Shown here one piece after another: positions 1 to 64,000 of a stretch of 64,000 bases of DNA (position 1 is its first letter; the number at the start of each line of letters is the position of its first letter). The position numbers and the translations under genes were made by a program. Under the pieces are notes generated by a model that ran no database searches, was not told the origin of the DNA, and saw nothing but the letters and a program-made list of their open reading frames with translations. Origin of the DNA: Bryobacteraceae bacterium (GTDB lineage: Bacteria; Acidobacteriota; Terriglobia; Bryobacterales; Bryobacteraceae); NCBI GenBank assembly GCA_026129905.1, contig JAHCHE010000006.1, positions 186,001-250,000 on the forward strand, in the 5' to 3' direction.

Positions 1-831
1 TGCATGCCGGGCTTCGGAAGGCCGCCCGATTCCGACCCGCCGCCCGGCATGGACTGGGACCTGTTTCTGGGGCCGGCGACCATGCGCCCGTACAACGTGA
101 ACCGCGGACTCTACAACTTCCGCTGGTTCTGGGACACCGAAGGAGGCCAGCAGACGAACATGGGCGCCCACGAGATGGACATTGTCCTCTGGGCGCTGGG
201 AGTTAAAGGCCCGACGTCCGTCTTCTCGATCGGCGGCCGCTACGCGCTCGACGACAACTGCGAAGTTCCGGATACGCAGGACTCGCTGTTCGAATTTCCC
301 GGCGGCTGCACCGCGGCGTTCACCTACCGCGAAGCGAGCTTCGGCGACTATCGCGTGCCGACGCTCTGGTTCCTCGGGACCAAGGGCGGCTTGGAAATCT
401 CACGCGCCGGGTACCGTGTGCACCCCGACCGCAAGATGCCAAAGAACGGCCATGTCCCCGCGGCGGACATGCAGCCGGCGATACCGCCCGACGGCCCGCG
501 CCAGGTACCCAGAGGAGAGCCCGAGTTCTGGATCCAGCCGCGGGAGATGGGTCCCACGTCGACGGTCTATGGCGGGACGGACATCCACACGCGCGACTTC
601 ATCGACTGTGTGAAATCGCGGCGGCGGCCGAACGCGGACGTCGAGGATGGCCACTATGCGGCGACGGCCTGCCACCTGGCTAACATCTCGCTTCGGCTGG
701 GCGGCCGCAAACTGCGATGGGACGCTGACAAGGAAGACGTGATCGGCGACCGGGAAGCGTCGGCCACGCTCGTTCGTCCCTACCGTTCTCCATGGGACAA
801 GGAACTGCGTAGCCTGAAGCTGACGATGTAG
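1..831 (+). CDS. Gfo/Idh/MocA family oxidoreductase, C-terminal part (5' end outside window)
   Basis: The reading frame is open from the first base, so the gene begins upstream and only the C-terminal 276 codons or so are visible. The remaining part matches the C-terminal substrate-binding domain of Gfo/Idh/MocA dehydrogenases. It has a WFWDTEGGQQTNMGAHEMDIV segment (GxH region following the catalytic lysine domain), a glycine-rich FEFPGG strand, and the late motif TRDFIDCVKSRRRPNADVEDG that these proteins use near the C-terminus. The NAD-binding Rossmann half is missing from the window. The family oxidises sugars, inositols or related polyols with NAD(P). A second family member follows 14 bp downstream in the same direction, so the two are probably co-transcribed. 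The substrate cannot be deduced. Confidence 0.85.
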   Translation, partial: CMPGFGRPPDSDPPPGMDWDLFLGPATMRPYNVNRGLYNFRWFWDTEGGQQTNMGAHEMDIVLWALGVKGPTSVFSIGGRYALDDNCEVPDTQDSLFEFPGGCTAAFTYREASFGDYRVPTLWFLGTKGGLEISRAGYRVHPDRKMPKNGHVPAADMQPAIPPDGPRQVPRGEPEFWIQPREMGPTSTVYGGTDIHTRDFIDCVKSRRRPNADVEDGHYAATACHLANISLRLGGRKLRWDADKEDVIGDREASATLVRPYRSPWDKELRSLKLTM

Positions 832-845
832 CGCCGATGTAAAGC

Positions 846-1901
846 ATGAGGAGACGAGCGTTCGTACTGGGCGGGGCGGCGGCGACGATGGCGGCCGCGC
901 CGGGCGGCAGGCCGATCCGAATCGCGTTCCTTGGCGGCGGGCATGGACACGGCAGCGCCAAAGTGGCCCTGGCGGGCAAATCGCCCGATTGGGATTTGGC
1001 GGGCATTTGCGAACCGGATGCCGAGCTGATGGCAAGGTATGAGCGAATGGGCGTCCGGGCGCTGACGCGCGCGCAGGTCCTCGAAGATCCCTCGATCGAA
1101 GTTGTAGGGGTCGAGGGGTGGGTGTGGGAACTGGCCGCGTCCGCCAAGGCGGCTCTGGAAGCCGGCAAGCACATTCATCTGGACAAACCCCCGGCGGCGA
1201 GCATGGCGGAAATGCGCGAGATCCTGGACCTGGCCCAGCGGCGGAAGCGCCTGGTGCAGGTCGGGTACATGTGGCGGTACAATCCCGCCGTGAACCTGGC
1301 GCTGGAGGCGGCTCGGGCCGGCTGGCTGGGCGAGATCTTCCAGATCCGCGGCGTGATCAACACCACGATCGACGCCGCCGAGCGCAAGAAACTGGCGCGC
1401 TTCGTGGGCGGCCAGATGTTCGAACTGGGGGGCCACCTGATCGATCCGATCATCCGCCTGATGGGGCGTCCCGAGCGCGTCACGCCTTACCTTCGCCACG
1501 ACTTTGGCGCGCTGGACGACGGCTTGACGGACAACACCATGGCGGTTTTGGAATGGCGCGGAGCGATCGGGACCGTCGCCACGGCGTCGATGCATCACCG
1601 CAGTCCCACCGCCGGGGGCAACTCGGGGGCACTTCCGTACCGGGCGCTGGAGATTTATGGCACGCAGGGAGCGGCGGTCGTGCGTCCCATCGAGCCGCCT
1701 TCTCTCTTGATTGACCTGACTGTAGCGGCGGGCCCGTACAAAGCGGGCCCACAGACGCAGTCGTTCACATACGCCCGTTATGTGGACGACTTCATTGAAC
1801 TCGCGGCCGCGGTCCGCGGCGAGGGCAAGCTGCGGGTGAGGCCGGAGGAAGACCTGCTGGTGGAGGAAAGTCTGCTCCGCGCGAGCGGCATGGAAGGGTA
1901 G
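846..1901 (+). CDS. Gfo/Idh/MocA family oxidoreductase with Tat-like leader
   Basis: This 351-residue protein begins MRRRAFVLGG, a short arginine-rich hydrophobic leader resembling a Tat signal. The Rossmann motif RIAFLGGGHGHG follows at about residues 23-34. The sequence HLDKPPAASMAEM at about 117-129 carries the EKP-like catalytic lysine (here DKP). A GGHLIDPIIRLMG motif lies at about 197-209. It lies 14 bp behind another family member, which suggests one transcription unit for sugar or polyol oxidation. The C-terminus is short and ends soon after VRPEEDLLVEESLL. The family call is firm; the substrate is unknown and the export prediction is tentative. Confidence 0.85.
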   Translation: MRRRAFVLGGAAATMAAAPGGRPIRIAFLGGGHGHGSAKVALAGKSPDWDLAGICEPDAELMARYERMGVRALTRAQVLEDPSIEVVGVEGWVWELAASAKAALEAGKHIHLDKPPAASMAEMREILDLAQRRKRLVQVGYMWRYNPAVNLALEAARAGWLGEIFQIRGVINTTIDAAERKKLARFVGGQMFELGGHLIDPIIRLMGRPERVTPYLRHDFGALDDGLTDNTMAVLEWRGAIGTVATASMHHRSPTAGGNSGALPYRALEIYGTQGAAVVRPIEPPSLLIDLTVAAGPYKAGPQTQSFTYARYVDDFIELAAAVRGEGKLRVRPEEDLLVEESLLRASGMEG

Positions 1902-1915
1902 CTGGCGCGGACGGA

Positions 1916-2024
1916 CCCACGGGCCGCCAATGCGATAGATAAGTCCGCCACAATCTCGCCCGCGTCCGCGTTATCGAGCCGCATTCACGTTCGAATCGAC
2001 AAAAAAGGTTTCAGCGCCGCTCAT
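1916..2024 (-). pseudogene. Remnant of PIN-domain toxin (VapC-like), frameshifted and truncated
   Basis: Reading leftwards, an ATG at 2024 overlaps the last 14 bases of the ribbon-helix-helix gene. It opens with MSGAETFFVDSNV, which resembles the first beta strand and catalytic Asp of PIN-domain ribonucleases (FFVDTNV). The frame stops after only 17 codons at 1971. A neighbouring frame continues with RLDNADAGEIVADLSIALA, the kind of sequence expected next in a PIN domain (LYALDDADP...). The rest of a roughly 130-residue PIN protein is absent because the convergent oxidoreductase gene ends at 1901. I read this as a decayed toxin left behind its antitoxin gene. The homology is by eye over a very short stretch. 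Confidence 0.5.
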
Positions 2025-2244
2025 GGACCTCGCCGCGGCCCAGGCGTTGCGCAGCCCCGATTGCCGCAACGGGGCGATGGGTTCTCCAGTGTTCAAGAGC
2101 GCGCCAGTATGCATCGCTTAGCCGCATCTCGCGCTCCAGCATCTGGCTCACGAGCCGGGAGACGGAAGTATTCTCCTCGGCAGCCTTACGACGCACCCAA
2201 AGAGCAGTCTCGTCAGACAACTTGATGGTGATGTTCTTTGGCAC
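2011..2244 (-). CDS. Ribbon-helix-helix (CopG/VapB-like) antitoxin or regulator
   Basis: The product is a small 77-residue protein. Its N-terminus KNITIKLSDETALWVRRKAA is the beta strand plus helix of a ribbon-helix-helix DNA-binding fold, and NTSVSRLVSQMLEREM forms the second helix. A GTG start at 2244 is chosen because the conserved domain begins immediately after it; the frame also reads upstream to 2301 without domain content. The family forms dimers and usually acts as the antitoxin and autorepressor of a VapBC-type pair. The gene overlaps a PIN-like start downstream, but that toxin is truncated and frameshifted. The antitoxin may therefore now be an orphan. Confidence 0.65.
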   Translation of the reverse strand: MPKNITIKLSDETALWVRRKAAEENTSVSRLVSQMLEREMRLSDAYWRALEHWRTHRPVAAIGAAQRLGRGEVHERR

Positions 2245-2332
2245 GAAATTAGTGTGGCATGAAAAAGGCCGCCGACAGGAGTCGTGACCTACGTTCCACA
2301 TTTCGCGACGACATCCATTGGTCGCGCCGCGG

Positions 2333-3394
2333 TTACGGGTGCGCGTATTCGTGCGCGTTGGGGATCAGGCGCAGATAGACTTCATCGGCCAGATACGTGT
2401 GCCAGTGGCCATTCCACATCGCGTAGCCGACGAAGCCCAGGAAGACGACCGCGATTCCGGCCGCCATGGCCCAGGCTGGAAGGCGGCGCCGGCCGGCGGT
2501 CATCTGGAGAGCGCCGGCCGCGGGGCAGGCCGCGATGCATTCGTAGCAGCCGGTGCATTCGGGCGAGCGTACGGCGATCAGCTCGTCCACGGGGAGCTGC
2601 GACGGGCAGGCCACCGTGCACTTGGCGCAGTCGATGCACGGGTCGGGGTTGCGCCGGACCCGGGCGGGACTCCAGCGGGAAAGCAAGCCAAGCAGCGCGC
2701 CATAAGGGCACAAGTACCGGCACCAGAAGTTCTGAACAAAGAAAGAGAGCAGCACGAGAACGCCGATGGTGATGGCGGCCGTCGCGCCGAGGTACCGGAA
2801 GAAGTTCAGCATCTTCACGTCGGCGATGACGCCGTACGGCCCGTTCAAGAAGGCTCGGATGGCGGCGGCGGACATGCTGCCCACCGCGTAGAGGAACAGG
2901 CCCAGCAGGATGTACTTGAGACTGCGCAGCGGGATATCGGCCCACCGCGGCAGACGCCAGTTCTTGCGGAAGGTTTGCCGTCCCACTTTCCACAGCAGCT
3001 CCGAAAACGCGCCCACCGGGCACAGCCAACTGCAAAATGCCTTGCGGAACAGCAGGGAGATGAAGACGAAACTGAGCAGCAGAAACATGCCCGCGGCGTG
3101 GTGCGGCGGCAACTCCCCGGTGAGAAGAAGCGCCTTCACGTTCATCAGCGAGGCGATTGGCAGCCAGCCTTCCACGCCCGGCGGCCGCTCGATCTTCCAC
3201 CCCTGCCCGCCGTTTTCGAAATACCGCACGAACAGGTAGAACTCGACGCCGATCCAAACGTTCAACGCGAAGAATAGGACCTGGACGGCGCGGCGGACTG
3301 CCTGGGTGCGGTCGGGCGCGCTCCGCTGCCGGAGCTTTTTCCTCGTGCCCGGCTTTGCTGCCGGCCGGGGCGGGGCCAGGGTCGAGCAACTCAT
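2333..3394 (-). CDS. NapH/CcoG-type membrane 4Fe-4S protein
   Basis: This 353-residue integral membrane protein has several hydrophobic segments, for example about 35-55, 98-118, 155-175 and 200-225, plus a final one near 310-330. It carries the two CxxxCP motifs typical of NapH/MauN/CcoG proteins (CSWLCPVG and CRYLCPYG). It also has two ferredoxin clusters, CIDCAKCTVACP and CTGCYECIAACP. Proteins of this type pass electrons between the quinone pool and periplasmic or cytoplasmic redox partners, or help assemble metal centres. It is divergent from a small ferredoxin gene, with a dyad-symmetric site between them. The exact electron acceptor is not evident, since no nap, nos or cco genes are in view. 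Confidence 0.85.
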   Translation of the reverse strand: MSCSTLAPPRPAAKPGTRKKLRQRSAPDRTQAVRRAVQVLFFALNVWIGVEFYLFVRYFENGGQGWKIERPPGVEGWLPIASLMNVKALLLTGELPPHHAAGMFLLLSFVFISLLFRKAFCSWLCPVGAFSELLWKVGRQTFRKNWRLPRWADIPLRSLKYILLGLFLYAVGSMSAAAIRAFLNGPYGVIADVKMLNFFRYLGATAAITIGVLVLLSFFVQNFWCRYLCPYGALLGLLSRWSPARVRRNPDPCIDCAKCTVACPSQLPVDELIAVRSPECTGCYECIAACPAAGALQMTAGRRRLPAWAMAAGIAVVFLGFVGYAMWNGHWHTYLADEVYLRLIPNAHEYAHP

Positions 3395-3430
3395 CCTGTC
3401 ACCAGCCTACGGGCGGGCGCGCGTCGGAGG

Positions 3431-3448
3431 CAGTGACTCCGGTCACTG
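3431..3448. promoter_or_regulatory. Perfect palindrome, CRP/FNR-family type operator candidate
   Basis: The sequence CAGTGACTCCGGTCACTG has two perfect 7-bp arms separated by four bases. The core reads GTGA-N6-TCAC, the half-site layout of CRP-like regulators. It lies in the 102-bp interval between the divergent NapH-like gene and the ferredoxin gene, so one regulator could control both. No CRP/FNR gene is in the window. Confidence 0.45.
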
Positions 3449-3496
3449 ATCGCGAGGGTAGACGCGCCGGATGATGAGGCAGGACCAGGAAAGCAG

Positions 3497-3745
3497 ATGG
3501 CCTACCAGATTAACGAACGATGCACCGCCTGCGGCGACTGCCTTCCTTTGTGTCCGGCGCATGCCATCATCGCCGCCCTGCCGGTATACCGCATCGATCC
3601 GCTGGCTTGCATCGAGTGCGTGGGGTTCACCGACGAGTCGCAATGCACGGAGGCCTGCCCGGAACAGGCGGTGGAACCGGCCGGCGGATGGCCGGAGAGG
3701 TCAGCGGCCGCGCGACTCCAGCAGCCGCCGGTAGCTTGCCAGTAG
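3497..3745 (+). CDS. YfhL-type 2[4Fe-4S] ferredoxin
   Basis: The product is an 82-residue ferredoxin with a first cluster motif CTACGDCLPLCP (CxxCxxCxxxCP) at about residues 9-20. A second cluster motif, CIECVGFTDESQCTEACP, has the CxxC-x8-CxxxC spacing. That enlarged spacing is characteristic of Allochromatium/YfhL ferredoxins, which have low-potential clusters. AGGAAAG just upstream serves as a ribosome binding site. It is divergent from the NapH-like iron-sulfur membrane protein and may be its soluble electron partner. Its 3' end overlaps the convergent anti-sigma gene by 45 bp. Confidence 0.9.
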   Translation: MAYQINERCTACGDCLPLCPAHAIIAALPVYRIDPLACIECVGFTDESQCTEACPEQAVEPAGGWPERSAAARLQQPPVACQ

Positions 3746-3961
3746 CTGGTCGCGCGCGGCTTCCTTCAGCGGGCCCGGCCCCTTTTCCGGCGGCAACCCG
3801 CGGCACAGCGCGATGGTCTTGCGGAGGCTTTCCACAAACTGCACGCAAGGCGGGCAACCGGAAATATGCGCGTCGATGTGTTGACAAATGTCGTCCGGCA
3901 GTTCCCGGTCGAGATACTGCGACAGCATCGCGAATACGTCCTTGCATTCGGAGGGCTTCAT
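3701..3961 (-). CDS. Small soluble zinc-binding anti-sigma factor (ZAS)
   Basis: This 86-residue protein begins at the ATG that overlaps the sigma-factor stop codon (ATGA), so translation is coupled. It contains the ZAS signature H32-x3-C36-x2-C39 (HISGCPPC) in an alpha-helical N-terminus (MKPSECKDVFAMLSQYLDREL). No transmembrane segment follows, so it should be cytoplasmic. It is expected to bind and inhibit the adjacent ECF sigma factor, possibly with zinc or redox control through the cysteines. Its 3' end overlaps the ferredoxin gene on the other strand. Confidence 0.8.
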   Translation of the reverse strand: MKPSECKDVFAMLSQYLDRELPDDICQHIDAHISGCPPCVQFVESLRKTIALCRGLPPEKGPGPLKEAARDQLLASYRRLLESRGR

Positions 3962-4614
3962 GACTTTGCCTGCGTCTGGCGGAAGTATTGATCCAGGCTG
4001 CGCCGTACCGCCAGCCGGGCCCGGTGCAGCCGGGTTTTGACGGTGTCCTCGCTCACCTCGAGGATCTCGGCGGTCTCCTCGGTGGAGAGTTCCTCGACGT
4101 CGCGCAGCAGGATCACCGCCCGGTAGATCTCGGGCAGTTGCTGGATCGCCCGGTCCAGGATTCCGCGCAACTGCGCGCCGATCGCCTGCGCTTCCGGCAG
4201 ATTCGACCAGTCGGCGATTTCCATCCGACGCTCGCCCCCGTTGCCGGAGAAGGCGGGCATCAATTCGTCGAGCGAGAGTTCCTGCGCCGGGGCGAACACG
4301 CTCTTCCGCCGGCGCATAAAGCAGGCATTCCGCGCGATGCGAAACACCCAGGCTTTGAGGCGCTCCGGTTCCCGAAGTTGGTCGAGCTTTTCGAACACTC
4401 GCAACAGCGTCTCCTGCGCCACCTCCTCGGCGTCGTCGTGGTGGCCGCACATCAGCAAAGTGTACTGAAAAATCTTTTGCCGGTAGGTTTCGACAAAGCG
4501 GTCAAACGCCTCCGGCTTGCCCGAGAGAAGGTCTTCGGCAAGTTCGATCTCGGCCGCGCCCGTCGTCACGCTTCGATCGTAGCAGGCACGGGGCATCGGG
4601 TTGACCGCGCGCAA
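3958..4614 (-). CDS. ECF-family RNA polymerase sigma factor
   Basis: The 218-residue product has the two conserved ECF regions. Region 2 includes FVETYRQKIFQYTLLMCGHHDDAEEVAQETLLRVF and the promoter -10 recognition helix WVFRIARN. Region 4 includes LPEIYRAVILLRDVEELSTEETAEILEVSEDTVKTRLHRAR, a helix-turn-helix for the -35 element. The coordinates use the first ATG; an internal GTG (VTTGAAEIE) about 15 codons later is an equally plausible start. The anti-sigma gene follows with an ATGA overlap. The efflux operon starts divergently at 4795, so it could be a target, but no promoter motif proves this. Confidence 0.9.
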   Translation of the reverse strand: MRAVNPMPRACYDRSVTTGAAEIELAEDLLSGKPEAFDRFVETYRQKIFQYTLLMCGHHDDAEEVAQETLLRVFEKLDQLREPERLKAWVFRIARNACFMRRRKSVFAPAQELSLDELMPAFSGNGGERRMEIADWSNLPEAQAIGAQLRGILDRAIQQLPEIYRAVILLRDVEELSTEETAEILEVSEDTVKTRLHRARLAVRRSLDQYFRQTQAKS

Positions 4615-4718
4615 TGCTGCAATACAATGTCTTAAGACCGGAGAGTCTCATTCCCGAAAGCGATGCCGGAAGATGAATTCCGTTCTCTCGCACGGAATAG
4701 AAGATGATGCCGCGGGAA

Positions 4719-4749
4719 AAAGGTGACAAGGGCCGCAGGCGTCACCTTT
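4719..4749. repeat. Inverted repeat upstream of the efflux operon
   Basis: AAAGGTGAC at 4719-4727 and its exact complement GTCACCTTT at 4741-4749 form a 9-bp stem with a 13-base loop. Read on the minus strand the stem is followed by a T run, as in an intrinsic terminator. Read on the plus strand it lies in the leader of the TolC-like gene. Function is undetermined. Confidence 0.45.
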
Positions 4750-4794
4750 CCTCGGGTTTCGCATCAGGTAAATGACGCCGCCTTTGGAGTTCGA

Positions 4795-6132
4795 ATGAAG
4801 AAAGCCCTTTGGGGAGTCCTACTAGCCACCGTTCCGCTGGCGGGCCAGGGCCCGCTCAGCCTCGAGGAAGCCGTCCGTACCGCGATCGAGAAACACCCCG
4901 CCATGGAAGCCGTCTCGGCGCAGGCTGCCGCGGCCGGCGCCCGGATCCAGCAGGCCCGGAGCGGTTACCTGCCGCAGGTCAACTACCAGGAATCCTTCGC
5001 CCGCAGCGACAATCCGGTCTACGTATTCGGCAGCCTGCTCACGCAGCGGCAATTCACCGAGTCGAACTTCGCGATCGGATCGCTGAACCGGCCGGACTTC
5101 CTGAACAACTTTCAGTCGTTGCTGGCGGTGGAGCAGACGGTGTTCGACGCAGGCCAGACGCGGAACAACACGCGCGCGGCGGAACTGGGCCGGGACATGG
5201 TGGAGCAGCAGCAGCGCGCCGCGACGATGAACGTCATCGCGGGCGTGGTGCGGGCCTACCACGGCGCCGTCCTGGCGGCGGAAAGCCTGAAGGTGGCCGA
5301 GGAAGCGGTGCGCTCGGCGGAGGCCGATCTCCAGCGGGCCGAAACGGTCCGCTCGGCCGGGATGGCTACGGACGCCGATGTGCTGTCGATTCGCGTGCAC
5401 CTGGCCGGGATGCGCGAGCAGAGGATCCGGCGGCGCTACGATCTCGATGTCGCGCGGTCCGCCCTGAACGAGGCGCTCGGGCTGCCGCTGGATACGCCGC
5501 ACGATCTCACCACGCCGCTTAGCGCGCTGGCGCCGCCGGCCGCGCAGGCCGCCGAATATGAGCGAAAAGCCGCGGCCGAACGGCCCGAACTCCGGCAGGC
5601 CGAGCTTTCCGCCCGCCTCGCCGAGGTCCAGTCGAAAACCGCGCGGGCCGCGTACTGGCCCCAGGTATCGCTGCGCGGCGTGTTCGAGGCGGACCGTCAG
5701 AATTTCGTCAACAAGGGAGGCGCCAACTGGTACCTCGGCGCCACCATGCGCTGGAACCTTTTCGGCGGCTTCGCCACGCAGGCGAGGGTGAAGGAAGCCG
5801 AGCACGCCCTGCGCGGCGCCCAGGCCGAGCGGCAACGCGCCGACGCCGGCGTTCGCCTCCAGGTCCGGAGAGCGCACGCCGACCTTCAGGCGGCGCAGGA
5901 GCGGATCGAGGTGGCCGGCGTGGCCGTGGACCAGGCCGAGGAAAGCCTCCGCATCACCAGGAACCGGTACGAAGCCGGCATGACCACGGTGACCGACCTT
6001 TTACGCAACGAGACCGCGTTGCTGGAAGCCAAGACCCGCCGGCTGGCGGCGATCTACGACCAGCGGGTGGCGGCGGCGATGGTGGAGCTGGCCGCCGGGG
6101 TTTTGTCGGCCGATTCGGAAGTTCTCAAGTAA
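4795..6132 (+). CDS. TolC-family outer membrane efflux protein
   Basis: The start at 4795 is chosen because GGAG lies five bases upstream and the protein then opens with a clean signal peptide (MKKALWGVLLATVPLAGQ). The frame itself reads from 4723. The mature protein of about 428 residues shows two OEP repeats. The first is SLEEAVRTAIEKHPAMEAVSAQAAAAGARIQQARSGYLPQ and the second is YERKAAAERPELRQAELSARLAEVQSKTARAAYWPQ, followed by long helical coiled-coil regions. It forms the outer-membrane channel of the tripartite pump encoded with the next two genes. Only 8 bp separate it from the adaptor gene. Confidence 0.92.
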   Translation: MKKALWGVLLATVPLAGQGPLSLEEAVRTAIEKHPAMEAVSAQAAAAGARIQQARSGYLPQVNYQESFARSDNPVYVFGSLLTQRQFTESNFAIGSLNRPDFLNNFQSLLAVEQTVFDAGQTRNNTRAAELGRDMVEQQQRAATMNVIAGVVRAYHGAVLAAESLKVAEEAVRSAEADLQRAETVRSAGMATDADVLSIRVHLAGMREQRIRRRYDLDVARSALNEALGLPLDTPHDLTTPLSALAPPAAQAAEYERKAAAERPELRQAELSARLAEVQSKTARAAYWPQVSLRGVFEADRQNFVNKGGANWYLGATMRWNLFGGFATQARVKEAEHALRGAQAERQRADAGVRLQVRRAHADLQAAQERIEVAGVAVDQAEESLRITRNRYEAGMTTVTDLLRNETALLEAKTRRLAAIYDQRVAAAMVELAAGVLSADSEVLK

Positions 6133-6140
6133 CGATAGTC

Positions 6141-7289
6141 ATGAAAAAAGCGATTCAATTTGCGGCATTTGTTTCAACGCTCGCGCTGGTTTCCTGCGGA
6201 GGCGAGCCTCCGGCCAAAACCAGGGCGGAAGCCGCGCCGGTCCGAGTCCAGGCAACGGCGGTGGAGGAGCGGGAATGGCAGGTTCTCTACGAAGCCACGG
6301 GCACGGTGCGAGCCCGCACGGCGGCCACGCTGTCGAGCAAGGTGATGGGCTATGTCCGCGAGGTGAAAGCGCAGGTCGGCGACTCCGTCAAGGCGGGGCA
6401 GTCGCTGGTCGTGCTCGACTCGCGCGACCTGGATGTGTCCAACCTCCAGGCGCAGGCGGGCGTCAACGAAGCCCGAAGCGCGATGGCCGAGGTGGATAAC
6501 GCCATCGCCGCGGCGCAGGCGCAGCTCGAGCTGGCGCAGGCGACGTTCAGACGAATGAAGGATCTTTTCGACAAGAAATCGATCTCCGATCAGGAATTCG
6601 ACGAGGCGTCCGCCCGGCTGAAGCTGGCCGAGGCGAACCATGAAATGGCGCGCTCGAAGAAGACGCAGCTTTCGGAGAAGATCCGGCAGGCCGAGCAGGC
6701 GCTCGCGTCGACCGAGATCATGCGCGGCTACGCCGAGATCAAAGCGCCATTCAACGGGCGGATCACTGAGAAGTCGGTAGAGCCCGGCAACCTGGCCGCT
6801 CCCGGCGCGCCGCTACTGGTGGTGGAGCAGGCCGGCGGCTACCGCTTCGAGGCGAGCGTGGAGGAGTCGAGGCTGCCGTTCGTGCGCCTGGGGCAGGAGG
6901 TCACGGTGGAACTCGACGCGCTCGGGCAGCGCGCGCCGGCGCGGGTGTCGGAGATCGTTCCCGCGGTGGACGCGGCGTCCCGGACATTCATCGCCAAGGT
7001 CAACCTGCCGAACCTGGCGGGACTCAAGTCGGGATTGTTCGGCCGGGCCCGGTTTCAGGCCGAATCGCGCAAGGCTCTGACCATCCCGCGCGAGGCGGTG
7101 ACGGTACGTGGCCAGATGCAGTCTGTCTTTGTGGTGGAGGGCAACCGCGCCCGGGCGCGCCTGGTGACGCTGGGGCAGGGCCGCGAGGACCAGGTGGAAG
7201 TGCTGTCGGGCCTGGCGCCGGGCGACCAGCTTGTGCATCCGGTGCCGCCCGCGCTCACCGACGGCGCCGCGGTGGAGGTTGCGCGGTGA
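6141..7289 (+). CDS. RND efflux periplasmic adaptor (membrane fusion lipoprotein)
   Basis: The product is a 382-residue HlyD/AcrA-type adaptor. It starts with a lipoprotein signal ending in the lipobox LVSC (Cys at about residue 19), so it should be anchored by lipid. A biotinyl-lipoyl half domain with [26 protein letters not shown] is followed by a coiled-coil hairpin of about residues 105-200. The second lipoyl half is [20 protein letters not shown] and the beta-barrel region follows. It bridges the TolC channel and the RND pump. The stop codon overlaps the GTG start of the RND gene (GTGA), showing translational coupling. Confidence 0.93.
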
Positions 7290-10200
7290 AGGAACCATCG
7301 TCGCTGGGCACGGCCGGCAAAGTCGCCCACGCATTCATCAATTCGAAGCTGACGCCCCTGATGATCGTGGCATCGCTGGCGCTCGGCGCGTTCTCGGTGT
7401 GGAAACTGCCGCGGGAGGAAGAGCCGCAGATCATCGTTCCCATGATCGACATCTTCGTCGCGATGCCGGGCGCTTCGGCCAGGGAAGTGGAGGAGCGGGT
7501 CACCCGGCCTATGGAGAAACTGCTGTGGGAAGTGCCGGGCGTCGAATACATCTACTCGACGTCGATGCCGGGCAGCGCGATGGCGATCGTGCGCTTCTAC
7601 GTTGGCGAGGACGAAGAGAAGGCCATCGTCCGGCTGAACCAGAAGATGTTCGCCAACTTCGACCTCATCCCGCCGGGCGCCTCGCAACCGCTGATCAAGC
7701 CGCGCTCGATCGACGACGTGCCAATTCTCGCGCTCACTCTCTGGAGCGAGCGCTACGACGACCACGTGCTTCGCCGGATGGCGGCCCAGCTTCACGACGC
7801 GGTGAAGCAGACGCCGGACGTCTCCGCCGTGCAAATCATCGGAGGGCAGCGGAGGGAAGTCCGGGTGACGGTGGACGCCGCGCGCCTGGCCGCCTATGGG
7901 CTGACGCCGGTGCAGGTGATGGGCGCGCTCGGCGCGTCGAACCGGCGGCTGCCCTCCGGCAAATTCTCCACGCAAAACCGAGAATTTCTCCTGGAAACCG
8001 GCGAATTTCTGTCGAGCGCCGACGACGTTCGCAGCGTCGTGGTAGGGGTCGCCAACAATAAGCCGATATTTGTCCGTGACGTCGCCGAAGTAACCGACGG
8101 GGGCGAGGAGCCTTCACAGTACGTTCACTTCGCCCGCGGCGATACGTTCTATCCGGCCGTGACCATCTCCATTTCCAAGAGGAAGGGGACGAACGCCATA
8201 TCGGTCGCGGAGAACGCGCTCCGTCGCGTGGAAGCGCTGAAGGGCCAACTCATCCCCGCGGACGTGGAAGTGGAAATCACCAGGCATTATGGCGAGACGG
8301 CGGCGGAAAAATCGAACGAATTGCTGTTCCACATGGCGATCGCGGTGGTCAGCGTCAGCATTCTGATCTGGATCACCCTTGGCTGGCGCGAATCGTGGAT
8401 CATTTTTACGGCCATACCGGTCACGCTGGCCCTCACCCTGACGACATTTTTCCTCTACGGGTACACGCTGAACCGGATCACGCTGTTCGCGCTGATCTTC
8501 TCAATCGGCATCCTGGTGGACGACGCGATCGTGGTGGTGGAAAACATCGTGCGTCACCGGCAGCTTCCAGGAAACCAGGAAAGGCCTCTGGTGGAGGTCG
8601 CGGTGGAAGCGGTGGACGAGGTCGGGAATCCGACGATCCTCGCGACGTTGGCGGTGATCGCCGCCATTCTGCCGATGGCGTTTGTCGGCGGGTTGATGGG
8701 ACCCTACATGCGGCCCATACCGATCGGGGCTTCGGCGGCGATGGTGTTCTCGCTGCTCGTCGCGTTCATGATTACGCCGTGGGCCGCGGTGCGGATGCTT
8801 TCCAGGCAAGCCGGACATGGGCACGAAGGAGAAGAAGACCGCCTGACGAAGATCTACCGCGCGTTCATGGGCAGAGTGTTGCACAACACGCCCCTGCGCG
8901 CGACCTTCCTGGCCGGCGTCACCGTCCTGCTGCTGGGTTCGATGGCGCTGGTCTACATCGGATTCGTCAAAGTGAAGATGCTCCCGTTCGACAACAAGAG
9001 CGAATTCCAGGTGATTATCGACATGCCGGAAGGAACGACGCTCGAGGAAACCGCGCGGGTGACGCGGGAACTGGCGGAAGCGGTGGACCGGCAACCGGAG
9101 GTGGTGAACGTGCAGACATACGTCGGCACGGCATCGCCGTTCAACTTCAACGGGCTGGTCCGCCATTACTTTCTGCGATCCGGATCCAACGTCGCCGACA
9201 TCCAGGTGAACCTGCTGCCCAAGCACGACCGGAAGCGGCAGAGCCACGATATCGCCAAAGCCGTGCGCGTGGACCTGGAGCCGATCGCCCGCCGCTGGGG
9301 CGCCAACATCAAGGTGGCGGAGGTTCCTCCGGGGCCGCCCGTCCTACAGACCCTTGTGGCGGAGGTCTACGGACCTACCCAGGAAGGGCAGATCCGCGTG
9401 GCGCGACAGATCAAAGAGATGTTCGAAAAGCTGGACGGAGCGGTGGACGTGGACTGGTACGTCGAGGACGACCAGGTGAAGCACCGGCTGGTTGTCGACA
9501 AGCAGAAAGCGGCGCTGCACGGCATCTCCGAGGAAGACATCGCCCGGACGATGGCGGTGGCGTCGGCGGGCGAGGTGGCCGGCCTTTTGCACGACGGCGC
9601 CGCCAAGGAGGATGTCCCCATCCGGGTGCGCCTGGACCGCGCCGTGCGCTCCGACCTGGAGAGGATGCGCGACATGAAAGTGCAGGGCCGGTCCGGCGCT
9701 GTGGTGTCGTTGCGCGAACTCACTCGCGTCGAGACGGTGACCGCCGACAAGAGCATCTACCACAAGAACCTGATGCCGGTCACTTACGTGACGGCCGACG
9801 TGGCGGGCGCGATTGAAGCGCCGGTCTACGCCATCCTAGAGATTGCGCCGAAAATCGAAGCGCTCCAGATACCCGAGGGTTACCAGGTTCAGCAATACAC
9901 CGCCTCGCAACCCGCGGACGATTCGCGCTACGCCATGAAGTGGGACGGCGAATGGCACATCACCTACGAGGTGTTCCGCGACCTCGGCATCGCTTTCGCC
10001 GCCGTGCTGGTGCTGATTTACGTGCTGGTGGTGGGCTGGTTCCAGTCGTTCATCACGCCGCTGGTAATCATGGCGGCCATCCCGTTCTCGCTGGTGGGCA
10101 TCCTGCCGGCGCACGGACTGCTCAACGCGTTCTTCACCGCCACGTCGATGATCGGGTTCATCGCCGGCGCGGGCATCGTCGTTCGCAATTCGATCATCCT

Positions 10201-10459
10201 GGTAGATTTCATCGAGCTGCGCCTCAAAGAAGGGATGCCGCTCGATGAAGCGGTCATCGACGCGGGCGCGGTCCGCTTCCGCCCAATGATGCTGACCGCG
10301 GCGGCGGTGGTGGTTGGCGCGAGCGTGATACTGTTCGATCCGATTTTCCAGGGACTGGCTATCGCGCTGATGGCGGGTGAAATCGCTTCGCTGGCGCTGT
10401 CGCGCATGACCGTCCCGATTGTGTATTTCATCATCAACCGTAGAAAGGCACACCCATGA
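7286..10459 (+). CDS. RND efflux pump permease (AcrB/HAE1-like)
   Basis: The 1057-residue protein starts at GTG 7286, overlapping the adaptor stop. It opens with the usual RND N-terminus, in which a membrane helix [20 protein letters not shown] is followed by porter sequence [15 protein letters not shown]. Transmembrane helix 4 carries [18 protein letters not shown] with the paired aspartates of the proton relay. Two periplasmic porter halves (about residues 35-330 and 560-880) and twelve helices can be placed, with a second set ending [13 protein letters not shown]. It should export small hydrophobic or metal-containing compounds by proton antiport. Substrate specificity cannot be read from sequence alone. 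Confidence 0.93.
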
Positions 10460-10686
10460 CCGTCAATCATTACCTCCGCATGCTTGCGGGCGCTTTCGTG
10501 CTCATCAGCCTGGCCCTCGGCCACTGGGTCCACGAAGGCTGGTACCTGTTCACCGCCTTCGTCGGCTTGAACCTGTTTCAGTCCGCGTTCACCAACTGGT
10601 GTCCGGCGATGACCCTCATAAAGAAGCTTGGGATTCCGATGTGCGCACACGAAGCGAAGCCGGCCCGGGCCGCGACGCAATCCTGA
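10456..10686 (+). CDS. DUF2892 (YgaP-like) small membrane protein
   Basis: This 76-residue protein has two hydrophobic segments ([16 protein letters not shown] and [14 protein letters not shown]). They are followed by [14 protein letters not shown], the conserved end of DUF2892 proteins, which occur alone or fused to rhodanese domains as in YgaP. The start ATG overlaps the RND stop codon (ATGA), so it belongs to the efflux operon. Its presence hints at a link of the pump with sulfur or thiol chemistry, which is inference from the family's association with rhodaneses. Confidence 0.8.
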
Positions 10687-10716
10687 TCGAGAGCGTCGCC
10701 CGAGACGGGCGATCAG
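10683..10716 (+). terminator. Hairpin at the end of the efflux operon
   Basis: Just after the DUF2892 stop, TCGCCCG at 10696-10702 pairs with CGGGCGA at 10706-10712 around a 3-base loop. An outer CTGA/TCAG can extend the structure. There is no T run behind it, so it may be an RNA-stabilising or factor-dependent end rather than a classical intrinsic terminator. Confidence 0.4.
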
Positions 10717-10739
10717 CGCGAGTGGAGACCGCTCACCCT

Positions 10740-10761
10740 TCCTATGCGTTTTTGTATAGGA
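10740..10761. promoter_or_regulatory. Short inverted repeat in front of the DoxX-fusion gene
   Basis: TCCTAT and ATAGGA flank a T-rich 10-base spacer, about 45 bases before the start codon at 10806. The downstream half lies in an AT-rich TATAGGATAAT stretch that could contain a -10 element. It may be an operator or promoter region; no -35 element is clear. Confidence 0.3.
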
Positions 10762-10805
10762 TAATGAGGTAAGGTTCTCTCGTATCGACAGAGGAGCATC
10801 GCGAC

Positions 10806-12344
10806 ATGCCGCTTGCCAACTCCGGAATCGACTACCGGCTCATACCGCTCGCGCTCATCCGTATCGTGATCGGCTGGCATTTTCTCTACGAAGGTTGGGC
10901 CAAGGTGCTCAATCCAGGCTGGACCTCGGCCGGATTCCTGAAGTCGAGCACGGGTCCAGTGGCCGGCCTGTATCACTTTCTTGGCTCGAACTCCGCGCTG
11001 ATCCGGATTGTGGACCAGGTGAACATCTGGGGCCTGGTGCTCATCGGGCTGGCGCTGATGCTGGGCCTGTACGCTCGGGCCGCGGCGGTGGGCGGGATGG
11101 CGCTGCTGGCGCTGTACTACTTCGCATATCCGCCCTTCTTCACGCCGGTGCTCAACGGAGTGACCGAAGGCTCGTACCTCATCGTCAACAAGAACCTGGT
11201 GGAGTTATTCGGACTGGCGGTGGTGGCTGCGTTTCCGGCGGCGGCGTTCGGGCTGGAAGGCATACTTGCCCGGCTCAAGAACGGCGCCGCGCCCGAGGAG
11301 ACCCTGCCGCCGGTGGCCGTTGACAAGGCCGTTCCGGAGTACCTCGGCCCGCTCTCCCGGCGGCACGTTCTCACCGGTCTGGCGGGCGTGCCGGTGCTGG
11401 GTGGGTTCGTTCTGGCCGTGTTGAAGAAGCATGGCTGGAGGAGCTTCGAGGAAGCGCACCTGAGAGGCGTGAGAGGGCAGACCGACGAGTTCACGGCCAG
11501 CGCCACGGTCAAAAAGTTCTCCTTCGCCAGCATCAGCGACCTGGAAGCGCGCTTGCCGTACGGTAAGATCGGCAACATCACGCTCAGCCGGATGATCCTG
11601 GGCGGCAACCTCATCGGCGGCTGGGCGCACGCCCGCGATCTGATCTATGTCTCAAAACTGGTGCGCGCGTACCACCATCGGGACAAGATCTTCGAGACCC
11701 TGGCGCTGGCCGAGAAGTGCGGCGTCAATGCGATCATCACCAACCCGCTGCTGTGCGGGATCATGAACGATTACTGGCGCAACGGCGGCAGGATTCAGTT
11801 CATCTCCGATTGCGGCGGCCAGAACGTGCTGGAGATGATCCAGCGCTCCATCGACCACGGCGCGTGCGCCTGCTACATTCAGGGCGGCGTGGCGGACCGC
11901 CTGGTGGAGGAAGGGAAATTTGACCTGATGGCGCAAGGCCTGGATCTGATCCGCCGGAACCGGCTGCCCGCCGGCATCGGAGGTCATAAGCTGGAGACCA
12001 TCAAGGCGAGCGTCGACAAGGGCCTGCGGCCGGACTTCTGGATGAAGACGCTGCACCACGTGAACTACTGGTCGGCGAAGCCGCAGCCGGAGAACGACAA
12101 CATCTGGTGCGACTCTCCCGAGGCGACCATCGAGTTCATGAAGACGCTGAAAGAGCCGTGGATCGCATTCAAGATCCTGGCCGCGGGGGCGATTCCTCCG
12201 GAGATCGGCTTCAAGTGGGCGTTCGAAAGCGGCGCGGATTTCATCTGCGTCGGGATGTACGATTTCCAGATTGTGGAAGACGTCAACCTGGCGGCGCGGG
12301 TGCTGAACGGGACGCTGGTGCGGCAGCGCCAGTGGTACGCGTAG
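10806..12344 (+). CDS. DoxX-family membrane domain fused to a TIM-barrel-like domain via a Tat-like motif
   Basis: The first 160 or so residues of this 512-residue protein look like a DoxX/SURF4 four-helix membrane unit. IRIVIGWHFLYEGWAKVLNP is typical, and helices such as WGLVLIGLALMLGLYA follow. At about residues 182-200 there is SRRHVLTGLAGVPVLGG, a twin-arginine motif plus hydrophobic stretch placed internally. The remaining 300 residues (IGNITLSRMILGGNLIGGWAHARD..., VNAIITNPLLCG, WIAFKILAAGAIPP, FESGADFICVGMYD) resemble an aldo/keto-reductase-like or other TIM-barrel fold. Such a fold would lie across the membrane from the cytoplasm if the Tat motif works. The start follows a GAGGAG ribosome site. 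The fusion itself is clear; the enzymatic role is unknown. Confidence 0.7.
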   Translation: MPLANSGIDYRLIPLALIRIVIGWHFLYEGWAKVLNPGWTSAGFLKSSTGPVAGLYHFLGSNSALIRIVDQVNIWGLVLIGLALMLGLYARAAAVGGMALLALYYFAYPPFFTPVLNGVTEGSYLIVNKNLVELFGLAVVAAFPAAAFGLEGILARLKNGAAPEETLPPVAVDKAVPEYLGPLSRRHVLTGLAGVPVLGGFVLAVLKKHGWRSFEEAHLRGVRGQTDEFTASATVKKFSFASISDLEARLPYGKIGNITLSRMILGGNLIGGWAHARDLIYVSKLVRAYHHRDKIFETLALAEKCGVNAIITNPLLCGIMNDYWRNGGRIQFISDCGGQNVLEMIQRSIDHGACACYIQGGVADRLVEEGKFDLMAQGLDLIRRNRLPAGIGGHKLETIKASVDKGLRPDFWMKTLHHVNYWSAKPQPENDNIWCDSPEATIEFMKTLKEPWIAFKILAAGAIPPEIGFKWAFESGADFICVGMYDFQIVEDVNLAARVLNGTLVRQRQWYA

Positions 12345-12449
12345 CACGGCGGGGCCCGACTGCTCCGGACGCAATCTTTCGCGGCGCCGCCTGAAGTTGG
12401 CAAACTGGAAGTAGGCGTCGGCGGCGCGCTCGCGCGAAGGCGGCGGCGC

Positions 12450-15400
12450 GTGAGCGATAATCGTGGGTCTGCCGCGGACGGCCGGATGGCGCGGAGATCT
12501 GGCGATCTGAAACTGGCATTCTCTTCCCTCGTTGAACTACTTCAGGCTCGGGCCGAACGCGACGCCGGCCGAGCGGCGTACGCCTTTCTCGATGAAGGCG
12601 GCGGCGAGGCGGCCGTCACGTACGGGGAACTCTGGGCCAGGGCTCGCGCGATCGGCGCGCGGCTCACGGGCATGACGAAACCCGGAGACCGGGCGCTGCT
12701 GCTCCATCCGCCCGGGAATGACTTTCTGGCGGCGTTTTTCGGCGCGCTCGCCGCCCGGGTGGCGCCCGTTCCGTTGCCGCTGCCGGGCGCGCGAAGCGGG
12801 CTGGACAAGCTGAGCCTGGTGGCCGAAGACTCCGGCGCTGGCGTCGCGCTGACGGTCTCGTCGGTGGCGGATGAGATCCGGGCGGGCCTTGCGCCTCTGG
12901 CGGTGGAAGCCACCGACGCGGTTGGCGTTGAGGAAGGGGTGGGATTCGAGTTGCCTGTCCTTCCGCCGGACGGGCTCGCGTATTTGCAGTACACCTCCGG
13001 GTCCACCGGCATTCCGCGCGGCGTGATGGTGAGCCACGCGAATGTGCTCCACAACCTCGCCAATATCGACGAAGGCTTCCGGCACGCGCCGGACAGCGTG
13101 GTGGTGAGCTGGCTGCCGCACTTCCACGACATGGGGCTGATCTACGGCCTGCTGGCGCCGCTGTATCACCGTATTCCCTGCTACTTCATGGCGCCTGCGC
13201 AGTTCGTGCGGCGTCCGGCGGCGTGGCTGGAAGCCATAACGCGCTACCGGGCGACACACAGCGGAGGGCCAAACTTCGCGTACGACCTGTGCGTGCGGCG
13301 CATTCCGCCAGAGGCGCGCGCGACGCTGGATCTGCGTTCGTGGGAGGTGGCGTTCAACGGAGCCGAACCGGTGCACGCGGAGACGCTGGACCGCTTCACG
13401 GAGGCCTTCTCGCCGTGCGGGTTCCGGCGCGCGGTCTTCCACCCGGCGTATGGGCTGGCCGAGGCGTCATTGAAGGCGACGGGCGGCGAAAAGGACGCTC
13501 CGCCGGTGGTGTTCGTTGCGCGCCAGGCGGCGCTGTCGCTGGATCGGGCCGAGCAGGCCGAACCCGGCGGGCCGGATGCCCGGCCGATCGTGGGCTGCGG
13601 ACGCGCGGGGCTCGACACCCGCGTCGCGATCGTGGATCCCGAGTCGCGGCAGCGCCGTCTCGAGGGGGAGGTAGGTGAAATCTGGGTCGCGGGGCCGGGC
13701 GTGGCGCTCGGCTATTGGAACCGGGAGGAAGAAACCCGAGAGACATTCCAGGCGACGCTGGCCGGCGGCGAGGGGCCGTTCCTGCGGACCGGGGATCTCG
13801 GGTTTTTGCGGAATCGCGAGCTTTTCATCGCCGGACGGATCAAGGACCTGATCATTATTCGGGGCCTGAACCATCACCCGAGCGATATCGAACTAACCGC
13901 GCGGCGCGCGCACCCGGAGATAGCCTCCAGCGTGTGCGCCGCGTTTTCCGTCGACGCCGGCGGAGAAGAACGGCTGGTGATCGCGGTGGAGGCCGGCCGT
14001 CAGGCGCCGGCCGAGCCGGAAGCCATTGCGTCGGCGATCCGGCAGGCGACGGCGGAAGCGCACCAGGTGCGGACCTACGCGGTCGCGCTGGTTGCCCGGG
14101 GCGGGATTCCGAAGACCTCCAGCGGGAAGATTCCGCGCGGGCTTTGCCGCTCGCTGTACCTGGCGGGCAAGCTCGACGTGGTGTGGGAAAGCGCGCCGGA
14201 GGAGACCGGGAGGGATGAGGAGGCGCTCGAGCTCGACCGCGGCGGTCTGCTGGCGATGCCGGGGGAGGCGCGCAAGGCGGCCGCCGAGGAATACGTGCGG
14301 CGGCGGCTGGCCATTCTGCTCAAACGGAAAGTGAGCGAGATCGACGCGTCGAAACCGTTTACGGCTTACGGCATCGATTCGCTGGGCGCGTTGGAACTGC
14401 AGAACCGGATGGAGCAGGATTTCGGGGTCCGGTTTGAAGCAGGGGAACCGGTGGCCGAAGCAAGCGCGGAAGAGCTGGCGGCCCGCCTCGTAACGCTTAT
14501 TGGGCAGCCTCCCGCGGATGGCCCGATCCCCGCGCGCGGCTGCCTGCGCGGGCCGCTGTCGTTCGAGCAGGAACGGCTGTGGCTGCTCGACCAGGTCGCG
14601 CCGCGAAACCCGGCGCACGCGATCCCTTCGGCGATTCGGATTGAGGGACCGCTTCAGCGCGAGGCGTTGGAAGGCGCGCTGCGGGATTTGGCGGAACGGC
14701 AGGAGTCGCTACGGAGCCGCTTCGTAGTCGAGAACGGCGCGCCAGTGGCGGAAGTTGCTCCGCTTGCGTCCGTCCATCTGGCGATCACGGAAGCGGACGG
14801 GCTGGACGCGGTCCGGCGGCTGGCGTCGGAGGAGGCGGCCGCGCCGTTCCGGCTGGACGAGGCGCCGCTGTTCCGGGCGCGGCTGTACCGGCTAGGCGAA
14901 AACGACCACGTACTGCTACTGACGATTCATCACATTATTTCCGATTTGTGGTCCGTTCGGTTGTTTTTTGGGGAATTGTTTACTTTTTACTCAGCCCGGG
15001 TGGAGGGAATGGACGCCGGCCTCCCGCCGTTGCCTGCCTGCTATTCGGATTACGCGGCCTGGCAGCGGGAGCGCTTGCAGGGAGCGAAACTCGAAGCGCT
15101 TACCGCGCGCTGGCGCGGGCGGCTCGAGGGCGCCGCGGGCATCGAGCTGCCGCCGGACCGGCCGCGGAAGAAAGCGCCGGTTGCGCCTGCCGCAACCGAG
15201 TACTTCACGCTGACGGAGGACGCGGCGGCAGCGCTGCGGGCGTTGTGCCGGCGCGAGAGCGTCACGCCGTTTGTCGCGCTGCTGGCGGGCTTCGAGGTTC
15301 TCGCGGCGCGCTGGAGCGGGCAGACGGACATCACGCTCGGGGTCACCGGCGCGAACCGGGGCCGGCCCGAGATGGAACGGCTGATCGGATTCTTCGCCGC

Positions 15401-18023
15401 CCCGCTGCCAGTGCGTCTCGATCTGGGCGGCGATCCGGATTTCCTGGAAATCATGCGGCGGGCGCGCAGGGAGACGACGGACGCGTCCGCGCATAGCGAA
15501 CTGCCGTTCGCGAAAGTGGTCGAGGCGGCGCGAACCGGGCGCCGCGCGGATCATGCGCCGCTGGTGAACGTGATGTTCAGCGTCTTCCGTTCGCCGCTGC
15601 CACCGGCGGCTCCGCGGGATTTGAGCTTCTCGCCGGTCGATGTCGGGCCGGCGGCCGCGGATTTCGACCTGTTCGTCACCCTGGTTGAGGAAGGCAAAGA
15701 ACTGCGCGGGACGGCGGCGTACAACGCGGGCCTGTACGACAGCGAGACGGTCCGGGCGGCGATGGGGGCGTACCGGCGGATTCTGGAGGTCGCCGTCGCG
15801 GCCCCGGCGACCCGCCTTTCGGAATTTCCCGTTACGGCGGCATTGAAGGCGGCGGCGCATCGCCGGGCGGAAGATCGCCCCACCATTGCCGTGGCCGCGA
15901 CCTTCACCGCGGAGCCGGTGGACGAGGTTTTGCGTTTCTGGATGAAGGAACTCGATTTCGATTACCGCATCCGGTTCGCTCCCTATAACCAGGTCTTCCA
16001 GCAATTGTTGAACGGATCGAGTCTCATTGGGGCGCATTCCAAAGGATTGAATGTCGTGCTGGCGCGGATCGAAGATTGGGCGCACAGCCGGACGGCGCCG
16101 GACGCGGGGGAACTGCGCGACACGGCGGCGCGGTTCATCGCGGCGCTGGAGGCGGCGGTGGCGCGGTCCGGCGCGCCCGTCCTGGTGGTGGTGTGTCCGG
16201 CGTCGCCCGGATTTCTTTCGGAGGCCGCCGGCAAGGCCTTACAGGGGGAGCTGGAAGAACGGATCGCCGCCGCGTTCGCCTCGGTCAGCGCCGTTCACGT
16301 GGTTCGTCCCGCCGAGATCGAGACGCTCTACCCGGTGGCCCTCTACCACGATGCCCATGGCGAGCGCCTGGGACATGTGCCGTATACGCCGGAGTTCCAC
16401 GCAGCGCTCGGGACGACGATCGCGCGCAAGCTTCACGCGATGCGCAGCGCGCCGTACAAGGCGCTGACGCTCGATTGCGACCAGACGCTGTGGAGCGGCG
16501 TGTGCGGCGAAGACGGCCCGGCGGGCGTGAGCGTCGACGCGCCGCAGCGGGCCTTGCAGGAGTTTGCGCTCCAGCAGCGCCGCGCCGGCATGCTTCTTTG
16601 CCTTGTGACCAAGAACAACGAAGACGACGTATGGGCCACGTTCGACGCCCATCCGGAAATGCCCCTGCGCACGGAACTCCTGACCGGCTGGCGGGTGAAC
16701 TGGCGGCCCAAATCGGAGAACCTCCGCTCCCTGGCGGCCGAACTGGAACTCGGCCTCGACAGTTTCATCCATATCGACGACAATCCGGGCGAATGCGCGG
16801 AAATTGAAGCGAATTGTCCGGAAGCGCTGGCGCTGAAACTGCCGCGGGATCCCGGCGCGATCGATCGTTACCTGTGGCACGTATGGGCATTTGACCGCCT
16901 TTCGGCTACCGGGGAAGACAGGAATCGGGCGGCGATGTACGCGGAGAACGTCGAGCGGCGCGCGCTCCAGCGTCGGACGGCGACGCTCGCTGAGTTCCTG
17001 AAGGCCTTGAATCTACAGATCCGGATTTCCACTCCGGCGCACGACCAGGCGGCGCGCATCGCGCAAATGACGCAGCGGACCAACCAGATGAACTTCACCA
17101 CCATCCGGCGGCGGGAGCACGAAATCCGGGAGGCGCTGGAGCGGGGCGGCGCCGAGTGCCTGGTGGTGGAACTGAACGACCGGTTTGGGGCGTACGGCAT
17201 CGTCGGGGTGATGATTTTCCGCGCCGCCGGACAAGACCTGGAGGTCGACACTTTCCTTGTGAGCTGCCGCGCATTGGGCCGCGGCGTGGAGCACCGGATG
17301 ACGGCGAGGCTCGGTGAAATCGCGACGGAACGGGGGCTTGGCCATGTCGTCCTGCGGGTGATCCCGACCGCGAAGAACCAGCCGGCGCGCGATTTCGTCG
17401 AAAGCGTTGGGGCGCTGTGGCGAGAACCGGCCGACGCCGGCGCCGTGTACCGGCTGCCGGCCGCCTATGCGGCTTCGATCGTTCACAGCCCGTCGAGACC
17501 AAGCGATCCGGCGGAGACGAAAGCCGCCGCCGGCCCCGAAAAGGTCAGGCGGGCCATCGACTATCACCGGATCGCGACGGAACTGGACGATGCCGGCAAA
17601 ATCCTGCGCCAGATTCGCGCCACGCTGCACACGGGCGCTGTGACCCGCGCCGCGTACGCGCCGCCGCGTACGCCGCTTGAAAAGGAGCTGGCCGCTCTTT
17701 GGGAGGAGATGCTGCGCGCGCCCCAGGTGGGGGTGGACGACAATTTCTTCGACCTCGGCGGACATTCGCTGCTTGCGGTTCAGTTATTGTCGCGAATTCG
17801 CGAACGATATAGCGCCGACCTTCCGCTCGACGTCGTGTTTACCGGGAATTTCTGCGTGGCGGAACTCGCAAAGGCGATCGAAATTCATGAGATCGAGCGG
17901 GCGGGAGCAGAGCAATACGCGGAGTTGCTGACGGAACTCGAAGGTCTCAGCGACGACGAGGTGCGCGCGCTGCTGGAACAGGAACTCCACGACGACGCGG
18001 CGCGAAGCGGCGAATCCGGCTGA
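12450..18023 (+). CDS. Hybrid megasynthase FAAL-ACP-C-FkbH-ACP
   Basis: This 1857-residue multidomain enzyme starts at a GTG (an ATG twelve codons later is possible). The first domain is a fatty acyl-AMP ligase (about 15-590), with YTSGSTGIPRGVMVSH, SWLPHFHDMGLIYGL and KDLIIIRGLNHHPSDIE. Next is a carrier domain with GIDSLGAL, Ser644. A condensation domain (about 690-1130) carries HHIISDLWS, with His828 and Asp832 of the HHxxxD motif. An FkbH-type HAD domain follows (about 1145-1650), with an N-terminal extension, the DCDQT nucleophile motif (Asp1342, Asp1344) and HIDDNPGE. A last carrier domain has DLGGHSLLAVQLL, Ser1773. FAALs load fatty acids on carriers and FkbH proteins load glyceryl units from 1,3-bisphosphoglycerate. 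The C domain could join the two. There is no ketosynthase and no amino-acid adenylation domain. Release is presumably by the thioesterase two genes downstream. Confidence 0.9.
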   Translation: MSDNRGSAADGRMARRSGDLKLAFSSLVELLQARAERDAGRAAYAFLDEGGGEAAVTYGELWARARAIGARLTGMTKPGDRALLLHPPGNDFLAAFFGALAARVAPVPLPLPGARSGLDKLSLVAEDSGAGVALTVSSVADEIRAGLAPLAVEATDAVGVEEGVGFELPVLPPDGLAYLQYTSGSTGIPRGVMVSHANVLHNLANIDEGFRHAPDSVVVSWLPHFHDMGLIYGLLAPLYHRIPCYFMAPAQFVRRPAAWLEAITRYRATHSGGPNFAYDLCVRRIPPEARATLDLRSWEVAFNGAEPVHAETLDRFTEAFSPCGFRRAVFHPAYGLAEASLKATGGEKDAPPVVFVARQAALSLDRAEQAEPGGPDARPIVGCGRAGLDTRVAIVDPESRQRRLEGEVGEIWVAGPGVALGYWNREEETRETFQATLAGGEGPFLRTGDLGFLRNRELFIAGRIKDLIIIRGLNHHPSDIELTARRAHPEIASSVCAAFSVDAGGEERLVIAVEAGRQAPAEPEAIASAIRQATAEAHQVRTYAVALVARGGIPKTSSGKIPRGLCRSLYLAGKLDVVWESAPEETGRDEEALELDRGGLLAMPGEARKAAAEEYVRRRLAILLKRKVSEIDASKPFTAYGIDSLGALELQNRMEQDFGVRFEAGEPVAEASAEELAARLVTLIGQPPADGPIPARGCLRGPLSFEQERLWLLDQVAPRNPAHAIPSAIRIEGPLQREALEGALRDLAERQESLRSRFVVENGAPVAEVAPLASVHLAITEADGLDAVRRLASEEAAAPFRLDEAPLFRARLYRLGENDHVLLLTIHHIISDLWSVRLFFGELFTFYSARVEGMDAGLPPLPACYSDYAAWQRERLQGAKLEALTARWRGRLEGAAGIELPPDRPRKKAPVAPAATEYFTLTEDAAAALRALCRRESVTPFVALLAGFEVLAARWSGQTDITLGVTGANRGRPEMERLIGFFAAPLPVRLDLGGDPDFLEIMRRARRETTDASAHSELPFAKVVEAARTGRRADHAPLVNVMFSVFRSPLPPAAPRDLSFSPVDVGPAAADFDLFVTLVEEGKELRGTAAYNAGLYDSETVRAAMGAYRRILEVAVAAPATRLSEFPVTAALKAAAHRRAEDRPTIAVAATFTAEPVDEVLRFWMKELDFDYRIRFAPYNQVFQQLLNGSSLIGAHSKGLNVVLARIEDWAHSRTAPDAGELRDTAARFIAALEAAVARSGAPVLVVVCPASPGFLSEAAGKALQGELEERIAAAFASVSAVHVVRPAEIETLYPVALYHDAHGERLGHVPYTPEFHAALGTTIARKLHAMRSAPYKALTLDCDQTLWSGVCGEDGPAGVSVDAPQRALQEFALQQRRAGMLLCLVTKNNEDDVWATFDAHPEMPLRTELLTGWRVNWRPKSENLRSLAAELELGLDSFIHIDDNPGECAEIEANCPEALALKLPRDPGAIDRYLWHVWAFDRLSATGEDRNRAAMYAENVERRALQRRTATLAEFLKALNLQIRISTPAHDQAARIAQMTQRTNQMNFTTIRRREHEIREALERGGAECLVVELNDRFGAYGIVGVMIFRAAGQDLEVDTFLVSCRALGRGVEHRMTARLGEIATERGLGHVVLRVIPTAKNQPARDFVESVGALWREPADAGAVYRLPAAYAASIVHSPSRPSDPAETKAAAGPEKVRRAIDYHRIATELDDAGKILRQIRATLHTGAVTRAAYAPPRTPLEKELAALWEEMLRAPQVGVDDNFFDLGGHSLLAVQLLSRIRERYSADLPLDVVFTGNFCVAELAKAIEIHEIERAGAEQYAELLTELEGLSDDEVRALLEQELHDDAARSGESG

Positions 18024-18025
18024 TC

Positions 18026-19348
18026 ATGCGCATTCTGCTTACGTCCTCCGCGTCCCACGCGCCGCCCCGGGGCGGCTCGACGCGCAGCAACCTGGCTTGG
18101 CTGGAATATCTGGCGTCGCGGGGGCATGACTGCCGGATCGTGGCGCCCGCGCCGCTGCGGGACACGCCCCGCCGCGCCGCCCGCGTCGCTTCCGACCTGG
18201 ACGAGCAGGGCATCCGCACGAGTCATCTCAAGACGGACGCCGCGCTGGGCTTCGACGCGTTGCGCAAAGGCGATATCACCCTGTACGCCGTCGCCGATCC
18301 CGCGCGGCTGCGCGCCGTTCTGCGCCGGAAGCTGCGCATATTCCAGCCGGACTGGACGCTGGTCTCGTCGGAGGACCTTGGCCAGGTACTGTTGCGCGAA
18401 GCGGTGGAGCACGGCGCCGGGCGCGCGATCTACCTCGCGCATACGCCGCAGATGTTCCCGTTCGGCCCGGCGAGTCTGAATCCGAACCCCGCGGGCGCGG
18501 AAGCGGCGGCGCGCGCGGCCGGGATTGTGGCCATAGGCAATTACACGGCCAATTACGTGGAGAAGCACCTCGGGCGGCGGCCGTCCGTCATCCATCCGCC
18601 GGTGTATGGCGCTCCGCCGTTTGTCCGCCGCGATCCGGACGCCGGCGGGCTGATCACAATGATCAACGCCAGCGCGGTGAAAGGGATCGGCATCTTTCTG
18701 GCGCTGGCGCGGCGCTTTCCGGAGTACCGGTTCGGAGCGCTGCACGGCTGGGGCACCATCGAAGACGACTTGCGGGCGCTGGCCGAGCTTCCCAACGTGA
18801 CGCGGCTGGCGAAGGCGCAGCGGATCGAGACGGTGCTGGAGAAGACGCGCATTCTGCTGGTCCCGTCGCTGTGGCCGGAGGGCTTCGGCCTGGTGGTGAC
18901 GCAGGCGATGCTGATGGGCATCCCCGTACTGGCGAGCGATCTTGGCGGGTTGGTGGAGGCCAAGGCCGGTACGCGCTACCTTCTGCCGGTGCGCCCGGTG
19001 GAGCGGTACCTGGCGGCGTTCGACGAAAACCACATGCCCGTCCCGATAATTCCGGAGCAGAACATCGAACCGTGGGCGCGCGCGGTGGAAGAGCTGATGA
19101 CGGGGCGGGAACTGTATCGGCGCGAGGCGGAGTCGGCGCGCGCGGCGGCTCTTCGCCTGGTGGCATCGGTTCGGCCGTCCGCCTTCGAAGATTTTCTGCT
19201 GGCGTTGGTCCCGGCTGCTCCCGAGCGGGCGGCGCAGGCGGCGCCTGTCTCGCCGGCGGCCCGTCAAGGCGGCATGGAGGAGCTTTCGGCCGAACGCCGC
19301 GCGCTGCTGCTGCGAATGATGAAGGAAAAGGCGCGAGCGCGCCGGTGA
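18026..19348 (+). CDS. Glycosyltransferase of the GT4 type
   Basis: The start lies two bases after the megasynthase stop, so co-translation is likely. The 440-residue protein opens MRILLTSSASHAPPRGGSTRSN, the N-terminal nucleotide-sugar transferase fold with a glycine-rich acceptor loop. The C-terminal half has LLVPSLWPEGFGLVVTQAMLMGIPVLASDLGG, the donor-binding region of GT4 retaining enzymes. The usual ExxxxxxxE motif is changed: the second acidic position reads Gln. It should transfer a sugar from an activated donor onto the product of the cluster. It is clearly related to the next gene's glycosyltransferase half, and the two look like a duplication. Confidence 0.85.
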   Translation: MRILLTSSASHAPPRGGSTRSNLAWLEYLASRGHDCRIVAPAPLRDTPRRAARVASDLDEQGIRTSHLKTDAALGFDALRKGDITLYAVADPARLRAVLRRKLRIFQPDWTLVSSEDLGQVLLREAVEHGAGRAIYLAHTPQMFPFGPASLNPNPAGAEAAARAAGIVAIGNYTANYVEKHLGRRPSVIHPPVYGAPPFVRRDPDAGGLITMINASAVKGIGIFLALARRFPEYRFGALHGWGTIEDDLRALAELPNVTRLAKAQRIETVLEKTRILLVPSLWPEGFGLVVTQAMLMGIPVLASDLGGLVEAKAGTRYLLPVRPVERYLAAFDENHMPVPIIPEQNIEPWARAVEELMTGRELYRREAESARAAALRLVASVRPSAFEDFLLALVPAAPERAAQAAPVSPAARQGGMEELSAERRALLLRMMKEKARARR

Positions 19349-19357
19349 AAGGTTCCG

Positions 19358-21406
19358 ATGCGAATCCTCCTGGCGCAGAATTCGCCGTACTATCCGGCGC
19401 ACGGCGGCGGCGACCGCTCGAACCGGCTGCTGCTGGAGGCGCTGGCGACACGGGGACACGCCTGCCGCGCGTTGGCCCGGACGCAAAGCGGCTTGGGCGA
19501 CGAGGAGCACGAGCGCTACCTCGACGCGCTGGCGCAACGCGGGGTGCGCGAGGTGGAGGCGGAGACAGGCGCGGCGCGGTTTCGTCTGAACGGCGTCGAG
19601 GTGCGCGCGATCACGAGCCACCCGAACCTGCGGGCGTACGTTCAGCAGGAGATCGAAAGCTTCGCGCCCGACGTAATTCTGACGTCAACCGACGACCCCG
19701 CACAGCTCTTCATCGAGATCGCGATGCAGTCGCCCGCGCGGGTGGCGTACCTGGCCCGGACGACCCTGGCGCTGCCGTTCGGTCCGGAGGCGGCCATCCC
19801 GAGCGCGGAGAAGGCGTACCGGTTGCGGCAGACGGACGGAGTGGTTGCGGTGAGCGAATACGTCGCCAACTACATCCGCGCGTGGGGCGGCATCGAGGCG
19901 CGGGCGCTGCCGATTTCACCGCTCGACCCCGGCCCGTATCCGGAACAGGGCGCCATTGGCAACGAGTTCGTGACGATGGTGAATCCGTGCGCGGTGAAGG
20001 GAATCACGATTTTCCTGGCGCTGGCGGACCGCATGACCGGGGTCGCGTTCGCGGCCGTTCCTACCTGGGGGACCACAGCCGAGGACATCGCGTCGTTGCG
20101 GCGGCGGCCAAACGTGCGGTTGCTGGCGCCGGTGGACGATATCGGCGACATTCTCCGGCGAACGCGCGCACTGCTGGCGCCGTCGCTGTGGGCGGAGGCG
20201 CGCGGCCGAATCATCGTCGAGGCGATGCTTCGCGGCATCCCGGTACTGGCCAGCAAGGTGGGCGGCATCCCGGAAGCGAAAATGGGCGTGGATTACCTGC
20301 TTCCCGTCCGGCCGATCACGCGGTACCAGCACCGGCTGGACGAACAGATGGTCCCGGTGGCGGACGTTCCGGAGCAGGACGCCGGTCCGTGGCAGGCGGC
20401 GCTCGAAGAGCTGTTGTCGAGCCGCGAGCGGTACGGGCAGGTTTCGCGGCAGTCGCGGGCGGCGGCGCTGGCCTACGCCGCCGGTTTGAGCGTCGAACCG
20501 CTGGAGCGCTACCTGGCTGCAATCGTCGAAGCTCCGGGCAATCCGCTGCGCCCCACGGCGGCTGCCGGCGCGGGCTCGTCCTCGTCGTCCTTGCGAAAGA
20601 TGACCCCGGACAAGCTCGCGCTGCTGGCGGCCCGGATGAAGAGGAAGGCCGCGGCGCCGCCGAGCGGGAATCCGTGGTTTCCGACGCTCCGGGAAGACAG
20701 CGGCGCGCGGTTGCGCCTGTTCTGTTTTCCATATGCCGGGGGCGGGACGTCAGCATTCCGCTCCTGGCCGGGGATCCTGCCGCTCGAGATCGAAGTGGCG
20801 CCGGCGCGGCTGCCGGGAAGGGAAGCGCGGTTCGGCGAGCCGCCTTTTCAGGAGATCGAGCCGCTGGTGGAAGCGCTGCTCGCTTCGGCCCGTCCTCACC
20901 TGGAGAAGCCCTATGCGCTGTTCGGGCACAGCATGGGCGCGATGATCGCACTCGAATTGGCGCGCGCCGTGCGGCGTGAAGGGCTGCCGGGACCGCGCAT
21001 GGTGCTGGCGGCCGCCGCACGGGCGCCGCAGTTCCGCCGGGGCCACATCGCCGCGCCGGAACCGCCGGAAGAGGAGTTCCTCGCGGAGCTCCGGGATCTA
21101 CAGTGGGCGCCCAGCGCGCTGCTGGAAGACGAAAAGCTGCTGCGGCTGGTCCTGCCGGCCCTGCGCGCCGATTCGTCGTTGTGCCGTACCTATTCGTACG
21201 CTCCGGAACCGGCGCTGGACTGCCCGATCGCGGCGTACCACGGGGCGGACGATCCGCGCCTGCCGTCACAGGTCATCGAACCCTGGCGGGAGCAGACCAC
21301 CGCCGCTTTCCGGATGCGCGCGCTGCCCGGGGGGCACTTCTTCCTGCACACCGCCGAACGGGAGTTTCTCGAGATGTTGAGCGAGGATCTGAAATCCGTA
21401 TACTGA
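19358..21406 (+). CDS. Glycosyltransferase (GT4) fused to a type II-like thioesterase
   Basis: This 682-residue fusion has two parts. Residues 1 to about 430 form a GT4-type glycosyltransferase (MRILLAQNSPYYPAHGGGDRSN at the start, AEARGRIIVEAMLRGIPVLASKVGG in the donor site). After a serine-rich linker, residues from about 445 form an alpha/beta-hydrolase thioesterase. It opens with LRLFCFPYAGGGTSAFRSWP, has the nucleophile elbow LFGHSMGAM and ends with PGGHFFLH carrying the likely catalytic His. Thioesterases of this kind release or proofread carrier-bound acyl chains. Fusing one to a glycosyltransferase suggests that glycosylation and release of the lipid are linked. It follows the first glycosyltransferase by 9 bp. 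Confidence 0.88.
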   Translation: MRILLAQNSPYYPAHGGGDRSNRLLLEALATRGHACRALARTQSGLGDEEHERYLDALAQRGVREVEAETGAARFRLNGVEVRAITSHPNLRAYVQQEIESFAPDVILTSTDDPAQLFIEIAMQSPARVAYLARTTLALPFGPEAAIPSAEKAYRLRQTDGVVAVSEYVANYIRAWGGIEARALPISPLDPGPYPEQGAIGNEFVTMVNPCAVKGITIFLALADRMTGVAFAAVPTWGTTAEDIASLRRRPNVRLLAPVDDIGDILRRTRALLAPSLWAEARGRIIVEAMLRGIPVLASKVGGIPEAKMGVDYLLPVRPITRYQHRLDEQMVPVADVPEQDAGPWQAALEELLSSRERYGQVSRQSRAAALAYAAGLSVEPLERYLAAIVEAPGNPLRPTAAAGAGSSSSSLRKMTPDKLALLAARMKRKAAAPPSGNPWFPTLREDSGARLRLFCFPYAGGGTSAFRSWPGILPLEIEVAPARLPGREARFGEPPFQEIEPLVEALLASARPHLEKPYALFGHSMGAMIALELARAVRREGLPGPRMVLAAAARAPQFRRGHIAAPEPPEEEFLAELRDLQWAPSALLEDEKLLRLVLPALRADSSLCRTYSYAPEPALDCPIAAYHGADDPRLPSQVIEPWREQTTAAFRMRALPGGHFFLHTAEREFLEMLSEDLKSVY

Positions 21407-21410
21407 AAGC

Positions 21411-21785
21411 ATGTGGACTCGACGTGCGCTGCTGGGCGGCCTCGGCGTGTGCGCGCTCTCATTGGCCGCCGACGAGCCAATGACGCGACTCCGCGTCGAG
21501 GTAACGGATCACAAAGACAAACCGGTGGAGCGCGCCAACGTGCTGGTGAGGTTCGTCGACGGACGCTCGGTGAAGAAGTTCGGCAAGAAGAACGTGCGGA
21601 AGTGGGAGATGCGGACGAACCAGGACGGCATCGCCCAGTTTCCCTCGATGCCGCAAGGCAAGGTGATGTTGCTGGTGATGGCGGACCGCTTCCAGACGTC
21701 AGGGCAGGAACTGGAGATCCTGGAGGCCGAGAGGACGGTGGAGGTGAAGCTGAATCCGCCGCAGCCGCAATATTCGGCGCATTGA
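21411..21785 (+). CDS. Small exported carboxypeptidase-regulatory-like protein
   Basis: This 124-residue protein starts four bases after the glycosyltransferase-thioesterase stop. It begins MWTRRALLGGLGVCALSLAADEP, a twin-arginine style or Sec signal. The mature part (about residues 24-124) has a single beta-sandwich pattern: MTRLRVEVTDHKDKPVERANVLVRFVDG, then GIAQFPSMPQGKVMLLVMADRFQTSG. This is typical of carboxypeptidase regulatory-like or Ig-like domains with few catalytic residues. It may help bind or export the product of the cluster, but position is the only evidence for that link. Confidence 0.7.
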   Translation: MWTRRALLGGLGVCALSLAADEPMTRLRVEVTDHKDKPVERANVLVRFVDGRSVKKFGKKNVRKWEMRTNQDGIAQFPSMPQGKVMLLVMADRFQTSGQELEILEAERTVEVKLNPPQPQYSAH

Positions 21786-21809
21786 GGAGAGGCGATCAGC
21801 TTTCAGCGT

Positions 21810-22706
21810 TCAGCCGTCAGCTTTCCGCCCGGTAGTTGGCGCCGGTTCCGGCCGGCCGGAGAAGACCGTCACTTTGAACCGCATTTCCAGAGGTTCGCCG
21901 GGTTCCAGCGTATAAGACTCTAGTCCAGGGAAGTTGGCTCCCAAAAAGCCGTAGTGGCGGAGGCACCAGCCGTTGGGGTAGCCGGGCGTCAAGGGGTCGA
22001 TGTCGATGCGGAGGCCCGCGGGGTGGCCGGCGAATTCCGCCTCCAGTTGCGCCCACGCGAGCGGGACCATGTTGGAATCTTCCGCTTCGCGGCCGCGCGG
22101 AGTGGTGATGACGGTCTTCTCGCGAGGCGCAAAACGGACGCAGAAGCCCCCGTAGCCTTTGTCCTCGACCGGTTCGCCGCGCAGGATAACGGGCTTGTCG
22201 AGCGCCTCGAAGCGCAGGCGGAACTCGAGTTCGCGGCGGGCGCCGCCGGCGGGCCTGGCGATAATCTCCACCGTTTCCCGGACAATTTCGCGCGTCCCGG
22301 TGAACCAGCCGTTTTCGACCGCCAGCCGGGCAGACTGGCCGTCCGTTTCCCGCGCGATCCAACGGCGGAATTTCTGCCGCACGCCCTTGATCAGCCAGCC
22401 GTCGTACGTCGTTCCGTCCATTTCCACGATCGGCCAGGTCCAGAAGGCGCCGCGGTGATGATAGTGGTCGGCGGGGAAATCGTCGGTCAAGGCCACGCCG
22501 CCGGGAGCGTAGAGTGGATGGACGTAACAGCAGCGGGCGCGGTCCGCCGGGGCGCCCTTGCCGAGCATAACGCCATGGTTATAGGCGAAAACCGGCTGTC
22601 CATTTTCGGTAAGTTCCACCGTTTCCGGACTAATGTCACGAAAATGAAAGCGCGATTCGGCGCACAGGGCCACGGCGGCCAGTCCCAGCAACAGCCGTAC
22701 GTTCAT
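21810..22706 (-). CDS. DUF6807 (PmoA-like) family protein
   Basis: The product is a 298-residue protein with a signal peptide (MNVRLLLGLAAVALCAES). The sequence contains YVHPLYAPGGVALTDDFPADHYHHRGAFWTW, the histidine-rich signature (DHxHHRG) of a family often labelled PmoA although it has nothing to do with methane monooxygenase. Further conserved stretches include GYGGFCVRFAPREKTVITTPRG and WAQLEAEFAGHPAGLRIDIDP. Family members sit in carbohydrate gene clusters of Acidobacteriota, Planctomycetota and Bacteroidota and look like galactose-mutarotase-related beta proteins. The start overlaps the stop of the enolase-type gene (ATGA), so they are co-translated. Confidence 0.8.
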   Translation of the reverse strand: MNVRLLLGLAAVALCAESRFHFRDISPETVELTENGQPVFAYNHGVMLGKGAPADRARCCYVHPLYAPGGVALTDDFPADHYHHRGAFWTWPIVEMDGTTYDGWLIKGVRQKFRRWIARETDGQSARLAVENGWFTGTREIVRETVEIIARPAGGARRELEFRLRFEALDKPVILRGEPVEDKGYGGFCVRFAPREKTVITTPRGREAEDSNMVPLAWAQLEAEFAGHPAGLRIDIDPLTPGYPNGWCLRHYGFLGANFPGLESYTLEPGEPLEMRFKVTVFSGRPEPAPTTGRKADG

Positions 22707-23863
22707 GCTTTCCCCCGGCGGACTTTTTCTTCGTCGACCTCCACCCCAAGTCCCGGCCCGGCGGGCGTCTCGATTTCCCCGTCGACCGGAGCGAGCGGCG
22801 CGCGCAGATAGCTGCCGGCAAGAAACTGCGGCCCGTTCAGCGCGGCGGGGAATTGCAGATGATAAGCGGCGTAGAGGGCGAGCGAGGCGGCGAGGGATAC
22901 GTCCGGATCCGTCAGTCCGCTGCCGAGGAACATGAGCCCCGCGTCGTGCAGCAGCTCGACCTGGCGCCGGGCGTCCCACAAGCCTCCCGTCCGCGCGGGC
23001 TTCATCGCGACGCCGTCCAGCAGTCCCAGCCTGATGAACTCCACCAGCTCTCCGGAAGAGACCACGCCTTCGTCCATGATGATGGGGAGCGCGCCCTGCC
23101 GGCGGAGTTCCTTGTACCCGGTGAGGCGGTTGGCCGGGAGCGGCTGCTCGAAAACGTTCATTCCGAGGTTGGCCAGCCGGGGCGCGGCCCAGAGCGCGGT
23201 GGAGAGATCGTAGCCGCCGTTGGCATCGCCCCAGAGAAAACACTGCGGCGCCATCTTGCGCACCAGGGCGCACATTTCGAGGTCGAACCGCGCGTCCGGC
23301 GCCAGCTTGACGTTGAAGTGCCGGTAGCCGCGCTTCAGGCCGTCGGCCACCAGTTGCTCGGTCTCGCGCAGGTCCTGAGGATTCACGGTCCAGCTCAAGG
23401 TGATGCGAGGCAGCGGGGTCCGGCCCCAGCGCTCGGCGACATTCTGATTGCGCAGGCGCCCCGCGAGGTCGTGTAACGCGAGGTCCACGCCGGCCTTGGC
23501 GATGGGCATGCCGGTGGAGAACGACGGCCGGATGGCCTGGTTCATCGCGCGATGCGCGCCGGCGAGGTCGAACGGATTGCCGCCGATCAGCAGGGGGGTC
23601 AGGTAGCGCTCGATGGTGGTCACCACCGATTCCACCGTTTCGTAACTCCAGGTCGGCGTCGGCACGCACTGGCCCCAGCCGGCGTGCCCGCTTTCGCACG
23701 TGATTTTGACCAGGACGGCGGGCCGCTCGGAGCCGGTGAAGAACTTGAAGTGACCCGCCACCGGATAGGGCGACGGCAACAATTCGACGCGGGTGATGGG
23801 CGGCGCGGCGGGAACGAGGCCGGCCGCCGCGGTCTGGAACAAACGACGCCGCGACAACAGCAT
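22703..23863 (-). CDS. Enolase-superfamily enzyme (mandelate racemase / muconate lactonizing type)
   Basis: This 386-residue protein begins with a Tat-like leader (MLLSRRRLFQTAAAGLVPA). The catalytic barrel shows the metal ligands WGDANGG, FEQPL and MDEGV in the right order. A lysine strand HFNVKLAP corresponds to the general base region, with KxK reduced to VKLA. The N-terminal capping domain contains WGQCVPTPTWSYET. Members abstract a proton alpha to a carboxylate and act as sugar-acid dehydratases or epimerases. With the neighbouring DUF6807 and Gfo/Idh/MocA genes it forms a likely sugar-acid catabolic unit. The substrate is not predictable here. Confidence 0.85.
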   Translation of the reverse strand: MLLSRRRLFQTAAAGLVPAAPPITRVELLPSPYPVAGHFKFFTGSERPAVLVKITCESGHAGWGQCVPTPTWSYETVESVVTTIERYLTPLLIGGNPFDLAGAHRAMNQAIRPSFSTGMPIAKAGVDLALHDLAGRLRNQNVAERWGRTPLPRITLSWTVNPQDLRETEQLVADGLKRGYRHFNVKLAPDARFDLEMCALVRKMAPQCFLWGDANGGYDLSTALWAAPRLANLGMNVFEQPLPANRLTGYKELRRQGALPIIMDEGVVSSGELVEFIRLGLLDGVAMKPARTGGLWDARRQVELLHDAGLMFLGSGLTDPDVSLAASLALYAAYHLQFPAALNGPQFLAGSYLRAPLAPVDGEIETPAGPGLGVEVDEEKVRRGKA

Positions 23864-23866
23864 GGG

Positions 23867-25066
23867 TCAGATCATCTCCAGGCGGTCCGCGTCGAAGCGG
23901 ACCTTGCGTCCGGCATCGCGCGCCACGGCGGCCATGCAGCCGGCCACCGCGTGCGAGAAACCGGCCTGAACATCGGCGCGGGGAGACTGGCGGCTGCGGA
24001 CGCATTCAATGAAGTTGGCCATGTGCGAGTTGACCTCGTCCGGCTCGAGGCGGATCTCTTCGGCAAGCCGGTCCGGCGCGCCGCTGCCTTTGCCGCTGAT
24101 GGTGAACGCGTCCAGGTCGAGCGAGCCGCGCGAGCCGAGCCAAAGATTCCGGTTCCCCTCGCTATTCGTCAGGCTCATCGCAAAACTGAACAGAAAGCCT
24201 TTGGGATAGTCGAGAACCGCCTGGAAAACGTCGCAAGTCTCGCGCCCGTCCTTCCAGAGGAAGACGCCGCCATTGGCAACCGCCCCCGAGGGATAGGGGT
24301 CGCCCAGGAACCACGGAACCAGGTCGCTGAAGTGGCTCATCCAGAGGCCCGGAATGCCGTTGGTGTAGTCGCGGAAAAGCTGCCACTGGCGCAGGCGGCG
24401 CGGGTCGGCCCTGCGGCGCGGGTCGTTCATCTTGACGTAGTTCCAGGAGACGTCGGCGTCGGCGACGTCGGCGTAATCGCGGGCCCACCGGGGTTCGAAG
24501 AAGTTCACCGCGATGTCCACCCGCGTCACCGTTCCCAGGACGCCGGAGCGCAGGAGCCTGGCGGCGGCGATGTGTTGGCCGTCGGACCGCCGCTGGGTGC
24601 CCATCTGCGCCACTTGCTTGCTCGCTTTCACCGCCAGGTACGCTGCTTTCGCCTCGCCGAAGTCGACGCCCATGGGCTTCTCGCAATACGCGTCCTTGCC
24701 GGCTTCGACGGCGTGCTTCAACATCCGGCTGTGCGCGAAATCGGGTGTGGCGATGAGGACGGCGTCGACGGAGTTCCACGACAGCAACTCCTGGTAGTCG
24801 ACGGTCTGCCGAGGCTGCTCGCCCCAGGTTTTCGCGGCGCGCGCGGCGGCTTTCTCGCGGTTCGGACGCCAGACGTCACAAACCGCGGTGACGGCGACGT
24901 TGAGGTCGCGGCATTTTTCCACTTCGGCCATCAACGCGCCGCCCCGCCCGCCGGCGCCGATAACGCCGATGTTGATTCGATCGTTGGCGCTCTTCTGCGC
25001 CCGGGTCAGCCCCGCCGGCAACGCGGCGGCAAGTAGGCTGCGGCGCGAGAGATCTGCGTGACCCAT
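23867..25066 (-). CDS. Gfo/Idh/MocA family oxidoreductase with Tat leader
   Basis: Translation probably starts at 25066 (MGHADLSRRSLLAAALPAGL), which gives a twin-arginine leader; an ATG six codons earlier is also open. Residues 30-45 hold the NAD motif INIGVIGAGGRGG. DAYCEKPMGV contains the catalytic Lys of the EKP motif at about residue 120, and MSHFSDLVPWFLG follows in the substrate domain. It belongs to the same strand and probable operon as the enolase-type and DUF6807 genes, with only 3 bp between stop and start. It should oxidise a sugar or its derivative with NAD(P), probably after export. Confidence 0.88.
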   Translation of the reverse strand: MGHADLSRRSLLAAALPAGLTRAQKSANDRINIGVIGAGGRGGALMAEVEKCRDLNVAVTAVCDVWRPNREKAAARAAKTWGEQPRQTVDYQELLSWNSVDAVLIATPDFAHSRMLKHAVEAGKDAYCEKPMGVDFGEAKAAYLAVKASKQVAQMGTQRRSDGQHIAAARLLRSGVLGTVTRVDIAVNFFEPRWARDYADVADADVSWNYVKMNDPRRRADPRRLRQWQLFRDYTNGIPGLWMSHFSDLVPWFLGDPYPSGAVANGGVFLWKDGRETCDVFQAVLDYPKGFLFSFAMSLTNSEGNRNLWLGSRGSLDLDAFTISGKGSGAPDRLAEEIRLEPDEVNSHMANFIECVRSRQSPRADVQAGFSHAVAGCMAAVARDAGRKVRFDADRLEMI

Positions 25067-25120
25067 GCCTCCATATTGGACCATACCGCCGAGTTATGAG
25101 CCGGCGATCTGCTGCATGTT

Positions 25121-27307
25121 CTACGGCTTCGGTTTCGGCGCCGGTTCCGCCTTCGGTTTCAGGACGTCGAGAATCGACTCCAGCGGGCTTTTCTGCTTGG
25201 GAGTCTCCTCCCTCGGCGCGGGCGCCTTGTCCGGCTTTCTCCCGAGGATGCCGCCGATCGCTCCAGGAAGCGTCCTCTTCAGTTTCATCGCCGCCGCGCG
25301 CTCGAGGTCGGGAGCGAAACGCGGGTTCGCCATGCTGCCAGTGGCGAGGGACGGAATCACCAGTTCCCCTTTGTCGTTGGCCAGCACGGCGGCCGCCAGG
25401 TTTGTAATCTGATTGACGCCGGCCTGGCGGCTGAGATCCGCGCTCAGCGCCGTGGTCAGACGGAAATTCATCGACTGGTCAGCCAGGTTGACGATCCCCT
25501 CGGCGTCCATCGCGCCTCCGTCGAATTCCATGCGAAGGTCGCTGGTGCGCCCAACGCCGTTCTCGATGTCCACCGTACCGGTCAGCGCGAGCACACTGGT
25601 GAACGGGTCTTTCGCACTGACGGCGCCGAGAAACTTACCCAGGATGGCCATCTCCTTCAGCAAGTTGAAGCTTTCGATTTTGCCGTTCTCCATCCGCACG
25701 CGCGCCTTGCCGCCGAGCGTCCGGGCGATTTCCTGGCCCGGCGCCTGCACGAAGCGCGTGTCCGCGTCCAGCGTCAGCGAGCCGGAGACGACATTCTTCA
25801 GCGCCGTCGTAGCCGAAAGCAGTTGGTTCGCCTCCACGCGTTCGAGCCGCGCCTTCACCGCGTAGACGGCGTTCGCCGGCCTGGTGTCGATCGCCACCGC
25901 GCCGGAGAGCGAGCCGCCCGCCACCGCCGCCTGCACAGGAGAAAGCCGAGCCACGCCGTCTTCCAGCGCGCACGCCGCTTTCACCTGGCTGAGCGTGAGG
26001 TTCTCGTAGCGCACCTCGCGAATCTGGAGATCGCCGCCGCCGCGCACCTTGCGGAAGGCGCCAGGCGACTCGCCGCCTGCTCTAGGAGGAGCCGCTATCT
26101 TCTGCATCCGCTCCACGTCAATCTGGTCGATCGCGACGGAAAATGTCACGCTCGGCGCGGCAAAGTCCCGAATGCCGATCCCGCCGCGGAAGTTCGAAGG
26201 GCCGAGCGAAGCCTGCATGCCGTCGATCTTCGCCGATTGGCGGTCCGTGCGGAAGTTGGCGGTCTGGATCTTCAGCGGCTCGGTGAAGGCGGCGAGGGGC
26301 ACGGTGATGTTTCGGATCGAGCCGGATGCCGTGAAGCCGGCGTCGGCCGCCGATATGGCGCCCGTCACCTCACCGCCACCGCCTTGCACCGTCAAGGGTG
26401 AAATCTCGAAAGTCTCACGTTCCAGGTCGCCGCTTACGCCGAGCGCGACCGAAATCGGGTAGGCGAGCCAGACTCCGCCGATGCCCACGCCATCCAGTCT
26501 GAAATCCCCCTTGCCCTTGAGCTTCCGATCTTCAATCTCCAAGTCGGCTTCACCCGTGGCCGAGCCGTTCCATCCGCTGGAGGAGTCTGTACGCGCGAAT
26601 TTCAGCAGGCCGTCAAGCGACGCGCCGTCCAGCGTCAGTTTTCCACGAAAGTTCGAAGCCGCGATGCCGCCGGGCGCCAGCGGCCCGCCCCGCCCTTGCA
26701 ATGCGACCCGCTGGCGGCCGTCTCCCGGGAGGTGAATTGTAGCGCCGATCTGGTACTCTCTGCCGGGAGCGAAGTTGGCGAGATCGAGGTCGATGCCGTC
26801 ATAGACGGCGCGAGGCGTCTTTTTCGCCAGGTCGGTGACCGCGATCCGCCCGCCGGCGATCGCCAGCCGATCCAGCGCGATGCCAGATGCTTCGCGGGCC
26901 GCTCCGGGATCGCCCGCGCGCCGGCCGATCGTCGAATAGTTCCAGACGCCCTGCGCGTTCTTCACCAGCTCGACGGCGGGCCTGTCGAGGATCAGCGAAT
27001 GGATGTGCGCCTGGCCCCGCAACAGCGGCAGAAGGCCGATCCGCACGGAAACGTTTTCGGCGCTGACGAACGGCCGCGAGGAGGGGAACCCTTCCGCCTC
27101 TCGGACGACAAGCTGCTCGACGCGGAACGCCGGCGGGAACAGCCGCAGACCGATGCGCCCCATCTCTACCGGCCGCGCCAGCCGGCTTTCGAGCTGCTCT
27201 TCCACCTGGGGACGAAATCGATCGACGTCGATCAGCAACACGACAGCCGCAAGCGCGGCCACGAGAACAGCGACGACAGCGGCGGTAATCAGCAGTCCTC
27301 TTCGCAC
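25121..27307 (-). CDS. AsmA-family protein (outer membrane/lipid transport related)
   Basis: The start is taken as GTG 27307 because VRRGLLITAAVVAVLVAALAAVVLLIDVDRFRPQVEEQL is the usual AsmA opening: one membrane helix followed by DxxxFRP. Upstream in-frame sequence to 27379 lacks this pattern. The protein of about 728 residues has a long periplasmic beta-rich region (LEIEDRKLKGKGDFRLDGVG, repeated). Its C-terminal part, AVDIENGVGRTSDLRMEFDGGAMDAEGIVNLADQSMNFRLTTALS, is the conserved AsmA_2 domain. Such proteins form bridge-like lipid conduits between inner and outer membranes. The tail (about 690-728) is rich in Lys and Pro. Confidence 0.85.
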   Translation of the reverse strand: MRRGLLITAAVVAVLVAALAAVVLLIDVDRFRPQVEEQLESRLARPVEMGRIGLRLFPPAFRVEQLVVREAEGFPSSRPFVSAENVSVRIGLLPLLRGQAHIHSLILDRPAVELVKNAQGVWNYSTIGRRAGDPGAAREASGIALDRLAIAGGRIAVTDLAKKTPRAVYDGIDLDLANFAPGREYQIGATIHLPGDGRQRVALQGRGGPLAPGGIAASNFRGKLTLDGASLDGLLKFARTDSSSGWNGSATGEADLEIEDRKLKGKGDFRLDGVGIGGVWLAYPISVALGVSGDLERETFEISPLTVQGGGGEVTGAISAADAGFTASGSIRNITVPLAAFTEPLKIQTANFRTDRQSAKIDGMQASLGPSNFRGGIGIRDFAAPSVTFSVAIDQIDVERMQKIAAPPRAGGESPGAFRKVRGGGDLQIREVRYENLTLSQVKAACALEDGVARLSPVQAAVAGGSLSGAVAIDTRPANAVYAVKARLERVEANQLLSATTALKNVVSGSLTLDADTRFVQAPGQEIARTLGGKARVRMENGKIESFNLLKEMAILGKFLGAVSAKDPFTSVLALTGTVDIENGVGRTSDLRMEFDGGAMDAEGIVNLADQSMNFRLTTALSADLSRQAGVNQITNLAAAVLANDKGELVIPSLATGSMANPRFAPDLERAAAMKLKRTLPGAIGGILGRKPDKAPAPREETPKQKSPLESILDVLKPKAEPAPKPKP

Positions 27308-27382
27308 ACTTTTATGATAGGGGTTGGCCCGGGGCGCAACGGCGGCGAAACGGCTGTGCGCCCGCCGGCAGGACGTCACGGT

Positions 27383-27976
27383 TCATGCCCGCGGCGCGAG
27401 CGTCACCACCAGCGCCGAGGCGCGCTTTGCTCCGACTCTGCGATAGCCGTGGGGGACGGCGGAGTCGAAGTAAATAGCGTCGCCTTCCGAAAGCTCGTGT
27501 CTGTCGTCACGGACGCGAAGCTCGAGCTTCCCGGCAAGGACGTATAGGAATTCCACTCCCGGGTGTTCGTGGAGCCGCTCCTGCCGCGGTTCCAGGGGTT
27601 CGAACTCGGCGAAATAGGAATTGAGCGCGCGATTCGGAACGGGGAAGTCCAGGCTCTCGAAGTAGTAGGCCGGCCGGGCCGCGTCCGGCGAGTCGGGAAA
27701 GCGCAGGCGATCGCGCTTACGCACGATCTCCAGCGCCGGCCGCGGTTCCGGGTTGAAGAAGTACTCCAGGCCCACGCTGAACACCATCGCAATCCGCAAC
27801 AGCGTGGGCAGCGTAGGGTGCATCACGTCGCGCTCCAGCTTGGACAGCATGGCCGGCGACAAGCCGGTGTGTTTGCTTAACTCCAGCAACCCCATGCTCT
27901 TGCGCAGGCGGAGACGGCGCAGCTTCGCGCCGATTGCGTATTTCTTAAGTCCCTTCGTGATCGTTTCCGTGGCCAT
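27383..27976 (-). CDS. XRE-family regulator with C-terminal cupin domain
   Basis: The product is 197 residues long. The N-terminal helix-turn-helix spans about residues 15-70 (LRRLRLRKSMGLLELSKHTGLSPAMLSKLERD). The C-terminal cupin_2 domain spans about 120-195, with HEHPGVEFLYVLAGKLELRVRDDRHELSEGDAIYFDSAVPHGYRR containing the conserved histidines and GD. Regulators of this design sense small molecules such as amino acids, polyamines or sugars in the cupin and repress nearby genes. The next gene on this strand is AsmA-like, 75 bp away, and an opposite-strand operon (DUF378 etc.) lies upstream, so either could be controlled. Confidence 0.9.
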   Translation of the reverse strand: MATETITKGLKKYAIGAKLRRLRLRKSMGLLELSKHTGLSPAMLSKLERDVMHPTLPTLLRIAMVFSVGLEYFFNPEPRPALEIVRKRDRLRFPDSPDAARPAYYFESLDFPVPNRALNSYFAEFEPLEPRQERLHEHPGVEFLYVLAGKLELRVRDDRHELSEGDAIYFDSAVPHGYRRVGAKRASALVVTLAPRA

Positions 27977-28134
27977 CTTGAAAGTCGTTTTCCTATCCGT
28001 GCCCGTCCGCCCCGTTTCTTTTCCTCACGGGAAAGGCACTTCGTCGGCATGCTTCACAGTAAAGCAAATTTTCTTTAAGATCAAATTGTGGCCGTCAGGA
28101 ACGGCCCCATCGAAGGGAAAAAGGAGAGTTCGGG

Positions 28135-28374
28135 ATGAAGCAACTTGACGTGATCGCGGCGGCGCTGGTGATTATCGGCGCGCTGAACTGGGGGTTGGCC
28201 GGCGTGTTCCATCTGGACCTGGTGGCGGCCGTTTTCGGCATGCGATTCGGCGAGACGTCGGCGCTGAGTTCGGTCGTTTACGCGCTGGTGGGACTGGCGG
28301 GGCTTTACCAGGCTGTCACCTGGAGGTCGATCCAGCGCCGCTGGCATCATAGCGCGGCCGACGCGCGGGCCTGA
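28135..28374 (+). CDS. DUF378 small membrane protein
   Basis: This 79-residue protein begins MKQLDVIAAALVIIGALNWGLAGVFHLDLVAAVFG, the characteristic opening of DUF378 proteins (two transmembrane helices, NWGL motif). The second helix is SSVVYALVGLAGLYQAV. A good GGAG ribosome site precedes the ATG. The role of the family is unknown. It is followed in the same direction by a fasciclin protein, and these two types of gene are often neighbours in soil bacteria. Confidence 0.85.
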   Translation: MKQLDVIAAALVIIGALNWGLAGVFHLDLVAAVFGMRFGETSALSSVVYALVGLAGLYQAVTWRSIQRRWHHSAADARA

Positions 28375-28426
28375 GCGTGGGCGCCACGTACGAAAAGGTC
28401 GAAATTAGCGAAAAAGAGAGGGAACG

Positions 28427-28900
28427 ATGAGATTGCGATTGCCCGTTTTGCAGGCCGGCGTTCTGGCGCTGGCGATGATTCCGGCGGCTTCCGCCGCAGA
28501 CATTGTTGACACCGCTGTAGCAGGGAAGTTCAAGACGCTCGTCGCGGCGGTGAAGGCCGCGGACCTGGTGGAGACGCTGAAAGGTCCCGGGCCGTTCACC
28601 GTCTTCGCTCCAACGGATGAAGCCTTTGCCAAACTGCCGGCCGGGGCGGTGGACGATCTGCTGAAGCCGGAAAATCGGGACAAGCTGCGGAGCATCCTCA
28701 CGTACCACGTGGTTGCTGGCAAAGTGATGTCCACCCAGGCGGTCAAGCTCGACTCGGCCAAGACCGTGGAAGGGCGCTCGATCGCCATCAAGACGGCAGG
28801 CGGCGGCGTGATGGTGAACAACGCCCGCGTCACGAAGGCGGACATTGAAGCGAGTAACGGCGTCATCCACGTGATCGACGCGGTTCTCATTCCGAAATGA
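28427..28900 (+). CDS. Fasciclin (FAS1) domain exported protein
   Basis: This 157-residue protein has a signal peptide ([23 protein letters not shown]). A single FAS1 domain covers the rest, with H1 motif [17 protein letters not shown] at about residues 60-76 and the central YHVVAGKV at about 93-100. The C-terminal H2 region is [17 protein letters not shown]1 domains mediate adhesion of cells or matrix proteins and occur widely as small secreted proteins in soil bacteria. It is placed 52 bp downstream of DUF378 in the same direction. Confidence 0.93.
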
Positions 28901-28910
28901 GGCGGGCCGG

Positions 28911-30362
28911 ATGTATTTGTTGACCGGCGCAACGGGATACGTGGGAGGCCGGCTGCTGCGGCGCCTGGAAACGGATGGCGCCGCGATCCGTTGCCTATGC
29001 CGCAACCCGGCGGCGCTCATCGGGCGAGCGGCTCCCGGCACAGAAATTGTGCCGGGAGACCTGCTCGATCCGGCATCCCTCGCTGCCGCGTTTGCCGGCG
29101 TAGAAGTGGCTTATTACCTGGTCCACTCGATGAATGCGGGATTGAGATTCGAGGCTCAGGAGCGCGACGCGGCCACCCATTTCGCGCGGGCGGCCCGGGA
29201 AGCGGGGGTGAAGCGCATCATCTACCTGGGTGGTTTGGCTCACGACAATAACCTCTCGCCTCACATGCGCAGCCGGGCCGAGACCGGCAATATCCTTCGA
29301 TCCAGCGGGATTCCCGTCATCGAATTTCAGGCTTCGGTCGTGATCGGGTCCGGCAGCGCTTCCTTTGAGATGGCCCGTGCGTTGGTGGAGCGGCTTCCTG
29401 TTATGGTTACTCCCCGCTGGGTGAACACCGCGGCGCAACCCATCGCGATCGAGGATGTCATCCAGTACCTTGCAGCGGCGGCCCAACTGCCGGTGGAGGA
29501 GAACCTAAAGGTTGAAATCGGCGGCGCGGACGTCACCTCCTACGCCGGGATCATGCGCGAATATGCCCGCCAAAGAAAGCTGCGACGCTGGGTCCTGCGC
29601 GTTCCTTTTCTCAGTCCATCCCTTTCGAGCCGTTGGCTGACGCTCATCACACCCGTGTATGCCTCCATCGGACGCTGCCTCATCGAAAGCGTTCGCCACC
29701 CCAGTGTCGTGCGCAACCCGAAGGCCGCGGAACTGTTTCCCATCCGGCCGATGGGGACTGCCCAGGCCATCGAACGAGCCCTTGCCGACGAGGATGGGCA
29801 AGCGGGCGGAAGCCGCTGGTCCGATGCCCGCGCGCAAGCGGGCTTAGCCGCCGCGCCGCCCCCGCCGGGGCGAGACGTCCTGGTCAACGAGCAGACAATA
29901 CGGGTCCCGATGCCTCCCGAGGAAGCGTTCGCCCCAATCCGGCGTATCGGAGGCCGGACAGGCTGGTACTTCGCGAACGCGCTTTGGAGGCTGCGCGGGC
30001 TCATCGACCTGATGATGGGCGGCGTCGGCATGCGCCGCGGGCGGCCGGACCCCGAAACGCCCCTTCCCGGCCGCACCCTGGATTTCTGGCGCGTCGAGAT
30101 CTACGAGCCGGACCGGCGCCTCCGGTTGTTCGCCGAAATGAGAGTCCCGGGGCGCGCCTGGCTCGAATTCCGCGCCGAACCCGACGGCTCCTCAACCGTG
30201 CTTCGACAGATCGCGCTTTTCGAGCCGCGCGGGCTTGGCGGGCTGCTGTACTGGCATCTCCTCCGGCCCATCCACGAGGCAATATTCCGCGGGATGCTGC
30301 GCCGCATCGCCGCCGCGGCTGGCCGTCGCGTTCTGCAATCCGCCGGCGCTCCCAGCGCTTAA
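28911..30362 (+). CDS. NAD(P)H-binding (SDR-like) protein with C-terminal DUF2867 domain
   Basis: The 483-residue product begins MYLLTGATGYVGGRLLRRL, an atypical SDR/NmrA Rossmann motif (TGATGYVG). YYLVHSM and IIYLGGLAHD mark the same fold up to about residue 300. The C-terminal part, from about residue 320 (VPMPPEEAFAPIRRIGGRTGWYFANALWRLRGLIDLMMGGVGMRRGR), is a DUF2867 domain, a START/Bet v 1-like ligand-binding fold. This two-domain architecture is common in bacteria; substrates are unknown. The stop overlaps the convergent histidine kinase gene by 4 bp. Confidence 0.85.
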   Translation: MYLLTGATGYVGGRLLRRLETDGAAIRCLCRNPAALIGRAAPGTEIVPGDLLDPASLAAAFAGVEVAYYLVHSMNAGLRFEAQERDAATHFARAAREAGVKRIIYLGGLAHDNNLSPHMRSRAETGNILRSSGIPVIEFQASVVIGSGSASFEMARALVERLPVMVTPRWVNTAAQPIAIEDVIQYLAAAAQLPVEENLKVEIGGADVTSYAGIMREYARQRKLRRWVLRVPFLSPSLSSRWLTLITPVYASIGRCLIESVRHPSVVRNPKAAELFPIRPMGTAQAIERALADEDGQAGGSRWSDARAQAGLAAAPPPPGRDVLVNEQTIRVPMPPEEAFAPIRRIGGRTGWYFANALWRLRGLIDLMMGGVGMRRGRPDPETPLPGRTLDFWRVEIYEPDRRLRLFAEMRVPGRAWLEFRAEPDGSSTVLRQIALFEPRGLGGLLYWHLLRPIHEAIFRGMLRRIAAAAGRRVLQSAGAPSA

Positions 30363-31972
30363 TGAACCGTCGTCTCGCTCTGGCGATGGTCCGACAGAAG
30401 AAGGCAGCGCTCCACTTCCGCCATCAACTGCGGACGGTTGATGGGCTTGGATAGATACCCGTCCATGCCGTTGCGCAGGAACATGTCGCGGTCGCCGTTC
30501 ATGGCGTGCGCGGTGATGGCCACCACCGGGAGGTTCTTCCAGCGGTGGTGAGCGCGGATGAGGCGGGTGGCTTCCAGGCCGTCCACTCCCGGCATCTGGA
30601 TGTCCATCAGGACCAGGCCCACGCGGTTCTGTTCCAGTCGGTCGATCACTTCACCGCCGTGATTGGCGCAGACGACGCCATAGCCGTGCTTCTTCAGGAT
30701 TGCCGTTACCACTTTCTGGTTCACCGGATTGTCCTCGACCACGAGGATGGTTTCCCGGCCGTCCGCGCGCTCCTCCGCATCCGGGGTCGTTACCGGCGCC
30801 GGAGGTTCGGCGATGGGCTTCACCGGCATCGTGACGCGGAACGTGCTGCCGCGGCCGACTTCGCTGGATACCGAGATCTCACCGCCATGCATTTTCACGA
30901 GACGTCGCGTGATCGCCAGCCCCAGGCCCGTCCCGCCGTACCGGCGGCTGATGCTGCCGTCGGCCTGGGTAAATTCGTCGAAGATGGATTGCAGCTTGTC
31001 GGCGGGGATGCCGGTTCCGGTGTCCAGCACTTCCGCGGTAAGGCTCATGCCGCTCTCTTGCCGGTCCACGCGCAGCCGGACCTCGACGAAACCTTCATTC
31101 GTGAATTTGACCGCGTTGCTCACCAGGTTGGTGAGAATCTGCCGCAACCGCATCGGGTCGCCCGCGATGCGCGCCGGCAAGCCCGGGGCGACAGTGGTTT
31201 GCATCCGCAGGCCCTTGTTTTCCGCCTTTGGCTTGACCGCTTCAATGCACTCGCGCACGATCGCGCGGAGGTCCACTGGAATCTCCTCGAGTTCCATCCG
31301 GCCCGCTTCGATCTTTGAGAGGTCGAGGATATCGTTGAGCAACCCGAGCAGCGCCAGGGCGCATTCGCGCGCGGTGCGTAGTTGCCCGGCTTGGTCGGCA
31401 TCCAGGCGGCTGTCCAGGACAACGTCGATCATGCCCAGGACTCCGGTGAGGGGCGTACGCAGTTCGTGCGACATGTTCGCCAGGAACTCGCTCTTGGCCT
31501 TGCTCGCCAACAAGGCTTTGCGCGAGGCCTCTTCGAGTTCGGCCGTCCGCTCCTGGATGCGTTCCTCCAGCGAGTCATGCTGCTGGCGAATCTGGTCGCG
31601 GGACTTCGCCAGCGCCTCAATCATCGAATTGAAGCTGTCGCCCAGGAACTCGAATTCGTCGGCGGTGCGGCTGACGCGGATGGGATCGAGGCGGCCGTCG
31701 CCGACGGCGGTGATTCCTTCCTGGAGGTTGGCCAGCGGCTGGGTAAGCACCCGGTTGGTGAATTTGGCCACGGCGCCGGCAATCAGTACGACCGCGGCGC
31801 AGAACGCCGTCGCCTTCGCCGGATTGAAATGGTCGGACCAGTAATCGTAACCAAGATAGATAAAAACGACGTAGGCCAGCAGAATGCCGGTGAATAGGGA
31901 GTATTTCCTGGCAACCGAACGCGGCCGCCGGCGCGTCGGAAACCCCAGTAGCTGTGGACTGGACCACCCCAC
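30359..31972 (-). CDS. Membrane-bound hybrid histidine kinase
   Basis: The 537-residue product contains two transmembrane helices near residues 25-43 and 55-72, then a HAMP-like region (PLANLQEGITAVGDGRLDPI) and a coiled coil. The HisKA domain shows ANMSHELRTPLTGVLG with the phospho-accepting His. HATPase motifs include NLVSNAVKFT, DTGTGIP and GGTGLGLAI. The protein ends in a receiver domain, VLMDIQMPGVDGLEATRLIR, with the receiver Asp. With no periplasmic domain of size, the signal probably comes from the membrane or cytoplasm. No dedicated response regulator or phosphotransfer protein is nearby, so its output is unknown. Confidence 0.92.
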   Translation of the reverse strand: MGWSSPQLLGFPTRRRPRSVARKYSLFTGILLAYVVFIYLGYDYWSDHFNPAKATAFCAAVVLIAGAVAKFTNRVLTQPLANLQEGITAVGDGRLDPIRVSRTADEFEFLGDSFNSMIEALAKSRDQIRQQHDSLEERIQERTAELEEASRKALLASKAKSEFLANMSHELRTPLTGVLGMIDVVLDSRLDADQAGQLRTARECALALLGLLNDILDLSKIEAGRMELEEIPVDLRAIVRECIEAVKPKAENKGLRMQTTVAPGLPARIAGDPMRLRQILTNLVSNAVKFTNEGFVEVRLRVDRQESGMSLTAEVLDTGTGIPADKLQSIFDEFTQADGSISRRYGGTGLGLAITRRLVKMHGGEISVSSEVGRGSTFRVTMPVKPIAEPPAPVTTPDAEERADGRETILVVEDNPVNQKVVTAILKKHGYGVVCANHGGEVIDRLEQNRVGLVLMDIQMPGVDGLEATRLIRAHHRWKNLPVVAITAHAMNGDRDMFLRNGMDGYLSKPINRPQLMAEVERCLLLSDHRQSETTVH

Positions 31973-32169
31973 GTCTTCATACTCGCGTCGAAAGGCGAAA
32001 AAGTATATCGGGCGATGACCCTAGCCGTCATGGTGGCCTCCTCCTATCTCACAGGGCAGTTTCCAGCAGCCGTCTGGCGCGAGTGGTCCACCTTGCAGCC
32101 GGAAAGCTCCCGAGCCATGGTCTTCGGGCCGCCGATGCCCGGCCATTGCTAGACTTGACCTGAACGGAC

Positions 32170-33093
32170 ATGGCGGCGCCACGGCTGGAGACCATCCTCT
32201 GCGGCATTCACCTTCGCACGCCAATTCTGGCTGCTTCCGGTACGTTCGGCTACGGTATCGAATTCGAGAACCTGGTCGACTGGAGCCTCGTAGGCGGCTT
32301 CGTCGTCAAAGGCCTCTCCCGGGAACCGATCGCGGGCAATCCCGCGCCGCGTCTATGGGAGACCGAAGCCGGCATGATCAATTCGGTTGGCTTGCAGAAC
32401 GTCGGCGTCGAGGCGTTCATCCGGGACAAGCTGCCGAAGCTGCGCCGGCTGAACACACCCGTCTTCGCCAACGTGTTCGGCTACGCGCTGGAGGACTACG
32501 TCGAAGTGGTGCGCAAGCTCGAGGAAACCGAAGGCGTGGCCGGGTATGAACTCAACGTTTCCTGTCCGAACACGAAGCAGGGCGGCGTCTATTTTTCGAG
32601 CGATCCCGCGCTGCTGGCCTCTGTCGTCAGGGAAACGCGGGGCCTCGCCACACGGCCGCTGATCGTCAAGCTATCGCCCAACGTCTCGAGCATCGAGCCC
32701 CTGGCGCGGGCGGCCGAAGAAGCGGGCGCCGACGCGATCTCGCTGATTAACACGATCGTCGCGTTGCAGGTGGACGCTCGGACCCGGCGGCCGCGGCTGG
32801 GGGCGGGTTTCGGCGGCCTGTCCGGGCCGGCCATCAAGCCGATTGCGTTACGGCTGGTGTACCAGGCGGCGCAGGCCGTTCGCATCCCGGTAATCGGCAT
32901 CGGCGGCATCGCCACCGGCGAGGATGCGGCCGAATTTCTGGTTGCCGGCGCAGCGGCGGTGGAGGTGGGCACGGCCAACTTCTGGGACCCGGGCTCGGTG
33001 GGGCGGATCGCGGGCGAACTCGACGAATTCCTGAAAAGGGAGCGCATCGCGCACGTGCGGGATCTTGTCGGCACGCTCCGCTTTGGGAAATAA
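32170..33093 (+). CDS. pyrD: Dihydroorotate dehydrogenase, class 1B catalytic subunit
   Basis: This 307-residue FMN enzyme catalyses the fourth step of de novo pyrimidine synthesis, dihydroorotate to orotate. Diagnostic stretches are LAASGTFGYG, the substrate loop ELNVSCPNTKQGG with the class 1 catalytic Cys, and FMN/phosphate-binding GGLSGPAIKPIALRLV and IPVIGIGGIATGEDAAEFLVAGA. The sequence type with Cys and about 305 residues corresponds to the 1B form, which normally works with a PyrK electron-transfer subunit. No pyrK is present in this window. The ATG at 32170 has only a weak ribosome site. Confidence 0.9.
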   Translation: MAAPRLETILCGIHLRTPILAASGTFGYGIEFENLVDWSLVGGFVVKGLSREPIAGNPAPRLWETEAGMINSVGLQNVGVEAFIRDKLPKLRRLNTPVFANVFGYALEDYVEVVRKLEETEGVAGYELNVSCPNTKQGGVYFSSDPALLASVVRETRGLATRPLIVKLSPNVSSIEPLARAAEEAGADAISLINTIVALQVDARTRRPRLGAGFGGLSGPAIKPIALRLVYQAAQAVRIPVIGIGGIATGEDAAEFLVAGAAAVEVGTANFWDPGSVGRIAGELDEFLKRERIAHVRDLVGTLRFGK

Positions 33094-33157
33094 TAAAACC
33101 GCGGCCGGCGGCGGGCTGCGTGAGCGCTGCCGGCGAACCGCTAGTGGAGGTGACCCG

Positions 33158-34591
33158 ATGAGCCAGAAAATCGCGATGATCGGCGCAGGCAGCGTCGTTT
33201 TCTGCAAGACCCTGATGAGCGACATTATGGCCACGCCAGCGCTGGCCGGGAGCGAATTCGCGCTGATGAGCCGCACCGAGCCGAAGCTCCGCCGGATGGA
33301 GGAGTTCGGCCGGCGGATGCTGCGTGACAACGGCCTGCCGGGCCGGGTCTGGGCGACGCTGGACCGGCGCGAAGCGATCCGGGACGCCGATTTCGTGGTG
33401 GTGATGATTCAGGTGGGCGGCGTGGACGCGTTCGAAGTGGACTACAAAGTGCCGCTCAGGTACGGCGTCGACCAGTGCATCGCCGACACGCTGGGGCCGG
33501 GCGGCATTTTCCGGGGCTGCCGGGCCATCCCGGTGCTGGTGGACATCGCGCGGGACATGGAGGAACTGGCCAAGCCGGGGGCGATCATGCTCCAGTACGC
33601 CAACCCGATGGCCGCCAACTGCCTGGCGCTGGGGAAGGCCACGGGAGTCTCGTTTGTCGGCCTGTGCCATGGCGTGCAGACCACGCTCGATCTGATCTCG
33701 CGGTACTGCAGCGTCCCCAAGGACGAGATCACCTACACCTGCGGCGGCATCAACCACATGGACTGGTTCCTCCGGCTGGAGCACAAAGGCCGCGACCTCT
33801 ATCCGGCGCTGCGCGAAGTGTTCGAGCGCCCCGAGTACTACAAGAACGAAAAGGTGCGCGGCGAAGTCTTCCGTCACTTCGGCTACTTCATGACCGAAAG
33901 CACGGGCCACCTCAGCGAATACGTGCCGTGGTTCCGCAAGAACCGCAAGGGGCTGGATCTGTATTGCGACGAGCCGAGCTTCGGCGGCGAGAGCGGCGCC
34001 TACTACCACTGGTGCCGCACGGTGGCCGACAAGTTCTCGGCGCGGGATCCCCTCCAGGCCGAATCGACGCGGATTGAAGAACGCAGCGTCGAGTACTGCT
34101 CCTACATCATGGAAGCCCTGGTTACCGGGAAACCATTCCGTTTCATGGCGAACGTCCGCAACGACGGCTACATCTCGAACCTGCCCCGGGGCTGCTGCGT
34201 CGAGGTGCCCGCCTTCGCCGACGACGCGGGCCTGCATCCGACCTTCGTCGGCGAACTGCCGCCGCAGTGCGCCGCGCTCTGTTTGACCAACATCAACGTC
34301 CAGATCCTGACCGCCGAAGCCGCCCTGACCGGCGACACGGAACGGCTGGTGCAGGCGGTGGCGATGGATCCGCTGACCGCGGCCGTCTGCACGCTGGGCG
34401 AGATCCGCGAGATGTGCTCCGAGATGCTGGAAGGGCAGCGCCGCTGGCTGCCGCAGTTCGAAGGCGCGAAGATCGCGCCGAAGCCGGTGATCGACATCCC
34501 GCCCTACTGCGAGCCGGTGGACGTTCCGCTCGACCCGGCGTTGGCGATCGGCAAGCGCTTCGGGACGCTGGTGGAAAGCCAGCCGGCGTAG
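33158..34591 (+). CDS. Glycoside hydrolase family 4 (alpha-galactosidase-like)
   Basis: The start at 33158 is supported by a strong GGAGGTGA ribosome site; an upstream in-frame ATG at 33065 lies inside pyrD and is rejected. The 477-residue protein begins with the NAD-binding motif IAMIGAGSVVFCKTLMSDI. It has NPMAANC and the metal-binding CHGVQTT near residue 170, then GGINHMDWFLRL. These are features of GH4 enzymes, which use NAD and Mn to hydrolyse glycosides by a redox mechanism. The closest type by eye is the melibiase/alpha-galacturonidase branch. Exact substrate is not certain. Confidence 0.88.
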   Translation: MSQKIAMIGAGSVVFCKTLMSDIMATPALAGSEFALMSRTEPKLRRMEEFGRRMLRDNGLPGRVWATLDRREAIRDADFVVVMIQVGGVDAFEVDYKVPLRYGVDQCIADTLGPGGIFRGCRAIPVLVDIARDMEELAKPGAIMLQYANPMAANCLALGKATGVSFVGLCHGVQTTLDLISRYCSVPKDEITYTCGGINHMDWFLRLEHKGRDLYPALREVFERPEYYKNEKVRGEVFRHFGYFMTESTGHLSEYVPWFRKNRKGLDLYCDEPSFGGESGAYYHWCRTVADKFSARDPLQAESTRIEERSVEYCSYIMEALVTGKPFRFMANVRNDGYISNLPRGCCVEVPAFADDAGLHPTFVGELPPQCAALCLTNINVQILTAEAALTGDTERLVQAVAMDPLTAAVCTLGEIREMCSEMLEGQRRWLPQFEGAKIAPKPVIDIPPYCEPVDVPLDPALAIGKRFGTLVESQPA

Positions 34592-34659
34592 CGCGAACCC
34601 CATCCGCCGAGCCCGAGACCGTGCTCGAACGATCTGCCGCTACTTGTGGCAAACTGAGG

Positions 34660-35022
34660 ATGGCTGACATGCAAGAAGTCGCATTCGAGGCCTTCAAACC
34701 ACCATCCGCCGGCGATCCGGTGCTGGCCGAAGTCGTGCGGCGGCTCGTCGAGGTTTATCACCCATTGCGTATCTATCTATTCGGGTCGGCCGCGCGTGGC
34801 GACGCCGGCCCAGACAGCGATTACGACATTATGGTGGTGGTGCCAGACGACGCCTCCCGTGAAGTGCGCGAGAGCAAGCTGGGCTATGAAGCCCTTGGCG
34901 GACTGGGCATTGCCAAGGACATCCTGGTGTTGCGGCGGCAAAACTTTGACGAGCAGTTACCTCTTAGGTCTTCCCTGCCTTCCACAATCCTTGACGAAGG
35001 CAAAATGCTGTATGGCGTTTGA
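34660..35022 (+). CDS. MNT-type nucleotidyltransferase (antitoxin of HEPN-MNT pair)
   Basis: This 120-residue protein contains the minimal nucleotidyltransferase motif FGSAARGDAGPDSDYD, with Gly42-Ser43 and the metal aspartates Asp54 and Asp56. In HEPN-MNT systems this enzyme AMPylates the partner HEPN RNase and so neutralises it. Here the third catalytic acid should lie further on (KDILVL, about residues 88-93). The gene overlaps the HEPN gene by 11 bp, so both are translated from one mRNA. An ATG at 34669 is an alternative start. Confidence 0.85.
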   Translation: MADMQEVAFEAFKPPSAGDPVLAEVVRRLVEVYHPLRIYLFGSAARGDAGPDSDYDIMVVVPDDASREVRESKLGYEALGGLGIAKDILVLRRQNFDEQLPLRSSLPSTILDEGKMLYGV

Positions 35023-35425
35023 TCCCGTCCTGCTCGCGCACACGAAACAGTGGCTGCGGTTGGCCACGGAAGATCTGGCCTACGCTGCTCATGCCCTTAC
35101 TGCCCAGCCGCCGTTCTCAAAGGACGCTCTGTTTCACTGCCAGCAGGCTGCAGAGAAAGGCTTGAGAGCTTTCCTCACGTGGCGTGATATCCGCTTCCGG
35201 GGAGTGCATGATCTCGACGAGATTGGCCAACAGTGCGCGGGAGTGGACCCCACGTTAGCAGAACTCGCCGTGCGCGTGCGTCCGCTGACCGCTTTCGCCT
35301 CCCACCTTCGTTATCCCGGCGCGGAGTACGATGCTACGCTCGAAGAGGCGGAGTCAGCTCTCGGCTTGGCCCGAGAAGTATGGGCCGCAGTCTCCGCGAG
35401 GATGCCGGAAGAAGCGCTTCCTTGA
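35012..35425 (+). CDS. HEPN-domain protein (toxin of HEPN-MNT pair)
   Basis: The 137-residue helical protein matches the PF05168-type HEPN domain: WLRLATEDLAYAAHAL, then FHCQQAAEKGLRAFLTWRDIRF, then GVHDLDEIGQQC. The segment R61-x4-H66 (RFRGVH) could be the Rx4-6H RNase motif. The protein would then be a ribonuclease toxin of the HEPN-MNT toxin-antitoxin type, although many members of this subfamily lack activity. It starts inside the nucleotidyltransferase gene, whose product is the expected antitoxin. The order is antitoxin then toxin. Confidence 0.85.
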   Translation: MAFDPVLLAHTKQWLRLATEDLAYAAHALTAQPPFSKDALFHCQQAAEKGLRAFLTWRDIRFRGVHDLDEIGQQCAGVDPTLAELAVRVRPLTAFASHLRYPGAEYDATLEEAESALGLAREVWAAVSARMPEEALP

Positions 35426-35457
35426 GTGTCCATATACGAGCGTCCGCCATTTAGAGC

Positions 35458-38400
35458 TCAGAAGCGGATGCGGAGCGCCGCCTGCAGCGACCGCGCGCCG
35501 CCGGTCTGAAGCGCCGGCGTCAGGCCGCTGCCGGGACTGCCCGTGCCGAGCATGAAGCTCAGCGGGGAAGGCGATTCGCCGAACAGCGGGCTGGAGAGAT
35601 ACCGCGCGGGATCGGCGAAATTGGGGTGGTTGAGCACGTTGAAGCCCTCCAGCCGAACCTCGAGTGTTCGGCGCTCGGCGAACTTGAACTCACGGCGCAG
35701 CGCCAGGTCCACCTGGTTCATGCCAAACCCCCGAACCGCGTTCCGGCCGAGATTGCCCTGGTCCAAGGGGCCGGTCAATTGAAAGGCGGCCCGGTTCAGG
35801 CGGCGGCCGCCGGGGGAGGATGGATCGGCGATCCACACCGGCTGGCCGGGCGCCAGGTCGGGCCGGAAGACATTCGTGAATCCGAGGCCGAGAGAGTACT
35901 CGGAGTTCAGGACGGTGATCGGGAATCCGGACCGGGCGCGCAAGATGCCGTCCACGCCCCAGCCGCGCAGTAGGCGGGCGGCGAACGCGCCATGCGGCCG
36001 GGCCGCCGACTCGAAGGTGAGCGCCAGCGTCAGGGAATGCCGCACGTCGAAATCGGACGCGCCGCGATCGTTCGGAGCGCTGATGCCGGGTCCCACCCGG
36101 TGCAACAGGGAATCGCTCGAGCTGTTGTCGATGGAATGGGCCCAGCTATACGTAGCCAGTGCCTGGACGCCGCGCGCCATGGGCCGGCGATATTGCGCCT
36201 GAAGACCGTGATAGCTGGACTGGCCGTGATTCGTGGCCAGCGCCAGCCAGAACGTCTGGCTCCCGTCCACCCCGCTGAACTCGCGCCGCAACAGGTCGGT
36301 TCCGCTCGAGCCGACGTAACCGATCGAGAGCGCGTCGCGGCCGGCGATCTCCCGGTCCACGGTAAGGCTCCATTGGTGGACGGCCGGTAGCCGGAGATCG
36401 GGAGCGAAGCCGTAGGTCAGCAGCGTCGAGAACGGCGCGTTGCGCGGGTTGAAGTACTGCGTCAGGCTGAACGGACCGCCATTGATGAGATCGGTGGCGA
36501 TGCTGGGACTCATCACGTAGTAGAGGCCCCAGCCGGCTCGAACCACCATGGTGTCCTTGCTCGAAGGGCGGTACGCGAGCCCGGCGCGCGGCGCGAAGTT
36601 CGTGCGTCGAGTGTGCCAGATCTCCGTTTGATCCGGGAAGGCGTAGCCCGATCCGTCTCCCCCAAGTCTGGGCGCCCGCGCGTATTCCCAGCGCAGCCCG
36701 AAGGTGGCGGTCAGGCGAGGGTGGACGCGCCACGTATCCTGGGCGAAAGTCGAGAATTCGGTGAGCCGGCTGCGGCGGGACTGGGGCGCCGCCGTCGCAA
36801 TCCAGAGGTCGGGAAGCGCGAGCAAGCCGTTCAGGCTTTCGGCGATGACGCTAAGCGCGTAGCTGCGGTCGCGGCGCTCGGGCGCGTAGAGACGGCTGTC
36901 GTAGCCGAGGCGCAACTGGTGCGCGCCCACCGCGAACTGGGCTGCCGGAAGGATCTGCCACTGGCTCTGCCCTTGATCGGGTTCCGCTCCCGAAACCGCC
37001 TGGCCCACCCCGGCAACCGAGAACCGCAGCAGGTAGTTGCAATGGGCGGCCGAACCCAGCAGTTGCTGCGTAATCGGGGTCAGGTAGCAGGACCCGTCGG
37101 GCGCCGCCGCATCCGAGCGCCACAGCGACCGGCCTTTGACATCGGTGCGGTTCACTTTCAGGTCCAGGACGGCGGCATGGCTGAGCCGCAAGTTGGCGCC
37201 CACGGTGTAGCTGCCCGACTGAATCGTGAGGTCGTTCACCTGGGTGCTGGTGAACTCGTTGCGGGAGAAGGCGCCGTTGTAGCGGGCGAATACGGTCAAC
37301 CTGTCCGTGATGGCATAGTCGAGACGGAGGCTCGGGACGTTGAACCGGCCGTGCCGGTCGTGTCGGCCGTACCACTCGGCGAGGCCCGGTCCCAGGTCCT
37401 GGCCGTTCGGCAGCGGGAACAGGTTAAGCAGCCGCTGCGCCCATAGCGGCGAACCGTCCCGCAAACCCTGCATCGGTGTAGCCGTCCGTGAGACGAAGGG
37501 TTCTCGTAGCCGCATCCCTTCGTATGCCAGGAAAAAAAAGGCCCGGTTCCGTTTCAGCGGACCGCCGAGGCTGGCGCCGAAGTCCGACATGCGAAGGGGC
37601 GGCGGATCGAGGCCGTTGCGGTTGGCGAACCAGTTGTTCGCGTCCAGCGCGCCGTGACGGACGTAAGAGAAGAGCGAGCCCCGCAGTTCATTGGAACCCG
37701 ACCGGGTACTCAGGGCGACTTGCGCTCCCGGCAGCCGGCCGAATTCGGGCGTGGCGGTAGAGGTCTGGACGCGAAACTCCTCCAGAGCGTCCAACGACGC
37801 GAGACCGTGCAAACTGCCCAGCGCCGTCATTCCCGGCAGTGCGCCGCCGGTCGACTGGGCGGGCAAGCCGCCGCCGGCGATCCCCGTGTTTGCGCTGACG
37901 CCGTCCACGATGAAGTAATTCGTGTTCGGCCGCTGGCCGCTGACCGTGAACTGGCCCGCTTCGCCGCGCGTGGCGGGGGTCACGACAGCTCCTGGGGCAA
38001 ACTCGAGCAGACTGAGCAGCCCGCGCCCGTTGAGAGGAAGCCGGTCGATCCACGGCCGGCCAATCACGGCGCCGACCGAAGCATCCTCGCTGTTGAACGG
38101 CGGCGGCGAGCCGGTGATGGTCACCACCTCGCGGACGCTGCCGAGCGGAAGCTCGAAATCCAGCCGCACGGGCTGAGCGGCATTCAGCGTGACGCCGAAG
38201 CGGATCAGCGTGCGGAAGCCCTCCTTGCGTACGGTTACTTTGTATGCGCCGGGCTGAAGCGCCGCCACCACGTACCAGCCGTTGGATTGGGTTCGGGCGA
38301 GGCGGCGGAAACCGTTGTCCTGGCTGAGGACGGTGACGTCGGCATCCGGCACAGCGGCGCCTGAAGGATCTTGCACCAGCCCGGCGATGTGGGAGTGCTG

Positions 38401-38469
38401 CTGCGCGAGGAGGGTCAGGTGAGCCAGGCAGCAAAAGAAAGCGGCCGCGTACAGTGGCTGACGCCTCAT
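35458..38469 (-). CDS. Oar-like TonB-dependent receptor with carboxypeptidase-regulatory domain
   Basis: This 1003-residue outer-membrane protein starts with a signal peptide (MRRQPLYAAAFFCCLAHLTLLAQQ). A carboxypeptidase-regulatory beta-sandwich at about residues 25-110 contains IAGLVQDPSGAAVPDADVTV. Next comes a plug domain (NGRGLLSLLEFAPGAVV, QFTVSGQRPNTNYFIVDGVSA), then a large beta barrel ending with an aromatic-terminal strand (LQAALRIRF). Proteins like this are greatly expanded in Acidobacteriota and import polymers or siderophores. It lies 21 bp downstream of the anti-sigma gene, so the sigma/anti-sigma pair probably controls its expression. Confidence 0.88.
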   Translation of the reverse strand: MRRQPLYAAAFFCCLAHLTLLAQQHSHIAGLVQDPSGAAVPDADVTVLSQDNGFRRLARTQSNGWYVVAALQPGAYKVTVRKEGFRTLIRFGVTLNAAQPVRLDFELPLGSVREVVTITGSPPPFNSEDASVGAVIGRPWIDRLPLNGRGLLSLLEFAPGAVVTPATRGEAGQFTVSGQRPNTNYFIVDGVSANTGIAGGGLPAQSTGGALPGMTALGSLHGLASLDALEEFRVQTSTATPEFGRLPGAQVALSTRSGSNELRGSLFSYVRHGALDANNWFANRNGLDPPPLRMSDFGASLGGPLKRNRAFFFLAYEGMRLREPFVSRTATPMQGLRDGSPLWAQRLLNLFPLPNGQDLGPGLAEWYGRHDRHGRFNVPSLRLDYAITDRLTVFARYNGAFSRNEFTSTQVNDLTIQSGSYTVGANLRLSHAAVLDLKVNRTDVKGRSLWRSDAAAPDGSCYLTPITQQLLGSAAHCNYLLRFSVAGVGQAVSGAEPDQGQSQWQILPAAQFAVGAHQLRLGYDSRLYAPERRDRSYALSVIAESLNGLLALPDLWIATAAPQSRRSRLTEFSTFAQDTWRVHPRLTATFGLRWEYARAPRLGGDGSGYAFPDQTEIWHTRRTNFAPRAGLAYRPSSKDTMVVRAGWGLYYVMSPSIATDLINGGPFSLTQYFNPRNAPFSTLLTYGFAPDLRLPAVHQWSLTVDREIAGRDALSIGYVGSSGTDLLRREFSGVDGSQTFWLALATNHGQSSYHGLQAQYRRPMARGVQALATYSWAHSIDNSSSDSLLHRVGPGISAPNDRGASDFDVRHSLTLALTFESAARPHGAFAARLLRGWGVDGILRARSGFPITVLNSEYSLGLGFTNVFRPDLAPGQPVWIADPSSPGGRRLNRAAFQLTGPLDQGNLGRNAVRGFGMNQVDLALRREFKFAERRTLEVRLEGFNVLNHPNFADPARYLSSPLFGESPSPLSFMLGTGSPGSGLTPALQTGGARSLQAALRIRF

Positions 38470-38490
38470 GGATCGCCTTACTCCAGCGAT

Positions 38491-40176
38491 TTACTCCAGC
38501 GAGTTCCTTACATACTCCGCCGCTCTTGCGCGCAAGCGTGCAATGCTTCCCAACGCCTGGCCGGGAAGGTCCTCCGCGGCGGCCCCGGCAGCCGCACCTC
38601 CAAGCATAGCAGCCAGGAGCGACTCGGCGGCGCGCGACTCCTGGAACAGTTCCTCGGTGGCCGTTTGCCACCGGCTGGAGGGAGGGACGTAGGACGGACG
38701 CGATGTCTCCTCCCGGGTCCCCAGTGCGATGAAGGCGGGCCTGGTCCGTTTCTCGATCGACGCCGCCAGGCGTGCAATGGACACGGCGTGCTCCCGGCGC
38801 AGCGCCGCGAGAATCCGGCGATCGTCCGCCGTCAGTTGGGATTCGGTATCCGGTGGGAAGCGCTCTGCCAGGCGGCGCAGCGCATGGGCGCGGGACATCA
38901 GTTCGTCGCCCGCTCCAAGGACCTCGTCGGTGAACTGGTCGAGTTCCGCCCGTCCGCCAAAGACGCTCTCGAGCCGGTTTTGCAGGCGGGCGATTTCCGG
39001 CCGCAGCGACGCGCTTTGCAGGGGGCGGGACGGCGTCTGTTCGGAGGCCGGCGCGGGATCGGTGAGGCGCACGCTGACGCGCGGCATGCCGGTAAGTTCG
39101 TCGTGAATCTGCTCGCCTAGCGTCGGCGAGACGCCGACCCCTGTAACCACCACCTGGCTTCCCGAGCGGGTAACCTCCACGGGTTCGCCCAGGTCCGCGC
39201 CGAGCCGGTGTAGAACGGAAAGCACCCGGAGTTCTTCGCCGGGGGTCGCGGGGCGAGGAACGTCGAGCGGCGGCGCCGGAGCGCGCTCACGCGTTGCGGG
39301 AAGAGCGGGGCGGGCCAGTTCCGCGCGTTCGCTCCTCGGCGCGATGTCGGCCAGCACGGCCAGTTCCACCACCTCGGCCCCACGGAAGCGCAGCGTGCTC
39401 TCCACCGGCTGAAGGTCGGCCAGCGTGAGGTCCAGCGTCGCCTCCACGAGTTCGCTGGAGTTGGTGGTGGTCTGAATGCGGTACCGGGCGGCGGGCGCTT
39501 CTTCGACGCGCGTCACTCTGTCCCGTTTCTCGGCCAGCGCGTTGCGCCAGCGCGCGAATGAGGCGGCGCTCAGCGGGTCGTCCCAGTTATAGTTGGCCTT
39601 TTCGAACAACGGGCGGAGGCCGGCCAGCAACGTCATTTCTTGCGGCGAGGCAGCGGCGTTGGTCGCGCCGATTACGCGGGCTGCTTTCCTGCTTCCGGTC
39701 TTGATCTGAATCCGGCGCGGCGTATTGGATCGCGCGGTCTCGGCCACCGCCGCTTTCTGGAGAAGCTCGGCGGCTTTCACCGAGGGCGCGTTGCGGAACT
39801 GATCGACGATGAGGACGGCGACGACCAGTAGGGCAATAGCGGGCGCCCAGCGGCGCGGCTGGCCGGCGAAGCCCTGGAGCGCCTCCCACGCGCGCGGCAA
39901 CAGCGAACGCCGCCGCTCGGACGAATCGGCCTCATCCAGCCGGCGGAGAATGTCGAACCACGGCGCGGGCGGCTCCGGCAGCGACGGGTGAAGGACCGCG
40001 TCGCGGTAGTGGACGCATTCGCCGATCGTTTTCTGCAGATCATCGAGAGTCGTGCGGCACTTCCAGCAGGCGGCCAGATGCGATTGGATTTTCTTCGCCT
40101 CGCGGCCCGAGACCTCGCCGTCGGCGAAGCGAAGCAAGTCTTCTTCGCTCGGATGGACGGTTCGAAGCCCGCTCAT
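38491..40176 (-). CDS. Large membrane anti-sigma factor with zinc-finger N-terminus
   Basis: The start is taken at 40176 because it overlaps the sigma-factor stop (ATGA). The 561-residue protein has an N-terminal ZAS-type zinc finger, H33-x3-C37-x2-C40 (HLAACWKC). One membrane helix follows at about residues 111-128 (APAIALLVVAVLIVDQF). About 430 residues lie beyond the helix, where a beta-rich section (about 130-330) is followed by a long helical segment to the end. Anti-sigmas of this family are usually 200-350 residues, so the extracytoplasmic part is unusually large. It presumably senses a signal there and releases the sigma factor. Confidence 0.75.
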   Translation of the reverse strand: MSGLRTVHPSEEDLLRFADGEVSGREAKKIQSHLAACWKCRTTLDDLQKTIGECVHYRDAVLHPSLPEPPAPWFDILRRLDEADSSERRRSLLPRAWEALQGFAGQPRRWAPAIALLVVAVLIVDQFRNAPSVKAAELLQKAAVAETARSNTPRRIQIKTGSRKAARVIGATNAAASPQEMTLLAGLRPLFEKANYNWDDPLSAASFARWRNALAEKRDRVTRVEEAPAARYRIQTTTNSSELVEATLDLTLADLQPVESTLRFRGAEVVELAVLADIAPRSERAELARPALPATRERAPAPPLDVPRPATPGEELRVLSVLHRLGADLGEPVEVTRSGSQVVVTGVGVSPTLGEQIHDELTGMPRVSVRLTDPAPASEQTPSRPLQSASLRPEIARLQNRLESVFGGRAELDQFTDEVLGAGDELMSRAHALRRLAERFPPDTESQLTADDRRILAALRREHAVSIARLAASIEKRTRPAFIALGTREETSRPSYVPPSSRWQTATEELFQESRAAESLLAAMLGGAAAGAAAEDLPGQALGSIARLRARAAEYVRNSLE

Positions 40177-40721
40177 GGCGCCACCTTTCTCAGGCGCGCG
40201 ATCGCCCGGCGGATGAACTCTCCCACCGTCGACGCGCTGATGCCCATGGCCTCGGCGATCTCGGGATAGCGGAGACCCTCCAGTCGGAGGAAAAGGCAAC
40301 GCTTCTGCTGCTCCGACAGGTTTTCGATGGCATTGTGAAAACGCAGGGCCCGCTCGCGCTCGATGACGGTCATCTCCGGCGTGGCCGCGCGGTCGCGCAG
40401 GCGGTTCTCGACCCCTGGGTCGAAGGCGCGAAGGGAATTCTCCCGCGCCCGAACCTTCAGGCCATAGTTATGGGCGACGCGGAAGATCCACGCGCGCGGA
40501 TTGAGCACCTCGATGTTCCGGCGGAGCGTGACATAGAGGCGAAGGAAGACTTCCTGGGTAGCCTCCTGGGCCTGCGGCGGATGGAGTCCCAGCGTCAGAA
40601 GGTACCGGTAGACGTCTTCGCGAAGCTCGATAAACAACTCCGCCACCTGGGTTTGGAGCGGGGCGGGCGCGCTCTCCGCACGCGAGATGCCGAGCACAGC
40701 TTCACGCAGCGAACGGGACAT
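40173..40721 (-). CDS. ECF-family sigma factor of the TonB-receptor operon
   Basis: The start is chosen at 40721 (MSRSLREAVLG), giving a 182-residue protein that fits the family; an upstream ATG adds 45 residues without known domain content. Region 2 contains FIELREDVYRYLLTLGLHPPQAQEATQEVFLRLY and WIFRVAHNYG. Region 4 contains LSEQQKRCLFLRLEGLRYPEIAEAMGISASTVGEFIRRAIARLRK. The anti-sigma gene follows with an ATGA overlap, then the TonB receptor. The arrangement sigma, anti-sigma, receptor is typical of ECF systems that respond to outer-membrane signals. Confidence 0.88.
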   Translation of the reverse strand: MSRSLREAVLGISRAESAPAPLQTQVAELFIELREDVYRYLLTLGLHPPQAQEATQEVFLRLYVTLRRNIEVLNPRAWIFRVAHNYGLKVRARENSLRAFDPGVENRLRDRAATPEMTVIERERALRFHNAIENLSEQQKRCLFLRLEGLRYPEIAEAMGISASTVGEFIRRAIARLRKVAP

Positions 40722-41253
40722 GAGGCCAAATCCAAAAGCAGGCCGCTCGAAAACGCTGTGCGCGCCTGCTTGCCCACGCGCTCGGCTCCACAAAGGGCCG
40801 CGACCAGAAGGGGACGGTCCCTGGCGTTTTCGAGCAACCTGCTTGACAGCCGTCACCCCAAAGACCGTTTGTGGCGATTTTCAACGACACCCCCACGCGA
40901 CTTTTTTGGCGGCCGCTGGCGGTTTGTTGCCGGCGGCCACCGATAAACACCGATAAACACCGATCCGCTCGGACTGACGATGCTAGAAAGACCGGCCCAC
41001 GGGTCGTGAACAACGTAACCCATTGCTCCTTCAAATAGAGACTGTTTGGAATCCGATAATAGCGCCCCATCGCGCCGGCGCGCCAGCGGCGGCCGCAAGG
41101 GCGTCCGTCAGCAAAAGCGCTTTCATCACTCCCCAAAGCCCGCGCTCCGGCTTCCGGCGCCTCCCAGCGCGTAAGTCGTTTTTTTCTTTGGCGGTGTAGT
41201 TGACCCGCCGTGCCCGAGGGTCTTGTAAGAGGCAGGCGGGGATCCACCGACTC
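40722..41253. other. Intergenic region between sigma operon and GT2 gene
   Basis: This 532-bp divergent spacer must hold promoters for both the sigma-factor operon (leftwards) and the glycosyltransferase gene (rightwards). I see no coding region that looks real. Notable are a 10-bp tandem repeat at 40938, a small GGGACGGTCCC palindrome at 40811-40821, and a T run near 41180. No convincing tRNA or structured RNA is visible. Confidence 0.5.
40938..40964. repeat. 10-bp tandem repeat, 2.7 copies
   Basis: The unit CACCGATAAA is repeated exactly twice and followed by a partial third copy (CACCGAT). Three identical AT-containing blocks at one helical turn could bind a protein dimer or trimer. It lies in the divergent promoter region between the sigma operon and the glycosyltransferase. 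Confidence 0.6.
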
Positions 41254-42291
41254 ATGTTCCCATCCGTATGCGTCACCATCGTCACCCACAACAGCCTCCG
41301 CTACATCGATCGGTGCCTGAAGGCGGTTTTGGCCCAGGACTACGCGCCCATCGAAGTCGTGGTGGTGGATAATGCCTCGAACGACGGTTCATCGGAGGCG
41401 CTCGCGCGGTATGAATACGCGGCGCGGGTCATTCGCAATCCGGTGAACACGGGGTTCGCCTCGGGACAGAACCAGGCGATCGGGGAGAGCGACAGCGATT
41501 GGGCGCTGACGCTGAACCCGGATGCCCTGCTGAAGCCCGGCTTCATCCGGCGGCTGGTGACGGCCGCGCGCCTGGATCCGAACGTAGGGGTGGTGTGCGG
41601 CAAACTCCTGCGCGCCGCGCCCGATTTGAGCCTGCCGATGGACCGGCGCGTGGATTCGGCCGGCATCCACTTCACGCCGAACCTGCGGCACTTCGACCGC
41701 GGGTGGAACGAGCCCGACGACGGGCGGTTCGGCGAAGTCGAGTACGTCTTCGGCGCCAGCGCCGCCGCCGCGCTCTATCGCCGCGAGATGATCCGCGACG
41801 TGTCGCTGGAAGACGGGTTTTTCGATCCGGACTTTTTCGCCTACCGTGAGGATGCCGACGTCGCCTGGCGCGCGCAGTTGCTGGGCTGGCGTTGCCTCTA
41901 CGTGCCGGAGGCCGTCGCTTATCACGTCCGGCGGGTTGTGCCGGAGAAGCGATGGCGAACGCCGGCCGCGCTGCGAATGCACGCGGTGAAGAACCGGTTT
42001 CTGATGCGGCTGAAAAACATGACGCCGGACCTCTACCGCCGCCAGTGGCTTCCGGTGTTGCTGCGGGATCTGGTGGTGGTGGGCGGCTGCTTTCTGATGG
42101 AGCCGGGATCGCTGCCCGCGTTCTGGCACGTAGCCCGGAGGTCGCGCCGCGCGCTGGCCAAACGGCGGCAGATCATGAGCCGCCGTATCGTCACCGACGA
42201 CTACTTGGCTAGTTGGTTCCGCGAGCAGCCCGTGAGCCGGCCGTTAGAGGCGCTGCGGCCCGGTAGAGGCGAGCGACTTCTTCCGGCGTAA
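41254..42291 (+). CDS. Glycosyltransferase family 2
   Basis: The start at 41254 (MFPSVCVTIVTHNSLRYIDRCL) is preferred to the earlier in-frame ATG because the conserved GT2 fold begins at once. The protein of about 345 residues has the VVVDNASNDGS motif at about 35-45. TLNPDALLKPG provides the DxD-like metal site (NPD) and EDADVAWRAQLLGWR the catalytic ED region. This combination resembles rhamnosyltransferase-type inverting enzymes that build cell-surface polysaccharides. The C-terminus overlaps the convergent ceramidase gene by 83 bp, a long overlap. No other polysaccharide genes are near. Confidence 0.88.
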   Translation: MFPSVCVTIVTHNSLRYIDRCLKAVLAQDYAPIEVVVVDNASNDGSSEALARYEYAARVIRNPVNTGFASGQNQAIGESDSDWALTLNPDALLKPGFIRRLVTAARLDPNVGVVCGKLLRAAPDLSLPMDRRVDSAGIHFTPNLRHFDRGWNEPDDGRFGEVEYVFGASAAAALYRREMIRDVSLEDGFFDPDFFAYREDADVAWRAQLLGWRCLYVPEAVAYHVRRVVPEKRWRTPAALRMHAVKNRFLMRLKNMTPDLYRRQWLPVLLRDLVVVGGCFLMEPGSLPAFWHVARRSRRALAKRRQIMSRRIVTDDYLASWFREQPVSRPLEALRPGRGERLLPA

Positions 42292-44317
42292 GACGGCGAT
42301 TAAAGACGGCGATTTCGTCGAGCTTTCCTTCGAAAGACGAGTCGGGGATGGGCGAGTCGCCTGCAACCACAACGCCGGAGACGTTCGGCGACGGCGCGGC
42401 GCCGGAAGCTTCCGGCCGGCCGTTCACGAAGATCGCCGCTTCGGACGGGCCGCGGGTCAGCGCGACGAAGGTCCACGTCCCAACAGGGATGGCCGAGGCG
42501 CCTTCGACGATGCGATCGCCGGAGGCGAAGTACAGCTTTGCCGTTGCGCCGGCAGTCCCGCCCACGCAAAGCCGGTCGGCGCCGCGGGAAAACAGGCAAC
42601 CCGCGACCGCTCGCGCATCGGCGGGCAGCCCGTTGTGGACCCACATCGCCACCGAGTAGTCGGGGCCAAGCCCCGCCGGCGCCGCTTCAAGTCGCCCGCC
42701 GGCAAAATGCGGCGCACGGTTGACGACCCCCGGCTCGAGCGGCGGACCATCGAGGTAGAGCGCGACCCCGCCCACGTACCGGCCGTCGCGCTTTCCCGTG
42801 GCGTCCCTCGCCGAAGCGCCGTCCATTTCGTTTCCGCGCCAGTAGGCGAGTGGCCTCGCGTCGAGCACGGCCCGCGAATAAGCATCACCGGGATCGCGAA
42901 GCGCGCGGCGCGGTTGGCCCGAAACCTGTTCGAGCAACGCAAGCACGGTCTCGACGATCCGCGGCTCGGCTTCTACTTCAAGCCCCGCGGTCCGGGCGGG
43001 CCACGTGGTGTAGCCTCCGAGCCGGTGCTGTTCCGGCGGCGGGATGTAGCCTTCGGCGCCGTTGGCCAGCTCGATGTTGAAGGTACGCGTGAGCGGACTG
43101 CGCGCTTTGATCTTCAGCCCCGTGAGAGCGAACACTTCGTTAGGAATGGCCGCGATGCCCAGGTCGCCGATGCGCACCGCTTGCAGTTTCAACTCGCGCT
43201 CAGGCGCCTCGGCCAGTAGTAGCTGCTCGCGCGCGTAGACTTCCACCTGGTTTCTCGGCGTGCCGCCAGGAACCTCGGCGAAAATCCGGCGCGCCCAGCT
43301 TAGCCGCTGCTGATCGCCGACCCGGCGGCGGAGCTTCAACGTTCGCTCGGCCATCTGCAACGGCGCCCAATCGCGGAACTCGATCGCGCGGTGCGCCTCG
43401 TACGCTCGTTGAGCGATGGCACCGGCGTAGCGCTCGGTATTCATGTCGACTTTGGGCCGGCTATAGTCCATCCAGTGCTGGTCGCCGCTCGTGCCTTGCG
43501 ACATCATGGCGATGAAGCCCGCGTCGTCATCCGCCACGCCGAGCAGCCGCCGCATCTTGTCGGTGAACGGGCCGTAGTAGTCGGGCGACACGCCGGGGCC
43601 GCCGCCGACGTAATGCATCGAGTAGTTGGCGAGCACGGCCACCGGTTTGCCGTCGCGGGAGCGAACGGCCAGCACGCTGAGTTCCGGGTCCACGGGTCCG
43701 GACGGGCCGATGAACTCGGGGTTCTGATATCCCGGATGCATGTTGGCGCGGACTGTCGGCTCGCCGAACGGGTCCTGCCGCACCTTGTCCGGGCGAAGGA
43801 TCCAGCGGCGGCAGTGCGTGAGTTCCGGAACATCCACCGACGACCACCCGATCGCGACGGGCAGGGTTCGACCCGCGGCGCACTCGATCGCCTCGATCAG
43901 CCGCCGCCGGAACATTTCGATGTAATCCGGATTGGCGTCGGTTCCGAGCGCTCCCATCACGGGCGGCGCGGAGTGCGTGTGCGTCGCCGCGATCAGCATG
44001 CGTTCGGGCGCGATGCCGGTCTTTGAAGCGGCCGCTTGCTTCACCTCGTCCAGTAGCTCCCGCGGCATCATCAGGCTGTCGGCGACGGCGATCGCGATGC
44101 GCGTCTCGCCGTCGTCGAGGACCAGGACGCGGGCGCGCAAAGACCCCGACGCCTCGTTGACTTCCTTGGCCAGAAACCCGCCGCTGATGATGATGGGAAA
44201 TGTCCGCGGCGAGAGGTCCACCGAGCAAACGCCCGCGCGGAGAATCTTCTCGGCCCGCGCCGGATATCCCGCACAGGCGAGGACGAGCGGCAGCAGGACA
44301 AACCTCGCGTTCAACAT
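42209..44317 (-). CDS. Neutral/alkaline ceramidase-like protein with C-terminal LamG domain
   Basis: The start at 44317 (MLNARFVLLPLVLACAGYPARA) gives a signal peptide. From about residue 25 to 470 the protein matches the N-terminal domain of neutral/non-lysosomal ceramidases. LIAATHTHSAPPVMGALG (HTH metal and active-site region), SMHYVGGGPGVSPDYYG and MMSQGTSGDQHWMDY are the key segments. From about residue 500, ARPLAYWRGNEMDG to FEGKLDEIAVFNRRLTPEEVARLY is a concanavalin-like LamG domain, so the product is a fusion of about 702 residues. It would be secreted to act on a lipid or related ester; the true substrate may differ from ceramide. It follows ThuA in an operon. Confidence 0.85.
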   Translation of the reverse strand: MLNARFVLLPLVLACAGYPARAEKILRAGVCSVDLSPRTFPIIISGGFLAKEVNEASGSLRARVLVLDDGETRIAIAVADSLMMPRELLDEVKQAAASKTGIAPERMLIAATHTHSAPPVMGALGTDANPDYIEMFRRRLIEAIECAAGRTLPVAIGWSSVDVPELTHCRRWILRPDKVRQDPFGEPTVRANMHPGYQNPEFIGPSGPVDPELSVLAVRSRDGKPVAVLANYSMHYVGGGPGVSPDYYGPFTDKMRRLLGVADDDAGFIAMMSQGTSGDQHWMDYSRPKVDMNTERYAGAIAQRAYEAHRAIEFRDWAPLQMAERTLKLRRRVGDQQRLSWARRIFAEVPGGTPRNQVEVYAREQLLLAEAPERELKLQAVRIGDLGIAAIPNEVFALTGLKIKARSPLTRTFNIELANGAEGYIPPPEQHRLGGYTTWPARTAGLEVEAEPRIVETVLALLEQVSGQPRRALRDPGDAYSRAVLDARPLAYWRGNEMDGASARDATGKRDGRYVGGVALYLDGPPLEPGVVNRAPHFAGGRLEAAPAGLGPDYSVAMWVHNGLPADARAVAGCLFSRGADRLCVGGTAGATAKLYFASGDRIVEGASAIPVGTWTFVALTRGPSEAAIFVNGRPEASGAAPSPNVSGVVVAGDSPIPDSSFEGKLDEIAVFNRRLTPEEVARLYRAAAPLTAGSRAARGTN

Positions 44318-44330
44318 TGCGGCCCGCCCG

Positions 44331-45029
44331 TCATTTCTTCCCGCCGGCCCACAGAATGGCGTTCTGCACCAGGCGCTTGTAGCTTGGGTGCAGGTGCGCC
44401 GCCCGTCCATGGCCTAGTTCGATGGAGACGACCCGCGACTTTTTATAGGGGCTGATCCAGACGAGCGGGCCGTCGCTGGTGGGGTGGTCGGTTTTCAGCA
44501 GTACCGTCACATCCGGCGAGAACCACATCCCCTTGTACGTCTCGTCGTTGACCGTGAACTTCCCGATGCCTTCCACAATCGGGTGGTCCTTCGCGGGGTA
44601 GGCTTCGATATCGACGTCGTGCTTCCACGTGGTCTTCCACTTGAGCGGCTTGCTCTGCGATTTCAGCCAGCGGGCGCCAACCACCTCTTCGTACCACCAT
44701 TGCCAGTCGCTGTAGTCCACCAGCGCATGATGCAGCAACACGACGCCTTTGCCGCCCTCGACGAAAGCCGTCAGGTTCTTGCGCTCCTGGTCGTCGATCT
44801 CCTGCATCGAGTCGTATAGGACCAGGACATCGTAGTGCGGCCGCAAATCGCCGCGCCGGTAGGGCATCGGGTGAGGATCCACCGTCCCCTGTATGTTCGG
44901 GTTGTCTTCAAACAGCGTGTAGAAGGACGTGTCGTAAGTGTGTCCTCCGGTGACGATCAGCACCCTGACCGGCGCGGCTACTGCCACCGCGATGGACAGT
45001 AACAGCAGCAGGCACAACTTACGGCTCAC
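44331..45029 (-). CDS. ThuA-like protein
   Basis: The start is set at GTG 45029 because it overlaps the oxidoreductase stop codon (GTGA) and yields a clean signal peptide (VSRKLCLLLLLSIAVAVAAPV). The mature protein of about 215 residues has RVLIVTGGHTYDTSFYTLF, VLVLYDSMQEI and KGVVLLHHALVDYSDW, followed by ELGHGRAAHLHPSYKRLVQNAILWA, all typical of ThuA/trehalose-utilisation proteins with a glutamine-amidotransferase-like fold. Its role in sugar metabolism is uncertain. The order Gfo/Idh/MocA, ThuA, ceramidase suggests one pathway for exported carbohydrate or lipid use. Confidence 0.88.
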   Translation of the reverse strand: MSRKLCLLLLLSIAVAVAAPVRVLIVTGGHTYDTSFYTLFEDNPNIQGTVDPHPMPYRRGDLRPHYDVLVLYDSMQEIDDQERKNLTAFVEGGKGVVLLHHALVDYSDWQWWYEEVVGARWLKSQSKPLKWKTTWKHDVDIEAYPAKDHPIVEGIGKFTVNDETYKGMWFSPDVTVLLKTDHPTSDGPLVWISPYKKSRVVSIELGHGRAAHLHPSYKRLVQNAILWAGGKK

Positions 45030-46216
45030 AGATCCCACTCCTTTTGCCACTTCACCTGGCGATGCTCCTTGTACGAGATATTGCAGATATGACAAGCCAT
45101 CGAGGAATAGTGACCGGCGACTTCGTCCACGTTCGGCTTTTGCCGGCTCCGGACGCAATCGAGCCAGTTGGCGACGTGTAACTCGGGGCTAGGTCCGGCG
45201 CTCTGTTCGCCGGCGGCTTCGTTTTCTTTCGCGGGCAGGAACTTGTAGCCCCAGCGGAAGATGGAAAGGCGCCCTCCCGTGCCCATGAAAACGATATCCT
45301 CGCTGTTCTGGCGAATCAGGTCGGTTACATTGGCCTCGAAGGTCACGAGTAAGTGGCCCGGATATTCGAGTATCGCGTTGATGTTGTCGGCGGTGTCGCG
45401 GTCTTCCTTGCCTAGGTAAATGCCTCCCATGCAGGTCGCCGAGAGCGGCCGGTCCACGTTGAGGTACCAGTGGACGACGTCGACCATGTGGACAAACAGG
45501 CCTCCCATCTGCGCGTTGGTGGAGTAATCCCAGTAGACGTAATGATTGAAGTAGCGCTTCGCGTTCCACCGAACCTTCGGCAGATGAGCCTGGCAGAGTT
45601 CCCAATCCATGCCTTCCGGCTTGGACGCGTACTCATCGGGCGGCCGCTGGTTGCGATACGCTGCATTGGAGTTCCAGACCGTGCGAACCATCGTGACCTT
45701 GCCGAGGAGGCCGGTGTCGATGAACTTCCGCTTCGCCTCGATGAAGTGCGGATAGCTGCGCTGCTGGGTGCCGCATTGGAGGATGCGTTTATTCGCCCGG
45801 ACCGCGTTGACGATCTTGTGCCCTTCCATCGGATGGAGCGTCATCGGCTTCTCGACGAAGACATCCTTGCCGGCTTCGCAAGCGGCGATGGTGAGGGGGC
45901 AATGCACGTGGTCCCACGTGGCGATGATGACGGCGTCGATGTCATTGCGATCGAGCACCTTGCGGTAGTCGAGGTACTTTTCGATCTTCGCGCCGGCCAC
46001 TTCCTCGGCGCGGTTGCGCTGAACGTCCCAGGCGTCGCACGCCGCGACCCACTGGATGCCGCCCGCCTTGTTCGCCTGCGACATCAGGTAGCGGCCCCGG
46101 CCGCCGGCCCCGATCACTCCGAGGCGGATCCTGTCGTTCGCGCCAACGACGCGCGAAGCCGAAGCGGCAGCGATGCCGGTCCCGACGAACGTTCGCCGCG
46201 TAACGGATGAACTCAT
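45026..46216 (-). CDS. Gfo/Idh/MocA family oxidoreductase with Tat leader
   Basis: The start at 46216 gives MSSSVTRRTFVGTGIAAASASRVVGA, a textbook twin-arginine signal (TRRTFVG). The NAD motif is IRLGVIGAGGRGR at about 30-42. The catalytic lysine lies in DVFVEKPMTLHPMEG at about 120. NHYVYWDYSTNAQMGGLFVHMVDVVHWYLN is a typical substrate-domain motif, and the last conserved stretch is NWLDCVRSRQKPNVDEVAGHYSSMACHICN. At 396 residues it has the length of exported members. It is the first gene of a three-gene minus-strand operon (overlap with ThuA). Confidence 0.92.
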   Translation of the reverse strand: MSSSVTRRTFVGTGIAAASASRVVGANDRIRLGVIGAGGRGRYLMSQANKAGGIQWVAACDAWDVQRNRAEEVAGAKIEKYLDYRKVLDRNDIDAVIIATWDHVHCPLTIAACEAGKDVFVEKPMTLHPMEGHKIVNAVRANKRILQCGTQQRSYPHFIEAKRKFIDTGLLGKVTMVRTVWNSNAAYRNQRPPDEYASKPEGMDWELCQAHLPKVRWNAKRYFNHYVYWDYSTNAQMGGLFVHMVDVVHWYLNVDRPLSATCMGGIYLGKEDRDTADNINAILEYPGHLLVTFEANVTDLIRQNSEDIVFMGTGGRLSIFRWGYKFLPAKENEAAGEQSAGPSPELHVANWLDCVRSRQKPNVDEVAGHYSSMACHICNISYKEHRQVKWQKEWDL

Positions 46217-46309
46217 CGAAGCTCCTTTCGGGCTGATTGTACCTCTCGCGCTTCGGGGGCTGTCAGGCGGCCGGAATCGCCGGGTGCGCAATCGGTTTCC
46301 GCGAGCGTA

Positions 46310-47392
46310 CTATGCGGCTTCCGACGCCAGGTCCGAAACCGGTTTCAAGACGGACTTGTCCACGAGTTCAAGCGGCAGCGTCGTGAGAATGACGCAAGAC
46401 AGGCCGGTGGCCGGATCGGCCCAGGCGATGGTTCCCGTCGCCCCGCTATGGCCGAACGCTTTCGGCGAGCAGGCTCGCCCGAAACTGCCCGGCTTGACGA
46501 CGAAGCCGATGCCGCGCGGTTCGTTCAGGCCCTGGTTCTGATTCACGATCATGCGGGCGGCCGTCTCCTTCTTCAGAACCTTGCCGTCCGGGGCCAGGAA
46601 GTACCGCAGGAACGCTGCGATGTCCGGTCCGGTGGAGTGCGCGCCGCCCCACGGCGCAGCCAGGTTGCGCCAGTACGGGCTGTTCCAGTCCCAGCTTTTC
46701 GCGCCTGCCGAGCCGCCGCCGTACAGTCCCGGGGCGGCGTCCACCTGGCATTGCGCCGTTTCCGGGATCGAGAAGCGGCCCAGGCCTAACGCCGTGCGCG
46801 ACATGCCGAGCGGCTGGAACAGTTCGCGTTCCAGGAATTTCGGGAACGGCTCGCCGGTAATGCGTTCGGCGATCTCGGCGGCCAGCAGGATGCCCATGCT
46901 CTGGTAGCGGACCTGCGTTCCCGGTTTGAACAGCAGCGGCGTGCGCACAGCGCCGGCGACGAAATCCTTCAGCGGCGCGTGGCGCTTGCGTAGCTCGACG
47001 TTCTCCGGCAGTTGGTCCGGTAGGCCGGACGTGTGGGTAAGCAGGTGGCGAACGGTGATGAGTTTCCGATCGCCTTCGGAGAACTCCGGTATGTACTTGA
47101 CGACCGGATCTTCCAACGCGAGTCTTCCGCGGTCCACCAGCAGCATCACGCCGGCCGCGGTCATTGGCTTGGTGATGGAGGCGATGAGGAAGATGGCATC
47201 GGGACGGCGCGCTTCGCCGAAAGCCTTTCCGAAGACGTGCGCGCCCTGCCGCACGTCGAGCGATGCGGCCCGGACCTTTCCGGCCGCCACCTCCTTCTCG
47301 ATCAGAGCCGCGGCCTGCTCGAGCTTGTCGTTTCTCAGCGCCGCGCCCAGTTTCGTCGCGACGGATGCCAATAGAAGATCCCGCCGGTGCAT
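46310..47392 (-). CDS. Serine hydrolase of the beta-lactamase (class C/esterase) family
   Basis: The 360-residue product has the SxxK motif in FLIASITKPM, with the nucleophile Ser at about residue 71. A Tyr motif YQSMG (YxN position, here Ser) lies at about 163 and the third-box GHSGATGT (HxG type) at about 315. This set belongs to the beta-lactamase family that also includes esterases and D-aminopeptidases. There is a weak leader (MHRRDLLLASVATKLGAA), so export is possible. An activity against antibiotics cannot be claimed. The gene lies alone between an oxidoreductase and an amidohydrolase on the same strand. Confidence 0.85.
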   Translation of the reverse strand: MHRRDLLLASVATKLGAALRNDKLEQAAALIEKEVAAGKVRAASLDVRQGAHVFGKAFGEARRPDAIFLIASITKPMTAAGVMLLVDRGRLALEDPVVKYIPEFSEGDRKLITVRHLLTHTSGLPDQLPENVELRKRHAPLKDFVAGAVRTPLLFKPGTQVRYQSMGILLAAEIAERITGEPFPKFLERELFQPLGMSRTALGLGRFSIPETAQCQVDAAPGLYGGGSAGAKSWDWNSPYWRNLAAPWGGAHSTGPDIAAFLRYFLAPDGKVLKKETAARMIVNQNQGLNEPRGIGFVVKPGSFGRACSPKAFGHSGATGTIAWADPATGLSCVILTTLPLELVDKSVLKPVSDLASEAA

Positions 47393-47401
47393 CCTACCAG
47401 C

Positions 47402-48292
47402 CTAACCGAACGGCCAGACCCGCTCGACGGTCTTGCTGAGGATCCAGCTTTTGTCGTCCTCGGTCAGAAAATCCATGTCCCGCTTCACCAGCGACAACGC
47501 CTTGCCGTAGCCGCAGGCGTTTTCCACCAGGGGCCAATCGGTGCCCCACATCAGCCGCCGCGGCCCGAAAACGTCGTACAGCCGTTTCACCTGCCGCTGC
47601 GCGTCGAGATACGGATATTCCTCTTTGGAGAGCGACCACGTATGGGAAATTTTCACGAAAATCCTCGGATATTTCGCCAGCGCCAGCAGTTTCTTTAACT
47701 CGTCCGGGCGGTCGAGCGGGCAATCGGCCATGTGGTCGATGACGACGGTGAGGTCGGGGAATCTGTCGGCCAGCCGGGCGACGTCGGGCATCCGCGTCAC
47801 GGGCGCCAGAATGGTCATCGGGACTTTCAGGTTATGGCAGCGCGACCAAAGCGGAGGCATCAGCGGCCCGCGGATCCAGTCGCCCTGGGCATCGCCGGCC
47901 GGACTGATGCGTACGCCGCGAAAGCCCTGCTCCTCGACCAGCCGCGAGAGGTGGTCCGGCGCGGCGGGATCTTCCGGGTTGACGCGCGCGACGCCCTGGA
48001 ACTGGTTGGGATACCGCTTCAGCACATCCGCAAGATAGCTGTTATCCCAACGGTAGTGGATCACCTGAATGATCACCGTCTTCGCCACCCCGTGCAACCG
48101 CATCAGCGCCAGCAGCATCTCGGGCGTGGCATCCTTGGCCGGCGGCCGCGTGGTTTCCTTCGCCCACGGATATTTCGGATCGTTCACCCAGACGTGCACG
48201 TGCGGATCGATAATCCGATACGCCGCGCTCTGAGCGGCCAACGGCGCGGCGGAGGCGGCGAGGAACGCCCGGCGAGAAACGGCTTTCAACAT
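47402..48292 (-). CDS. Amidohydrolase family 2 protein (Tat-like leader)
   Basis: This 296-residue protein begins MLKAVSRRAFLAASAAPLAAQ, a twin-arginine leader. The metal motif HxH is at His31-His33 (IIDPHVHVW), followed by a TIM-barrel with YRWDNSYLADVLKRYPNQFQGVARVNP and MWGTDWPL near the C-terminus. The family covers lactonases and decarboxylases of the gluconolactonase/PDC type, such as 2-pyrone-4,6-dicarboxylate lactonase. It sits 9 bp beyond the serine hydrolase on the same strand. The substrate is unknown. Confidence 0.88.
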   Translation of the reverse strand: MLKAVSRRAFLAASAAPLAAQSAAYRIIDPHVHVWVNDPKYPWAKETTRPPAKDATPEMLLALMRLHGVAKTVIIQVIHYRWDNSYLADVLKRYPNQFQGVARVNPEDPAAPDHLSRLVEEQGFRGVRISPAGDAQGDWIRGPLMPPLWSRCHNLKVPMTILAPVTRMPDVARLADRFPDLTVVIDHMADCPLDRPDELKKLLALAKYPRIFVKISHTWSLSKEEYPYLDAQRQVKRLYDVFGPRRLMWGTDWPLVENACGYGKALSLVKRDMDFLTEDDKSWILSKTVERVWPFG

Positions 48293-48357
48293 AGCGAGCT
48301 TCGATTCTAACTCACGGCGTCGAGCGCCTACGCCGGGCCGGAAGCCCGCAATGTACT

Positions 48358-48376
48358 TGTTGGTATAATACCAACA
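48358..48376. promoter_or_regulatory. Perfect palindromic operator overlapping a -10 box
   Basis: TGTTGGTATAATACCAACA has 9-bp perfect arms around one central A. It includes TATAAT, a consensus -10 element, at 48364-48369, so binding would block RNA polymerase. It sits 32 bases upstream of the start of an MqsA-like zinc-finger/HTH gene. MqsA-type proteins bind palindromes and repress their own gene, so autoregulation is likely. No obvious -35 box. Confidence 0.65.
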
Positions 48377-48408
48377 GGTGCGAGATGAGCCGCTGACGAA
48401 AGCGCTGC

Positions 48409-48936
48409 ATGACGAAAACTGTGACGCATCAGTGCACGATGTGCGGCGAACAGGCGGTCCCTGAGCGCCGGAATTACCGGTACGCCGAAAGCGGCTTGCC
48501 CAATGTTGTCCTCCAGGGCGTTATGGTCGCGGATTGTCCGAAGTGCGGAAACTCGGACGTATCGATCCCGCGAGTGGCGAAGATTCATCGGGCGATTGCG
48601 CGGGCGCTCACAAACAGTCCTGCCCGCTTGACCGGGGCCCAACTGCGGTTTCTGCGAAAACATCTGGGATTGAGCGGAGATGAGCTCGGCCGCTACCTCC
48701 ATACCGACAAGACTAAGATCTCGAAATGGGAGACCGAGCAGGACAAGGTCGGCCCCGTCACGGACAGGCTGGTCCGGCTTCTCGCGACGGCGCTGGACCG
48801 GGAGTTGCGCCCGCAGGTCACCGCGGTGGCGGAGCACCTTCCGCGGATTCGGGATAAATCCGGCAACGGCTTGGAGTTGCACGTGGACGTAGATACGCTC
48901 CAGACCGCCTTTGTTCTTGTTTCAAGGGCTGCATAG
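48409..48936 (+). CDS. MqsA/YgiT-type regulator (zinc finger plus HTH)
   Basis: This 175-residue protein starts with a zinc finger, C9-x2-C12 and C43-x2-C46 (HQCTMCGEQ, ADCPKCGN). After that is an Xre-type helix-turn-helix (LRFLRKHLGLSGDELGRYLHTDKTKISKWETEQ, about 80-112). This layout is the MqsA/YgiT type of antitoxin, which inhibits the MqsR RNase and autorepresses. The C-terminal extension (about 113-175) is longer than in the Escherichia coli protein. No MqsR-like or other toxin gene is on either side, so it may be a free-standing regulator. A perfect palindrome lies 32 bases upstream. Confidence 0.8.
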   Translation: MTKTVTHQCTMCGEQAVPERRNYRYAESGLPNVVLQGVMVADCPKCGNSDVSIPRVAKIHRAIARALTNSPARLTGAQLRFLRKHLGLSGDELGRYLHTDKTKISKWETEQDKVGPVTDRLVRLLATALDRELRPQVTAVAEHLPRIRDKSGNGLELHVDVDTLQTAFVLVSRAA

Positions 48937-48965
48937 CAGCTGCGTTTTCTCGAGGTGATGTCCTC

Positions 48966-49781
48966 ATGCCTTTCTGCACGAATTGCGGCGGCGAGATCGC
49001 CGTCCAGGCCCGTTTTTGCGCGGCCTGCGGACGCCCCTCCGGAGCGCCGGCCGCCGTCGGCGCGGCGCCGGAGCCGCTCGACTTCACGATCCACGGGGAC
49101 AACCTCCAGGTGGCTCGCGTGCGCCTGAAGCCCGGACAGGAACTCTACGCCGAAGCCGGAAAGATGGTGTACAAAACGTCGACCATTGCGTGGGAAACGC
49201 GGCTCAGTGGCGAGAGCCTGGGCGAGAAGCTCTTCGGCGCGCTGAAGCGCAAACTGGCGGGCGAGTCGCTGTTTCTCACCTACTTTCGCGCGCACGCGCC
49301 GGGCGAAGTTGGGTTCGCCGGCAACTATCCCGGCCGCATCCAGGCGTTCGACCTTGGGCCGAACCAGAGCGTGCTGGTGCAGCGGGACAGTTTTCTGTTC
49401 GCGCAGACCACCGTGCAGTTCAACGTCGCCCTCGTGAAACGGCTCGGGGCCGGGTTCTTCGGAGGCGAGGGCTTCATATTGCAGCGGCTGACCGGCCCGG
49501 GACAGGTGTTCATCCACGGCGGCGGGGACTTCATCGAATTCACGCTTGCCGCCGGCGAAACCCTCCAGGTGGACACGGGATGCATTGTGGCTTTTGACGA
49601 GTCAGTGGATTACGACATTCAGCTTGCGGGCGGCATCAAAACCGCCATGTTCGGCGGCGAAGGTCTTTTTCTGGCGACGCTGACCGGCCCCGGGCGCGTG
49701 ATCGTGCAGAGCATGACGCTGGAGAAGATCCGGCGTGAGCTGATGCTGGCGCGCCCCGGCGGCGACGAGCGGGGCGGATAG
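48966..49781 (+). CDS. AIM24-family protein with N-terminal zinc ribbon
   Basis: The product is 271 residues long. Residues 1-25 form a zinc ribbon (FCTNCGGEIAVQARFCAACGR, two CxxC pairs). After that, residues 35-260 correspond to the AIM24/TIGR00266 beta-helix fold, seen in LKPGQELYAEAGKMVYKTSTIAWETRLSG, FFGGEGFILQRLTGPGQVFIHGGG and FGGEGLFLATLTGPGRVIVQSM. The AIM24 fold is linked to mitochondrial cristae organisation in yeast, and its bacterial role is unknown. It lies 8 bp upstream of a hybrid histidine kinase, so both may be one transcription unit. Confidence 0.88.
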   Translation: MPFCTNCGGEIAVQARFCAACGRPSGAPAAVGAAPEPLDFTIHGDNLQVARVRLKPGQELYAEAGKMVYKTSTIAWETRLSGESLGEKLFGALKRKLAGESLFLTYFRAHAPGEVGFAGNYPGRIQAFDLGPNQSVLVQRDSFLFAQTTVQFNVALVKRLGAGFFGGEGFILQRLTGPGQVFIHGGGDFIEFTLAAGETLQVDTGCIVAFDESVDYDIQLAGGIKTAMFGGEGLFLATLTGPGRVIVQSMTLEKIRRELMLARPGGDERGG

Positions 49782-49789
49782 TTTGCTCG

Positions 49790-51028
49790 GTGGGCGATTG
49801 GCAGACGCGCTGGCGAAACGCTATAAACACCGGCGGGGTTTCTGCCGATTGCCTCAACGAGAGTATGTCCGCCGAAGTTACGCAGGGATCGAACGCGGGC
49901 GTTGAGTCGACCGAGATCACGCGCATCGGGCACCAGTTCCTGGCCAGCCTGAACCACGATATCCGCACCCCGCTCAGCGGGATCATGGGCATGACGGACC
50001 TGCTGCTAGAGACCGAGTTGGACAAGGACCAGCAGGAGTACGTTCAGACGGCGCGCCTGTGCGCGGACCAACTGCTCGAAATGCTGAACGCGGCCCTCGA
50101 GTACGCCTCGATTTCCTCCGGCGCCTTGAGAATCGAGCGGGCCGAGTTCCACTTGCCGGAAGCGCTCCGTGCGCTGGTCGAGGAATACCGTGCCAAAGCG
50201 GAAGCCAAGGGTCTTCAGCTCCAGTGCCGAATCGACCGCAGCCTGCCCAGCCACGTGCTCGGCGACGCCGTTCAGTTGCGCCAGGCTCTGGCTCCCATCC
50301 TGTCAAACGCCGTTAAGTTCACCGCTCGCGGGAAGATCGAGTTTTCCGCGGCGACGGATGGCAAGTTCCGCGGGGGCTTCAACCTGGTCGTCAATACTAC
50401 CGACACGGGCAGCGGCATACTCCCGGAGAAACTCGAGGCAATCTTTGAATCGTTCCGCCAGCTCGAGAGCGGTCTCTCCCGCACACATCAGGGCTTCGGA
50501 CTAGGACTGGCCGTAGCCAGGAAACTAGCGAACCTGATGGGCGGCGGCATCACCGTGGAGAGCCACGTGGGCATTGGAAGCAGCTTCCGGCTATGGGTGC
50601 CGCTCGGGCTGCCCCACGAGGCCGGCCCGGTCGAGAGCGACGCCGAGCAAGAGGGCCGGGAGCGGTCTCGGATCCTCTTCGTCGACGACAACGATGTTGC
50701 GCGGCGGGTCGTCAGCCACATACTGCAGCGCGCCGAATATCACGTCGATTGCGCCGAGGGAGGCGCGGAAGGCATTGAGCGAGCCAGGAGCGGACACTAC
50801 GACCTCGTCCTGATGGACCTTCAGATGCCCGAAATCGATGGTCTTGCGGCCACGGAGGCCATTCGGCGTCTGCCCGCTTACGGCGGCGTTCCGATTGTGG
50901 CCCTTACGGCGAACTACTCCGAGGAGTTCCGCAAGATGTGCCGGGAAGCCGGATTCCACGGTTTTCTCGGCAAGCCCGTGCAAGCCAAGGAACTGTTGGA
51001 GACCCTCCACCGTCTACTGAAGTCGTAG
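49790..51028 (+). CDS. Soluble hybrid histidine kinase-receiver protein
   Basis: This 412-residue kinase has no membrane helix. The HisKA domain holds FLASLNHDIRTPLSGIMGM with the phospho-accepting His. The HATPase part follows, with PILSNAVKFTARG, DTGSGI and GFGLGLAVARKLANLMGGG. A receiver domain of about 290-410 contains ILFVDDNDVARR and LVLMDLQMPEIDG with the phospho-accepting Asp. The first ATG-type start may be MSAEVTQG at 49865 rather than the GTG at 49790. With no sensor domain the kinase must be controlled by another protein. The AIM24-type gene just upstream is the best partner candidate. Confidence 0.88.
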   Translation: MGDWQTRWRNAINTGGVSADCLNESMSAEVTQGSNAGVESTEITRIGHQFLASLNHDIRTPLSGIMGMTDLLLETELDKDQQEYVQTARLCADQLLEMLNAALEYASISSGALRIERAEFHLPEALRALVEEYRAKAEAKGLQLQCRIDRSLPSHVLGDAVQLRQALAPILSNAVKFTARGKIEFSAATDGKFRGGFNLVVNTTDTGSGILPEKLEAIFESFRQLESGLSRTHQGFGLGLAVARKLANLMGGGITVESHVGIGSSFRLWVPLGLPHEAGPVESDAEQEGRERSRILFVDDNDVARRVVSHILQRAEYHVDCAEGGAEGIERARSGHYDLVLMDLQMPEIDGLAATEAIRRLPAYGGVPIVALTANYSEEFRKMCREAGFHGFLGKPVQAKELLETLHRLLKS

Positions 51029-51137
51029 CCTTCCGTTTCGCGTTCCGGTCCAGGGAAGCGCGAAGGCGTTCATGGTTAGTCGCAGGTTTTCGCGCTGGTT
51101 GCGCGCCGCTGCCTTACAATGATTGTAAGCCCCGTCT

Positions 51138-53923
<2,786 letters not shown>

Positions 53924-53939
<16 letters not shown>

Positions 53940-54946
53940 CTCACCGGACATCCGATCGACCCGCGGGGCGCCAAGCCCTGCTCCTCACGGTTTTTCTGGC
54001 CCTGGTTCCGGGTCTTCTGTCGGCCGCGATCTGGACCGAGGAGTTCTACGGCCTCAACCGGACTTCGCTTCAGTCGGCCGCGCCCAAGCCCTCCCCGGTC
54101 TGGGAGGAGTACGGGTTCGAGGAGGCCGAAGCCGCCGAGTATGCCGGCAACGGAGTGAAATTGAAGGCGACGGCCTACCGGTTTCACGACTCTACCGGCG
54201 CCTTCGCCGCATACCAATGGATGCGCCCAGAGGGGTACCAGCCGGCGGACGTCTTGCCGCTGGCGCTGGAGACCGCCGACAGCCTGTTCCTCGCTCATGG
54301 CAACTACATCCTGCACTTTGAGGGAAAAAAACCGTCGATCGAGGAGCTAAAGGGCCTCTTCCTGGTACTGCCAATGACGGAGAACTCCGCTCTCCCTGAA
54401 TTGGCTGGGTACCTCCCTACAGAAGGCCTCATCCCCCGCTCTGAGCGGTTCGTCGTTGGGCCGGCAAGCCTAGCTCATTTCGAGCCGCGCATCAAACCAT
54501 CGATCGCCTCATTCCAGTACGGTACCGAGGCCCAACTGGCCCGCTACAACAGCCCAACCGGCGACCTGAGCCTGATCGTCTTCTCCTATCCGACGCCTCA
54601 CATCGCCCGGGAACGGCTTGCCGAATTCCGGATGATCCCTCGCGCGCTTGTGAAAAGGGCGGGCCCGATGATCGTGGTCACGCTTGACCCGCCCGATCAG
54701 GACCATGCCCAACAGCTTCTGGCGAAGGTCAACTACCGGGCGACCATTGTGTGGGACGATCCGCAGACCTCCGTGGCCGGCGACTTGGCCGACCTGCTGC
54801 TCACCATCGGCGCGCTCGTCGGACTTCTTCTGCTTGTCGCGCTCGGAATCGGGTTTTTCCTGGGCGGCTCGCGCTTCCTGTTCCGGGGACGCAAGGGCGG
54901 GCCGGAGGAAGATCCCATGATCCTCCTCCACCTGGACGATAGGTAA
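53924..54946 (+). CDS. DUF6599-like membrane-anchored protein
   Basis: The best start is 53924 ([35 protein letters not shown]), which gives an N-terminal signal or anchor helix; it overlaps the secA end by 16 bp in another frame. The protein of about 340 residues contains [18 protein letters not shown] and [41 protein letters not shown], as in DUF6599 proteins of Acidobacteriota. A C-terminal membrane helix, [25 protein letters not shown], is followed by a short cytoplasmic tail. The function is unknown. Confidence 0.75.
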
Positions 54947-55006
54947 ACCACGTCGTAACTTTCGTTTAGCCCTGAAAGTTTAGGGTCGGAAGCGGGGGGG
55001 CGATGC

Positions 55007-55015
55007 TTTTCCACA
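55007..55015 (+). other. DnaA-box-like 9-mer
   Basis: TTTTCCACA differs by one base from the DnaA consensus TTATCCACA and is identical to the strongest box of the cluster at 55401-55409. Alone it is weak evidence; its value lies in the repeat of the same 9-mer in the same intergenic region. Confidence 0.4.
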
Positions 55016-55095
55016 TCCTGTTGAAAATGAGCTTCGGAGCTAAGTAGCTTATTTTTGTGACCGTTACAACGAGGATTTTTCCCGCTCTTTTCCTC

Positions 55096-55124
55096 TTGAC
55101 TTCTCTCGTCCCAAGCCATAAACT
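55096..55124 (+). promoter_or_regulatory. Sigma70-type promoter of the candidate small RNA
   Basis: TTGACT (55096-55101) and TAAACT (55119-55124) are separated by 17 bases, the optimal spacing. The expected transcription start is near 55131. It faces rightwards into a structured stretch ending in a terminator. Confidence 0.55.
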
Positions 55125-55130
55125 CCAAAT

Positions 55131-55250
55131 CACATAGAGGATTTGGCGGTTGCGATTCCGTCGAATCTGATTCTCCCAATGAACATCACCCGTTGAAAAA
55201 CGGGGTGGTAGAAATGCTCACCTTGGAATGGGGTGAGCATTTCTGTTTTT
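55131..55250 (+). ncRNA. Candidate small structured RNA, about 120 nt
   Basis: From the promoter to the terminator the transcript would fold into three consecutive hairpins. The first pairs 55140-55149 with 55158-55167 over ten base pairs (two of them G-U), with an 8-base loop. The second, 55185-55209, has CACCCGTT and AACGGGGTG around a GAAA tetraloop, with one bulged G. The third is the 13-bp terminator stem. The second and third abut without a gap. No start codon plus ribosome site and no known RNA family is recognised. It could also be the 5' leader of the RNase J transcript acting as an attenuator. Confidence 0.55.
55210..55250 (+). terminator. Rho-independent terminator, 13-bp perfect stem
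   Basis: AGAAATGCTCACC (55210-55222) and GGTGAGCATTTCT (55232-55244) are perfect complements around a 9-base loop and are followed by GTTTTT. This is a strong intrinsic terminator for rightward transcription. It lies 264 bases after the DUF6599-like stop, and about 270 bases before the RNase J start. Confidence 0.8.
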
Positions 55251-55379
55251 CCCATAAGTTCAGCGTTTACTATGACTTTTCCTCGATCTCCTAACAACGG
55301 GCCAGAGGCCCAGGATGCCGGAATCCGCCGCAGGCCCTCCGAACTCAGGCGCACTTCGCCTCCCGTGCGGTTGATGCAA

Positions 55380-55420
55380 TTTCCCACAGTCATCCACGGG
55401 TTTTCCACAGGATATGCACA
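55380..55420 (+). other. Cluster of four DnaA-box-like 9-mers at helical spacing
   Basis: Four boxes in the same direction begin at 55380 (TTTCCCACA), 55390 (TCATCCACG), 55401 (TTTTCCACA) and 55412 (ATATGCACA). The third and fourth each differ from TTATNCACA at one position, the others at two. The start-to-start distances are 10, 11 and 11 bases, so all lie on one face of the helix. The nearest gene start is RNase J at 55520. They could be an origin element, a DnaA titration site or a DnaA-dependent regulatory site. Confidence 0.5.
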
Positions 55421-55519
55421 TTCGCTCCCCATAGGGCAGCCGATCCCATCCGCCACCTTGGAATTCGGGGAGGCCGTTTCCACGCTCTTCTCCGGCGTGT
55501 GTGCTACCCTGTTGAATTC

Positions 55520-57190
55520 ATGAGCGACCGCAAGTTGCAGGTCATTCCGCTAGGCGGCTTGGGCGAGTTTGGCATGCATTCAATGGCCATTCGCCTGGAC
55601 GACGACATCATCGTCATCGACGCCGGAATGATGTTCCCGGAGGCGGAACTGCTGGGCGTGGACATCGTCACCCCTGATTTCGCCTATCTGGAACAAAACA
55701 AAGAGCATGTCCGCGCCCTCATCCTGACCCATGGCCATGAGGACCACATCGGAGCCGTCCCTTTCCTGCTTTCCGAGGTCAACGTGCCGGTTTACGGCAC
55801 CGCTTTTACGCTAGCCTTGGTCGAGCGCCGCCTGGACGAACACGACCTTCGCGATCAGGCCCGGCTCAACGTCGTTAAGCCTGGGGAAAGCATCGAGATC
55901 GGGCCCTTCCGTATCGAGCTGATCCATGTCACGCATTCGATCGTCGATTCGGTCGCGGTCGCCATCACCACGGATCTCGGAATCATCATTCACACCGGCG
56001 ACTTCAAGGTCGATCCTACCCCGACCGACAACAAACTCTTCGACCTGCACACGCTGGCCGACTACGGGCGCCGTGGCGTTCTGCTGCTGCTCTGCGATTC
56101 CACCAACGTGGAACGCCCCGGCTTCACCGAGAGCGAACGGGCGGTCAGGCCGCGGCTGGAGGACGCGTTCTCGCGCACCGAGGGACGCCTAGTGGTCTCC
56201 TGCTTCAGCTCGTCCATCCACCGGCTCCAACAGATCGTCGACCTTTCGGCCCAGTATGGCCGCAAAGTCGCCTTCCTCGGGCGCAGCGTCTTACAGGTTA
56301 CCGAGATCGCGCATAACCTGGGCCTGCTGGAGCTGCCGGACGGCATACTGCTGCGGCCGCAGGACGTCATGCAGAGCCCTCGCAGCCGGGTCACGGTAGT
56401 GGCCTCCGGATCGCAGGGGGAACCCATGTCGGCGATGTCCCGCGTGGCCGTGGACAATCACCGGAACCTTTCGCTGACGCCCGGCGATGCCGTGCTGCTA
56501 AGTTCCCGAGTGATTCCGGGCAACGAAAAGGCGATCTTCCGGATGGTGGATCATATCTGCCGGCGGGGGGCCGACGTCTGGTACGGAACGATGAATCCGC
56601 CGCTACACGTCTCGGGTCACGCCAGCGTCGAGGAGCTGAAGCTGGTCCTGAACCTGGTGCGGCCCCGGTATTTCGTGCCGGTCCACGGCGAGTACCGCCA
56701 GTTGATGAAGCATGCCATGCTGGCGCGGCATATGAGCAGCGCGTGGCTCGAGGAGGCCTTTCTGCTCGAGACCGGTCAGACGCTGGAATTCGACCATCGC
56801 GGCGCCCGCCGCGGCGAGAATGTGCCCGTGGGCAGACTTTGCATCGATTCCGGAACCCTCGACGACGTGGTCGAGGACCTCGTCATTCGAGACCGTCGCC
56901 ACCTCTCCGAGGAAGGATTCATCGTTCCCATCATCGCTATCAACAAACTCACCGGAACGCATGAAGGACTTCCCGAAATCGTCAGCCGAGGGTTCGTCTC
57001 CACCGACGATAGCGCCGTCATCATCGGCCGAGCGAAGGAGGTTGTGGCCCGCACGCTGCGCGAATCCACCCCCGAGGAGCGCTCCGACTGGGGCTTGATG
57101 CAGGAAAAGATCCGCGTCGACCTCAAGCGCTTCATCAACCGCGAAGCCTCCCGCCGGCCGCTGATCCTCCCCGTGATCCTCGAAGTGTAA
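55520..57190 (+). CDS. rnj: Ribonuclease J
   Basis: The start at 55520 (MSDRKLQVIPLGGLGEFG) fits the family; the open frame extends 7 codons upstream. The 556-residue product has the metallo-beta-lactamase motif LTHGHEDHIGAVPF at about residues 71-84. The other metal ligands are in VTHSIVDSVAVAI and HTGDFKVDP, the beta-CASP region has SGSQGEPMSAMSRVA, and VHGEYRQLMKH supplies the last histidine. RNase J degrades and matures RNA with 5'-exo and endo activity and replaces RNase E in many bacteria. The intergenic region in front contains a small RNA candidate. Confidence 0.95.
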   Translation: MSDRKLQVIPLGGLGEFGMHSMAIRLDDDIIVIDAGMMFPEAELLGVDIVTPDFAYLEQNKEHVRALILTHGHEDHIGAVPFLLSEVNVPVYGTAFTLALVERRLDEHDLRDQARLNVVKPGESIEIGPFRIELIHVTHSIVDSVAVAITTDLGIIIHTGDFKVDPTPTDNKLFDLHTLADYGRRGVLLLLCDSTNVERPGFTESERAVRPRLEDAFSRTEGRLVVSCFSSSIHRLQQIVDLSAQYGRKVAFLGRSVLQVTEIAHNLGLLELPDGILLRPQDVMQSPRSRVTVVASGSQGEPMSAMSRVAVDNHRNLSLTPGDAVLLSSRVIPGNEKAIFRMVDHICRRGADVWYGTMNPPLHVSGHASVEELKLVLNLVRPRYFVPVHGEYRQLMKHAMLARHMSSAWLEEAFLLETGQTLEFDHRGARRGENVPVGRLCIDSGTLDDVVEDLVIRDRRHLSEEGFIVPIIAINKLTGTHEGLPEIVSRGFVSTDDSAVIIGRAKEVVARTLRESTPEERSDWGLMQEKIRVDLKRFINREASRRPLILPVILEV

Positions 57191-57323
57191 AGCCTAATCG
57201 TCCGGTCCGCTTGACAGCCCCGTCCGAACTTCAATAGCATACGCGACGAACCCGCTCCGCCTTGGCGGCGCCGGGAGACGAATCGGCGCGTCCGCGCTTT
57301 CGGGCGCGCGTCTGGAGGTTAAA

Positions 57324-58730
57324 TTGACAACGATGCGATGGCCTTGGCTCCTATCGGCGTTCTGCGCCGCCCTCTGGTGTTTTGTTTCGATAGGCTGCGG
57401 CGGCGCGCCCGTGCGCGAGGCGGCGGCGGAAGAGGCGCCGAAGGAGTTGATGTTCGAACCGGTGAAGATCGACGGCCCGGCGCACGATCCGGCCAAACAC
57501 ACCTACTGGTTCGGGCCGTTTTCGGAATGCTCGTCGGTCCTCGATATCGACGGCGATGGAAAGCTCGATATCGCCGCAGGCCGTAATTACTATATTGCGC
57601 CGAATTGGACCAAATATCCCGATTATCGCGACGGCGCGGAAACCAACGGTCCCGACGTCGACGACAACTACGAAGGAACGATGGACGTTAACAACGACGG
57701 ACGTCCGGACGTGCTCAGCTCCGGCTGGATGCGTCGGCAGGGGATCTGGTGGTACGAAAACCCGGGGAAACTCGGCGTTAAGTGGAACTCGTATCCGCTT
57801 CACGAAGCCGACGGCCTTGAGGGAATGGTGATCGGCAACCTGTCCGGGCGCAGCGACAAGGACGTGCTGGTGAACTACTTCGCCCGCAAGCCGGGCCGCG
57901 GCCTCATCTGGTTTGAGCACATCGACGAAGCGCCCTGGTTCAAGGAACACGTTCTGGGGCCGGAGAACGTCGGGGTCAGCCACGGCAGCGGCATCGGCGA
58001 CATCAACGGCGATGGCCGCAACGACGTCGTCACCACCAGCGGTTGGTTCGAGGCGCCGCCGCGTCCCACCGAAGAACCCTGGATCTGGCATCCCGATTAC
58101 CAGTTCACCCCGTTCGGATCGGACCGTCCCGGCGGCGCCGGGCTTCCCATGCTCGTCATGGACGCCAACGGCGACGGCCTCAGCGACATCATCATCGGCT
58201 CCGACCACGGCTACGGCCTGGCCTGGCTCGAGCAGAAAATGGAAGGCGGCAAGCGTACGTTCGTCAAGCATTGGATCGAGACGGACTTTCCCACGTTCCA
58301 CACCATGACGCTGGCCGACCTGGACGGCGACGGCAAGCCCGAGCTGATCACCGGAAAACAGGTGCTGGCGCATAATGGCGGCGATGTCGGCGCTTTTGAG
58401 CCGGTATTTGTCTTCTATTACACCGTAAATAATGGGCGTTTTCAGCGCCACATCATTTCGTACAGCCATCTCACGCCGTATTTCGGGCCAAACGCTAAAA
58501 AAGAACCGCCGCCCAATTACGTGGTCGGCGTCGGGATGAGGCTGAACGCCGCCGACATCGACGGCGATGGACGGCAGGACGTGATCGTGGCCTGTAAGAC
58601 CGGGCTCTACGTCTTCTTCAACAAAGGCTACTCGCCGCGGACCGCCGGCACGAACTGGCTTCCCCCGCGCGAATCGTATCCATCGCACAAACCATGGGAG
58701 AACAGACCCCCAAGGAGCCCGGCGAAGTGA
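57324..58730 (+). CDS. Exported VCBS/FG-GAP repeat lipoprotein
   Basis: The start is taken at TTG 57324, because GGAGG lies six bases before it; an ATG three codons later is also possible. The 468-residue protein has a signal peptide with a lipobox-like SIGC (Cys at about residue 25). Repeats of the calcium-binding type DxDGDGxxD follow: LDIDGDGKLDIAAG, MDVNNDGRPDVLSSG, GDINGDGRNDVVTTSG, MDANGDGLSDIIIGS, ADLDGDGKPELITGK and ADIDGDGRQDVIVA. Such repeats build a beta-propeller, as in FG-GAP proteins, bound to the outer surface. Function is unknown, possibly adhesion or carbohydrate binding. Confidence 0.85.
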   Translation: MTTMRWPWLLSAFCAALWCFVSIGCGGAPVREAAAEEAPKELMFEPVKIDGPAHDPAKHTYWFGPFSECSSVLDIDGDGKLDIAAGRNYYIAPNWTKYPDYRDGAETNGPDVDDNYEGTMDVNNDGRPDVLSSGWMRRQGIWWYENPGKLGVKWNSYPLHEADGLEGMVIGNLSGRSDKDVLVNYFARKPGRGLIWFEHIDEAPWFKEHVLGPENVGVSHGSGIGDINGDGRNDVVTTSGWFEAPPRPTEEPWIWHPDYQFTPFGSDRPGGAGLPMLVMDANGDGLSDIIIGSDHGYGLAWLEQKMEGGKRTFVKHWIETDFPTFHTMTLADLDGDGKPELITGKQVLAHNGGDVGAFEPVFVFYYTVNNGRFQRHIISYSHLTPYFGPNAKKEPPPNYVVGVGMRLNAADIDGDGRQDVIVACKTGLYVFFNKGYSPRTAGTNWLPPRESYPSHKPWENRPPRSPAK

Positions 58731-59170
58731 GAGCGCCTCTTTACATCCTCACCGTACTGCTCGGCGTGGTGCTCGCGGTACACCTGGCCATGAACGGCAA
58801 GGTGGGCGCGAGCATCGCGAATCCCCGCGTGGCGAACGCCGTCTTCTGGTTCATCGGCGCGCTGACCGCCGTCGTGATCGGGCTCACCGGCTGGCGTCAG
58901 GGCGCCCTGGCGCCGATCGCGAAAGTGCATCCGCTGCTGCTCACCGCCGGCGCGCTCGGCGCGTGCCTCGTGTTCGCCATCGCCTGGTTGATCCCCCGCA
59001 TCGGCGCCGGACCCGTCATGATCTCGCTCCTCGCCGGGCAGATTCTGGGCGGGCTGGTGATGTCGCACTTCGGATGGCTCGGCTCTCCGGTGCAGCCGGT
59101 GACCATGATGAAGCTCCTCGGCGTCCTGGTGATGATCGTGGGCGTCGTGCTGGCGACGTTCTCCCGCTGA
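58727..59170 (+). CDS. Small DMT/YdcZ (DUF606)-like transporter
   Basis: The start chosen is GTG 58727, which overlaps the VCBS gene stop codon (GTGA) and has GGAG 10 bases upstream; an ATG at 58694 in frame is the alternative. The product of about 147 residues has five hydrophobic segments such as APLYILTVLLGVVLAVHLAMNG, AVFWFIGALTAVVIGLTGW, LLLTAGALGACLVFAIAWLI, VMISLLAGQILGGLVMSHF and MMKLLGVLVMIVGVVLATF. This matches the YdcZ/DUF606 family of half-size drug/metabolite transporters. The partner or substrate is not known. Confidence 0.75.
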   Translation: MRAPLYILTVLLGVVLAVHLAMNGKVGASIANPRVANAVFWFIGALTAVVIGLTGWRQGALAPIAKVHPLLLTAGALGACLVFAIAWLIPRIGAGPVMISLLAGQILGGLVMSHFGWLGSPVQPVTMMKLLGVLVMIVGVVLATFSR

Positions 59171-59266
59171 GCATGTAACTGCGGGCCGATTGCCGGCGTC
59201 TTCACTCATGCCGGGTTAGGCCGGCAGGCGTTGGAGTTCGCCTTTAACCGCCCGGCGGGGCAGATG

Positions 59267-59320
59267 ACTCCTGCGAGGGATTTGCGCGGCAGGAGTTCCC
59301 GCCAGTCGACGAAATCCCTC
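59267..59320 (+). repeat. Two interlocking inverted repeats in the leader of the dynamin gene
   Basis: ACTCCTGC (59267-59274) pairs with GCAGGAGT (59289-59296), while GAGGGATTT (59275-59283) pairs with AAATCCCTC (59312-59320). The order is A, B, A-prime, B-prime, so both stems cannot form in a simple nested way. The leader could switch between two hairpins. It ends 20 bases before the dynamin start at 59341. Confidence 0.5.
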
Positions 59321-59340
59321 CATCACAGAAACCCGCCCGT

Positions 59341-61497
59341 TTGGCGGAAACGCCGTGGAAAGAGCGCGCCGTGGCGGAAGTGGACCTTCTCAATGAGTCG
59401 CAGCAGCGGCGGCTGCTGGCGAACGCCAGACATGCCGACGAACTGCTTTCCGAGGTCGAATCGATCCTCACCGCCGCCGAGTCCAGATCGGCCTTCCCGA
59501 AATATCGTCCCGACGTTTCTCTGCACCAGGCGCGGCTCATTCGCAGCCACATCGCGCGCTTCCGGACCCACCTCACCCGGGTACTGACCGCCGTCGGCGT
59601 CCGGCACGACGGCTCACGGTTCGGCGCCTTGCATTCCATCCGGGTAACGCTCACCTTTGTGCGCATCGCGGTTCAGGAGATGGCGCCGGAATACCTTCAG
59701 GGCTACGGCGATCTCCCGGAGGAGGCGGCAGCCGAACTCCGCGGTTTGTACTCCGAGTTGGAAGGGCTCCTGGACGCCCTGGAGCGCAACCTTGCGCTGG
59801 GCGAAGCCGCCGACCTCCAGGCCCGGCTCGACCGGCTCCAACGCACCACCGGGGAGGTCGAGCTTCTCCGCGTGCTCGATCGCATTGTCAATGAGCGCGA
59901 ACTGGCCGAGTTTCGCGCCCCACTGCTCAACATCCTCGAGAAAACCGAATCGCGCCAGTTCGAGATCGCGGTTTTCGGCCGCGTCAGCAGCGGCAAATCC
60001 TCCCTGCTGAACCATGTGCTGCGGACCGGCGTCCTGCCGGTGGGCGTGAACCCGATTACGGCCGTCCCCACTCGGCTTGTCTACGGCCCCGAGGGGAGTT
60101 TGAAGGTGACCTTCGCGGACCGGCTGGTGAAGCGCTATCCGCTCGACGATCTGGCTCAGTACGCCAGCGAAGAGCGCAACCCAGGGAACGAGCTTGGCGT
60201 CACGAGACTGGTAGTAAGCTTGCCCAGCCCCCGGCTTCGGGACGGCCTGGTCCTGGTGGACACTCCGGGCCTGGGCGCCCTCGCAACCGCCGGGGCCGCG
60301 GAAACGCTGGCGTATCTGCCGCAATGCGATCTCGGAATCGTGCTGATCAGCTCGGTCAATCCCGTCAACGATGAGGACCTGAACACGCTTCACGCCCTTT
60401 CACAGGCCGGCATTCCGGTCATGGTTCTGCTCAGCAAGGCGGACTTGCTTTCGCCCGGCGACCGTGAGAAAGCGTTGTCCTATACGCAGCAGGAAGTTCT
60501 TCGCAATCTCAATCTGCGGATAGCCGTGCATCCGGTCAGTTCCGCTCCCGGATACGAGGAACTGCTTGAGACGTGGTTCCGCGACGAACTGGAGCCGCTG
60601 TGCTCCCGCAGCCGCGAACTGGCGCAGGACTCGGCGCGGCGGAAGACCGGCGCGCTGCTGGAAGCCATGGTTGCCGCCCTTCGGTCGATGCTCGGCGGCC
60701 CCGATTCGGCGGCGGACCACAGCCAGGAGCGCCTCGAGCAGGTTGAGCGCGGACTCCGCGAGGCAGCCGGCCGCATCGAGGAGACTCGACGTTTCTGCCA
60801 GGCCGCCGCCGACAGCATTCGGGGAATGGGGGCGGCCGCCATCGAAAGCGCCGCGGAGGAGTTGATGGCAACGTGGAACGGCGGCGCCGGAGGATCCGAG
60901 GCCGGCGCCGTGGTTGCCGGCGCGGTTGAGAGGACGGCGGCCGATGCGGCGGCGCAGATCTCCAGCCGTTTGCGGTCGCTGGCGCGAGAACTGGAATCCG
61001 CGCTGAGATTGGCGGCCGGCGAGTTCGGCGGCTCGGCCGAAAGCGAAAGCTTCCTCGAAGAATGCGTTCGGGAGATGCCGCGGTTCGAGGCCTCGTTGCC
61101 GGAGGCAGACCTCGCCGCTCCGCGCCTGCGTCTGCCGGAGCGGCTCGCACGCTGGAGGTTGACGCGCGAACTCCGCGGGCGCCTCCAACACGAAGCGGAC
61201 TCGGGCTTCACACGATACGGCCGCGCCCTGGACCGGTGGGCGGGAACCGCGCTGGCGAACCTGCAAGCGCAGTTTAACGACCGGGCCGACGCTTACCGGG
61301 CGCAGGTGGATCGGCTGACAAGCGGGAAGTCGGTTTCCGCCGCGGACCGCGAACGGGTCGGGCGCGATGTCGCCGAACTGGAGTCCTTCATGCCCGGCCC
61401 GGAACCTCGTCCGGATCGGCCGTCAGGCGGGCGCGAAGCGCCTCCAGCCGGTTCCGGTCTTCCCGAATCCGCGGCGCCTCCTCGGCCGCCGACCTGA
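59341..61497 (+). CDS. Bacterial dynamin-like GTPase 1
   Basis: This protein of 718 residues starts at TTG 59341 (GTG at 59371 is possible). An N-terminal helical region (about 1-190, four-helix bundle type) precedes the GTPase domain with P-loop FGRVSSGKSSLLNHVL at about 212-225, G3 VDTPGLG at about 306 and G4 LLSKADL at about 364. The rest (about 420-690) is long helical stalk with many Glu and Arg residues. It ends in a proline-rich tail. Members of the dynamin superfamily remodel membranes and in some bacteria act in phage defence. The gene overlaps the convergent second dynamin-like gene by 110 bp. Confidence 0.85.
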   Translation: MAETPWKERAVAEVDLLNESQQRRLLANARHADELLSEVESILTAAESRSAFPKYRPDVSLHQARLIRSHIARFRTHLTRVLTAVGVRHDGSRFGALHSIRVTLTFVRIAVQEMAPEYLQGYGDLPEEAAAELRGLYSELEGLLDALERNLALGEAADLQARLDRLQRTTGEVELLRVLDRIVNERELAEFRAPLLNILEKTESRQFEIAVFGRVSSGKSSLLNHVLRTGVLPVGVNPITAVPTRLVYGPEGSLKVTFADRLVKRYPLDDLAQYASEERNPGNELGVTRLVVSLPSPRLRDGLVLVDTPGLGALATAGAAETLAYLPQCDLGIVLISSVNPVNDEDLNTLHALSQAGIPVMVLLSKADLLSPGDREKALSYTQQEVLRNLNLRIAVHPVSSAPGYEELLETWFRDELEPLCSRSRELAQDSARRKTGALLEAMVAALRSMLGGPDSAADHSQERLEQVERGLREAAGRIEETRRFCQAAADSIRGMGAAAIESAAEELMATWNGGAGGSEAGAVVAGAVERTAADAAAQISSRLRSLARELESALRLAAGEFGGSAESESFLEECVREMPRFEASLPEADLAAPRLRLPERLARWRLTRELRGRLQHEADSGFTRYGRALDRWAGTALANLQAQFNDRADAYRAQVDRLTSGKSVSAADRERVGRDVAELESFMPGPEPRPDRPSGGREAPPAGSGLPESAAPPRPPT

Positions 61498-63082
61498 TCA
61501 TTCGCTCGATCGTGCCCACCAGGTTGTCCAGCCGCCGCGTGGCCTCCTTCTCCAACGCCAGCAAGGCCGTGTTGGCGACTTCTTCCCACTGCGACGTCAA
61601 TCGCGACAGGTTCATGAACACCACGTCGCTCACCTTGCGCTGGAAGTGCCGCTTGAGCGGCCCCTTGAGGATCGCCATGGGCGCGAACGGCGAGAGCATC
61701 TCCCAGTTGTGATCGAAAATCTTGCCGACTCGCACGTCGGGCGAGCGCGGATCCTTCGTGGCCAGTTCCATCTCCGTGGTGCGCAATGGGACGCCAAGCG
61801 TCTCCAGCACGCGCTCCGAAATCCGATTGCGGAAGTCCTGGAGCGATTGCGAAAGCTGCCGGCCGACGCGGCGCACCGGCTGGACGAACTCGTCGCGATG
61901 CTTGTTCGACAGTTCCGACATCTCCTCCGTGGCCGCCAGCCGCAGCCACTCCTCGAAGCGCTCGGTGGCCACGCTCAGGCTGCGCGTCCAGGATGGAAAC
62001 TCGCGCTCCAGAGCCGCCAGGAGCCGCTCGCGGACCGGAAATTCGTCCTTGCTCAGAAGGGCTTCGAAATTCGAGCGGTTGACGCCTGTGGTGTGCCGGA
62101 CGATCAGCCGCAGGGCCAGCCGGGCATCCTCCAGCGACTCCTTCTGGCCGAGGATCTTCTCCCGCAGCTCCGCGCGCTCGGAATCGGCGATCTCGGCGGA
62201 CTTGAGCGCGACGTCCAGGTACTCGCCGCATTCCTCCAGCAACGAGTCGATCTTGTGGCGAAGAATCGTCGCGCGGTGTTCGCCCGCCTCCCCGCTCACC
62301 CGCGATAGCAGGCCCTCGCGGAGCTCCGCGCGAAGCTCCTCGAAGCCCGGGCGGACCGAGTACGGAAACACGGGCACGGACCCGTTCCAATACCGCGCCA
62401 GTTGTTTTTGCACGAAATCTCGGACCTGAACCTGCTCGCTCGGATCGAGCACGTCCACCTTGGTCAGCAGCAAAGAGATGTTCGGCGTATAACGGCTGAG
62501 ATTCCGGATCAGCTCGATGTCGTGCTGCGACAGGGGGGGATCCACCCCGACCGCTACCAGCGCGAGGCCGACGTTCGGGAGCCACTCCAGCGAGGCGTCG
62601 GTGTTGTGCTCGAAGACGCTTTCGAGTCCCGGCGTGTCGACAAACCGGATTCCGCGGTAACGCTCCATCGAGGGGAGCTCAACGCGGACCGACTCGACGC
62701 CTTTCACGTTTTCCGGATTTTGCGCCTCGGAGACGAACTCGCCGATCCGATCCGTGGAGACCGATTCGCCCCGCCCGTCCAGGTAATGAATCTCGGCGCG
62801 TTCCCGGGCCCCGAACTGTATTTCGGTGACCACGCTGGTGACCGGGACCACGCCGACGGGCAACAGCGGCTTGCCGAGAAGATGGTTGAGAAACGTGCTC
62901 TTACCCGCCTTGAAGCGGCCCAGAATCGCGATGTTCAGCAGCTTCTCTTCGGCGAACGTCCGGCAGCTCTGGAGAAAATCCTCCAGCGCGTCGATCTGGT
63001 AGCGGGCGCGGATTTCCTCGACGGCGTCGAGGGTCTCCCGCACGGTTTCCCGATCAATCGAACTTGTCTTCTTCTCGCTCAT
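61388..63082 (-). CDS. Bacterial dynamin-like GTPase 2
   Basis: The 564-residue product starts at ATG 63082, where it overlaps the ATPase stop codon (ATGA). Residues 49-65 are NIAILGRFKAGKSTFLN with the P-loop. G2 PVTSVVTEI at about residue 80, G3 VDTPGLES at about 150 and G4 LLTKVDVLD at about 200 follow. A long helical stalk with hydrophobic tip (FAPMAILKGPLKRHFQRKV, about 455-470) and a C-terminal coiled coil complete it. It is a second, shorter dynamin-like protein, as in paired bacterial systems where two GTPases work together. It sits convergent to the first with overlapping 3' ends and is co-translated with an ATPase. Confidence 0.88.
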   Translation of the reverse strand: MSEKKTSSIDRETVRETLDAVEEIRARYQIDALEDFLQSCRTFAEEKLLNIAILGRFKAGKSTFLNHLLGKPLLPVGVVPVTSVVTEIQFGARERAEIHYLDGRGESVSTDRIGEFVSEAQNPENVKGVESVRVELPSMERYRGIRFVDTPGLESVFEHNTDASLEWLPNVGLALVAVGVDPPLSQHDIELIRNLSRYTPNISLLLTKVDVLDPSEQVQVRDFVQKQLARYWNGSVPVFPYSVRPGFEELRAELREGLLSRVSGEAGEHRATILRHKIDSLLEECGEYLDVALKSAEIADSERAELREKILGQKESLEDARLALRLIVRHTTGVNRSNFEALLSKDEFPVRERLLAALEREFPSWTRSLSVATERFEEWLRLAATEEMSELSNKHRDEFVQPVRRVGRQLSQSLQDFRNRISERVLETLGVPLRTTEMELATKDPRSPDVRVGKIFDHNWEMLSPFAPMAILKGPLKRHFQRKVSDVVFMNLSRLTSQWEEVANTALLALEKEATRRLDNLVGTIERMIRSAAEEAPRIREDRNRLEALRARLTADPDEVPGRA

Positions 63083-63807
63083 GGCAACCGTGAAGAAAGT
63101 GCGTCCATTCTTAGCGGCAGGAACTTGACATAGCGGCCGTTGTGATACTCGGGACGCCCTGCCAGGCGGCACATCGAGACGATCTGCCCAGGGTTGCCGC
63201 GAGCCGCTGCCAGCGCCTTCCGCCGGAAGTCTTCCAGGTCCAGCGACCGCAGTTGATATCGATCGGCCGCCGCTTCGAACAGTTCCTGGGATTCCACCCG
63301 GTTCAACGGTTCCAGCGCGATCTCCTCGCGCGGATCCCAGAGTAGCCGCCTGACGTAGCCCAGGCTGTCCCTCGACGCGGCCGTGACGATCAGGCAGACA
63401 TCCGGCAAATAGTACAGCTCTCGCAGAAACCGGTACATGCGCGGGTCCGCCCACGCGAGATCGTCAATCGCCACGCATCGGGGCGACCGCTGGAGAGCAT
63501 CGAGGACAGCCGGTTTCAACGACATGCTGGTCGCCTGCTCCAGATCGGCGAAACGCTCGATGCGGCAGTGTAGTTGCTCCGCCGCTTCAACTAGAAACGC
63601 ATGCAGCGCGCGCGGCCTCTCCGCCCACGCGCATCGCTGCCCCGCCAGCCGCTCCGCTTCTCTCACCAGCCTCGTCTTGCCCGCTCCGGGAGGACCGAGC
63701 ACCAGCCGCGAACGCCGCTCCACCAGCGCATAGGTCAGGTTTCGCAGTTCCTCCCGGCGGCCGATCAGCGGCCAGGGCGCGTCCGGCGGCTTAGTCCCGC
63801 TTCCCAT
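63079..63807 (-). CDS. AAA/STAND-type ATPase
   Basis: The 242-residue product has the Walker A motif LVLGPPGAGKTRLV at about residues 35-48 and Walker B CVAIDDLAWAD at about 110-120. Helical segments such as FRKALAAARGNPGQIVSMCRL close the domain. It has no extra sensor or repeat domain, so it is a minimal member of the AAA_16/NACHT-like group. The gene is translationally coupled to the second dynamin-like GTPase (ATGA overlap), and starts only one base after the stop of the DUF190 gene. It could energise or regulate the GTPase; this is inferred from linkage. Confidence 0.8.
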   Translation of the reverse strand: MGSGTKPPDAPWPLIGRREELRNLTYALVERRSRLVLGPPGAGKTRLVREAERLAGQRCAWAERPRALHAFLVEAAEQLHCRIERFADLEQATSMSLKPAVLDALQRSPRCVAIDDLAWADPRMYRFLRELYYLPDVCLIVTAASRDSLGYVRRLLWDPREEIALEPLNRVESQELFEAAADRYQLRSLDLEDFRRKALAAARGNPGQIVSMCRLAGRPEYHNGRYVKFLPLRMDALSSRLP

Positions 63808-63808
63808 A

Positions 63809-64000
63809 CTACGGCGCGGCTTTCTTCTGTGCGCGGATCACTTTCACATCCGACAGGACCATCAGCCCGGTGTCCATCATCGACTCCACCACCGGGACCA
63901 GCCCCGCAATCTGTTCGGCCGAATCCACCACCGTGATGACGATCGGCTGGTCGTGCCGGATCAGATGCGCTTTGTGCATGGCCGCGGTTTCCCCGTATCC
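63809..64000 (-). CDS. DUF190-family protein, C-terminal part (5' end outside window)
   Basis: The minus-strand frame is open to the edge of the window and stops at 63809. The visible 63 residues read GYGETAAMHKAHLIRHDQPIVITVVDSAEQIAGLVPVVESMMDTGLMVLSDVKVI and end KKAAP. This is the C-terminus of DUF190 proteins, with PIVITVVDS and LVPVVESM in the conserved places. DUF190 has a ferredoxin-like or PII-like fold and often lies next to crcB fluoride-channel genes. The N-terminal half and any crcB gene lie beyond 64000. It is the first gene of the coupled DUF190, ATPase, dynamin unit. Confidence 0.8.
   Translation of the reverse strand, partial: GYGETAAMHKAHLIRHDQPIVITVVDSAEQIAGLVPVVESMMDTGLMVLSDVKVIRAQKKAAP

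Follow-up and report, generated by a model that had tools for sequence, protein, structure and literature searches.

A three-gene cluster in Bryobacteraceae predicted to build an acylated, glycosylated glycerate on carrier proteins

What would an assembly line make if it brought together enzymes for a fatty acid, a glyceryl unit and sugars? The question is raised by three genes in a 64,000-nucleotide stretch of DNA (the window) from a Bryobacteraceae bacterium. All three lie on the plus strand: P0001, a FAAL-ACP-C-FkbH-ACP synthetase of 1857 residues (12450..18023); P0002, a 440-residue GT4 glycosyltransferase that we call GTa (18026..19348); and P0003, a 682-residue GT4-TE fusion protein (19358-21406). 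The gaps between them are 2 bp (P0001/P0002) and 9 bp (P0002/P0003). ORF coordinates and Pfam matches agree with the original prediction on this arrangement of a GT4 and then a GT4-TE reading in the same direction.

Domains and catalytic motifs of the cluster

Profile matches and motifs confirm the domain order first read for P0001, namely FAAL, ACP (Ser644), C, FkbH and ACP (Ser1773). The FAAL domain (residues 25-575; 12522..14174) has as its nearest solved structures 7r7g (a FAAL filed as a polyketide synthase, 484 bits), 3kxw and FadD32. We rejected an amino-acid A domain at this position because TIGR01733 reaches 145 bits there against a cut-off of 317 and the structure matches are to FAALs. 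The first carrier holds Ser644 in GIDSL (motif GIDSLGALEL, 14370..14399), and the condensation domain (702-1126; 14553..15827) matches PF00668 with 262 bits and carries HHIISD at residue 827 (14928-14945). The N-terminal, HAD and GNAT-like parts of FkbH (1141-1690; 15870..17519) include a TIGR01686 match at 1337-1654 (274 bits against a cut-off of 146.65) and LDCDQTLW at 1341, and a structure model of the region (pLDDT 90.7) matches 3slr and GNAT. In the second carrier, which matches PP-binding (1746-1810; 17685..17879), Ser1773 lies in GGHSL. The absence of a ketosynthase and of an amino-acid A domain, noted at the first reading, also held up: no ketosynthase model occurs among the Pfam matches of the three proteins or among the best 25 of 94 NCBIfam matches of P0001, and TIGR01733 stays under its cut-off on the FAAL stretch.

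We looked for active-site loss at the C and FkbH positions and found none, HHIISD and LDCDQTLW both being intact; a different enzyme at either position was also sought, and the PF00668 and TIGR01686 matches uphold both calls. Across 32 aligned rows, the FkbH motifs DxDxT, DD and SCRxLGRG are invariant or nearly so, and each of the 4 fused C domains keeps HHxxxD. With its motifs and a TIGR01686 score above cut-off, the FkbH part of P0001 classes as a glyceryl-carrier synthase, predicted to load glyceryl from a phosphoglycerate. Full-length relatives of P0001 occur in two other genera (55% and 53% identity) and a cut one in a third genus (48%), so the architecture is not a product of chance.

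GT4 models in Pfam match P0002, where they are the basis of the assignment, and P0003 over its first ~390 residues. In the window's GTa, a Gln (18902-18904) replaces the second Glu of EX7E. Of 28 aligned rows, the other 27 keep this Glu, as do 65/65 motif matches in loci L110-L189; the window's GTa departs from the EX7E signature and still fits the sequence family of retaining GT4 glycosyltransferases. This Gln counts against the pathway proposed below. The GT4 domain of P0003 (GTb; 19358..20536) has an intact EX7E (E280 and E288) and a structure model (pLDDT 93.6) with a GT-B GT4 fold, nearest to MshA, BshA and PimA at about 14-19% identity in the fold match. These three work without a carrier protein or thioesterase, and BshA takes the hydroxy acid malate.

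The thioesterase domain of P0003 (20660..21403) matches PF00975 at residues 453-675 with 150 bits. GHSMG and His occur in 27/27 aligned rows and Asp in 26/27, and the nearest enzymes are the type II thioesterases RedJ (1e-46) and RifR (4e-45). It has the sequence family and Ser-Asp-His of a type II enzyme, but is fused to a GT4 instead of free-standing. Type II editing enzymes need not free a final product, which also weighs against the proposed pathway. Overall, our alignments show that the cluster's catalytic motifs are intact at the sequence level except for one residue in GTa; the call of two GT4s and a thioesterase stands, and the changed EX7E residue was beyond the reach of the original prediction.

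Relation to known glycerate-loading systems

Published accounts (PMC10099666, PMC8949500, PMC12397197) describe FAAL-ACP-C-FkbH-T with glycerate ester formation for vioprolide and propose it for corramycin. By these descriptions, the myxobacterial starters and P0001 share their domain order, a FAAL lipid start and an FkbH standing where an A domain would be. The vioprolide C domain is said there to form the ester, and by likeness of domain order we predict the same of the P0001 C domain. In vioprolide and corramycin, long NRPSs come next, whereas P0001 is followed by the GT4 and GT4-TE genes, with no NRPS gene adjoining the cluster among the window neighbour genes checked.

Two further systems were compared. 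In the glycosylated lipopeptide family of cystomanamide (PMC9581180), C-FkbH-PCP also brings in glycerate, but as an internal module of a five-module NRPS, with fructose on some analogues. For suomilide/banyaside (PMC13122637), on-line tailoring of carrier-bound glycerate is proposed for an FkbH loading module with OMT and ST domains; that tailoring is methylation and sulfation, not glycosylation, NRPS modules come next, and the GT acts post-release in the proposal.

The earlier statement that no described pathway has exactly this logic thus gives way for P0001, whose domain order has its counterpart in vioprolide and corramycin, and survives for the three-gene set: the open-access literature searched yielded no description of the whole set or of its sugar-adding core. 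The pathway logic is therefore only partly new, the fatty-acid step being a known one. The product class expected of that core is the one made by glucosylglycerate-type compatible-solute pathways, which use phosphoglycerate and are not known to use a carrier protein.

A core cassette in Bryobacteraceae and its extension

The conserved unit in Bryobacteraceae is FkbH-ACP / GT4 / GT4-TE without FAAL or C, and it is new here. FkbH, GTa, GTb and TE occur together without C or FAAL at 60 of 80 related Bryobacteraceae loci. Over upstream flanks that reach mostly 3-7 kb past FkbH (less in short contigs), 77/80 loci have no match to KS, AT, aminotransferase, A, C or FAAL queries, all of which give matches in L099. 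At the genome level, 94 family genomes combine an FkbH match with a relative of P0003 (GT4-TE), and 57 of them have no PF00668 match; the core therefore needs no NRPS. The count records co-occurrence per genome, irrespective of FkbH and GT4-TE adjacency, and leaves out G641, which is listed for a match to FAAL-ACP-C alone. These loci and genomes are related and often fragmentary, and the counts are not independent. The compact cluster first described is real; that its conserved core lacks FAAL and C could not have been seen from the window.

GTa, GTb and TE form one open frame at 14/80 loci (L178, which meets a contig edge before any TE, is not counted). Next to the TE gene, 17/80 loci have a PPTase homologue (identified by Pfam for 2 of the 17 and by tblastn for the rest), and 16/80 have an MFS transporter no more than 0.7 kb away from the cassette (Pfam for one). 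Neighbour clustering found no partner common to all cassettes, only clade-level partners. Two points count against the pathway: searches of the window for such PPTase and MFS homologues gave no match, and the genome it comes from has five C domains besides the one in P0001. Other window genes were set aside. TolC/MFP/RND and DoxX queries have no match in a 20-kb stretch round the fused locus of G055 (L033) or in L130, which covers only ~3 kb upstream, and neither the RND pump genes (4723-10459) nor a DoxX-like gene (10806-12344) is supported as part of the cluster. DUF6807 and Gfo/Idh genes lie on the opposite strand and are not linked.

The FAAL-ACP-C extension was seen in four genomes of one branch. 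The fused rows form a single branch both in the FkbH tree (support 93/95) and in the C-domain tree (100/100; only tip branches were used, as deep order is unresolved, branches are long and the bootstrap is unsettled). By these trees, the FAAL-ACP-C block probably joined the core later, once, by fusion; as the FkbH tree is rooted at its midpoint, the block may instead have been lost repeatedly. Two of the four genomes, G055 and G595, have GT4 and GT4-TE alongside the fused protein, and the fused C domain is the sole one found in either.

Proposed pathway and alternatives

We give about even chances to a stand-alone carrier-protein pathway that would yield an acylated, glycosylated glycerate, with its sugars, linkages and product inferred. 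First, FAAL would put a fatty acid on Ser644. Second, FkbH would draw on 1,3-bisphosphoglycerate or 3-phosphoglycerate to put glyceryl on Ser1773. Third, C would esterify a glyceryl hydroxyl with the fatty acyl group, as in vioprolide. Fourth, the GT4 domains would put a sugar on the remaining hydroxyl, probably before the glyceryl unit leaves the carrier, and might go on to add another. Fifth, the TE fused to the second GT4 would free the acid. In most relatives the core would carry out the second, fourth and fifth steps, glycosylating glyceryl-ACP while tethered to give a glycosyl-glycerate. Release of an acylated glycosyl-glycerate by the TE, as originally predicted, accords with the domain calls and stays our best reading, its product a predicted one.

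Would the sugars be added on the carrier? The TE could instead free acyl-glycerate or glycerate, with the GT4s acting on the free molecule as BshA does on malate. The nearest solved GT4s, BshA, MshA and PimA, take free or lipid acceptors, and some GTb relatives have no nearby carrier gene (L147, L155). Free glycerate, however, would make the carrier, FkbH and PPTase needless, and the GT4-TE fusion in the window and most cassettes, together with the GT4 domains inside NRPSs (after a carrier in L100, before C-A-T in L090), suggests a tethered substrate. We consider glycosylation after release rather unlikely.

It is also improbable that the cluster is a lipopeptide starter block, handing acyl-glyceryl (perhaps glycosylated) from Ser1773 in trans to an NRPS elsewhere while the TE only edits. 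Such a role would suit the type II-like TE, the five other C domains in the window genome, the GT4 domains of L100 and L090, and the NRPS modules that come after the same starter order in vioprolide and corramycin (PMC10099666, PMC8949500, PMC12397197). The window cluster, however, has no NRPS gene beside it, no other C domain was found in G055 and G595, and 57/94 core genomes are without one. Very unlikely is a fatty acyl group serving as a temporary pro-moiety, removed later to leave the glycosyl-glycerate of FAAL-less relatives: the FAAL of corramycin is active yet no product bearing the acyl group was found, and the authors of that work point to fatty-acid removal in vioprolide, but we recognised no deacylase gene beside the window cluster.

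We also suggest, tentatively, that FkbH-ACP/GT4/GT4-TE is a separate thiotemplate class, in which GTs, not KS or C, build on carrier-bound glyceryl and the TE cuts, the window being a lipidated offshoot. If true, glycosides would be made on carrier-protein assembly lines that have no KS, C or A domain at all, in many genera of a soil Acidobacteriota family whose members are mostly uncultured. Genome-mining tools that look for KS, C or A domains would probably miss most cassettes. The GT4s within the NRPSs of L100 and L090 would then represent glycosylation during assembly. The cluster is small (three genes), making reconstitution feasible.

In a phylum sample searched with P0003, matches came from 7/396 genomes including the window's own, and the other six match one part each. 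GTb relatives without FkbH account for 14/80 loci; most are cut at a contig edge, and L119, L152 and L173 are without FkbH despite room for it. Their occurrence is a further point against the pathway. Two GTb-relative loci adjoin an FkbM-type methyltransferase.

Conserved core of the three-gene cluster

The coordinates, gaps, motifs and domain order of the original prediction were all confirmed. P0001 (1857 residues; FAAL-ACP-C-FkbH-ACP) is followed by GTa, a GT4 glycosyltransferase, and by P0003, in which a second GT4 domain (GTb) is fused to a thioesterase (TE). The nearest solved structures identify the first domain of P0001 as a FAAL. The structure model of its FkbH part (mean pLDDT 90.7, pTM 0.70) has 3slr as top Foldseek match, followed by GNAT enzymes and HAD phosphatases; the GTb model (pLDDT 93.6) has MshA, BshA and PimA among its nearest structures, and the P0003 thioesterase is nearest to RedJ and RifR. 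The interpretation was supported in part. The prediction had named no described pathway with this logic; for P0001 that did not hold, because a starter of the order FAAL-ACP-C-FkbH-T is published for vioprolide and proposed for corramycin. Two reviews give vioprolide this starter logic, and one terms the C domain ester bond-forming. For the vioprolide FAAL, in vitro data cited in a FAAL review point to C16:0 and C17:0. What stands is the three-gene set as a whole, of which we found no description in an open-access library from which most subscription journals are absent.

The more interesting discovery is a core cassette of FkbH-ACP, GTa and GTb-TE. When P0001 was searched against the window's own genome and 100 related ones (101 in all), many Bryobacteraceae proteins matched only over residues ~1140-1850, and these FkbH-ACP proteins are followed by GTa and GTb-TE, in this order on the same strand. 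Scanning named genomes with 34 GTb rows yielded 122 relatives; we kept the best 80 and sorted them by tblastn for FkbH, GTa, GTb, TE, C and FAAL. Among these best 80 of 122, 60 loci carry FkbH, GTa, GTb and TE without C or FAAL, and two (L110, L130) carry all six. The others have C at the contig start (one, L128), are cut before TE (two, L175 and L178), or have FkbH and GTb only (one, L132), GTa, GTb and TE (four), GTb and TE (five) or GTb alone (five). Queries for KS, AT, aminotransferase, A, C and FAAL matched only three of the 80, these being the loci of the fused protein; all six matched the assembly-line locus L099, and A and C matched the NRPS loci L100 and L090. GTa, GTb and TE form a single open frame in 14 of the 80. 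By title, nearly all the records are MAGs of Bryobacteraceae, Bryobacterales, Solibacter or other Acidobacteriota. L159 and L178, whose titles say Arcobacter and Nevskia, carry Bryobacteraceae-like cassettes and are probably mis-binned or mislabelled.

Distribution and origin of the fused protein

Across 237 family genomes, a P0003 relative (E<=1e-60) occurs in 106, spanning 48 of 76 genera, and a P0001 match (E<=1e-120) in 102, five of which (G502, G549, G605, G613, G641) have FAAL or FAAL-ACP-C matches only. FkbH matches and P0003 relatives occur together in 94 genomes, the former alone in three and the latter alone in 12. No PF00668 match was found in 57 of the 94, 32 of these being at least 95% complete. 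P0001 is full-length in the window's genome, G595 and G055, and is cut by the contig start in G050. The last three genomes have one C domain each; the window's genome has six, one of them in P0001, and one FkbH.

In an FkbH tree of 68 rows, the four fused rows group together (93/95), as they do in 92% of 200 bootstrap trees. Their C domains also form one branch (100/100), separate from those following FAAL-ACP in family lipopeptide synthetases (L194, L195, L196). With the root not fixed, the simplest reading would be a single gain of FAAL-ACP-C. C-FkbH stretches also occur in NRPS-like loci (L198, L199; genomes G523, G039), with C domains in a branch of their own. Other assembly lines begin with FkbH-ACP, followed by KS-AT-ACP-aminotransferase-C-A in L099 and by C-A-T modules in L197.

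Proposed glycosylation on the carrier

We give even odds to a model in which glyceryl-ACP is glycosylated, probably while tethered, and released by TE, with fatty acylation in addition in the window. Tethered glycosylation is favored by the fusion of a GT4 to TE, by the core cassette's having no other acyl substrate, and by GTb-like domains inside NRPSs. Such GT4 domains occur in L100 (2-5781), a carrier followed by GT4-C-A-PCP-TE on a contig that begins at the carrier, so that the upstream region where FkbH might be lies outside it, and in L090 (14170 onward) with L091 (GT4-C-A-T-C-A-T). A GT2 gene lies upstream of the L090 GT4-NRPS. Against it stand the free or lipid acceptors that the nearest solved GT4s use, and GTb relatives with an FkbM-type methyltransferase gene immediately downstream and no FkbH, TE or carrier nearby (L147, 553-2602; L155, 4121-6254). 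In L119, L152 and L173, GTb-TE or GTa/GTb-TE lacks FkbH although the contig has space for it; this also counts against tethered glycosylation, and we set the odds for the whole model slightly lower on account of these FkbH-less cassettes.

Partner genes and a changed GTa residue

Among the same best 80 of 122 loci, a PPTase homologue overlaps the TE gene end or starts within ~0.2 kb in 17 (PF01648 confirmed for two). In 16, an MFS transporter lies on the opposite strand, no more than 0.7 kb from the cassette (4 upstream, 12 downstream); three further MFS matches are distant or weak. Eleven loci (L117, L122, L124, L127, L129, L131, L133, L145, L146, L171, L172) have a downstream D-2-hydroxyacid dehydrogenase homologue, which might produce, break down or modify glycerate or its glycoside; a Gfo/Idh oxidoreductase lies downstream of it in most. 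Homologues of these three kinds were sought in the window and none matched. They are clade-level partners, and would suit a self-contained carrier pathway whose product is exported. A 512-residue ORF in the window (10806-12344) has a DoxX-like N-terminal stretch (23.5 bits against a Pfam cut-off of 23.6) and a long C-terminal remainder that matched nothing.

The window's GTa motif, EGFGLVVTQ, ends in Gln (codon CAG, 18902-18904) where EX7E has its second Glu. The other 27 of 28 aligned rows have Glu at this position, as do all 65 motif matches within L110-L189. The Gln may reduce or alter the activity of GTa here, or may be an assembly error.
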